From an uncultured Oscillospiraceae bacterium (lineage in GTDB: Bacteria; Bacillota; Clostridia; Oscillospirales; Ruminococcaceae): 35,260 nucleotides of DNA. Positions within the stretch are counted from its first letter, which is position 1, and each line of letters begins with the position of its first letter. The position numbers were made by a program, and so were the translations under genes. Where the stretch lies: the NCBI GenBank assembly GCA_949741215.1, contig CATJLA010000123.1:1-35260 (forward strand). The letters run 5' to 3'. Shown here piece after piece: positions 1 to 35,260 of this stretch. A model generated the notes under the pieces. That model was not told the origin of the DNA. It worked only from the letters and a program-made list of their open reading frames with translations, and searched no databases.

Positions 1-202
1 AAATGTTGTTGGTATTGTTCTGTTGATACCAACTGATAGTTATCTTCTCCGAGGAATTCACCCCATCGGACACCTCAGGTACATTGGACGAAGAATTTCC
101 CCCGGCAGACGAGGACGGTTCGGAAGTTTGCGAAGGGCTGCAGCCGGCAAGCGCAACAGACGCCAGCAGGATACAGGCCAAAATACGGGCAGTTTTCTTC
201 AT
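1..202 (-). CDS. ABC transporter solute-binding lipoprotein, N-terminal part
   Basis: Only the first 67 codons lie in the window; the gene runs off the left edge. The product starts MKKTARILACILLASVALAG and continues with Cys, a classical lipoprotein signal peptide with LAGC lipobox, so the mature protein should be tethered to the outer face of the membrane. A Ser/Gly/Pro-rich linker follows, then ISWYQQNN, which resembles the first strand of the substrate-binding fold of family 1 binding proteins. GGAGG lies seven bases before the ATG. It is the third gene after two LplB/LplC-type permeases on the same strand, so it most likely delivers an oligosaccharide to them. The substrate cannot be told. 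Confidence 0.8.
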   Translation of the reverse strand, partial: MKKTARILACILLASVALAGCSPSQTSEPSSSAGGNSSSNVPEVSDGVNSSEKITISWYQQNNTNNI

Positions 203-231
203 GTTTTTAACCTCCTGTAAATCGTTTGGTG

Positions 232-263
232 TTGCTTTGCTCCATAAAAAACAGACAAAGCAA
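232..263 (-). other. Intergenic hairpin before the binding-protein gene
   Basis: An 8-bp perfect inverted repeat (TTGCTTTG / CAAAGCAA) encloses 16 bases, between the stop of the LplC-type permease and the ribosome site of the binding protein. There is no T-run after the stem on the minus strand, so it does not look like a terminator. In binding-protein operons such hairpins often mark processing sites that make the binding protein more abundant than the permeases; that role is inference here. Confidence 0.45.
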
Positions 264-298
264 GGTTGCTGTATTGATAGGGCCCACCGGACCCTGGA

Positions 299-1180
299 TC
301 AACCCTTGACAGCGCCAATCATAACGCCTTTTACAAAGTTTTTCTGCAAAAACGGGTAGATACATAAGATCGGTACAGTGGAAACGATAATGGTTGTGTA
401 TTTGATAATTTCAGACATATCCTGCCCGTTAAACGACCCCCAGGTAATCAGCATATCGCCTGTACCGCTGTACACCAGGATTTCACGCAGAATAAGCTGT
501 AACGGGAACTTGCCCCGGTCCCGCAGGTAGAGCATGGCGTCAAACCAGGAGTTCCAGCGGCCAACGCCATAGAACAGCAGCATAACCGAAATGGTGGGCA
601 TGGCCAGCGGAAGCATAATTTTGAACAGGATGGTAAAATCGTTCGCTCCGTCAATACGGGCGGATTCCTCCAGGCTTTCCGGGATTCCCTGAAAGGCGGT
701 GCGCATAATAATGACGTTGGTTGTCCCCACCAAACCCGGCAGGATAACCGATGCCCGCGTACCCATAATGCCCAGCTGGCTCATCATTAGGTAAGTAGGA
801 ATCATGCCGCCTCCAAAAAACATGGTAAACACTACCATGAACATCAGCGGTTTTCTGAGCATAAGCCCTTTGCGGGAAAGGACATAACCAAGCATTACCG
901 TCAGCAGTACACTTAGGGAAGCGCCTACTACCACATAAATAATCGTATTCCCATATCCGGAAAGGATATCCGGGTTCTGAAAGACGATTTTATAACTTTC
1001 AAGCTGGAAGCCCTCGGGCAGCAGGAGCAGGCCGCGGTGAGCCGCCATGTTGGAGGGAAGGCTAAAGGAAGCGCATAAGACATAGTAGAGCGGATAGAGC
1101 ATGATGATCATCAGAACAACCATCAAAGCAGCGTTGGCCACATCAAAAATGCGCTCGCCGATTGTTTCTTGTTTCCTCAT
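299..1180 (-). CDS. Carbohydrate ABC transporter permease, LplC/YtcP type
   Basis: This 293-residue protein is a MalG-type inner-membrane permease. Hydrophobic segments are visible at about residues 15-38, 78-100, 111-135, 143-160, 195-210 and 255-278. The cytoplasmic EAA loop that docks the ATPase reads ESLEESARIDGAND at about 169-181 and ends in KIMLPLAMP. The length suits the LplC/YtcP family, which handles complex oligosaccharides in Firmicutes. AGGAGG precedes the ATG. It begins 12 bases after the LplB-type permease stops and is followed by the binding protein, making a three-gene import operon. No ATPase gene is present here; these systems commonly use a shared MsmX-type ATPase encoded elsewhere. 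Confidence 0.9.
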   Translation of the reverse strand: MRKQETIGERIFDVANAALMVVLMIIMLYPLYYVLCASFSLPSNMAAHRGLLLLPEGFQLESYKIVFQNPDILSGYGNTIIYVVVGASLSVLLTVMLGYVLSRKGLMLRKPLMFMVVFTMFFGGGMIPTYLMMSQLGIMGTRASVILPGLVGTTNVIIMRTAFQGIPESLEESARIDGANDFTILFKIMLPLAMPTISVMLLFYGVGRWNSWFDAMLYLRDRGKFPLQLILREILVYSGTGDMLITWGSFNGQDMSEIIKYTTIIVSTVPILCIYPFLQKNFVKGVMIGAVKG

Positions 1181-1192
1181 AGTTGATCCTCC

Positions 1193-2167
1193 TTACCAAA
1201 AGCTGGTTTCACCGTCGCCGACATGCCGGCTGATCCAATTGGCGAAGATGATCATTGCAAAGTTAATAACCGAGTTAAACAGACCGACTGCAGCACTGTA
1301 ACTGTAGCTGGCCTCTATAATACCCTTGCGGTAAACAAAAGTGGAGATGACGTCAGCCACCTCATAAGTCGCCGCATTATACAGCAGCATAACCTTTTCA
1401 AAGCCGACATTCATCACCTGCCCCATGCGCAGGATCAGCATAATAATAATTGTAGGCGATATTCCCGGCAGGGTGATATGTACCATCTGCTGGAAGCGGC
1501 CCGCACCGTCGATACGCGCAGCTTCATAAAGCGAGTTGTCTATCCCTGTCAGCGCGGCCAGATAGATGATAGAGCCCCAGCCAACCTCCTGCCAGATGCC
1601 GCTGATAATATAAATAGGCCGGAAAAGGTCAGGTTTCATCAAAAGGTTCTGAGCCTGCCCGCCAAACAGCTCTATAATGTAGCTGAAAAGACCTCTCATT
1701 GAGGTAAAGTCCACAAGCATACCGCAGATGATAACGGTAGAAATAAAGTGCGGCAGATAGGTAACTGTTTGAACAGTTCGCTTAAACATTTCCGAGCGGA
1801 TTTCGTTCATAAGCAGCGCTAAAAGGATCGGCGCCGGAAAGCTCCATATAATTGAATAGAGGCTGATGAGCAGTGTATTGCGCAGGATCCGTCCAAAATA
1901 AATGCTTGAGAAAAACTGCTCAAAATATTTGAGACCCGCCCAAGGGCTGCCCAAAATCCCGAGCGTGGGGCTAAAGTCCTTAAAGGCGATGATAGAGCCA
2001 TACATCGGCCAGTAGTGATAGATGATATAATAAAGCAGCGCAGGAAGGGCCATCAAATAGATGTATCGGTTGCGGACAAGGTCCTTGCCCAGCCGTTTCC
2101 AGAAGCCCGAACGGGAGCTTTTGCCTGCCGCAGGCTTTATAGTCGCGATTTGCTGCGTTTGATTCAA
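1193..2167 (-). CDS. Carbohydrate ABC transporter permease, LplB type
   Basis: A 324-residue MalF-type permease with about six membrane segments (first near residues 36-60). The EAA loop reads NSLYEAARIDGAGRF at about 211-225, followed by HITLPGISP. The 30-residue polar N-terminus before the first helix is usual for LplB. The start is TTG: AGGAGG sits eight bases before it, whereas an ATG in another frame five bases upstream is only two bases from the ribosome site. It heads the permease-permease-binding protein operon, 300 bp downstream of the AraC-type regulator. A likely regulator is the neighbouring membrane AraC protein, by context. Confidence 0.9.
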   Translation of the reverse strand: MNQTQQIATIKPAAGKSSRSGFWKRLGKDLVRNRYIYLMALPALLYYIIYHYWPMYGSIIAFKDFSPTLGILGSPWAGLKYFEQFFSSIYFGRILRNTLLISLYSIIWSFPAPILLALLMNEIRSEMFKRTVQTVTYLPHFISTVIICGMLVDFTSMRGLFSYIIELFGGQAQNLLMKPDLFRPIYIISGIWQEVGWGSIIYLAALTGIDNSLYEAARIDGAGRFQQMVHITLPGISPTIIIMLILRMGQVMNVGFEKVMLLYNAATYEVADVISTFVYRKGIIEASYSYSAAVGLFNSVINFAMIIFANWISRHVGDGETSFW

Positions 2168-2233
2168 GCTGCATTCCTCCTGACAGTTTTTAATGGTTTA
2201 CCTTGCGGGCATTTTCCTACCGGCAACGAAACG

Positions 2234-2262
2234 ATACTATTTTTTTGACATTTTGTACAGAA
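2234..2262 (-). promoter_or_regulatory. Candidate sigma-A promoter of the ABC importer operon
   Basis: On the minus strand TTCTGT and TAGTAT are separated by 17 bases, about 65 bases before the LplB-type start codon. Only a moderate match to consensus, as expected for a promoter needing an activator such as the adjacent AraC-type protein. The segment 2263-2400 shows no gene and no other signal I can name. Confidence 0.35.
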
Positions 2263-2404
2263 TCAATCGTTCATTTTATATACTTTTTCTCAGTTTCCAT
2301 AAGATCCGATTTTTCATGTTTATTTTTTCAGGTGCCGCTAAATCCCATTTTTATGCGGTTTTACCGTTTTGACGAAAGTGACCGAAATATAACCCCAAGC
2401 AACC

Positions 2405-2450
2405 AAAAAAGCGCCGTCAAACAGGAATATTCCTGTTTGACGGCGCTTTT
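2405..2450 (-). terminator. Strong terminator after the AraC-type gene (bidirectional)
   Basis: A perfect 36-bp palindrome at 2411-2446 (arms GCGCCGTCAAACAGG) is flanked by six A on the left and four T on the right, so it reads as an intrinsic terminator on both strands. On the minus strand it lies just after the stop of the AraC-type regulator and separates that transcript from the importer operon. Confidence 0.9.
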
Positions 2451-2463
2451 GGCCGCTGGCTAT

Positions 2464-4668
2464 TTACAGATGGTTTTGTTCCTCCCGGTATTGTCCTGGC
2501 GTCATTCCACAGTACTTTTTAAAGTTGCGGATAAGCACTGCACCGCCCGAATAGCCGGCGCGCCGAGCAATTTCCTCCACCCCAAGGGCGGTATCACGCA
2601 GCAGCTCCTTTGCTTTCTGGGTTCGAACCCGGTTGAGGAAAACAATAAAATTCTCCCCCTGCTGCTCCTTAAAATAGCCGGAAAGGTAGTTCGGATTAAG
2701 CCCAAAGGCGGAAGCCACCGAGTTCAAGCTTAGATTAGGGTCGGCACTGTTAAGCACAATGTGGGCGGCAATCCGTTCAATCATCTGTCCTTCTTTTTTG
2801 TGGCTGTTGATGTAGATGCAGATCGAATAAAACATACCGCGCAGCATGGCTTCCATATCCTGTAGGTTGCTGCAAGAGATAATTTTTGTATAAGGGTCCT
2901 CACCGCCAAAAATCCTGTTTACACTGTAACCCAGCGTGTTAAGAACCTTGATGGCAGTTCCCATCAGGTTAAACAGCAAACAGGTGGATACCTCCGGCTC
3001 AAGGGAGGATTTTACAAAATTTTCCAAAACAATCGTATCCAGTATCTGGTTTACGTTTTTCAGGTTGCCGGATTTTACGCTGTCAATCAGGCGCATCTCC
3101 ATTTCAGGGGGATAATAGTAAACCCCTTTTTCGGCTTGCCCGTCCCCGGCAAAAACAACTCCTCCGGGATAACGGATAAGCTGCTGCTCCAGCGCGCGCA
3201 CACATCCAACATACTGCTCAGGAATCTGCTCCGGATCTCCATCGCAAAAGCTGGCGGCTGCTGTAATGGTAATGCCAAAGGTATGGTATGCGTAGTCACA
3301 AAGCTTTGCCAAACGCCGATACTCTACATTTTTATCACAGGACGAAAGATTTACAAGGACGCCAATGCGCCCAAGACCAATCTCGGCACAAAAGGCAGCA
3401 CTCCCGTCCTTGTAAAGCTCTTCGATATATTCTATCAAATACAGCGCGGTCCAGCCCTCCTCCGCCGGAATTTGTCCGCTGGGTGAAAGAAGCACGATAT
3501 AATATTCTGGATAGAGAAACTGAAGGCAGCCAGCAACCTTATCCTGTTTGGTCAGCCCATCCACCGGCAGGATGCCCTGAAAAATCTGATTTAACAGCTT
3601 ACCGCGCAGCAACGGCAGGTATTTCGTCAGCGTTTCCCGAATATTGTTATACTCGTCAATAGCACGTGCGCTTGCCTCGCTGATGATCTCAAATTCGTTG
3701 CGTCCGCTTGTCCCTTCAATCTGCATCCGCCGGCTGATCGATGCCGCAATGCTTCCTATAGGACTAAAGCTGTGCCTTGCAAGCACAATACAAACCACCA
3801 CGCCCCCCAATAAGAGAAATACCACCAGCGAGAGGGTCAGCATATCGCTTGCCTGCTCAATAAAAGCGTTTTCCGGAAGGATAAAATAGTAAAGCCACTC
3901 GTTCTCCCTGCTGGCAAGAGAGGAAACTGTATAGGCCGTACTATCCAGTGAAAGACTGCTAAAAGTCATCCCGGAGGTAAGGGTGGCGGAATCCTGCGCG
4001 CCGCCAATCGCAAACAGAATTTGGCCGCTTTCCTGCTCGCAAACAGCTATCAGGCTATCGTCCAGCGAGCGAATATTCTGCATCAGCTCCTGGATAAAGC
4101 TGCCGTCCACATTAAGGATGATATAAATATTGCTGCCATAAGAAACTGGGCAAATGGTGCTGAAAATTTGCTCATGCATGAGATAGAGCCGGTCGTCAAG
4201 CCCGTCAAAAAGCGTTTGCCAGCTCTCCTTATCCCAATAGGCATAGTCCGCATATTCAATAAATTTGTCAAGGGTATCATAATAGCTCACATTGGATATC
4301 ACCCTGCCCGTTTGCGCATTAAACAGGCAGATAGAATCAATAAAGTCATAAATGGAAACATATTCCGCCATAGTTTTAATCGTTTGAACCACCTGGTAGC
4401 GCTCCCCGGCAGGAAGAGACGGCGCGTCAAGGTGGATGGAGGAAATATTGGGATCAAAAAGCAGATGGAGCATAATTTTGTTTACGCTTTTCATCTTTTC
4501 ATCAAAAGAGCTTCGAATCTGGCGAAGGATCACTTGGCTGTAAATTTCCTCTTGGGCATTGGAAAAACGTGAAAAACCGCCGAATTCCACTACCGCTATA
4601 ATAACGGCAACCAGTAAAATGGCAAAATTAGATGCCACCAAGCTCCGATACACGCTTTTGCTTTTCAA
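2464..4668 (-). CDS. Membrane-bound AraC-family sensor-regulator
   Basis: The 734-residue product has a membrane segment at about residues 10-29, an extracellular sensor region of about 240 residues, a second membrane segment at about 276-298, a cytoplasmic middle region, and a C-terminal AraC/XylS DNA-binding domain from about 632 (LSLNSVASAFGLNPNYLSGY, then a second helix-turn-helix and the GMTPGQYRE signature). The layout is that of large one-component AraC regulators that control neighbouring sugar importers, with a Cache-like outer domain. The start is TTG, with GGAGGGG eight bases upstream. Predicted role: sense an extracellular saccharide and activate the downstream importer genes. The ligand is unknown. 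Confidence 0.88.
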   Translation of the reverse strand: MKSKSVYRSLVASNFAILLVAVIIAVVEFGGFSRFSNAQEEIYSQVILRQIRSSFDEKMKSVNKIMLHLLFDPNISSIHLDAPSLPAGERYQVVQTIKTMAEYVSIYDFIDSICLFNAQTGRVISNVSYYDTLDKFIEYADYAYWDKESWQTLFDGLDDRLYLMHEQIFSTICPVSYGSNIYIILNVDGSFIQELMQNIRSLDDSLIAVCEQESGQILFAIGGAQDSATLTSGMTFSSLSLDSTAYTVSSLASRENEWLYYFILPENAFIEQASDMLTLSLVVFLLLGGVVVCIVLARHSFSPIGSIAASISRRMQIEGTSGRNEFEIISEASARAIDEYNNIRETLTKYLPLLRGKLLNQIFQGILPVDGLTKQDKVAGCLQFLYPEYYIVLLSPSGQIPAEEGWTALYLIEYIEELYKDGSAAFCAEIGLGRIGVLVNLSSCDKNVEYRRLAKLCDYAYHTFGITITAAASFCDGDPEQIPEQYVGCVRALEQQLIRYPGGVVFAGDGQAEKGVYYYPPEMEMRLIDSVKSGNLKNVNQILDTIVLENFVKSSLEPEVSTCLLFNLMGTAIKVLNTLGYSVNRIFGGEDPYTKIISCSNLQDMEAMLRGMFYSICIYINSHKKEGQMIERIAAHIVLNSADPNLSLNSVASAFGLNPNYLSGYFKEQQGENFIVFLNRVRTQKAKELLRDTALGVEEIARRAGYSGGAVLIRNFKKYCGMTPGQYREEQNHL

Positions 4669-4694
4669 CCCAAAACCCCTCCTTCGGCTCTGTT

Positions 4695-4733
4695 AAAAAA
4701 GAAAGCAGACCGTTCCTAAAACAGTCTGCTTTC
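4695..4733 (-). terminator. Terminator of the tRNA-Ser transcript
   Basis: On the minus strand GAAAGCAGAC and GTCTGCTTTC form a 10-bp stem followed by six T, just after the CCA end of the first tRNA-Ser gene. It lies only 26 bases before the TTG start of the AraC-type regulator, leaving almost no room for a separate promoter. Confidence 0.85.
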
Positions 4734-4739
4734 TCATCA

Positions 4740-4829
4740 TGGCGGAGAAAGAGGGATTTGAACCCTCGCGACCGTTTCCAGCCCTACTCCCTTAGCAGGG
4801 GAGCCCCTTCACCACTTGGGTATTTCTCC
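4740..4829 (-). tRNA. tRNA-Ser (anticodon GCU)
   Basis: A 90-nt class II tRNA with encoded CCA. The acceptor stem pairs GGAGAAA with TTTCTCC, the discriminator is G, the T loop reads GTTCAAATC, and the anticodon loop CTGCTAA carries GCT. A long variable arm (GTAGGGCTGGAAACGGTCGC region) confirms serine identity. It decodes AGC/AGU. It shares the promoter at 4983-5011 with the following tRNA-Ser. Confidence 0.96.
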
Positions 4830-4869
4830 AAACCTATTTACACTGCATAAACCGCCTAACCGAGGAAGT

Positions 4870-4958
4870 TGGCGGAGAGGGTGGGATTCGAACCCACGGC
4901 TCTTTGACGAGTCACTGGTTTTCAAGACCAGCTCCTTAAACCGCTCGGACACCTCTCC
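4870..4958 (-). tRNA. tRNA-Ser (anticodon UGA)
   Basis: An 89-nt class II tRNA with encoded CCA. The acceptor stem pairs GGAGAGG with CCTCTCC, the D loop contains GAGCGGTTTAAGG, the anticodon loop CTTGAAA carries TGA, and the long variable arm pairs GACTC with GAG(C). It decodes UCA and probably other UCN codons. It is the first gene of the two-tRNA transcript. Confidence 0.96.
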
Positions 4959-4982
4959 GTGTCAGTTTATGTAGCGTAAATA

Positions 4983-5011
4983 ATCATAACACAACCCGCC
5001 CCGGTTGTCAA
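4983..5011 (-). promoter_or_regulatory. Sigma-A promoter of the tRNA-Ser pair
   Basis: On the minus strand a perfect TTGACA and TATGAT are exactly 17 bases apart, with the -10 box ending about 24 bases before the first tRNA. The sequence between -10 and the tRNA is AT-rich. This is the strongest promoter by consensus in the window. Confidence 0.88.
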
Positions 5012-5088
5012 GCAATAGTTTGTAAATTACCAGGACGTCCCGCAATTTTTTTGTCAGATCGTTTTTTCCAAAGGCATCAAAGCAGCCC

Positions 5089-5331
5089 TTATTCCTCAGA
5101 GGAAGAGCTGCTCTCAGAGGAATCGCTCTCCTCCTCCGGCTCAGCGCTTTCCGAAGAGCTTTCCTCCTCATCTATAGGACGAATTACCTCCAACGCCTCG
5201 CCATTTTCACCAATCAAAGTCAGGGTAGCGCCAGAGGCGGAGTAATCATTGGTTTTACGGCAGCCTGCCATTGCGGTAACAGCCAGCAGCAGCGCGGCAG
5301 CCAAAGCCGCTAATCTTCTTTTATTCATCAT
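5089..5331 (-). CDS. Small Ser/Glu-rich lipoprotein
   Basis: An 80-residue protein with a lipoprotein signal peptide (basic MMNKRR, hydrophobic core, MAGC lipobox with Cys at residue 24). A middle stretch (ATLTLIGENGEALEVIRPI, about 35-53) looks like one small folded hairpin, and the last 27 residues are almost only Ser and Glu. It should be anchored outside the membrane. GGAGG lies before the start and a good promoter lies at 5373-5402, so it is probably a single-gene unit. No family recognised. The acidic low-complexity tail resembles linkers in other exported proteins of this window, yet here it is terminal. Confidence 0.75.
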   Translation of the reverse strand: MMNKRRLAALAAALLLAVTAMAGCRKTNDYSASGATLTLIGENGEALEVIRPIDEEESSSESAEPEEESDSSESSSSSEE

Positions 5332-5372
5332 AACATCCTCCGTTTTGCGTCGTTTTCCCTTAAACTGAGCCT

Positions 5373-5402
5373 ATTATAGCACAAAACATCCTTGTTTTCC
5401 AA
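5373..5402 (-). promoter_or_regulatory. Promoter of the small lipoprotein gene
   Basis: On the minus strand TTGGAA, 18 bases, then TATAAT preceded by TG (TGCTATAAT, an extended -10). It ends about 40 bases before the lipoprotein start. Confidence 0.65.
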
Positions 5403-5474
5403 CAATTTTTCTTTCCAATAAAAGCTGCGGTATTTTAGTTGGATAGGGGAAATACAGCTTTTGAGTAAAATCAA

Positions 5475-5497
5475 GCCTTGCCCCATTTTGACAAGGC
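5475..5497 (-). terminator. Weak terminator candidate after the prmA-rsmE operon
   Basis: On the minus strand GCCTTG and CAAGGC flank an 11-base loop and are followed by TTGATTTT, 20 bases beyond the stop of the last operon gene. The stem is short and the T-run is interrupted, so the call is tentative. Confidence 0.35.
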
Positions 5498-5516
5498 ATG
5501 GCCCCAAAAAATTTTT

Positions 5517-6077
5517 TTATTGAGGCAACACGCACTCCAGCATAAAACGATGCGCTTCGTCCCCGCTGCCCAAATAACTGACCGACACCCCGGGAAAATA
5601 TCCGCTGTAGGCCAGCTGCTGACGAAATTCCTCCCCCTGCTGCAGGGTTTCGGTTTCGATCGTGATGTGCATTTCCCCGCTGTCAAAGGCCACCTTTTTA
5701 ATATCCGCCCCCTTGGGCAAAAAGGTGGTGGCCGCCAAATAATGGGTTGCTAAATCCCGGGGGATATTCTCAAACCGAATCCAGGCATCCGCCGCACCCA
5801 GGCCATAAGCCACCGTAAACTGTACCTGCGCCGTCAGCAGCTCCGTATCTACAGCGCGAACAAGCTCGGTGCCCCGGGCAATGGCGTTCCCCGCGGCGGA
5901 GTTCTGTAAAAGCCGGCTGCCGGGGCCTTTCATCCAGCGGGCGGCAAGGCTTGCGCAGCAAATGGATAAAGCCAGCAGCAGCGCCGGAATCACTTTTTCC
6001 CAAACCACATGGTCAGCGCCTGTTTTTTCTTTTATCAGGACGTCGCTGCGGCCGATATTCTCCCGCATTTCCTCCAC
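5517..6077 (-). CDS. Unknown membrane-anchored protein
   Basis: A 186-residue protein with a short cytoplasmic start, one membrane segment at about residues 27-46 (IPALLLALSICCASLAA), and an extracellular or periplasm-side remainder of about 140 residues rich in beta-type segments (ADAWIRFENIPRDL, KVAFDSGEMHITIETETL). The single N-terminal helix followed by a mixed domain is reminiscent of assembly proteins of the PilN kind, but I see no diagnostic motif. Start is GTG with AGGAGG nine bases upstream; a later ATG is too close to its own GGAGG. It is the last gene of the minus-strand run after a GNAT enzyme, 44 bases apart. Function not known. Confidence 0.6.
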   Translation of the reverse strand: MEEMRENIGRSDVLIKEKTGADHVVWEKVIPALLLALSICCASLAARWMKGPGSRLLQNSAAGNAIARGTELVRAVDTELLTAQVQFTVAYGLGAADAWIRFENIPRDLATHYLAATTFLPKGADIKKVAFDSGEMHITIETETLQQGEEFRQQLAYSGYFPGVSVSYLGSGDEAHRFMLECVLPQ

Positions 6078-6121
6078 AGGCTTTTCCTCCTTTCCGCCTT
6101 TTCCCTTTTAGGAGGGGCCGG

Positions 6122-6544
6122 TTACAGAACTTTTTCCATCAACAGCTCCTCTTCCTCCCGGTACCCCAAGGACCGATACAACGCTTGCCCCGGCAGATTT
6201 TCCTTTCCGGTTTGCAATACAAAATGGTCAACAGCATAGCGGTCCGCACAGATCTGTTCTGCAAATGCAATCATTCTGCTGGCAAGCTTTCTGCGCCGGC
6301 AGCGCTCCGTCACAAACACCTCGGTAATCTCCCCAAAGCATTCCCGGTAACAAAATGACCTTTTTATCTGAACGCACACAAACCCCGCCAGGCCGCCCTC
6401 CTGCTCCGCTACCACCACAACCTCCTGCCGGTTATGGAGCAGAGAGTCCTGGATACTCTCCAAGCTGGTATTCCCGCTGCCGTTAAACTGCTCATTCAGC
6501 AGCCACAGCTGCTCTGCGTCCTCCAAAACGGCCTGCCGCACCAA
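6122..6544 (-). CDS. GNAT-family N-acetyltransferase
   Basis: A 140-residue single-domain acetyltransferase, the usual length for the family. The N-terminal VRQAVLEDAEQLWLLNEQF, the central strand GLAGFVCVQI, the acetyl-CoA strand and loop EVFVTERCRRRKLASRMIAFAEQI (about 75-98) and the closing ALYRSLGYREEEELLMEKVL are all present. In the CoA-binding loop the usual R-x-x-G-x-A has Lys in place of Gly (RRRKLA), a deviation that may weaken but need not abolish binding. The start is TTG, eight to nine bases after GGAGG. It lies 38 bases after the VanY-like gene. Substrate unknown; small cytosolic amines or N-termini are typical. Confidence 0.8.
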   Translation of the reverse strand: MVRQAVLEDAEQLWLLNEQFNGSGNTSLESIQDSLLHNRQEVVVVAEQEGGLAGFVCVQIKRSFCYRECFGEITEVFVTERCRRRKLASRMIAFAEQICADRYAVDHFVLQTGKENLPGQALYRSLGYREEEELLMEKVL

Positions 6545-6582
6545 AACGGTCCGCCTCCTTCCTCCCTAGTAACCACGGCTGC

Positions 6583-7437
6583 TTATTCCTCCTGCAGCCA
6601 CTGGATGTACTCCTCCAGGCAGAAGCCCTTTTCCTCCATCAGCTTGGCGTTTTCCACCCCTACATACCGGTAGTGCCAAGGCTCATAGGTGATGCCAGTG
6701 ATCTCCTGCTTGTCCTTGGGGTACCGCAGCACAAAGCCATAATCGCTGCAATGGGTGGAAAGCCAGGTAAAGGAGTCAAACTGCTCAAACTCATGCATTA
6801 AATCCCCGTACTGCAGATCATAATCGGTGGAAACCACATCAATGCACAGGCCCGCATTATGCTCGCTGGTCCAGGGGGGAGCCACCCAGTGGCCGGCCTC
6901 AATGGCGGCGTCCTCTTCCGAATATCCCAGGGCCATATAGTTTTCAATCTGCCGGTTGTACAGGTACTCGCTGCGTTCCACGGTGCGATAGGTGGAAACC
7001 ACCCGCAAAGAATGCCCCGCTGCGCGTCCGTCCGCCAGCATTTGCTTTAACTCCTCTACAGCCCGGGCGTCAAAGGTAAAGTCCCCCTCCACCACTGCTT
7101 TTTCAAAGTGGTAATCCTCCGGCAGCAGGTGTTCCGGGTTGATCAGCCGCAGCTTCCAGTCGGTTGGGGAATAGGCGGGCTTTTGCTCCTTTTCCGGCTC
7201 AGAGGACGAACTTTCCTCCGGCAAGCTTTCCGGCAGCAGCGACGAAGCGGAGGCCGAGGTCCCACTCTCCGAGCTGCTTTCCTCCGGCGACACTGTCAAA
7301 GGAACAGAGGAGGAAAGGGAAGAGCTGCTCTCCTGTGAGGAGGAAGAGCTCTCCGCCATAATATCCTCATGGAACACGGCAAAATAGGTACCGGCCACCG
7401 CCAGCACCATCATCAACAGCACCACTGCATACTTCAT
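6583..7437 (-). CDS. VanY-like D-Ala-D-Ala carboxypeptidase (peptidase M15)
   Basis: This 284-residue exported enzyme should trim the terminal D-Ala from peptidoglycan stem peptides. An N-terminal membrane anchor (residues 3-22) is followed by a 60-residue Ser/Glu-rich linker (about 29-85) and the M15 catalytic domain. Zinc and catalytic motifs are clear: SEHNAGLCID at 191-200 (zinc His193, Asp200) and EPWHYRYVG at 252-260 (catalytic Glu252, zinc His255). The ATG overlaps the TGA of rsmE (ATGA), so translation is probably coupled. There is no vancomycin-resistance cluster nearby, so a cell-wall maintenance role is more likely than resistance. Confidence 0.88.
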   Translation of the reverse strand: MKYAVVLLMMVLAVAGTYFAVFHEDIMAESSSSSQESSSSLSSSVPLTVSPEESSSESGTSASASSLLPESLPEESSSSEPEKEQKPAYSPTDWKLRLINPEHLLPEDYHFEKAVVEGDFTFDARAVEELKQMLADGRAAGHSLRVVSTYRTVERSEYLYNRQIENYMALGYSEEDAAIEAGHWVAPPWTSEHNAGLCIDVVSTDYDLQYGDLMHEFEQFDSFTWLSTHCSDYGFVLRYPKDKQEITGITYEPWHYRYVGVENAKLMEEKGFCLEEYIQWLQEE

Positions 7438-8186
7438 AGCACAACACCCTGCTTTCCCGGGGAATCCATATCCCCCTGTTCATATAAAATCATAGCCAGC
7501 GCCGCCAGGGGCGCGGTTTCACACCGTAAAATCCGGGGCCCCAGCGTTGCGGCGGGGATTCCCAGCTCCATCGCCTGCGCGGCTTCCTCCGGGCTAAAGC
7601 CGCCCTCGCTGCCGATCAAAACGGCAATTTCCCGCACATCCGGGGCAAGCAGCTGCCGCAAAGGGGCAGTGCCCTGCTCATAAAATAAAATGCCCCGCTG
7701 GGCTGCCGCTATCCGCTTCAGCGCTTCCCCAAAGCCGATCAGCGGCTCTATTTTCGGAATCATCCCTCTGCCGCACTGCTTTGCCGCTTCTTCGCTGATC
7801 TTCTGATACCGCAGCAGCTTTTTCTCAAAGCTTTTGGCATCCGGACGGGAAACACACCGGCTTGTCAGTACAGGAACAACGGCGGTTACTCCCAGTTCCA
7901 CCGCCTTTTGGATAATCCACTCCATTTTGTCCCCCTTAGGCAGCGCCTGATAAAGGGTAATTTTTGTAGCAGGCTCACTGCGGCAGGGAATGCCCTCCTC
8001 CAGCTGTACCTCCACCTGCTGGGGCGTAACCAAGGATAACGTACCGGGGTAATCGGTGCCGTTTCCGCTGCACACCGTTACCGGCTCTCCCGCCTTCATC
8101 CGCAGGGATAAGGCAATATGCCTGGCATCCTCCCCGGTGATCACCGCCAGGTCTCCGGCAATCTGTTCTGTAAAAAAACGGGGCAT
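7434..8186 (-). CDS. rsmE: 16S rRNA (uracil1498-N3)-methyltransferase RsmE
   Basis: The 250-residue length and order of motifs match RsmE: an N-terminal PUA-like barrel (residues 1-70), KMEWIIQKAVELGV at 87-100, and the SPOUT trefoil-knot AdoMet site with IGSEGGFSPEE at 191-201 and LGPRILRCETA at 215-225. It methylates U1498 in helix 44 of 16S rRNA. GGGAGG precedes the ATG. It follows prmA by 62 bases and overlaps the VanY-like gene by four bases; the prmA-rsmE pairing is common in Firmicutes. Confidence 0.96.
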   Translation of the reverse strand: MPRFFTEQIAGDLAVITGEDARHIALSLRMKAGEPVTVCSGNGTDYPGTLSLVTPQQVEVQLEEGIPCRSEPATKITLYQALPKGDKMEWIIQKAVELGVTAVVPVLTSRCVSRPDAKSFEKKLLRYQKISEEAAKQCGRGMIPKIEPLIGFGEALKRIAAAQRGILFYEQGTAPLRQLLAPDVREIAVLIGSEGGFSPEEAAQAMELGIPAATLGPRILRCETAPLAALAMILYEQGDMDSPGKQGVVL

Positions 8187-8248
8187 AAGTACCTCCCACA
8201 GCAGCTTCGTCCCCTAAACAAGCTTTTGGGACAAGACCGCCTCCCACA

Positions 8249-9181
8249 TTATTTGCTGTTGGGACGGGCAGCAATGGCGCACCACCCGTTCTGCCGGTGA
8301 ATTTCCAAAATTTGGTAGTTCTGAGCCTGGAGAGCGTCCGCCACCTCCTGCTCCCGGGTATCAATAATCCCGGAGGTGAGGTATACGCCCCCCGGCGCCA
8401 AAAAGCGCTTTACATCCGGGGTAAGGCGCAGAATGACATCCGCAACAATATTGGCGCATACCACCTGAAAGCTTCCTTTTACGTCCACCGCCAGATCGCC
8501 GCAAAGGTAGGCGGCTTTCTCTTCAACGCCGTTAAGCCGGGCGTTTTCCAGGGCTACAGCAACAGCGGTTTTGTCGATATCCACCCCCAAGGCGCTTTGG
8601 GCCCCCAGCAGTACCCCGCAGATCGAAAGAATCCCGCTGCCGCAGCCGATGTCCAGCACCTTGCTGCCGGGCTGTATATATTTTTCCAGCATTTCCAGGC
8701 ACAGGCGGGTAGTTTCGTGGGTACCGGTTCCAAAGGCCATGCCGGGGTCCAGCTTTAATAAGACGTCCCCGTCCTTCCGGTCATACTGCTCCCAGGAGGG
8801 GCAAACCACAATCCGCTGGCCAACCCGCATGGGGTGGTAGTATTTTTTCCAGCCGTAGGCCCAGTCTTCCTCCCGAATATTGGTGGTTTTCAGGATATAG
8901 GGCAGCTGTTCCTCCTCCATCCTCTGGGTTAAAAAGGAGACCGCCTCTGCAGGGTTCTCCTCCGGGCTGATATACAGGTGCAGAATCCCTTTGGTGCGGT
9001 CTTTTTGCAGCAGCTCCTCGTCAATCAGGTCGATGTGGGCAATTTTGGGGGCCTCGGTGGTTAAGTCGGAGTAATCCTCCAAATAAAAGCCGTAGGGCAC
9101 CGCCATTTGAGCAATGGCCGCCCCCTGCTCCAGCAGCGCCACCGGCAGCTCTATCTGAATCTCGGTCCAGTCGTTGGTCAT
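8249..9181 (-). CDS. prmA: Ribosomal protein L11 methyltransferase PrmA
   Basis: A 310-residue class I methyltransferase. An N-terminal substrate-binding domain (about 1-110) is followed by the Rossmann domain with LDPGMAFGTGTHETT at 144-158, the AdoMet loop VLDIGCGSGILSI at 175-187, the acidic strand end GVDID at 199-203 and NIVADV at 244-249, all signature PrmA motifs. It trimethylates lysines and the N-terminus of L11. It heads the prmA-rsmE-VanY-GNAT operon, with a promoter at 9271-9299. Confidence 0.96.
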   Translation of the reverse strand: MTNDWTEIQIELPVALLEQGAAIAQMAVPYGFYLEDYSDLTTEAPKIAHIDLIDEELLQKDRTKGILHLYISPEENPAEAVSFLTQRMEEEQLPYILKTTNIREEDWAYGWKKYYHPMRVGQRIVVCPSWEQYDRKDGDVLLKLDPGMAFGTGTHETTRLCLEMLEKYIQPGSKVLDIGCGSGILSICGVLLGAQSALGVDIDKTAVAVALENARLNGVEEKAAYLCGDLAVDVKGSFQVVCANIVADVILRLTPDVKRFLAPGGVYLTSGIIDTREQEVADALQAQNYQILEIHRQNGWCAIAARPNSK

Positions 9182-9270
9182 AGCAGCATGGTCCTTCCTT
9201 ACAATAAAGTGGTTGCGGCGCAGTGGAAGCTACTTATAAAACAGCAGTCGGTTTCACACAGCGCTCTTCC

Positions 9271-9299
9271 AGTATAATCATTTTTTGAGGGAAGCGCAA
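9271..9299 (-). promoter_or_regulatory. Promoter of the prmA-rsmE operon
   Basis: On the minus strand TTGCGC, 17 bases, TATACT, about 90 bases before the prmA start. The -35 box is a 4/6 match and the -10 box a 5/6 match. Confidence 0.5.
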
Positions 9300-9328
9300 G
9301 GGGATTTTCGCCGGAAGCAGCCAAAAGA

Positions 9329-9628
9329 TTACTGATCTTCCCAATCCGCAAATTTTTCGGTTTTCATCCGCAGGTGGTATTTGCTGCGCAGGGCGGCTAT
9401 TTGGGGCATCAGGGGGGACTTGTGGTGGGCGTCCAGGGCCTGCTGGCTGATCCAGCGGTCGTAAAGCATTACCGTTTCAGGGTCGTCCAGGGGGAAGAAA
9501 TACTCATACCGCTGGCAGCCCTCCTCTGCCCGAACTTGCTCCGCCAGACCGCTGGAGATCATTTCCTCAGCAAATTTGCGGGCGCTGCCGTTGGTTCCCG
9601 TATAATAAATGTGGATGGTCAGGCTCAT
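9329..9628 (-). CDS. ABM-domain monooxygenase-like protein
   Basis: A 99-residue protein of the antibiotic biosynthesis monooxygenase / quinol monooxygenase fold (dimeric ferredoxin-like barrel). It opens with LTIHIYYTGTNGSARKFAEEM, has GCQRYEYFFPLDDPETVMLYDRW in the middle, and WISQQALDAHHKSPLMPQI, where the D-x-H-x-x-S/T-x-x pattern is a hallmark. Such proteins act on quinones, flavins or haem, or simply detoxify small molecules; the substrate is unknown. GGAGG lies seven bases before the ATG. It is transcribed toward prmA but separated by 147 bases with a separate prmA promoter, so probably a single gene. Confidence 0.8.
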   Translation of the reverse strand: MSLTIHIYYTGTNGSARKFAEEMISSGLAEQVRAEEGCQRYEYFFPLDDPETVMLYDRWISQQALDAHHKSPLMPQIAALRSKYHLRMKTEKFADWEDQ

Positions 9629-9845
9629 TTTTTTGCCTCCGTTTTTGTAAATTTTTTGGGACGAAACTGCCGGCTTTCTTTCCCGGGCTTTGGGGGAAAG
9701 GCGGCGGAATTTTTCTGGTTCTGCCGCAATCTGCTCGGGTTTAAGCAGACATACCTACAGGGGCTGCTGCTCCCGCGGGATATAACTGATAATAAACTAC
9801 TACAGTCCTTTGGGAATGTCAAGGCGGGCAGAAAGAGGAAATTTC

Positions 9846-9874
9846 TGTACAATTTCAGAAAAAAGGGGTACAAT
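9846..9874 (+). promoter_or_regulatory. Candidate promoter of the DUF3006 gene
   Basis: TGTACA and TACAAT are separated by 17 bases, about 30 bases before the DUF3006 start codon. The -35 box is poor. The region 9629-9905 between the divergent genes holds this promoter and, on the minus strand, a CGTCCC plus A-tract motif at 9651-9663; nothing else was recognised. Confidence 0.4.
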
Positions 9875-9905
9875 AAAGGGAGTTCAGAAGAAAGAGGTGC
9901 TTTTA

Positions 9906-10076
9906 ATGGAGCCGGTTTTGTATATTGTAGCGGATATTGACGGAGAATATGCTATTTTAAGAACAGAACAGGGGGAGGAAAACCGGGTGGCCATGGCGCT
10001 GCTGCCGCCGGACATCGACCGGGGAAACAAATTGCTGTGGGAGAATTTTCAGTATCAGAGGCTGGAGAAAGCTTGA
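9906..10076 (+). CDS. DUF3006 family protein
   Basis: A 56-residue protein that fits DUF3006: YIVADIDGEYAILRTEQGEE corresponds to the family pattern of a short beta-barrel (aspartate-glycine, YA(V/I)L, then an acidic residue and a polar ligand of the main chain), and VAMALLPPDIDRGNKLLW matches the closing P-x-x-(hydrophobic)-x-x-G-x-x-(hydrophobic) segment. The function of the family is unknown; members are often paired with exported metallo-hydrolases or ComEC-like proteins, not seen here. The ATG at 9906 is preceded by AAGAGGTG; an upstream in-frame start would add residues unlike the family. First plus-strand gene after the strand switch. Confidence 0.75.
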   Translation: MEPVLYIVADIDGEYAILRTEQGEENRVAMALLPPDIDRGNKLLWENFQYQRLEKA

Positions 10077-10101
10077 GGATTCTGCAATGGCGTGGAACAA
10101 A

Positions 10102-10117
10102 TGTTTCACGTGAAACA
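10102..10117. promoter_or_regulatory. parS site 1 (ParB/Spo0J binding)
   Basis: The sequence TGTTTCACGTGAAACA is a perfect 16-bp palindrome identical to the parS consensus bound by ParB/Spo0J in Firmicutes. It sits in the gap between the DUF3006 gene and the CpXC gene. An imperfect half-site (CGTGGAACA) lies just upstream at about 10091. ParB loads here and spreads, recruiting SMC; such sites cluster around the replication origin. Confidence 0.93.
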
Positions 10118-10218
10118 TTAATTTGAAGCGAAAAGGAATCGTGTAGGAGCTAACGCATGTACTTTTCCCTGAAAAGCCGGAGGGCTTTCCGGGGTGCTTG
10201 AGAATGGGATGAGCTGTT

Positions 10219-10233
10219 ACGTCCCCAAAAAAA
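10219..10233 (+). repeat. CGTCC/A-tract motif, copy before the CpXC gene
   Basis: ACGTCCCCAAAAAAA, 34 bases before the CpXC start codon. One of the clearest copies of a short motif that recurs in gaps ahead of genes here. Role unknown. Confidence 0.5.
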
Positions 10234-10266
10234 TTTTTTGATAATGTGAAAGGATGGGAAAGAACA

Positions 10267-10887
10267 ATGTCCAAAGAAGTGAGAATTACCTGCCCCGGCT
10301 GCCGTACGGAGGGCACTGCCTTACTGTGGGATACGATTGATGCTACCTTTAACCAGGAGGAAAAGCGGCGTTTGCTGGACGGGCAGCTGTTTTATCATTA
10401 CTGCGCCAGCTGCGGTAAGGCTACTCCTATTGAGTATCCCTGTGTTTATCATGATAGCGCGGCCTCTGCTGTGGTGCTGTTTTTCCCGGAAGGGGATGGC
10501 TCGCATGATGAGATGATCCCCCAGCCCCCGGAGGGAAGTGCGAATTTAAGACGGGTGCGCTCTGCCCTAAGCCTGGCGGAAAAGGTGAGGATTTTGGACG
10601 GCGGCAGGGACGACCGGGTGATTGAGGTGATGAAGCTGCTGTATGTTTCCCGCCTGAAAAAGGAACGGCCGGAGGCTCAGGTACAGAATGTGCTGTACGA
10701 AAAGCAGGACGGCGTTGAGCAGCTGGTTTTTATCCTGAAAGGGGAGGGGAACCTGGTTTCGGATATTCAGCCGGTGTTTTATGAGCGGGTGGCAAAGGAT
10801 TTTGAGGAGCGGATTCAAAAGGCCACGCCGGACGGCTGGGCTGAGATTGACGGGCACTGGGCGCTGGCGGTTTTGAAAAATAGCTGA
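10267..10887 (+). CDS. CpXC-domain protein
   Basis: A 206-residue protein beginning MSKEVRITCPGCRTEGTALLW and continuing with YHYCASCGKATPIEYPCVYHD. The paired CPGC and CASC motifs, about 36 residues apart, form a predicted zinc ribbon typical of the CpXC family, whose role is unknown. The C-terminal half (about 90-206) is mixed alpha/beta with no recognised domain. The start at 10267 places CPGC at residues 9-12, as usual in the family; an upstream GTG at 10246 has no better ribosome site. It is followed by another cysteine-rich protein, suggesting a shared transcript. Confidence 0.75.
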   Translation: MSKEVRITCPGCRTEGTALLWDTIDATFNQEEKRRLLDGQLFYHYCASCGKATPIEYPCVYHDSAASAVVLFFPEGDGSHDEMIPQPPEGSANLRRVRSALSLAEKVRILDGGRDDRVIEVMKLLYVSRLKKERPEAQVQNVLYEKQDGVEQLVFILKGEGNLVSDIQPVFYERVAKDFEERIQKATPDGWAEIDGHWALAVLKNS

Positions 10888-10973
10888 TGGTCAGGAGCCG
10901 TTTTGCAGGGCCTTCAAAGGCTTTGGGACGGGACTGCTGTGAGAGGTTCCCCGGGAGGAAGGGGGAGCCTCTT

Positions 10974-11486
10974 ATGCTACCTATTATATATGGAAATGAG
11001 GAGAGCGCTGTGTGCCGGGAATGCTATGCTGAAAATAACCGGATAACACCTTTGCGGGGGGCCCGGGAGTGCTTGGAAAAGCATACCCAGTATATTTGCG
11101 GAACCTGCGGGAGATGTATTTGCATTGAAAAGGAGCCGAGGCGGGGGTTGCAGCGGTGGAACTTCCCGTTTGGGAGCATAGAAGACGCGAAGCTATATTT
11201 GCGGACGGCGGAGTATACCAGGAAAAGGCCTTGTGGGATCTATAAGATTGAAAGCGGCACAGGGCGGGTGGCTTATAAAATTTTTGAGGGCCGGGAGGAG
11301 CTGGAAACGTTTTTGCGGAAAAACCCCGGGAAGCTTTGCCAGGGGATGGAGCCGGTGTTTTGGACGCCGGTATACAAGGAGTTCCCGCGGACACAGGTGA
11401 GAAGGCTTACAGAGGAGGAAGCAGCGGCCTATTTGAGGGAGAGGGACCAAAGCTCTACGGCGGACAAAGCGGGAGCTGGTGGGTGA
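10974..11486 (+). CDS. Cysteine-rich protein, putative zinc ribbon
   Basis: A 170-residue protein with two cysteine pairs in the first 50 residues (CRECYAEN, and YICGTCGRCICIEKE), consistent with a zinc-binding module, then a region AKLYLRTAEYTRKRPCGIYKIESGTGRVAYKIFEG and a Lys/Arg/Glu-rich end. I recognise no family; similar small proteins with a treble-clef-like start occur in Clostridia. The ATG at 10974 follows GGGGGAG by six bases; earlier in-frame codons give a cysteine- and arginine-rich leader without a ribosome site. It follows the CpXC gene by 86 bases. Confidence 0.6.
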   Translation: MLPIIYGNEESAVCRECYAENNRITPLRGARECLEKHTQYICGTCGRCICIEKEPRRGLQRWNFPFGSIEDAKLYLRTAEYTRKRPCGIYKIESGTGRVAYKIFEGREELETFLRKNPGKLCQGMEPVFWTPVYKEFPRTQVRRLTEEEAAAYLRERDQSSTADKAGAGG

Positions 11487-11707
11487 GGGTGCCTGCTTTG
11501 GGATGGTGTGGGGGAGATTTTGGGAAGGTTGCAGATATTTTGAGGTGAAATGAGTTTTTATTTTTTGGAGAGCTTTTGAACAGGTTTCAGAGACAGAATA
11601 GAAAAATGACAAATAGTATAATTTTTTGCAAATATACAAAAATAAAAAGCGGATAGGCAGAGACCGGGCCAAAACTGCCTGCGGCTGTTTTGGGGGTGCT
11701 GTGGGCC

Positions 11708-11741
11708 TTGGGGACGTGAGTGGCTTGGAGACGTCCCCCAA
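11708..11741 (+). repeat. Hairpin carrying the CGTCC/A-tract motif, upstream of flgM
   Basis: TTGGGGACGT pairs with ACGTCCCC-CAA (one bulge) around a 13-base loop, followed by a run of A rather than T, so it is not a normal terminator on the plus strand. It is the best-structured copy of the recurring CGTCC/A-tract motif. The rest of the 407-bp gap 11487-11892 is AT-rich around 11560-11650 and has no gene that I can support; no convincing sigma-28 promoter was found. Confidence 0.5.
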
Positions 11742-11892
11742 AAAATATTAGGAAATATGACGGATTTTAAGGAAATGTGCCCCTTTTATGACTGCTGCAG
11801 CGGAATTTGTACCCCGCTGCTTTAGTTTTTTGGGGCATGGACGAATAAATCAAGTAAGAAAACTTTTGCTACGAAATCGGGGGGATACTGTA

Positions 11893-12213
11893 ATGAAAAT
11901 CAATCCGACAACAGCCTACCTTGCTTATAATAAGGCGGCTGAAAGCACCTATGCTCCCCGGCAGATGGGGCTTCACTTTGAGGATGCTATGCCCAAAAAT
12001 GAAAGCGTGAATACGGATCAGATTCAGATTAGCCCGCAGGGTACCCGCAAAATGGAAATAGAACAGCTGACTAAGGCGGTTTCTGCGGAATATCAGCAGG
12101 CGACGCCGCCGGAAAAGCTGGAAAGCCTGCGCAATGCGGTGCAGAACAAGGCTTACTATGTTCCTACCGGCGATTTGGCTGAGGCTATGATGAAGCACTG
12201 GTTTTTAGCGTAA
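11893..12213 (+). CDS. flgM: Anti-sigma-28 factor FlgM
   Basis: A 106-residue protein whose second half fits FlgM: DQIQISPQGTRKMEIEQLTKAV, then PPEKLESLRNAVQNKAYYVPTGDLAEAMMKHW, where the R-x-x-(I/V)-x-x-x-x-Y-x-(V/P)-x-x-x-x-(I/L)-A-x-x-(M/L) pattern is the helix pair that grips the flagellar sigma factor. FlgM holds late flagellar genes silent until hook completion, then is exported. The start ATG at 11893 follows GGGGGATA. It is the first gene of the flgM-flgN-flgK-flgL series, the same order as in Bacillus. Confidence 0.88.
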   Translation: MKINPTTAYLAYNKAAESTYAPRQMGLHFEDAMPKNESVNTDQIQISPQGTRKMEIEQLTKAVSAEYQQATPPEKLESLRNAVQNKAYYVPTGDLAEAMMKHWFLA

Positions 12214-12300
12214 TGCCGCGGATTGTGATGATGCGCTTACGTCTATGCCGATAGCTTTGGGTTGAAAAGGTTATGAAATATACGAACGGGAGTGAAAAAC

Positions 12301-12759
12301 TTGCAGCTTGATTCTTACCGCACCTTTTTGGAGGGTTATGTCCAGTTTTTGGAGAAGGCCGCAGAGGACGAGGCAGAAAAGTATGGGGCGATGGTGTCTT
12401 ACGATGCCAAGAAGATGAACCGTGCGGTTTCCGGCCAGCAGGCGGTGAACATGCAACTGGAAAAACTGGAGCAGCAGCGGGAGGAGGAGCAGAGAAAGGC
12501 GGGCTTTGAGGGGCTTACCTTTTTTGAGATTTTAGAGCGGCTGAATGATGAGGACCGGGCGGAATTTGCCCAGCTGTTTACCCGGTTCGGCAAAGCGGTA
12601 TATGAGATTAAATTCCTGAACGGCAAGGCGATGCGCTTTGCTCAGGAGGGCCTGCAGACGCTGGGAAAGCAGGAGAAACAGGTGGCTTCACCCTATACGG
12701 CCAGCGGCAAGCAGAAGGATGGGGCGGCCGGAGTTCCGTTTTTTGAGACACAAATCTAA
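12301..12759 (+). CDS. flgN: Flagellar export chaperone FlgN-like
   Basis: A 152-residue, almost entirely helical protein (QFLEKAAEDEAEKYGAMVSYDAKKMNRAV, then LEKLEQQREEEQRKAGF) with the L-x-x-x-L heptads of the FlgN fold and the typical segment GLTFFEILERLNDEDRAEFAQLFTRFGKAV. FlgN escorts FlgK and FlgL to the export gate. The identification rests on this helical character and its position between flgM and flgK. The TTG at 12301 is preferred over a GTG at 12292, because GGGAG lies at a proper distance only from the TTG. Confidence 0.8.
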   Translation: MQLDSYRTFLEGYVQFLEKAAEDEAEKYGAMVSYDAKKMNRAVSGQQAVNMQLEKLEQQREEEQRKAGFEGLTFFEILERLNDEDRAEFAQLFTRFGKAVYEIKFLNGKAMRFAQEGLQTLGKQEKQVASPYTASGKQKDGAAGVPFFETQI

Positions 12760-12786
12760 CAACTTGAGTAATTGGAGGGATACACT

Positions 12787-14370
12787 TTGTATTTGAGACC
12801 GACTTTTATGGGGTTTGAAACAGCAAAGCGGGGCTTGACTGCGTCGCAGAAGGGGCTGGATATTGCAGGACAGAACCTGGTGAACTGGGATTCCGCCGGG
12901 TATACCAGACAGAGAATTACACAGGTTGCCATTGCTACTGACTCTTACCGCTCCCGCTATTCCGCCAGCAAGGTGGGAATAGCCGGCCAGGGTGTGGATA
13001 TTACCGGGATTGACCAGACCAGAGATACGTTTTTGGATAAGCGGTATCGGGAAGAGACCAGTGACGTTGGGTATTTTGAGCAGTCTTCTACGATTTTGAA
13101 TGATATTCAGGCGGCGCTGAACGAGTATAACCCCAAGAATGACACCGGGCTGCGCAGCGCTATTTTAAGTGTAAACGACGCACTGCAGAATTTCTCTACC
13201 CATGCGTATTCTGAGACTTATGCCAATATTGTGGCTACTGAGTTTAAGAATTTGGCGCAGACGCTGCAGCAGGTGAGCAGCAAGCTGCAGAACGCGCGGG
13301 ACCAGCAGGTTTACGATCTGGACGTGTCGGTGCAGAACGTCAACAAGATGCTGCAGCAGGTGGCTGGACTGAACAAGACCATTATGGATGATGTGGCCCA
13401 GCGGAGAGACAGCGCTTATTTTGGGCCAAACGAGCTGCTTGACGAGCGGAATTTGCTGCTTGACGAGCTCTCGAAATACATGGATTTGGAGTACAGCACC
13501 AACGGTGACGGCACTGTAACCGTGATGGTGAATGATCATATTGTAGTAAGCGGCAAGAATTACGACAAGCTGATGATGGTGGAAAACCCTGATACCGACG
13601 TGGTTGGTGTGCGGTGGGTTTCAACCAATGATACTGCGAATATTCAGAGCGGGTCGATAAAGGCCTCGGTGGATTACCTGAATGGACGGGGGCCGGCGCT
13701 GAAGAATCCTGGTGAGACCATTGAGAAGGGATTCTTCTATTATCAGGATCAGCTGGATACTTTGGCACAGACCTTGGCTAATGTGGTGAATCAGGTAATT
13801 CCTGAGGTGGATGCGGACGGAAATATTAAGACCGATGACAACGGAAATACCATTTACCGCAAGTTGCTGGGCGGACTTAGCGATGAGATGGGTGCGGACG
13901 GCAAGTATCATGTGAAGGATGATGTGCCGATTACGGCAAATAATCTTTCTATTACCGACCAGTGGAGCGCTGACCCTGGGTATGTAATTGTACAGAGAAA
14001 CGAAGAGGGCGCTACCGAGAACGTGAGTAACTATGCGCTGGCACTGGCCCAGGCGATGTCTGACGGGGTGCATTTGTTTGATGGAAACGGCTCGGAATTT
14101 AACGGAACCTTTTTGGACTATATTAAGGGGTATGTGACTACCCTGGCTGAGGATGTCTCTTATGCGGAAAACCGGCATACGGCTACCTCGGTAATTCAGG
14201 CGAACCTGAATGACAGCCGGGATGAAGTTGCCGGCGTTGTGGTGGACGAAGAGGTTGCCAACGTGATGCTGTACCAGAAGACGCTTTCGGCTGCTTCTCG
14301 ACTGATGACCGCAATGGATGAGGCGCTGGACGTAATTGTAAACAAAACCGGCCTGGTAGGCCGTTCATAA
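12787..14370 (+). CDS. flgK: Flagellar hook-associated protein 1 FlgK
   Basis: A 527-residue hook-filament junction protein. The N-terminal D0 helix reads FMGFETAKRGLTASQKGLDIAGQNLVNWDSAGYTRQR, the family signature, and the C-terminal D0 helix reads VVDEEVANVMLYQKTLSAASRLMTAMDEALDVIVNKTG. The middle is the usual variable domain. The TTG at 12787 lies seven bases after GGAGGG; the nearer in-frame TTG at 12772 overlaps that ribosome site. It is followed 26 bases later by flgL. Confidence 0.95.
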   Translation: MYLRPTFMGFETAKRGLTASQKGLDIAGQNLVNWDSAGYTRQRITQVAIATDSYRSRYSASKVGIAGQGVDITGIDQTRDTFLDKRYREETSDVGYFEQSSTILNDIQAALNEYNPKNDTGLRSAILSVNDALQNFSTHAYSETYANIVATEFKNLAQTLQQVSSKLQNARDQQVYDLDVSVQNVNKMLQQVAGLNKTIMDDVAQRRDSAYFGPNELLDERNLLLDELSKYMDLEYSTNGDGTVTVMVNDHIVVSGKNYDKLMMVENPDTDVVGVRWVSTNDTANIQSGSIKASVDYLNGRGPALKNPGETIEKGFFYYQDQLDTLAQTLANVVNQVIPEVDADGNIKTDDNGNTIYRKLLGGLSDEMGADGKYHVKDDVPITANNLSITDQWSADPGYVIVQRNEEGATENVSNYALALAQAMSDGVHLFDGNGSEFNGTFLDYIKGYVTTLAEDVSYAENRHTATSVIQANLNDSRDEVAGVVVDEEVANVMLYQKTLSAASRLMTAMDEALDVIVNKTGLVGRS

Positions 14371-14396
14371 AAACCGCTGAGAAAGGATGAGATAGC

Positions 14397-15536
14397 ATGA
14401 GAGTTGCACAGCGGATGATGAGCCGCAATTATATGAAGCAGATGAATACCACTCTTTCCAAGCGGGCAGAGAGCCTGGAGAGAGGGAGTTCCGGCTTGGC
14501 GTTTAAAAAGCTTTCGGATAATGTGGCTGACGGCGCAAGAGCGATGCATATTCAGGAGGAGCGGTACCACAATACCCAGCAGCTGAATAATGTGAAGGAT
14601 CTGTATGAAGAGATGAAGTCGGTTGACACCAATATGGGCGCTATTCATTCGATTCTGCAGTCTGTTGAGGAAAGATGCCTGGAGGCGATGAGCGAGACCT
14701 TTGGGCAGAGTAAGCGGGATATTTTGGCGAAGGAAATTGGCAACTGGCAGCAGGAGATTTTGCAGTATGCTAACGCGCAGTATTCCGGCAAGTATTTGTT
14801 CAGTAATGCTCAGAACAGCAGCCAGCCTTTTACCGTAAATGAAGAAAACGGCAAGCTGATGTTTAACGGGGTGCAGGTGGATCAGATTTACCAGGATACG
14901 GTGGACAGAAAATATTATTATGACGCCGTTAAGCTGGATGCCAATGGGCAGCCGATTCAGGCAATGGAAGCTGACGGAGTTACCCCTAAGGTTGACGCTG
15001 ACGGAAACCCGGTTTGGGAAACGGAGAAGACCCAGGTGCCTTTCAGTGATGAGATTTATGCGGATGTGGGCATGGGGCTGAAAATTTCTAGCGATGTGCA
15101 GGCGGACCCCAGAACAGCGTTCCAGATTTCTTTCTCCGGATTGACGCTGATGGGCTTTGGCGAATCGGTTACCGGGCATGACGGGACGCCAGAGGTTGCC
15201 TCTAATGTATATGATTTGCTGACACAGATTCAGAATGCGTTGACGCCGGCGCTGGACAAAACCGCTTTGGATGATTACCACCGGCAGTTGGTGGAGCTTA
15301 CCGATGATGTGGGCCTTACCAGAACGGATTTGGGTACCCGGATGACCTTCCTGGAACGGACAGAGAACCGGCTGGAAGAGGAAATTAAGAATATGACCGA
15401 GTTGGAAACCGGGTTGGTTTCCTCTGACCCTGCAAACGAAGCGATGAAGATGAAGGAATGCGAGTATGCGTGGTTGGCGGTTTTACAGCTGGGAAGCAAG
15501 GTTTTGCCTTCCTCCTTGTTGGATTTTATGAGTTAA
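14397..15536 (+). CDS. flgL: Flagellar hook-associated protein 3 FlgL
   Basis: A 379-residue junction protein of the flagellin family. The N-terminal RVAQRMMSRNYMKQMNTTLSKRAESLERGSSGLAFKKLSDNVADGARAM is the flagellin-like D0/D1 helix and the C-terminal helices (TRTDLGTRMTFLERTENRLEEE, then PANEAMKMKECEYAWLAVLQLGSKVLPSSLLDFM) close it. Its core, about residues 175-230, contains DG-rich turns (DADGNPVWETEKTQ). It is slightly longer than Bacillus FlgL, due to this insertion. It works with FlgK in the junction. AGGATGAGATAGC precedes the ATG. Confidence 0.95.
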   Translation: MRVAQRMMSRNYMKQMNTTLSKRAESLERGSSGLAFKKLSDNVADGARAMHIQEERYHNTQQLNNVKDLYEEMKSVDTNMGAIHSILQSVEERCLEAMSETFGQSKRDILAKEIGNWQQEILQYANAQYSGKYLFSNAQNSSQPFTVNEENGKLMFNGVQVDQIYQDTVDRKYYYDAVKLDANGQPIQAMEADGVTPKVDADGNPVWETEKTQVPFSDEIYADVGMGLKISSDVQADPRTAFQISFSGLTLMGFGESVTGHDGTPEVASNVYDLLTQIQNALTPALDKTALDDYHRQLVELTDDVGLTRTDLGTRMTFLERTENRLEEEIKNMTELETGLVSSDPANEAMKMKECEYAWLAVLQLGSKVLPSSLLDFMS

Positions 15537-15566
15537 TTGAGGAAATAGCAGAGAGAGGGTGTTAGT

Positions 15567-16163
15567 GTGCAACTGCTCAAGATAACAAATATTCCGATTG
15601 AATATAATATCAGTACCGAGCCCGGCAGGCTGGAGCTGAAACAGTCTCAAAATCCACGGCAGCGTATGAGTCATGATCCGTCACAAATGAATATCAAATC
15701 ACAGAATATTCAGGTGCGGTTGGATACTACAGAGCTGCGGGCAAGTTTGAATCAGAGAAATCCCAGCGATTTTGCTGAGTATTACGCCAATAGAGGGCGG
15801 CAGAATAGTTATCAGTTTATCGGCGACAATGTGCAGATGGGCAACCAGATGTCCCAAATTCAGGACGGGGTGACCATTAGCCAGATTATGCGGCAGAAGA
15901 TGTTGGAGTCACCAGATATTTACACCACCTTTTTGCCCTCGGCGCCGACAGATATCTCCTGGCAGCCTCAGGAGCTGAATTTGGATTATGATCCTGGTTC
16001 TCTGAAATTTGACTGGGAGATTATGCGCAACCAGATGGATTATATCCCTGGCAAGTTCAATTTCAGCATCACGCAGTACCCGGAGGTAAAGGTTGAATAT
16101 TTGGGTACGCCGGTGTATGTTCCCCCCAGTGCGGACCCCAACTATGAGGGTGAAAGCGCCTGA
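15567..16163 (+). CDS. YviE-like (DUF6470) flagellar-cluster protein
   Basis: A 198-residue protein of the YviE/DUF6470 type, found between flgL and fliW in many Firmicutes. It starts LLKITNIPIEYNISTEPGRLELKQ, which matches the family's beta start, then an extended Gln/Asn-rich middle (SDFAEYYANRGRQNSYQFIGDNVQ) and ends with YDPGSLKFDWE and FSITQYPEVKVEYLGTPVYVPPS. The function is unknown. The GTG at 15567 follows GAGAGGGTG. It is probably the last gene of the flgM-to-yviE transcript because a terminator follows at 16226. Confidence 0.85.
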   Translation: MQLLKITNIPIEYNISTEPGRLELKQSQNPRQRMSHDPSQMNIKSQNIQVRLDTTELRASLNQRNPSDFAEYYANRGRQNSYQFIGDNVQMGNQMSQIQDGVTISQIMRQKMLESPDIYTTFLPSAPTDISWQPQELNLDYDPGSLKFDWEIMRNQMDYIPGKFNFSITQYPEVKVEYLGTPVYVPPSADPNYEGESA

Positions 16164-16225
16164 TTTCCAGGACGTTGTTACAGCTTTATGTTACAAAGAT
16201 TATAGTTGATTTGCGCAGTAAGTTA

Positions 16226-16264
16226 GAAAACGGCTGTGCGGCAAGTTCCGCATGGCCGTTTTTG
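16226..16264 (+). terminator. Terminator after the YviE-like gene
   Basis: AAAACGGC pairs with GCCGTTTT, with an inner TGCGG/CCGCA stem and a short loop, followed by five T. It separates the flgM-yviE unit from fliW. A TATAAT at 16265-16270 directly after it might start a new transcript, but no -35 box is clear. Confidence 0.8.
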
Positions 16265-16580
16265 TATAATGAGCAGCGGCTTTAATGAGGCGGCGCGGCG
16301 GCAGGTGTGCTGTTACGTCAACTTTTTAATATGTGGCGATGAGGGATATTTGATATCTGGATGCCGGATTGGCGGAGCAGCTATACCGGTAGTATAACGT
16401 GGCGGTGGTGGATCACTTTGCGCAGGATGGAATGACACCTTTTGGCTTAAGGCTGTTGCTAAGCGGCGTAATTAGTTTTGTTGGTTGGTGCATTGCCGCA
16501 GTACATACGGTTGAGCCGTATGCCAGGAGCATGGTTTTTGGCTGCTTGGGCGGTAGGGACTGGTTATGCGTTTTGGACAC

Positions 16581-16612
16581 AAAAAAGCAGTCCTTTGCGA
16601 GGCAAAGGCTGC
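16581..16612 (+). other. Hairpin in the fliW leader
   Basis: GCAGTCCTTTGC pairs with GCAAAGGCTGC (one bulged T) around a 3-base loop. Six A precede it and no T-run follows on the plus strand; a CGTCT plus A-tract motif follows immediately at 16615-16627. It ends about 43 bases before the fliW start. Read on the minus strand it has a T-run and looks like a terminator, but no minus gene feeds it. The rest of 16265-16580 holds no gene I can support. Confidence 0.55.
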
Positions 16613-16655
16613 AGACGTCTTAAAAAACATAAAAAAGGCGAGGAGGAAAGGCCCT

Positions 16656-17081
16656 ATGAAATTGCTGACACGGGATTTTGGCAAAATTGAGGTGGATGAA
16701 AAGGATATTGTTACCTTTACCGGACCGATTTTTGGGTTTGAAAAGTACCACCGGTTTGCGTTTTTGTATCATGAGGAGATTAGCGAGCACTTTATTTGGC
16801 TGCAGTCGGTTGATGAGCCGAACCTGTGCTTTCTGCTGGTGGAGCCCCAGCTGGTGAGCCATCATTACCGGCCAGAGCTGCCGGAGGATGCTGTTCGGCT
16901 GCTGGAGGATGGAGAGTGGATGTGCTATCTGCTGGTTTCGATCCGGGAGCCGTTCCAGAGCTCTACTGTGAATTTGAAAAGCCCGATTGTGGTGAATCCG
17001 GAAAAACGGCAGGCGGCTCAGTTTATTTTGGACGAGGAGCTGCCGATTAGACACCCGCTGTTTCGGGAAGGGAAGGACTAA
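16656..17081 (+). CDS. fliW: Flagellar assembly factor FliW
   Basis: A 141-residue FliW of normal length. Typical segments are VTFTGPIFGFEKYHRFAFLYHEE near the start, FIWLQSVDEPNLCFLLVEPQL (residues about 47-67) and VVNPEKRQAAQFILDEELPIRHPLF at the end. FliW binds flagellin in the cytosol; when flagellin is exported, FliW is freed and binds CsrA, relieving repression of flagellin translation. The ATG at 16656 follows AGGAGG by nine bases. csrA lies 98 bases downstream, as in Bacillus. Confidence 0.95.
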   Translation: MKLLTRDFGKIEVDEKDIVTFTGPIFGFEKYHRFAFLYHEEISEHFIWLQSVDEPNLCFLLVEPQLVSHHYRPELPEDAVRLLEDGEWMCYLLVSIREPFQSSTVNLKSPIVVNPEKRQAAQFILDEELPIRHPLFREGKD

Positions 17082-17112
17082 GGGAGTGGCTTTGGATTTT
17101 GGAATTCCGCTT

Positions 17113-17127
17113 ACGTCCCTGAAAAAA
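17113..17127 (+). repeat. CGTCC/A-tract motif, copy before csrA
   Basis: ACGTCCCTGAAAAAA, 52 bases before the csrA start codon and in the fliW-csrA gap. A clear copy of the recurring motif; a CTTTGG tract lies about 23 bases upstream, as in several other copies. Confidence 0.5.
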
Positions 17128-17179
17128 GAGAGGCGTGAAAGTATGGCGTAATTTCCAGGAAAGGAAGGGTGCAGAACCC

Positions 17180-17404
17180 ATGTTGATTTTATCGAGAAAG
17201 GCTGGCGAGTCGATTATACTGGACGGCGGGATTGAAATCAAGATTACAGAAGTAAACGGGGACAGGGTGAAAATAGGCATAAATGCCCCCGCCAATGTAG
17301 GGGTTTACCGCAAAGAGCTATATGCCACCATCCAGGAGAACCAGACGGCGGCGAAGGCGGCTGCGGCGGATGAGCTTAAAGATTTTTTCCGTCAGATAAA
17401 GTAG
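17180..17404 (+). CDS. csrA: Translational regulator CsrA
   Basis: A 74-residue RNA-binding protein, standard length for Gram-positive CsrA. The first strand MLILSRKAGESIILDGGIEI and the RNA-contacting segment NAPANVGVYRKELYATIQ are conserved. It dimerises and binds GGA motifs in mRNA leaders; the flagellin leader in this window has two such sites (34681-34716). The start at 17180 gives the conserved N-terminus, after AGGAAAGGAAGGG. Its last 29 bases overlap the tail of an unknown gene on the opposite strand. Confidence 0.96.
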   Translation: MLILSRKAGESIILDGGIEIKITEVNGDRVKIGINAPANVGVYRKELYATIQENQTAAKAAAADELKDFFRQIK

Positions 17405-18110
17405 GAATGGTGGGGGTGGGGGCCGGAGGTTCCTCTGCCGGGGGGAACATTTTGTTGGCCCACAGGCTTAATTTGCGGACATATTTTTCCAGCTGGACAA
17501 AGTTATTGCCTTTAAGTTCCCGGACGCTGCAGCGGTAGCTGCAGGTTTCCGCCCCGCCTAAGGTAACAGGCAGTTCTACCCGCACCGGCAGGGACCGGAG
17601 GCGGATGGGATGGTCGATATCCAGAAAAAGCAGCTGGTTTTGGCTTAGGGCGACGTCACAGGTGAACTTGAACTGGGTGAGAGAAACGGCATAGACGCTG
17701 ACCGGAAAGTTGGACGGCGGCATTACCGGATGAGGCTTTGGCAGCAGGGGAAAGCGCTTGGCAGGCGGTTCTACCGGCACGGGTGTGATGATGGAGGCCC
17801 GGCCTGTCATGTGGGTATCGTAAGCGCCTAAGGAGGCGGCACCGGGGAGCACTTCGTCCGAAAGGCTGACTAGGCGCAGCAGACGGCGGGAGGATAGATA
17901 AACCTCCCCCTCATAGACTTGGACATCCAGATTATTTTCCTGATGGAGCACGGTGAGACGGGTGCCCATTTTGAAGATGGGAAGAAAGTCGCTGGTAAAT
18001 TCCAGCTTGCCGTCTTCGGGAAAGACACAGGCTGTTCCGTTCTCAATGAGTTTATTATCGGGATATTTCAAAACCGCAGGGAATTTTCTCTTGGATCGAT
18101 CGTAATTCAA
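17376..18110 (-). CDS. Unknown protein, possible PilZ-like fold
   Basis: A 244-residue cytosolic-looking protein with no signal or membrane segment. The first 90 residues are rich in beta-type segments (KLEFTSDFLPIFKMGTRLTVLHQENNLDVQVYEGEVYLSSRRLLRLVSL), then a Pro-rich linker (VPVEPPAKRFPLLPKPHPVMPPS) and a second beta-rich region (VYAVSLTQFKFTCDVALSQ through VQLEKYVRKLSLW) and a Pro-rich end. The two-domain all-beta layout, and position among flagellar genes, suggest a PilZ-like protein, but I do not see the RxxxR / D-x-S-x-x-G c-di-GMP signature. Start is TTG after AGGAGG. It is convergent with csrA, overlapping by 29 bases. Confidence 0.7.
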   Translation of the reverse strand: MNYDRSKRKFPAVLKYPDNKLIENGTACVFPEDGKLEFTSDFLPIFKMGTRLTVLHQENNLDVQVYEGEVYLSSRRLLRLVSLSDEVLPGAASLGAYDTHMTGRASIITPVPVEPPAKRFPLLPKPHPVMPPSNFPVSVYAVSLTQFKFTCDVALSQNQLLFLDIDHPIRLRSLPVRVELPVTLGGAETCSYRCSVRELKGNNFVQLEKYVRKLSLWANKMFPPAEEPPAPTPTIPTLSDGKNL

Positions 18111-18157
18111 GTGGATACCTCCTGCTTATTGATGCGGCTAAAAATGTTCTACTATTT

Positions 18158-18185
18158 ATCATAATACAAATATCAAATTTTTCAA
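18158..18185 (-). promoter_or_regulatory. Promoter of the minus-strand gene 17376-18110
   Basis: On the minus strand TTGAAA, 16 bases, TATGAT, ending about 48 bases before the TTG start. Confidence 0.55.
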
Positions 18186-18224
18186 GGGGGTAAAGGTGCC
18201 CCAGGAAGGATTTGTGAGAGAAAA

Positions 18225-18692
18225 ATGAGCCAGATATCAGAAATTTTGAAGGTTTTACAGGAAAAACGACAGATTCTTCTTCAATTTGAGCAGGCGACTG
18301 AGGAGATGCTCCAGTGCCCCATGGAGGAGCTGGGGGACTTTGTGAAGGAGCGGCAGAAGCTGGTGGACCGGCTGAAGAAGCTGGAGGAGAGGGCAGAGCT
18401 GTTTTGGAAAGAAACACCGGGACGGGAGTGCCTGACCGATGTTCTGCAGGGAGAGCGGGAAGCTTCCGCCCTGCCGGAGGAGCTGCTGGAAATTTATGGG
18501 GAAGAGCTGCAGATCCGGGCCATATTCAGCAGGCTGCGGGAATGTGAGCCACAGGCGGCGCTGCGGATGCGAGTGGAGCAGAAGCGGGTGCTGGAGAAAA
18601 TTAAGTCTGTAAACAAGGGGAACAGCGCCAAGGCTGCCCGGTTTTTTGCCAATGCCGGAGGTGGCGGAGGGACGAAATTTGGGAACGCCTGA
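18225..18692 (+). CDS. Coiled-coil protein, possible FliT/FlgN-type chaperone
   Basis: A 155-residue protein, mostly helical (ILKVLQEKRQILLQFEQATEEMLQ, ELGDFVKERQKLVDRLKKLEERAELFW), ending in a Gly-rich tail (ANAGGGGGTKFGNA). The repeated leucines and charged residues resemble the FliT/FlgN class of flagellar export chaperones. Bacillus has fliT after fliS; here a helical gene stands before fliD instead, and no other fliT is seen, so a chaperone for FliD is a reasonable but unproven guess. The ATG follows GTGAGAGAAAA, a weak ribosome site. Confidence 0.65.
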   Translation: MSQISEILKVLQEKRQILLQFEQATEEMLQCPMEELGDFVKERQKLVDRLKKLEERAELFWKETPGRECLTDVLQGEREASALPEELLEIYGEELQIRAIFSRLRECEPQAALRMRVEQKRVLEKIKSVNKGNSAKAARFFANAGGGGGTKFGNA

Positions 18693-18836
18693 ACGGAGTT
18701 TTGCACTTTTGTCCTGAAACATTGTGGAAAGATGCGGCCTTGGAGCTTTGGAAAGCGGTATATAGGCCCGGAGAGATGCTCTGCATGAAGCCGGAATGGT
18801 TTTGCAGATGCCTATAGATGGAGCGTGGAGGCGAAT

Positions 18837-19370
18837 ATGGTTTATTTTTTGCAGGAGAAGCTGATCATACGCAATTTGGAAGAAAAAGATGTGCAGGCCA
18901 TTACAGATGGGGAGATTGCACAGGGCTGGGATGCGTTGGCTGAGAAATATTGGAAAAGGCTGGCGGACCAGAAGGCCGGGAAGGCGGTTGCCTTGGCGGC
19001 GGAGTATGACGGGGAGCCGGTGGGGTATATCAATGTTTACCCTGACTGCCAGTGGGGCCCTTTTGGCGGCCAAGGCTTGCCGGAGATTGTGGACTTTGGC
19101 GTTTTGGAAAAGTATAGAAACCGGGGAATTGGCACGGCGCTGATGGATGCGGCTGAAAAGATTGCTGCGGAATATGCGGACGTGGTATATTTGGGCGTGG
19201 GGCTGCACAGTGGGTACGGCAGTGCGCAGAGGATGTATGTGAAGCGAGGGTATATTCCGGATGGCTCCGGCGTTTGGTTTCGGAATAAGGTGTGCGAGCC
19301 TTATGGGGAGTGTGTGAATGATGACGATTTGGTGCTGTATTTTTCTAAAAAGCTGAAAAAATTACCGTAG
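18837..19370 (+). CDS. GNAT-family N-acetyltransferase
   Basis: A 177-residue acetyltransferase. IIRNLEEKDVQAITDGEIAQGW opens the fold, VGYINVYPD and LPEIVDFGVLEKYRNRGIGTALMDAAEKIA (79-110) hold the acetyl-CoA loop R-x-R-G-I-G intact, and VGLHSGYGSAQRMYVKRGYIPDGSGVW with LVLYFSKKL ends it. Substrate unknown. The ATG at 18837 is five bases after GGAGG; the GTG 12 bases upstream overlaps that site. Its place between two flagellar genes may be accidental or may reflect protein modification; nothing here decides. Confidence 0.85.
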   Translation: MVYFLQEKLIIRNLEEKDVQAITDGEIAQGWDALAEKYWKRLADQKAGKAVALAAEYDGEPVGYINVYPDCQWGPFGGQGLPEIVDFGVLEKYRNRGIGTALMDAAEKIAAEYADVVYLGVGLHSGYGSAQRMYVKRGYIPDGSGVWFRNKVCEPYGECVNDDDLVLYFSKKLKKLP

Positions 19371-19391
19371 TGCAGCGGAGGTAATTTTTTT
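19356..19391 (+). terminator. AT-rich terminator after the GNAT gene
   Basis: AAAAAATTACC pairs with GGTAATTTTTT around a 13-base loop, with T continuing. The stem overlaps the stop codon. The stem is weak (few GC pairs), so the call is moderate. Confidence 0.45.
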
Positions 19392-19444
19392 GGCCATGTG
19401 CGCAGCACGGCCGAAGCCTAAAAAAGCACAGTTATAAAGAAAAA

Positions 19445-19460
19445 TGTTTCACGTGAAACA
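19445..19460. promoter_or_regulatory. parS site 2 (ParB/Spo0J binding)
   Basis: A second perfect TGTTTCACGTGAAACA, 9343 bp from site 1 and again between genes. The 570-bp gap 19371-19940 that holds it has no gene I can support. Confidence 0.93.
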
Positions 19461-19796
19461 ATTGTTCTTTTGACAGTAAGGAACATCTCTATTTTGGCAG
19501 GTAACTTTTATAGGAATATAGGAAATAATTGTGTTTTTTAGTCTTTAACCATGCTTTGCACGTCAACTTGTGGGCGAAAGCCTCTGACCTGCGGATATGA
19601 CTGGAAAAATAAGGAAACTCGGGATTGGCTGTTTTTATGAAGCCTCCTCTGCACAGTTTGGAACGTGCGGGATGATGGGGCAAGCAGGGCTTTGGGGCCT
19701 GGTTGAAGGCATGGAGATGCTGGACGTCGCCAGTGGAAGGGTAAGGAGGGGAGAACTGAGGTTGGGGCTTGAGCTTTGGGACATAAAAGATGCTGG

Positions 19797-19810
19797 ACGT
19801 CCTGAAAAAA
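19797..19810 (+). repeat. CGTCC/A-tract motif, copy before fliD
   Basis: ACGTCCTGAAAAAA, preceded by GCTTTGGGAC about 27 bases earlier; a degenerate second copy (ACGTCG) lies at 19724-19729. 131 bases before the fliD start. Confidence 0.5.
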
Positions 19811-19861
19811 TGGGGGCGGACGGGGGAAATGGATTCATTGACTTTGGTTTTAGGCGAATGG

Positions 19862-19869
19862 GCCGATAA
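19862..19869 (+). promoter_or_regulatory. Candidate flagellar-sigma -10 box before fliD
   Basis: GCCGATAA is a perfect -10 box for the flagellar sigma factor, about 70 bases before fliD. The expected TAAA 15 bases upstream is absent, so this may be chance. Confidence 0.3.
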
Positions 19870-19940
19870 TATTAGTTAGAATCGAATTATGACAGATGCG
19901 GTTTTTGCCGTGAATATAACCTGAGATGGAGGTTTGAGAC

Positions 19941-22900
19941 ATGGATGTCAATTCTACCAGTTCGTATGTGAATAAGGCAAGCAGCAACAAGGGCTTTTCT
20001 GGCTTGGCTTCCGGTGTGGATACCGAAAGCATGGTGGAGCAGATGCTCTCGGGAACGCAGAGCAAGATTGATAAACAGAATGCCCTGAAACAGCAGATTG
20101 AATGGAAGCAGGAAATTTACCGGGATATTATCAGCCAGATTAATACCTTCCAGAATAAGTTTTTTAGCTATAGCTCGGATACGAATCTGCTGAGTGAGTC
20201 GTACTTTAACGCTATGGTGGCTTCAGCGACCTCCAAGGCCTTTAAGGTGGCGGCTACCAGTTCCGCCGCTGCGGGCATTACCAGCATGGAAGTGCGCCGC
20301 TTGGCCAGCAATACCAGCATTACCTCCGGCGCGGGGGTGAGCGGCAAGCTGGCCGGCACTTTGGACGCCAGTGCTCTTGCAAAGGAAGCGCAGAAGCAGT
20401 TAGGCGAGGAAGGCAGCTATACTGTGAAGTTCCAGGTTGGGAACAAAACGGTGGAGGCTGATCTGCGGGATATTTTTGTGGACGGCAATACTCTGAAGGA
20501 TTATACAGATAAAAGTGCGGAGTTGGATCAGGCGATTCAGGAACGGTTGAGCAGCGCGTTTAAGGACGCAGGCGTAGAGACCGCTTCTGTCACTGTGAAA
20601 AATGGCTCTGTGAGTATTGTTAACAAAGGCGCCGGCGAAAAGGATGCCGCCGAGACAGTGATTGTTTCCGGAGATTCTGGGGATTTGGCACTGAAGCGGC
20701 TGGGACTGAGCGCGGGCGGCAGGTCTACTGCCTCCCGGGATAATAAGAGCAGTACGCTTTCCGGCAAGGTAAATGAAACGCCGGCGATGACCTTCTCTGT
20801 TACTCTGGACGATAACAAGAAGGATGTTCAGCTTGATGTGCGGAAGTTTATGGATGCGGATGGCAATGTAAATATTGAGGACTTTAAGAACGCCTTGCAG
20901 GAAGGCCTGGACGCTGCGCACGGTAAGGGACAGGTTAAGGTGGTAAGCAATGGCGATAGCTTTGAGCTGACTGTTTCCGGCGGCAGAAAGGTGGCGGTTA
21001 GCAGCAGCAATAAGGCGATTTTGGACGCTATGGGGCTGCAGAATAACCAGTCTAACCGGATTAACCGGGCAGGCTCGTTAAAGGATGCTTACTTTGCAAC
21101 GCCGCTTCAGGGCTCCAGGTTTGAGTTTACCATTAATGGAGAGCGGTTCAGCTTTACGGAAAATGATGATATCGGCGATATTATGACTGCTATTAACAGC
21201 AGTGATGCCGGAGTGCGGCTGGTGTACCGGGCGCAATCTGACACCTTTACTTTGGAGGCTACTGAGTCCGGCGCGGGGCGTACCATTAAGATTTCTCAGG
21301 AAGAGGGCAACCTGCTGAACGCGCTGTTTGGGGCAGGTGTCGACAGTGGCTGGGCTTCCGGCAAGAAGGCGGGCTCTACGGCGCTTTCGGGCTTGGTTTC
21401 CGGCAAGACTACGCTGAAGACCCTTGGGCTTACCGGGCTTTTGGGTGAGGACGGAAACAAGCTGGATGAAAATACCACTTTGGATGAGTTAAAAGAGAAA
21501 ACCGGCGGGCTGCTTTTCTACGAAAACGGGACGATTGTTTTCAGCGGGGAAAAGGAAAGCTCTAAGGTGGGAGATTCTGAAATTTTAACGAAGCTGTTTG
21601 GCTCCGATAAGATTAATGGGCGCACGACGTCCGGCAGTTTGAGCATTGAGGTTACCGGGGACACTACTTTAGGCGACCTGGGACTGAAGCTTTATGATAA
21701 GGACGGCAATGAGCTGGCCGATACAACCAAGCTTTCAGAGCTTTCTGACAAGACTGGGGGGGCACTTTCCTTTGAGGATGGCCAGATTGTGGCGGATGCG
21801 GATAAGGGATTTGCTAACAGCATGATACAAGATGCTGATACTGCGAGAAATCTGTTTGGGGTAGAGCAGCTGAGTTTGGGAGAGGTTCCTGCCGGTGGGG
21901 CAAAGGCGGAAATGGTGGCTGGCCAGAACGCCCTGATTAAGGTGGATGGTGTGCTTACCGAGCGCAGCAGCAACGCTTTTGACCTGAACGGGCTGAATAT
22001 TACCCTGAAGGCGCTTACCGGCAGCTATGAGGACGTGAGCGGAGGGCTGTATGCCAATGGGTCTCTTATAACGTTGGAGGCTGGAGATTACGTGCAGAAC
22101 GGTACCCTTTATGGGGCGGACGGCAGCATAAAGCAAACAGGCGTTGTGTATCAGGGCGATGACGGTGTTAGTATAACGGCCGATGACTTTTCGGTTAGTG
22201 CTGATGGAAAGCTGCAGAGATTTAATGGTACAGCGGATGAAATTGATGTTTCGAGAGATACCGACAAGGTTGTGGACGGCATCAAGCAGTTTATTGACGA
22301 GTACAATAAGCTGGTGCAGACGCTGAATACCTATCTGGATGAGGATGCCAGCTACCGGGATTATGCGCCTTTGACCGACGCTCAGAAAAAAGAGATGAGC
22401 GAGCGGGAGATTGAGCTGTGGGAGGAAAAGGCCAAGGAAGGACTTTTGCGCCGGGATACTACTATTGAGACCTTCCTGCGGGAGATGCGTACTGCTATGT
22501 ATGAGAAACCCGCCGGCAACCGGTTTGCACTGTATGATATTGGTATTGAAACCGGTGAATGGCAGACCAAGGGGCAGCTGGTGCTTTCGGCTGACGGCGA
22601 GGCAAAGCTGCGGCAGGCGATAGAAAGCGATTCTGCCAGTGTAATGCGGCTGTTTGCCGACCCTGATGAGGGCTTGGCAGTGAAATTGAACAATATCGTC
22701 AAGGATACTGCAAATACCAGCTCCGGCTCCCCCGGCAGCTTGGTGCAGCTGGCCGGTATTAAGGGGAAGGCCAGCGAGAAGAATAACACACTGTATAATC
22801 AGCTGAAAGCGATTGAGGATAAGATTACCGCCTTGAAAAAGACCTATGAGACGGAAAAACAAAGATATTGGAATCAGTTTAACACGATGGAGCAGATGAT

Positions 22901-22955
22901 TTCCAATATGAATACCCAGAGTTCCTATCTGATGCAGATGATGGGCCTGAGCTAA
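19941..22955 (+). CDS. fliD: Flagellar hook-associated protein 2 FliD (filament cap), large
   Basis: A 1004-residue filament cap protein. The N-terminal segment FSGLASGVDTESMVEQMLSGTQSKIDKQNALKQQIEWKQEIYRDIISQIN is the FliD D0 signature and the C-terminal ETEKQRYWNQFNTMEQMISNMNTQSSYLMQMMGLS the matching closing helices. Between them are several beta-rich domains (for example FSVTLDDNKKDVQLDVRKFMDADG, and two related ENTTLDELKEKTGGLLFYENGTIVFS and DTTKLSELSDKTGGALSFEDGQIVA stretches at about 510-640). Most Firmicutes FliD proteins are roughly 450-700 residues, so about 300-500 residues of domain are extra. GGAGG precedes the ATG; fliS follows 18 bases after the stop. Confidence 0.93.
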   Translation: MDVNSTSSYVNKASSNKGFSGLASGVDTESMVEQMLSGTQSKIDKQNALKQQIEWKQEIYRDIISQINTFQNKFFSYSSDTNLLSESYFNAMVASATSKAFKVAATSSAAAGITSMEVRRLASNTSITSGAGVSGKLAGTLDASALAKEAQKQLGEEGSYTVKFQVGNKTVEADLRDIFVDGNTLKDYTDKSAELDQAIQERLSSAFKDAGVETASVTVKNGSVSIVNKGAGEKDAAETVIVSGDSGDLALKRLGLSAGGRSTASRDNKSSTLSGKVNETPAMTFSVTLDDNKKDVQLDVRKFMDADGNVNIEDFKNALQEGLDAAHGKGQVKVVSNGDSFELTVSGGRKVAVSSSNKAILDAMGLQNNQSNRINRAGSLKDAYFATPLQGSRFEFTINGERFSFTENDDIGDIMTAINSSDAGVRLVYRAQSDTFTLEATESGAGRTIKISQEEGNLLNALFGAGVDSGWASGKKAGSTALSGLVSGKTTLKTLGLTGLLGEDGNKLDENTTLDELKEKTGGLLFYENGTIVFSGEKESSKVGDSEILTKLFGSDKINGRTTSGSLSIEVTGDTTLGDLGLKLYDKDGNELADTTKLSELSDKTGGALSFEDGQIVADADKGFANSMIQDADTARNLFGVEQLSLGEVPAGGAKAEMVAGQNALIKVDGVLTERSSNAFDLNGLNITLKALTGSYEDVSGGLYANGSLITLEAGDYVQNGTLYGADGSIKQTGVVYQGDDGVSITADDFSVSADGKLQRFNGTADEIDVSRDTDKVVDGIKQFIDEYNKLVQTLNTYLDEDASYRDYAPLTDAQKKEMSEREIELWEEKAKEGLLRRDTTIETFLREMRTAMYEKPAGNRFALYDIGIETGEWQTKGQLVLSADGEAKLRQAIESDSASVMRLFADPDEGLAVKLNNIVKDTANTSSGSPGSLVQLAGIKGKASEKNNTLYNQLKAIEDKITALKKTYETEKQRYWNQFNTMEQMISNMNTQSSYLMQMMGLS

Positions 22956-22973
22956 TAAAAACGAGGTGAAGAA

Positions 22974-23360
22974 ATGACGCCTAATTCCTATCAGAACGCG
23001 TATCAGAAATACCAGCAGCAGTCTGTTAACACGATGACGCCAGGTGAGATGCTGACCAGACTGTATGATGAGGTGATCAAGCAGCTGAGCGCTACCAAAC
23101 AGTTTAATGATGCTAAGGATTATGAATCGGCGAATCAGGCGTCACAAAAGGCACAGCGGATTATCCAGCACTTAAATTCCACCTTGAATTTTCAGTATGA
23201 GATCTCCAATAATCTGAGTTCTTTGTATGATTATTTTATTTACCGGCTGGTGCAGGCGAATCTTCACAAGGATAACCAGATGGTGGATGAAATTCTGGAA
23301 ATGGTGAGCGATTTGAGAGAAACCTTTATTCAGGCGGATAAGGCTGCCAGATGCGGATAG
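22974..23360 (+). CDS. fliS: Flagellar export chaperone FliS
   Basis: A 128-residue helical chaperone with the family opening SYQNAYQKYQQQSVNTMTPGEMLTRLYDEVIKQL and closing helices NNLSSLYDYFIYRLVQANLHKDNQMVDEILEMVSDLRETF. It binds the C-terminal helix of flagellin and keeps it unpolymerised before export. CGAGGTGAAGAA precedes the ATG. It is co-transcribed with fliD. Confidence 0.95.
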   Translation: MTPNSYQNAYQKYQQQSVNTMTPGEMLTRLYDEVIKQLSATKQFNDAKDYESANQASQKAQRIIQHLNSTLNFQYEISNNLSSLYDYFIYRLVQANLHKDNQMVDEILEMVSDLRETFIQADKAARCG

Positions 23361-23408
23361 GCCTACAGACAGATTGATAAAGTGGGTTGGGGGATTCCGG
23401 GAGGAGGT

Positions 23409-23777
23409 ATGATTACGGCGGCAGAACGGAATGGTTTCGGCGTTCAGGAAAAAAACAAAGGGAAGAACGGCAAGGATTCTCCGCTGACGGAAACCAGCTT
23501 TTATATTTTGCTGTCACTCAAGGAAGAGCGGCATGGATATGATATTATTCAGTGGATCAGGGCATTTACCGATGGCGAGGTAGAGCTGCAGGGAGGTACG
23601 GTTTATAACTGCCTGCTGCGGATGGAGCAGGAGGGACTGATACAGATGACCTCCGAGGATAGCCGGCGGAAGTATTACAGGCTAACCCGGCAGGGGGAGC
23701 AGGCGTTGGCGCAGGAACAGCTACGGTTGGATAGGTTGCGCCAAAACAGCCTGGGCGTACCCTGGAAGCGGATATAA
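23409..23777 (+). CDS. PadR-family transcriptional regulator
   Basis: A 122-residue winged-helix protein. SPLTETSFYILLSLKEERHGYDIIQWI is the PadR N-terminal helix pair, GGTVYNCLLRMEQEGLI the recognition region, and RRKYYRLTRQGEQALAQEQ the wing and dimer start. It lacks an extended C-terminal domain, so it is a short PadR (subfamily 2-like). The ATG at 23409 is four bases after the GGGAGG of a GGGAGGAGG run; an upstream GTG at 23382 has no ribosome site. No obvious effector gene adjoins it; it could regulate the surface protein gene that follows, which is inference. Confidence 0.85.
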   Translation: MITAAERNGFGVQEKNKGKNGKDSPLTETSFYILLSLKEERHGYDIIQWIRAFTDGEVELQGGTVYNCLLRMEQEGLIQMTSEDSRRKYYRLTRQGEQALAQEQLRLDRLRQNSLGVPWKRI

Positions 23778-24298
23778 TAGCCTGTGGCGGACGAAGGCGT
23801 TTTGGTTAACACACTGTGCTTTGGGAGATGCTTTGATGATATAAGGCTGCAGTAACGTCCCCTGAACTTGAATTGAATAAAGACAAAACCCCGCATAGGG
23901 GCAAGCCAGGAAAAGCGCCGGGGCAAAACGGTGTTTTTGCTGGCTTTGTGTTTACAGGAAGCGAGAAATGAATTGTGTATGGCGGCAGATTACTGGGAGA
24001 GATATCAGCAGAAATGGTGTGGAAATGACAAAATGTTCCTTTTTGGCGATTTTTTAGCGGACAACTTTAGTTTGCCTGGTTTTTGACGAATAAAAAATAG
24101 GTAGAGGAGCTATCATTGCCGGCCTTGGATTTAGGGCGGCGAGGGGGCTTTGGTTTAGGTTTTGCTTGGGGAAGCGGACCGGCACTTTGGATAGGCGCGA
24201 CGTCCTGAAAAGTGGAACAAAGTGTGTTTTTGATTCCTTTGATCGTTACAAAACGGGCCCTGGCGGCAGTTGGCCCAGGATGAATATCGGAGGTTGCC
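23778..24298 (+). other. Long untranslated region before the surface-protein gene
   Basis: No gene is supported in this 520-bp gap. It holds two copies of the CGTCC/A-tract motif (23855-23866, 24200-24211), and a hairpin around 23904-23946 (AGCCAG / CTGGCT arms with A/T pairs inside). No convincing promoter was found. The gap may be the leader of the 1535-residue protein. Confidence 0.4.
24200..24211 (+). repeat. CGTCC/A-tract motif, copy before the surface-protein gene
   Basis: ACGTCCTGAAAA, preceded by ACTTTGGA about 16 bases earlier, 87 bases before the start codon. Confidence 0.45.
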
Positions 24299-27200
24299 AT
24301 GAGATATAAGAGGATGAAATCACTTGTTTTGGCGGCGGCTATGGTGCTTACCATGCTGCCTTATGGCTCTTTGCGGGCGGAGGCGGCGGTGGCGAACCCG
24401 GCGATCAGCTTTACTACCAATATGGTGGGCGGGGACAATACCACAGCTAATGTGATTACCGGGCGGACGATTACCATTAAGGAGAATATTCCTGCCGGGT
24501 ATACTTCCAATAAAATTGTGCTGAGAAGTGCGACCCAGGACATAACGATTGAAAGCCGTGATCCTGATGGATCGGGAGCGACTTCTACTCGGGCAGGCGT
24601 AGATATCAGCCCCATTAACCCGGTGGACGGTACCCGTACCATTACTTTTTTGGATACTTTTAATCCGATTGATGGTACTACAGATGCCGGTAATAAGACA
24701 AAAGCGCTTACCGATGTGTATTCTATCCGCGGTGAGTATAAGTCGGTACGCTCTGAGGGTGAGGCGGTGGAAACCTTTGGCAACCACTCCTCTTTGGGCA
24801 CGGTTACCGCTGTGAATCCTTTGGATATTGTAAAGGAAAGTAAGATTACAGTTGAGTGTGTCCAGCCGGAAAGTGCTGCCGGCGGCGCTATATTTAAGAT
24901 AGCGGATGACGGTGCCGGAACTGGTATTTTTGAGGGATATACCCAGGTGTTTTATGGCGATAATTCTACCAAAAGCGACAATGTTACAGGAAATACCCAG
25001 AAAAATTTGTATTTGAACCTGAGAAGCTCTACAAACTCTTTGCGGATTGACCTTTTGCTGCATCCCACCCAGACAACTGCCAACCCGAAAAAGGACCCTG
25101 ACGACGCAACGGAGCAGGTTACCTACAATAACTATATTCAGGCCGGCACAAAGTTTGAAATTACCTTTAGCGCGCCGGTTTCCAACGCAATTTTGTTGAC
25201 GGTTATGACTCCTCAGTATGCTGTGCAGCAGGTGGAAACCGAAATTAACAAGAGCGATGGTGAAACCGATAAGACCTTTATCAATTTGGCAGACGGCGAC
25301 AGCTTACAGTATATTACTCAGAATTTCCAGCTTCGTCAAAGAAGCGACCTGTATGGCGGAGATTTCCGTATTGAATGGAAGTGGCATCCCAATGTGGAAA
25401 ATGCCACCAACTTAGGGGTAGTTGGCATTGGCGAAGGCGATAACAAGGAGTGGCAGTCCGCCGGTGTGAGCCAGCTGGAGGACAACGTGGAAGGCGAGCT
25501 GCGCGCTTTGGTTACGTATTACGACAGCAATAATAACCCGGTGCCCAATAGTACGGCGGAGGATAGGCGGCCGAAAAAGACGGCGATTGTGCGAGGTACC
25601 GGTAAGCCGGTGGCGGTGCGGGCGTTGAGCGAGAAGACAGGTTTGGCGGTTACCAATGCCAGCGACCCAACCTTTAGGGAAGATGTATATGATACGGCGG
25701 TGAATATTCCGGAGGGGACGACGGGGTATTCCAAAACGATGGACGCTTACCAAGGGGGAATTATTGGGTATACGCCGGTGCCAAGAGGCCCCTATGAATG
25801 GAATTTACAGCTGGATATGGGCGCCAAAAACGGTACCGCCAGCTATGCAACGGTTACTGTGGCAGAAGGCTCGGAGAGCAATATCGTCATGGAAATTGAC
25901 CAGCAGGAGTATAAATCTGGTGCTCAGATCAGCAATCCCCAGGCCACTTCCGGCGACAAGAGCATTGCTACCAAGAAGAATTTGCGGATTGTTGCCCAGC
26001 AGCTGCCTCGTCATGCGGATACGCAGGTAGTGCTGGAGGTGCGGTACTTTATTCCTGATGCAAAGGGGACGCCGGTGGAAAGTACCCGGTATAAGTACCG
26101 GATTATTTTGAATTTGAAGGACAGTACCCCCAGTCAGGACAGCTCGCTGCAGTCTTTGACAATACGGTCTCAGGATAAAGAGGAGATTCCCTTTGCGTTT
26201 TCTCCTGATCAGCTTGTGTATAACCGGGATAACGGCGGAGTGATCCATTTGCCCTATCGGGTGGAATCTATCACCCTTACCCCCACCCTTGGCGACGAAA
26301 GAGGCGCCGCTAATCTGACGAAATCTGGTACAATCGTCCGAAAGGATACGATGGGCGCGGTGCTGGAGACGCTGACCGGGCTGAAAAACGGCCAGCCCAG
26401 CGGGAAGATACCTGCCGGCGGAATACTGGAGGTAGGCGAGCTTTCTACCATTGAGGTGCTGGTGCCTTCACAGGACCCCAGAAAGGAGTTCTGGACTACG
26501 TATAAGCTGGACGTCGTGAGAGACCCGGCCAGTGAGGACAATACGCTTGCTCTCTTGGGAATTTATTATGAGGAGGACTCTGCCCAGCGGAACAATTTGA
26601 TCAACTTTGACCCTAATGTGCTGGAATATAATGTGCAGATACCTTTTTCTACCAAGAGGCTGCGGGTAAAGGCGGAGAAGAACCATGTGGGAGCGAAGGG
26701 CCCTGAGATTACCCCGGAGTTGGTGGGAAGCAGCATCTTTGACCCGGAGAAGCAGTGGCTGAGCGACTTGAAAAATAAGTTCCAGACTATGGCCGACGAG
26801 GACGGGGCGCTGACCGTTACCTTTACGGTGACTTCGGAATCCGGCTTGGCAAACGGAGGCGGTGTGCGGGAATACAAGGTGCATTTGTACCGCCAGGACC
26901 CCAGCAAGGATGCTACCCTGAAAAACCTGCAGGTACTGGATAATGACGAGAAGACAATTACCTACCGGCCCAATTTCCAGGCGAGCACTGACGTTTATAC
27001 GGTGGAGATTCCTTATTCTACCGGAAAGCTGAAGCTGAATATTACCCCTAATGACGTCAATGTTTCCAAAATCGAGGTGCTTCGGCGGGACGGCGAGCTG
27101 CTGTTTGAGGCGATTCCTGACAGGATTACCGGCGCGATTGACGTTTTGCCTATGGATGATGAGATGATTCGGGACCAGTACCAGGGGTATGATCCTATTA

Positions 27201-28906
27201 TCATTCGGGTAACGCCGGAAAGCGAAAATGAGGATGATGTGAAGGAGTATACCATCCGCGTTAGGAGAGAGCCGCCAAGCGATGACGCTGTGCTGAAGTC
27301 GCTGGTATTAAAGGACCAGGACGGCGTGGATATCAAGACCTTTGCGTTCCATCCTGATGAAACCAGTTATAATATTCGGGTACCCTATGAGACGACTGCC
27401 ATCAGCTTTACTCCTACTGCAAACCATCCTGGGGCGACGATTCGGATTCTTCAGCCTGGTGATATTTTAGACGAGATGGTGCCCTATATGGTGCAGAGCG
27501 GTGCAACCTCCAAAAACCTGAAGCTGGCTACCCCCGGTACCCCCAAGGAGTTTCAGGTGATTATGACCGCTGAGGATGGCGAGACCACGATTACCTATTC
27601 CATTACCGTTACCCGGGAGCTGCCCAGCAGTGATTCCCGTTTGAAGAGCCTGAAAATGGGTAACGTAGAGGAGTTTAGCCCGGTATTTGTTTCCAGCAAA
27701 ACGGAGTATACCGGTAAGGTTATGAAGGATCAGTCCACTGTTACCGCCACGCCTACCGCAAACCATCCCGGGGCGACGATTCGGGTGGATGGGAACGTGG
27801 TGGCAAGCGGATCGACTTCAGATCCTATTGACGTCATAGAGATATACCAGAAGGTGGTTATTGAGGTGACGGCGCAGGACGGCATAACCAAAACGACCTA
27901 CGTTGTAAACCTGACCAACGAGAACCTGATTGAAAAAACCAACAATGCTGATTTGAAACGGCTGGACGTAAGCACAGGCCAGATGACTCCGGAATTCCAG
28001 GCGGCAGTTACTGAGTATGAGGTGGCTGTGAAGGAGAATGCTTATTCGATTGATGTGATTCCCAAACCCTCTGACCCGCTGGCGACTATGAAGGTATTCT
28101 CCGGCACAAGGGAAATTGGCGACTATAACGGCAACTATGCCCAAGCGCTGGTGGATGGAGCAAATGAAATCACCATTGAGGTGACTTCTCCTGATGAAAC
28201 GGTGGTTAAGAATTATACGGTGACTATCTACCGCAACGAGGAGGATAAGCTGAAAAACCTGACTCCCTTGGAGGCGGAACAGGTGAATTATGAGGACTCC
28301 AGTGATGTGATTTTAGTGCGGATTGAGGAATACCCCCGGGTAGGCGCCAGCGTATTTAATGAGCTGCGGGAGTATCCGGAAAAGACGATTATTTTCCAGG
28401 GAAATGACTACTCGCTGGAGTTTAAGGCCTCGGATATTGACCGGGTGATTCCGCAGACGGAGATTTATGACTTCCGGATGAGCTTTACCTCCCCGGATGA
28501 AGAGCGGATTTTTGATCTGATTGACTCTAATTCCCGCAACCGGGATTTGGGTAACCGAGTGGTGCTGGCGTACTTTGACTACCATGGCTCGCTGCCTGGG
28601 CCGGCGACCTTCTACCTGAACCTGGGCAACAAGTATGGGGATGAGACCATTTATTGGCACCATTATAACCTGGAGAGGGATCGGATTGACTACTATGGCG
28701 CGCTGCAGAGCAGCAGCAAGGGTGCGGTGGCTATGACTTTGGAGCATTTTTCTACCTATATTTTCACCACCAAGCACCGGATTGCAGGGTCGGAGGATCA
28801 TTCCGGCAGAATTGACGAGTACGGAACAGTGTCAGATGCTTCTGAGATCCTGACTGTAGGGGGCAAGACGCCTCCGTACACAGGTATACGGGAGGGAGAC
28901 GATTGA
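24299..28906 (+). CDS. Large secreted protein with cadherin-like beta-sandwich repeats
   Basis: A 1535-residue exported protein. A signal peptide (RYKRMKSLVLAAAMVLTML, cleavage near AEA at about 30) is followed by a unique region of about 580 residues, then six repeats of the cadherin-like beta-sandwich type starting near residues 615, 746, 871, 996, 1111 and 1217 (pattern LKSL-x-(V/L)-x(4-12)-F-x(6)-Y-x-V-x-(V/I)-P-Y). A C-terminal domain (about 1310-1510) with TFYLNLGNKYGDETIYWHHY and LEHFSTYIF resembles ends of clostridial surface proteins. The tail reads GGKTPPYTGIREGDD, a (S/P)PxTG-like sorting motif at 1525-1529, but without the hydrophobic tail of a sortase substrate. GGAGG precedes the ATG. 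The next gene is a sortase. Confidence 0.82.
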   Translation: MRYKRMKSLVLAAAMVLTMLPYGSLRAEAAVANPAISFTTNMVGGDNTTANVITGRTITIKENIPAGYTSNKIVLRSATQDITIESRDPDGSGATSTRAGVDISPINPVDGTRTITFLDTFNPIDGTTDAGNKTKALTDVYSIRGEYKSVRSEGEAVETFGNHSSLGTVTAVNPLDIVKESKITVECVQPESAAGGAIFKIADDGAGTGIFEGYTQVFYGDNSTKSDNVTGNTQKNLYLNLRSSTNSLRIDLLLHPTQTTANPKKDPDDATEQVTYNNYIQAGTKFEITFSAPVSNAILLTVMTPQYAVQQVETEINKSDGETDKTFINLADGDSLQYITQNFQLRQRSDLYGGDFRIEWKWHPNVENATNLGVVGIGEGDNKEWQSAGVSQLEDNVEGELRALVTYYDSNNNPVPNSTAEDRRPKKTAIVRGTGKPVAVRALSEKTGLAVTNASDPTFREDVYDTAVNIPEGTTGYSKTMDAYQGGIIGYTPVPRGPYEWNLQLDMGAKNGTASYATVTVAEGSESNIVMEIDQQEYKSGAQISNPQATSGDKSIATKKNLRIVAQQLPRHADTQVVLEVRYFIPDAKGTPVESTRYKYRIILNLKDSTPSQDSSLQSLTIRSQDKEEIPFAFSPDQLVYNRDNGGVIHLPYRVESITLTPTLGDERGAANLTKSGTIVRKDTMGAVLETLTGLKNGQPSGKIPAGGILEVGELSTIEVLVPSQDPRKEFWTTYKLDVVRDPASEDNTLALLGIYYEEDSAQRNNLINFDPNVLEYNVQIPFSTKRLRVKAEKNHVGAKGPEITPELVGSSIFDPEKQWLSDLKNKFQTMADEDGALTVTFTVTSESGLANGGGVREYKVHLYRQDPSKDATLKNLQVLDNDEKTITYRPNFQASTDVYTVEIPYSTGKLKLNITPNDVNVSKIEVLRRDGELLFEAIPDRITGAIDVLPMDDEMIRDQYQGYDPIIIRVTPESENEDDVKEYTIRVRREPPSDDAVLKSLVLKDQDGVDIKTFAFHPDETSYNIRVPYETTAISFTPTANHPGATIRILQPGDILDEMVPYMVQSGATSKNLKLATPGTPKEFQVIMTAEDGETTITYSITVTRELPSSDSRLKSLKMGNVEEFSPVFVSSKTEYTGKVMKDQSTVTATPTANHPGATIRVDGNVVASGSTSDPIDVIEIYQKVVIEVTAQDGITKTTYVVNLTNENLIEKTNNADLKRLDVSTGQMTPEFQAAVTEYEVAVKENAYSIDVIPKPSDPLATMKVFSGTREIGDYNGNYAQALVDGANEITIEVTSPDETVVKNYTVTIYRNEEDKLKNLTPLEAEQVNYEDSSDVILVRIEEYPRVGASVFNELREYPEKTIIFQGNDYSLEFKASDIDRVIPQTEIYDFRMSFTSPDEERIFDLIDSNSRNRDLGNRVVLAYFDYHGSLPGPATFYLNLGNKYGDETIYWHHYNLERDRIDYYGALQSSSKGAVAMTLEHFSTYIFTTKHRIAGSEDHSGRIDEYGTVSDASEILTVGGKTPPYTGIREGDD
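27419..27784 (+). repeat. Near-identical DNA repeat within two sandwich domains
   Basis: The 27 bases at 27419-27445 and 27758-27784 differ at one position (encoding ANHPGATIR in both). The surrounding repeats have diverged much more, so this patch may be a gene-conversion trace or a conserved loop. Confidence 0.6.
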
Positions 28907-29715
28907 AGAAATTTCTTTTGATTCTCTCATCTACCTTAGGTGCTTTATTGCTGATAGGAGGAATTGTTTATGTTGCTCTTTTTATGGAGGAGCAGCAGCC
29001 GGTAAGTGTTCCTGTTGAGGAAAGCTCCTCCAGCCAGCAAAGCAGCCCCAAAATCAACACCTATCGGGAGGCGGACAATGAAGCGGATACTCTGGAGCTT
29101 CTGGATTATGCCACCACTCAGAATCAGGATACGGTGGGCTGGATTTATATTCCCGGCACCAAGGTGAACAACAGCGTCCTGCAGGCCCAGGACAACAATG
29201 CCTACCTGCGGCGCAATGAAGCCAATGAGGAGGATATCTTTGGCGCGTACTTTGTGGATTACGAGTGTGCTGTGGGGGATAGGGAGAAGCTTTCCCCCAA
29301 CACCATCGTCTACGGGCACAGTGATTTGAAGGATAACCCCGACGGGCTGCGGTTTTCTCAGCTATTTAAGTTTTTGGACCCTGTTTTTGCCAGAAATACC
29401 CCGGTGATTCAGTTTTCCACTATGGAGGACTATATGGGCTGGGAGGTTTTTGCGGTATGTTATGCGGACGTCAGCTTTCCTTATTTTTACCCAAGCCCTG
29501 AGGGGGGCGTGGAGCAGCTGGCGGCAGAGGCTATGGAGATGTCCCTGTATGATTACGGTGTAGAGGTTGGGCCGGAGGATAAGATTTTGACTCTTTCCAC
29601 CTGCACAGTAAAGTTTGGGGAAAATGACCGGAACCACCGGTTGTTGGTGATGGCAAAGCTTTTGCCGGAGGACGCAGAAGTGCCTAACACGGTAGAAGTT
29701 ACGGTAAAAAGTTAG
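28903..29715 (+). CDS. Class B-type sortase
   Basis: A 270-residue membrane-anchored transpeptidase. An N-terminal membrane segment (residues 4-27), a Ser-rich linker (40-48) and the sortase domain. The catalytic triad is visible: His139 in NTIVYGHS, Cys234 in TLSTCT, and Arg246 in NHRLLVMAKL. The segment between these and the long insert with RFSQLFKFLDPVF fits class B. It would attach a (S/P)PxTG-like protein to peptidoglycan or pili. Start is TTG at 28903, overlapping the TGA of the preceding surface-protein gene (TTGA), with GGAGGG six bases upstream, so the two are translationally coupled and likely partners. Confidence 0.9.
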   Translation: MKKFLLILSSTLGALLLIGGIVYVALFMEEQQPVSVPVEESSSSQQSSPKINTYREADNEADTLELLDYATTQNQDTVGWIYIPGTKVNNSVLQAQDNNAYLRRNEANEEDIFGAYFVDYECAVGDREKLSPNTIVYGHSDLKDNPDGLRFSQLFKFLDPVFARNTPVIQFSTMEDYMGWEVFAVCYADVSFPYFYPSPEGGVEQLAAEAMEMSLYDYGVEVGPEDKILTLSTCTVKFGENDRNHRLLVMAKLLPEDAEVPNTVEVTVKS

Positions 29716-29726
29716 GAGGAGTTCCC

Positions 29727-30074
29727 ATGTTTTTTGATTCCGCCCAGTTTTCGCTAATGAGAAGCAGCCTGAATGGCCTGAATATGCAGCAGCAGGCGAT
29801 TTTGCAGAACCTGGCAAACTTGGATACCCCTGGGTATAACGCAAAGTATGTCAGCTTTGAGAATGTGCTGAAGGATTCTGAGGGCAAGTATGATTTGAAG
29901 GCTTATATTGTAACTGACGATACCACTTCTATCCGGCCGGACGGCAACAATGTGGACTCGGACACTGAGAGCCTGAAGCTGTATCAGAACTATGTGCAGC
30001 AGTTGTATTTGTACCAGAAAATCAGCGGCCAGTTCAGCAACCTGCGGTATGTGATGAATCAGTCCGCCAAGTAA
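29727..30074 (+). CDS. flgB: Flagellar basal-body rod protein FlgB
   Basis: A 115-residue rod protein. The sequence MRSSLNGLNMQQQAILQNLANLDTPGYNAKYVSFENVLKD is the FlgB/FlgC D0 signature (ANxxTPGY), and the C-terminal helix YQNYVQQLYLYQKISGQFSNLRYVMNQSAK is typical. FlgB starts the proximal rod. AGGAGG precedes the ATG. It follows the sortase by 11 bases, so it may be on the same transcript as the surface-protein pair; in most Firmicutes it heads the fla/che operon with flgC and fliE, which is not so here. Confidence 0.93.
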   Translation: MFFDSAQFSLMRSSLNGLNMQQQAILQNLANLDTPGYNAKYVSFENVLKDSEGKYDLKAYIVTDDTTSIRPDGNNVDSDTESLKLYQNYVQQLYLYQKISGQFSNLRYVMNQSAK

Positions 30075-30097
30075 AGTGAGAGAAGGAGGCTATGGCG

Positions 30098-30535
30098 ATG
30101 TCCTTTATTGATTCTATGAATTTAGTTGGCTCAGCTTTAACGGCGGAGCGGTTTAGAATGGATGTGGCTTTGCAGAACCTGTCCAATGTAAATAATACTT
30201 CCAAGGATGAGAACGGAGACCCTTACCGCCGCAAGCAGGTGGTGTTCCAGGAACGGGCGATCAGCTTCAGCAACGTGCTGCGGGACCAGGAGAAAAGAGT
30301 GCAGGGTGGTGGTGTAAGAGTTGTGGACGTGGTGGAAAGCCAGCGGGATTTTTTGCCGGTGTATGACCCAAGCCACCCTGACGCCAATGAGGACGGCTAT
30401 GTAATGATGCCCAATGTGGATGCCACTGAGGAGCGGATTGACCTGATGGCTGCCTCCAACTCCTATGAGGCTAATTTGACGGCACTGAAGCTGGTGCAGT
30501 CTTTGGCATTAAAGGCGCTGGAAATTGGGCAGTAA
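30098..30535 (+). CDS. flgC: Flagellar basal-body rod protein FlgC
   Basis: A 145-residue rod protein. FIDSMNLVGSALTAERFRMDVALQNLSNVNNTSKDENGDPYRRKQVVFQ is the FlgC N-terminal signature, and VMMPNVDATEERIDLMAASNSYEANLTALKLVQSLALKALEIGQ the C-terminal D0 helix. The ATG at 30098 lies eight bases after AAGGAGG; the ATG at 30092 is only two bases away. It follows flgB by 23 bases. No fliE follows. Confidence 0.95.
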   Translation: MSFIDSMNLVGSALTAERFRMDVALQNLSNVNNTSKDENGDPYRRKQVVFQERAISFSNVLRDQEKRVQGGGVRVVDVVESQRDFLPVYDPSHPDANEDGYVMMPNVDATEERIDLMAASNSYEANLTALKLVQSLALKALEIGQ

Positions 30536-30575
30536 TTTGTTGTAAGGTGAAGCGGGGAAGCTTGCCGCAGGCGCG

Positions 30576-30587
30576 ACGTCCCCTAAA
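30576..30587 (+). repeat. CGTCC/A-tract motif, copy before the MotA-like gene
   Basis: ACGTCCCCTAAA, 55 bases before the MotA-like start and just after flgC. GGGG upstream could pair with CCCC. The A-tract is short (AAA). Confidence 0.4.
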
Positions 30588-30642
30588 TGACAGAACGAGG
30601 GATAGAGCCTCCCGGAACGGGGAAGGATAATGGAGGAATGTT

Positions 30643-31107
30643 ATGCAGTATGTCATGAGCGCGGATTACTTCGCCCAGCGCCTCCAGTGCCCGCGGGACA
30701 GCAAGCGGGAAAGCCTGGAAATGGCCCGGCAGTTGATGGAGCTGGCTTTTGCCGCCCGGCAGGACGGGCTTTTGAAAATGGACGAAATGATTAGCGATCA
30801 GGCACGGTACCCCGACCCTTTTCTGCGCAAGGCTGTCAGCCTGGTTGTGGAGTTTTCCAACCTGGATAATGTGCGGGATGTGCTTTACAATTACATCTGT
30901 TCCACCAAGCATATTGCAAACAACCAGTTTCTCAATCAGGTGATGATTACCGAGACCATTCTGGCTATCGGCAGATCAGAAAGCCTGGAATACATCTTTA
31001 ATTACCTGGTGCCCTCCCTGTTCGGGATTGAATATGACACCATGGTGGTGGAGGCCTACCGGGATTTTAAGAAACAACTTCTCAATGAGAGGACCTCCGG
31101 GCTGTAG
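30643..31107 (+). CDS. Soluble MotA-like protein
   Basis: A 154-residue protein without signal or membrane segment. LEMARQLMELAFAARQDGLLKMDEMISDQARYPDPFLRKAVSLVVEFSNLDNVRDVLYNYI strongly resembles the cytoplasmic loop of MotA stators (A/E-x-A-R-x-x-G-L-L-x-(L/M)-(E/D)...D-P-F-L-R-K-(A/G)-x-x-L-V-V), which touches FliG. The four transmembrane helices of MotA are missing, and the last 70 residues (SESLEYIFNYLVPSLFGIEYDTMVVEAYRDFKKQ) do not match MotA. GGAGG precedes the ATG. It lies between flgC and a ComFB-like gene. The MotA relation is inference from short motifs. Confidence 0.65.
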   Translation: MQYVMSADYFAQRLQCPRDSKRESLEMARQLMELAFAARQDGLLKMDEMISDQARYPDPFLRKAVSLVVEFSNLDNVRDVLYNYICSTKHIANNQFLNQVMITETILAIGRSESLEYIFNYLVPSLFGIEYDTMVVEAYRDFKKQLLNERTSGL

Positions 31108-31139
31108 CGCCGGAAAAAGGTCCGGAAAGGAAGAGACGC

Positions 31140-31409
31140 ATGGTTAATTACCGGAACGTGATGGAAAATTTGGTGGAAGAGATTTATGACGAGGTGGCTC
31201 CCTCCCTGAAATGCTGTACCTGTGAGACCTGCCGGGGGGATATGATTGCCTATGCCCTGAACCAGCTGCCTCCCAAGTATGTGGTTACCGATAAGGGAGA
31301 GGTTTACTCCAAGATGTATGTTCTGCGCAATCAACACCGCACCGACATTATGGCATCGCTGACAAAGGCGGCTAAGCTGGTGCAGGAGCATCCCAGGCAC
31401 GAAAAGTGA
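31140..31409 (+). CDS. ComFB-like late-competence protein
   Basis: An 89-residue protein matching the ComFB family: NVMENLVEEIYDEVAPSLKCCTCETCRGDMIAYALNQLPPKYVVTDKGEVYSKM. The C-C-x-C-x-x-C cluster and LNxLPPKYV are diagnostic. Family members outside the Bacillus competence operon have been reported as c-di-nucleotide receptors that tune motility. GGAAAGGAAGAGACGC precedes the ATG. It is close behind the MotA-like gene (32 bases), so probably co-transcribed; a strong terminator follows at 31448. Confidence 0.9.
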   Translation: MVNYRNVMENLVEEIYDEVAPSLKCCTCETCRGDMIAYALNQLPPKYVVTDKGEVYSKMYVLRNQHRTDIMASLTKAAKLVQEHPRHEK

Positions 31410-31447
31410 TTCCTTGTACATTATTAAGCTAAAAATAAAGCAATAAG

Positions 31448-31493
31448 AAACAGGAGCAGTATCCATCCTTTTGGACACTGCTCCTGTTTTTAT
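31448..31493 (+). terminator. Terminator after the ComFB-like gene
   Basis: AAACAGGAGCAGT pairs with ACTGCTCCTGTTT (13 bp) around an inner TCCA/TGGA stem, followed by T-rich sequence. It ends the flagellar-sortase-ComFB stretch. Confidence 0.92.
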
Positions 31494-31620
31494 TTTTGGC
31501 GGGACATGACAGTGCGCTTTCGTTTTTAGGTATTAGGCAAGGGGTAAGGTGACGAGAGCGGACAATGTGTGGCTTGCGGCACAGGATCAAACTTCTTGAC
31601 TGCAGGGGGCCCATGTTTGA

Positions 31621-31914
31621 CAACCAAAACGGCCGATTGAGTGGTATTTTGATATAGCTAAAAGGGTTGGGCTGGAAAACGGTATTCCCTTTGAGGACGA
31701 ACTGGATCTGGATCCGGTAATTATACCCGACGGCGAACAGATTATCTTGGATTGGGGAGAAATTGCGGGATGCGCTTCGTCGCGGGGAAATTACAGGAGA
31801 GAAGGGCGGCGAGGCATACCAGACACGGGGCTTTTTAAGAGAGAAATACAGAAAAAATTTAGATCAGCTAACAAAATTTACAAATTTTCTGTACAGCAAT
31901 TTCAAAAGCCGTGA
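31621..31914 (+). pseudogene. Possible gene remnant (open frame without a start)
   Basis: The frame from 31621 to the TGA at 31912-31914 is open for 97 codons without an ATG, GTG or TTG in its first 40 codons. The start PIEWYFDIAKRVGLENGIPFEDELDLDPVIIPDGEQ reads like an ordered protein, then degenerates into Arg-rich sequence. I do not recognise it. It may be the eroded 3' end of a lost gene, or merely chance. The rest of the 31494-31899 gap shows nothing else. Confidence 0.3.
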
Positions 31915-31928
31915 GTAAGTGATATAAT
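31900..31928 (+). promoter_or_regulatory. Promoter of the alcohol dehydrogenase unit
   Basis: TTTCAA, 17 bases, TATAAT with a TG extension (TGATATAAT), about 84 bases before the ADH start. A CTGTACAG palindrome lies at 31889-31896, just upstream. Confidence 0.7.
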
Positions 31929-32011
31929 GAATGCAATTCATTTTAGAATAGCCGGGGAGAGGAACAGAATTGCAAAAATGCGCTTACGTCCCGGCGGAAA
32001 AGAGGAGCGTT

Positions 32012-33235
32012 ATGTTAAATTTTGACCTTTACAATCCGGTTAATATCCTGTTTGGGGAAGGGGAGACAGATAAAATAGGTGCTTGTGCCGCCAAGTATGG
32101 CAAAAAGGCACTGGTTGTTTCCTATGGGGATCACAGCTTTATGCAGCAGCTGCTGGACCGGGTAGAAGCCCGGCTGACGGAAAGCGGCGTTGCTTATGTG
32201 GAGTTTTTTAAGGTACAGGCAAACCCTCTGCTTAGCCATATTAAGGAGGCGATTGCCCTGTGTAAAAAGGAGCAGGTGGATGTTTGCATTGCGGTGGGCG
32301 GCGGCAGCGAGATGGACTCTACCAAGGCGATTGCCGCCGGTGTTTTGTATCCGGACGACCCCTGGAGGATGTTTGTCTCCCGCCATGATATGGAGATTGC
32401 TGTGCCCCCAACGGAGACCTTGCCTACCATCCTGATTCCGACCCTGCCTGCCACCAGCAGCGAGATGAACTGTGTAGCTGTAGCGACCAACGATGAAACG
32501 CAGGAAAAGGCATATATTTGGACACCGGTGATCTTCCCTAAAATTTCGATTCTTGACCCCTCCCTGACCTGCTCTCTGCCGAGATTTCAGACAGCGGTGG
32601 GTGCGGTGGACGCTATGTCCCATGTGCTGGAGGCCTATTTGAATGGCGACCAGAACTCGCCGCTGCAGGATCGTCTGCATGAGGGGATTTTGGTGACGAT
32701 TATGGCGGAGCTGAAAGAAGTGCTGAAGGACCCTATGAATGTTCCCCACCGGGCCAATATCCAGTGGGCCTCTACTTTGGCATGGAACGGGTATTTGCAG
32801 GCGGGATTGAATCCCCCTACTCCCATGCACCAGATGGGCCATGTGCTCTCGGCACTGTACAACACAACCCATGGTGTAACGCTGGCCATTTTTATGGATT
32901 CCTACTTCCGCTACACCTGCAGCTTAAATGACGAACGCGCCGCCCGCTTTGCATTGCTGGGAGAGAAAATCTTTGGCCTTGCCCGGGCTGGGCGTACCGA
33001 TGCCCAGGTTGCCTCCGAGACGGTAGAGCGTATTGTGGCATTTATGGACGAGGTGGAGGTTCCCCATACCTTTGCAACTGCCGGTGTGCCTACCGACGAT
33101 GCTTCTTTAGACAAGATTACGGGGGAAATCCTCCGGCACGGGTGCGATGCTGCCGGCAACCTGCCTTCTATCCCGCCTATCGGGAAAAACGGTATTGTGA
33201 AGGTGCTACGGATGGCCGCAGGCCGGGAGGATTAG
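32012..33235 (+). CDS. Iron-containing alcohol dehydrogenase
   Basis: A 407-residue group III alcohol dehydrogenase (BdhA/YqdH-like). The NAD(P)-binding loop is GGGSEMDSTK at 96-105. Likely metal ligands are Asp200 and His204 (VDAMSHVLEAYL), His277 (QMGHVLSALYNTTHG) and His288. It would interconvert an aldehyde and an alcohol, for example butyraldehyde and butanol. The ATG at 32012 follows GAGGAG; an upstream in-frame TTG at 31970 would add 14 residues unlike the family. A single nucleotide-separated neighbour (33239) follows in the same transcript. No catabolic cluster surrounds it. Confidence 0.93.
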   Translation: MLNFDLYNPVNILFGEGETDKIGACAAKYGKKALVVSYGDHSFMQQLLDRVEARLTESGVAYVEFFKVQANPLLSHIKEAIALCKKEQVDVCIAVGGGSEMDSTKAIAAGVLYPDDPWRMFVSRHDMEIAVPPTETLPTILIPTLPATSSEMNCVAVATNDETQEKAYIWTPVIFPKISILDPSLTCSLPRFQTAVGAVDAMSHVLEAYLNGDQNSPLQDRLHEGILVTIMAELKEVLKDPMNVPHRANIQWASTLAWNGYLQAGLNPPTPMHQMGHVLSALYNTTHGVTLAIFMDSYFRYTCSLNDERAARFALLGEKIFGLARAGRTDAQVASETVERIVAFMDEVEVPHTFATAGVPTDDASLDKITGEILRHGCDAAGNLPSIPPIGKNGIVKVLRMAAGRED

Positions 33236-33238
33236 GCC

Positions 33239-34096
33239 ATGAAGATCACTGGTACCCAGCGCCACCCCTTTGTTTGTGCGGAAACGGATAAGCGCCGCCT
33301 CCTCTGGTTTGATGTTGCCGGCAATGTTGCCCGCACAGTAGAGCTTCCTTATGGCGTAAGTTATGAGGTATGGCCTTTGCCTGACGGCGCTACCCTATTT
33401 TGCCACTACGGGTTGGGATCGGACGGTGTTTCCATCGTGGATGAGCGGGATAATCTTTTGTTCCGGTACGAGACCAAGGGCGAAATTTTTAGCTGCCAGC
33501 CCCTCCCCAATGGCAATATTCTGCTGGGAGAGGTGCAGGGCCGCTGTATCACCGAAATAGACCGCAAAGGGCAGCTCGTCCTAAAAATACCGGTGGATTA
33601 TACGGGGGATTCCCCTCATAATGCCATGCGGATGGTTCGCAAGCATGCCGGAGGCTACTATGCGGTGCAGCCTGGTTCGCAGGAAATCGCCATGTTTGAC
33701 CTCGCCGGCAAGCCTTTAAAGCGCTATGCCACCCGGCCGGATACCTTTGGCGCAGTTTTGCGGCCCAACGGTAACTTAATATATACCCACCACACCGGCG
33801 CCGTGGAGATTACCCCCGATGGTACCGAAATCTGGGAGCTGAAGGCAAGTGATGTGCCGGAAATTGGCATACAGTGGCTTTTGGGGCTGCAGCTGCTGCC
33901 CAATGGCAACCTGGTGTTCTGCAACTGGATGGGCCATGGCTGCCACCGTAAGGGCATCCCGATTTTTGAAATTACCCCCCAAAAGCAGGTGGTTTGGGCT
34001 GTGGATTGCACCGATATTGCCGAAGAGCCAGCAAACCTCAGGCTGCTGGACGTCCCTTTGGCTCCTGAATGGGGTTTGACATCATCCGGCGAATGA
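33239..34096 (+). CDS. Beta-propeller protein (arylsulfotransferase/NHL-like)
   Basis: A 285-residue protein built from at least four related blades: WPLPDGATLFCHY, QPLPNGNILLGEV, LRPNGNLIYTHH and QLLPNGNLVFCNW, each ending in a P-x-G-x-x-(L/V) turn. FEITPQKQVVWAVD closes it. The pattern is like the propellers of arylsulfotransferases and related PQQ-type folds, but the size is small and no catalytic His/Arg set is evident. No signal peptide, so cytosolic. The ATG at 33239 is three bases after the ADH stop, an obligate pair by spacing. The role next to the dehydrogenase is unknown. Confidence 0.6.
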   Translation: MKITGTQRHPFVCAETDKRRLLWFDVAGNVARTVELPYGVSYEVWPLPDGATLFCHYGLGSDGVSIVDERDNLLFRYETKGEIFSCQPLPNGNILLGEVQGRCITEIDRKGQLVLKIPVDYTGDSPHNAMRMVRKHAGGYYAVQPGSQEIAMFDLAGKPLKRYATRPDTFGAVLRPNGNLIYTHHTGAVEITPDGTEIWELKASDVPEIGIQWLLGLQLLPNGNLVFCNWMGHGCHRKGIPIFEITPQKQVVWAVDCTDIAEEPANLRLLDVPLAPEWGLTSSGE

Positions 34097-34154
34097 TTTA
34101 TACTGTAAATACAAAGAGGGTGCTGCCAACAAGCGGCTAACCCCTTGCGGTATT

Positions 34155-34199
34155 AAAGTAGCAACCGCAGCGGTCAGGCTGGGCGGTTGCTACTTTTTG
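34155..34199 (+). terminator. Terminator after the ADH-propeller unit (bidirectional)
   Basis: AAAGTAGCAACCGC pairs with GCGGTTGCTACTTT (14 bp) around a 14-base loop, followed by T. The stem overlaps the stop codon of the minus-strand toxin candidate (34190-34282), so both strands could stop here. Confidence 0.9.
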
Positions 34200-34282
34200 T
34201 TATGATAGACCTCAATAAAAAGGGCCACCATGCCAAGAACAAACATAGCGGACTGAATCAGCCCGGCATATGTAACGTACAT
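34190..34282 (-). CDS. Putative holin-like toxin (Hol-Tox type)
   Basis: A 30-residue hydrophobic peptide, MYVTYAGLIQSAMFVLGMVA then LFIEVYHNKK. Such peptides match the Firmicutes Hol-Tox family (one hydrophobic helix, a short basic end), proposed type I toxins. The ATG on the minus strand is preceded by AGGGGTG, six bases away. The stop lies in the stem of the shared terminator. Transcripts on the plus strand through 34155-34282 would be antisense to it, as a type I antitoxin would. The match is by eye and the peptide is tiny. Confidence 0.5.
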   Translation of the reverse strand: MYVTYAGLIQSAMFVLGMVALFIEVYHNKK

Positions 34283-34408
34283 GGCATCACCCCTTACACA
34301 AAGCTCGGGGGCGCAAAAAGCTGGGTTCCCCGGCAAGCAGGGGCTAACCGCCTTTGTTGCTGACAACACCCGCCCCCTATACCGGGGACAAGCCCAGTAC
34401 ACCATAAA

Positions 34409-34501
34409 AAACCGCCCTAAAGCAACAAAAACTGCCGCCTGCTGGACGTCCCTGGAGTTTGAAAAACCCACTTTTTCAAAATTTTTCTTGCGGGGCGGTT
34501 T
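34409..34501. other. Nested inverted repeats upstream of flagellin
   Basis: Outer arms AAACCGCCC (34409-34417) and GGGCGGTTT (34493-34501) enclose an inner perfect hairpin TTTGAAAAA / TTTTTCAAA at 34458-34480, followed by ATTTTTC. Gap 34283-34680 holds no gene. Read on the minus strand it would lie in the leader of the toxin candidate; read on the plus strand it could end an antisense RNA. Confidence 0.4.
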
Positions 34502-34582
34502 AGTTTTGCAATCGGGCGGGCGAATATAGTAGTTGTAAGCAGGTTTCGCACTCATAGGACTTGAGAGCACCATTTAAGCCTG

Positions 34583-34611
34583 TAAACAACGGTTTTCACT
34601 TCTGCCGGCAA
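34583..34611 (+). promoter_or_regulatory. Weak flagellar-sigma promoter candidate before flagellin
   Basis: TAAA and GCCGGCAA are separated by 17 bases; the consensus needs GCCGATAA at about 15. It sits about 113 bases before the flagellin ATG, a plausible leader length, but the match is poor. Confidence 0.22.
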
Positions 34612-34680
34612 GGGCCCGCCGGCGGGGGTTGAAAATACAAACCGCGGGGCGGCAAATCAGCAGTCCCGTCAAAACAAAAA

Positions 34681-34716
34681 ACGGATCCAAGGATGGATTC
34701 GTATATTACAAGGAGG
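34681..34716 (+). promoter_or_regulatory. CsrA-binding leader of flagellin (two GGA sites)
   Basis: ACGGATCC (34681-34688) pairs with GGATTCGT (34695-34702), leaving the loop AAGGAT with the GGA presented, as CsrA prefers. A second GGA lies in the ribosome site AAGGAGG (34710-34716), 21 bases downstream. This is the same arrangement as the two CsrA sites of the Bacillus hag leader: one in a hairpin loop, one over the ribosome site. Confidence 0.8.
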
Positions 34717-34723
34717 TTTCACC

Positions 34724-35260
34724 ATGGGAATGGTAGTAAGAACTAACACAATGGCGCTCAACGCTTATCGTCAGTTGGGCATGAACAACAGTGCTGTTTC
34801 TAAGTCTTTGGAGAAGTTGTCCTCTGGTTTTAGAATTAACCGTGCAGGCGACGACGCTGCCGGCTTGGCCATCAGCGAGAAGATGAAGGCGCAGATCACT
34901 GGTTTGGAGACCGCATCCAGCAACGCGCAGGACGGTATTTCTTTGATCCAGACCGCTGAGGGCAACCTGAACGAAGTGCATGACATGCTGAACCGTATGG
35001 TTGAGCTGGCTACTAAGTCCGCTAACGGTACCTACACCAGCACAGAGCGTAACGCTCTGCAGGATGAGGTAAATGCTCTGCTGGACGAAGTAAATCGTAT
35101 TTCTCAGTCCGCTAACTTTAACGGCACCCGCCTGCTGGATGGCACTATGGGCTTGAATGCTGATGCCTTTAAGATTGGTGATACCGGTGCTGTTGACGCA
35201 GTTCCCGGTGCTGACCTGACCAGCAAATTGACTCTGCCTAATGACGGCACTGCTGGTGCT
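34724..35260 (+). CDS. hag: Flagellin, N-terminal part
   Basis: The window ends inside this gene after 179 codons. The N-terminal VVRTNTMALNAYRQLGMNNSAVSKSLEKLSSGFRINRAGDDAAGLAISEKMKAQITGL is the flagellin D0 signature, followed by NAQDGISLIQTAEGNLNEVHDMLNRMVELATKSANGTYTSTER and ISQSANFNGTRLLDG of D1. The major filament subunit, exported with FliS and FliW. Ribosome site AAGGAGG is inside a CsrA-target leader, so translation should be repressed when CsrA is free. Confidence 0.97.
   Translation, partial: MGMVVRTNTMALNAYRQLGMNNSAVSKSLEKLSSGFRINRAGDDAAGLAISEKMKAQITGLETASSNAQDGISLIQTAEGNLNEVHDMLNRMVELATKSANGTYTSTERNALQDEVNALLDEVNRISQSANFNGTRLLDGTMGLNADAFKIGDTGAVDAVPGADLTSKLTLPNDGTAGA

Follow-up and report, generated by a model that had tools for sequence, protein, structure and literature searches.

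A gene pair in an uncultured Oscillospiraceae bacterium codes for a secreted protein of 1535 residues and a class B sortase, and the C-terminus of the former probably (at a rough probability of 0.7) carries a real, non-canonical and tail-less sorting signal, which would be processed after export by the co-translated, membrane-tethered sortase. Two parts that define the canonical sorting signal are absent from the protein, and we therefore consider it a variant and not an ordinary member of the sortase substrates. The window, that is, the whole stretch of DNA analysed (35,260 nucleotides), is a complete contig (G000:C123) of a 2.33-Mb genome assembly of 192 contigs; all features described below lie on its forward strand.

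The substrate gene (24299..28906) codes for a protein with cadherin-like repeats and a Sec-type signal peptide, MRYKRMKSLVLAAAMVLTMLPYGSLRAEAA (24299..24388), which was recognised from the sequence with the cleavage site placed by eye; by inspection, the orthologues also have an N-terminal signal peptide. The top-scoring of the three cadherin-like beta-sandwich repeats covers residues 1013-1107 (27335..27619; PF12733, E=2.1e-46). A conserved C-terminal domain, listed together with the start of a linker (residues 1306-1518, 28214..28852), is predicted to be folded, with a pLDDT of about 90 in the AlphaFold2 model, and gave no PDB fold match below 0.001. The last 17 residues of the model, including the putative sorting motif K-T-P-P-Y-T-G (residues 1523-1529, 28865..28885), have a pLDDT below 50 and are thus predicted to form a disordered tail. 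The protein ends with K-T-P-P-Y-T-G-I-R-E-G-D-D-stop, residue 1528 being the Thr of PPYTG and the stop lying six residues past its Gly. The ORF and the sequence therefore confirm the presence of PPYTG close to the C-terminus without a membrane tail, as reported in an earlier note on this DNA.

The sortase gene (28903..29715) codes for 270 residues from a TTG start. Its overlap with the substrate gene comprises 4 bp (TTGA, 28903..28906) and reads gaTTGAag, the TGA stop of the substrate lying over the TTG start of the sortase, just as the earlier note had it. The enzyme has an N-terminal hydrophobic helix (residues 2-27, 28906..28983) and the catalytic residues His139 (29317..29319), Cys234 (29602..29604) and Arg246 (29638..29640), all three invariant in 23 orthologues. 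It matched PF04203 (5.4e-10) and TIGR03064, the sortase_srtB equivalog (6.3e-31). The matches of its profile in the PDB were all sortases, nearly all of them named SrtB, with the Listeria and Bacillus SrtB nearest by sequence, and a Foldseek search with the predicted model returned class B sortases at ranks 1 to 19 (best E 7.2e-17). Judged by profile, PDB relatives, predicted fold and catalytic residues, the window sortase is a member of class B; since it scored 107.5 bits against TIGR03064, under the curated cut-off of 153.75, it stands outside that equivalog. In the tree, the sortases of the pair and most sortases encoded next to pyruvate kinase (pyk) formed one supported group (99/94), in which the split between the two types was not firm.

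The membrane helix at the sortase N-terminus, which the earlier note had described, was found in the window and in most pair sortases, but a few pair sortases begin with a lipobox-like sequence instead (L099, L100, L122, L124, L059/L127 and L061/L131; lipobox calls were made by pattern and by eye). Most pyk-linked sortases also have lipobox-like N-termini; such class B enzymes are conserved directly beside pyk in many genera of the family (L035/L064, L036/L065 and L068, and further L227, L240, L242, L243 and L247), and no description of lipoprotein sortases was found in the open-access PMC literature. The pair sortase shares with the SrtB of Staphylococcus aureus, Bacillus anthracis, Listeria monocytogenes (Lmo2181) and Clostridioides difficile the fold (predicted here), the His/Cys/Arg set, the N-terminal anchor (in most pair sortases) and an NPxTG-type motif. 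It differs from them by its score under the TIGR03064 cut-off, by an overlapping partner gene whose product has neither a hydrophobic helix nor a basic tail, and by the lipobox-like starts of its pyk-side relatives.

Comparison of the pair and of the C-termini in related genomes, as proposed in the earlier note, was then carried out over the family. A first search, of 61 genomes, revealed five more genera of the family with the pair. When the C-terminal domain was used as a profile, 25 of 397 sampled family genomes, belonging to 15 genera, gave a strong match, and no strong match beyond the family was obtained among 394 order-level genomes. The scan of named genomes yielded 24 pair loci, including those of Anaerotruncus colihominis DSM 17241 (complete chromosome), Marasmitruncus massiliensis and Acetanaerobacterium elongatum. 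None of about 32 distinct orthologues has a hydrophobic tail, and in all of them except L106 the motif lies at most about 20 residues from the stop; L106 (G531) has a degenerate motif (TDMPTGILK) with its sortase present. Of the two refuting conditions named in the earlier note, orthologues lacking the motif were thus not found apart from L106, and a sequencing or assembly error that would mask a normal tail was rejected, because genomes of isolates show the same structure, the complete chromosome CP102255.1 among them. Separately, the pair sortase of one metagenome assembly (L113, G463:C22) is seemingly split over two frames, which may be an error or a pseudogene.

Alignment of 25 orthologue C-termini showed that the K, P, T and G of K-x-x-P-x-T-G are invariant and that N precedes P in 76% of them. 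Conservation is good over the C-terminal domain (about residues 1306-1495 in the window protein), the linker ahead of the motif is variable, with a top-residue frequency mostly of 0.1-0.5 per column, and the residues after the motif vary freely. Judged from these sequences, the C-terminal motif is under selection, and since its codons differ synonymously between orthologues, this selection acts on the protein. The highest 19-residue mean hydropathy in the last 60 residues of the orthologues was 0.75, and no positively charged C-terminal tail was found, the proteins ending for example with IREGDD, ETEGRP or LMY. The orthologues thus share with the canonical LPXTG-type signal an N-terminal signal peptide and an xPxTG motif near the C-terminus, and differ from it by the lack of a hydrophobic stretch and charged tail in all aligned sequences and by the extended K-x-N-P-x-T-G. 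Paralogues with the same C-terminal domain and no adjoining sortase have mostly ordinary membrane helices and basic ends, and the tail-less state of this domain therefore largely goes with an adjacent sortase.

NPXTG is a class B type of motif, and residues flanking the pentapeptide are read as well, as in Bacillus anthracis, where SrtB recognises NPKTG of IsdC (PMC11987632). IsdC differs from the window protein by the transmembrane helix that follows its motif, and the flanks preferred by SrtB of B. anthracis are Asp at P5 and Asp at P2', whereas a Lys is found here at P6. This invariant Lys, two residues before the N, is by its conservation a candidate for a new enzyme contact. The C. difficile SrtB is also a clostridial class B enzyme, and PPYTG of the window fits its (S/P)PxTG motif; the likeness pointed out in the earlier note did not hold for the family, in which the orthologues mostly have NP, lack the tail and follow the consensus K-x-N-P-x-T-G, PP being a variant specific to the window.

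The tail-less ending is shared by other secreted proteins of the family, many of them with apparently no sequence relationship to that of the window. In G014, a 472-residue protein unlike that of the window ends with GRPNPSTGVRF beside a class B sortase (L067); tail-less ends were also found in G682 (KPNPPTGRI and KENPGTGRF), in G011 (KVNPRTGTLPA) and in the window's own genome (NPGTGAF and NPATGCL), where some of these proteins have no adjoining sortase. Several tail-less proteins adjoin related class B sortases, many of which are apparent lipoproteins beside pyk; in G465, three of them adjoin a pyk-linked SrtB of the lipoprotein type. All tested genomes with tail-less proteins carry this type of sortase. 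A tail-less K-x-NPxTG gene was observed next to a classical xPxTG gene with helix and basic end in G632 (L183) and G682 (L176), and both types of signal therefore occur in one genome. No earlier description of tail-less sortase substrates was found in the open-access PMC literature, the scope of our search.

The motif could also have arisen by chance, or be a signal decaying after loss of its tail, as one of the three options of the earlier note (a chance motif) partly proposed. Chance NPxTG ends do exist: a transposase-like ORF of 154 residues, presumably cytoplasmic, ends with NPFTGSK in G682, which has seven copies of it (L170 and six others), and the degenerate motif of L106 would fit decay. 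This explanation is nevertheless very improbable, in view of the K, P, T and G kept in 25 orthologues and of the same ending on other secreted proteins. In G300, the motif pattern gave 25 overlapping matches including 13 distinct in-frame ends, compared to 0 for the reversed-pattern control. The 13 sites correspond to proteins with signal-peptide-like N-termini ending with K-x-NPxTGR-stop; at least 13 such secreted proteins, of about 350-670 residues and probably paralogous, are spread over this genome (L218-L225). Because they look like paralogues, they do not count as independent evidence, which comes rather from the spread of the ending over genera and unlike proteins. A class-wide pattern search gave background-like counts, with no genome having repeated NPxTGR ends among the matches listed.

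We then considered the relation between the two reading frames. The 4-bp overlap is found in 19 of the 24 loci, and the sortase frame, which overlaps the substrate end in most loci and begins with a helix, might in principle supply the missing hydrophobic segment by programmed frameshift or readthrough, another option raised in the earlier note. The sortase start lies, however, downstream of the substrate by 1 nt (L134), 27 nt (L131), 124 nt (L132) and 307 nt (L133), the two frames are related differently in L134, and the sortase frame of several loci opens only within the last codon or codons of the substrate. Such variation of spacing and frame excludes a conserved frameshift fusion. Readthrough of the stop at 25 loci gained no strongly hydrophobic segment (maximum 1.0), and the several pair sortases with lipobox-like starts resemble cleaved lipoproteins. 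Joining of the substrate to the sortase anchor, or to any hydrophobic segment, is consequently the least probable of the explanations, with hardly any weight left to it, and translational coupling is a simpler reading of the overlap.

Only the second option of the earlier note, a released substrate captured in a novel way, is thus supported. From these data we infer capture, cleavage, transpeptidation, the acceptor, operon transcription and a role in motility or adhesion as follows. The 1535-residue protein would be exported by Sec and would expose an accessible, unstructured end consisting of K-x-(N/P)-P-x-T-G and a few residues, with no helix to retain it in the membrane. The sortase would be tethered outside the membrane by its N-terminal helix, in place of which some relatives have an apparent lipid anchor, and would capture the soluble C-terminus during or just after its exit from the translocon. 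Cleavage would take place between Thr and Gly, the T-G bond being the expected cut site in the tail-less peptide ...GGKLNPDTGETEGRP, and the Thr would be joined to an amine acceptor, most likely peptidoglycan. The overlapping genes would ensure the joint synthesis of enzyme and substrate, and this may compensate for the lack of a tail. Against sorting without a tail stands the behaviour of staphylococci, in which removal of the tail causes sortase substrates to be secreted.

Two other fates of the protein were weighed against this wall attachment. The motif might be a processing signal from which the sortase only hydrolyses the tail, freeing a matured soluble protein; sortases are able to hydrolyse their substrates when no nucleophile is present, and a protein without a tail is not retained in the membrane. 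It would be puzzling, however, if the motif were so strictly conserved just for a disordered end to lose a few residues, and the full transpeptidase catalytic set is kept, including Arg246, which makes hydrolysis alone unlikely. Alternatively, the sortase might polymerise the substrate, or attach it via a Lys to a different protein such as a pilin-like or flagellar partner; in favour of this are the existence of class B pilus sortases (3psq and 4y4q were among the fold matches), the flagellar linkage of the pair and the invariant Lys just ahead of the motif. No pilin gene was recognised in the cluster, and many tail-less proteins of apparently unrelated sequence have a Lys before the motif as well, so that enzyme recognition fits better than a pilin lysine; we regard polymerisation as slightly more doubtful still than hydrolysis. 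Attachment of the tail-less protein to the wall is the reading retained below.

In the window, fliD (19941..22955, 1004 residues) and fliS (22974..23360) precede the pair, which is followed by flgB (29727..30074; TIGR01396) and flgC (30092..30535; TIGR01395). The position between fliS and flgB given in the earlier note was thus found again, with, in addition, an ORF for a PadR-like regulator (23382-23777) that separates fliS from the substrate gene and is absent from the same place in the relatives examined. Nearly all named loci keep the order fliD-fliS-pair-flgB-flgC or have the pair behind flgC and its neighbour (L132, L133 and L136); in Acetanaerobacterium the pair is located elsewhere. 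FlhA was present in all 25 pair-bearing genomes, compared to 128 in the whole sample of 397 (P about 9e-14 per genome and 6e-7 per genus, uncorrected for relatedness). Since flgB begins only 11 bp past the sortase, co-transcription of the pair with flgBC is likely on the basis of gene spacing; scans for flagellar sigma and sigma-70 promoters gave no more matches than chance. Downstream of flgC, we also observed an ORF of 154 residues with weak MotA-like similarity (30643-31107), kept at the same place in many relatives, followed by a ComFB-like ORF (31140-31409). Elsewhere in the window, 10246-10887 gave a weak match, under the cut-off, to TIGR04116 (CXXX-repeat peptide modification system protein; 0.0048).

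As the pair is probably expressed with the rod genes flgBC, it is likely the source of a surface protein that is attached to the wall and specific to flagellated cells, and its close association with flagellar genes points to a hitherto undescribed component of motile cells that is attached to the wall. More tentatively, and with somewhat less than even chances, some Oscillospiraceae may sort soluble exported proteins with a C-terminal K-x-N-P-x-T-G independently of a tail by means of membrane- or lipid-anchored class B sortases, the pair of the flagellar rod operon placing a wall protein confined to flagellated cells, where it might form a collar around the flagellum. Programs for listing sortase substrates normally demand a hydrophobic tail and would therefore overlook such proteins in these gut bacteria, a common group. 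Should the signal work, a membrane tail would be dispensable for sorting provided that the enzyme is suitably placed, and it would become possible to test what holds a substrate for its sortase, an old question; enzymatic ligation would be a further use for tail-less tags. Altogether, the tail-less endings suggest a variant route of wall anchoring in Anaerotruncus-related gut bacteria.
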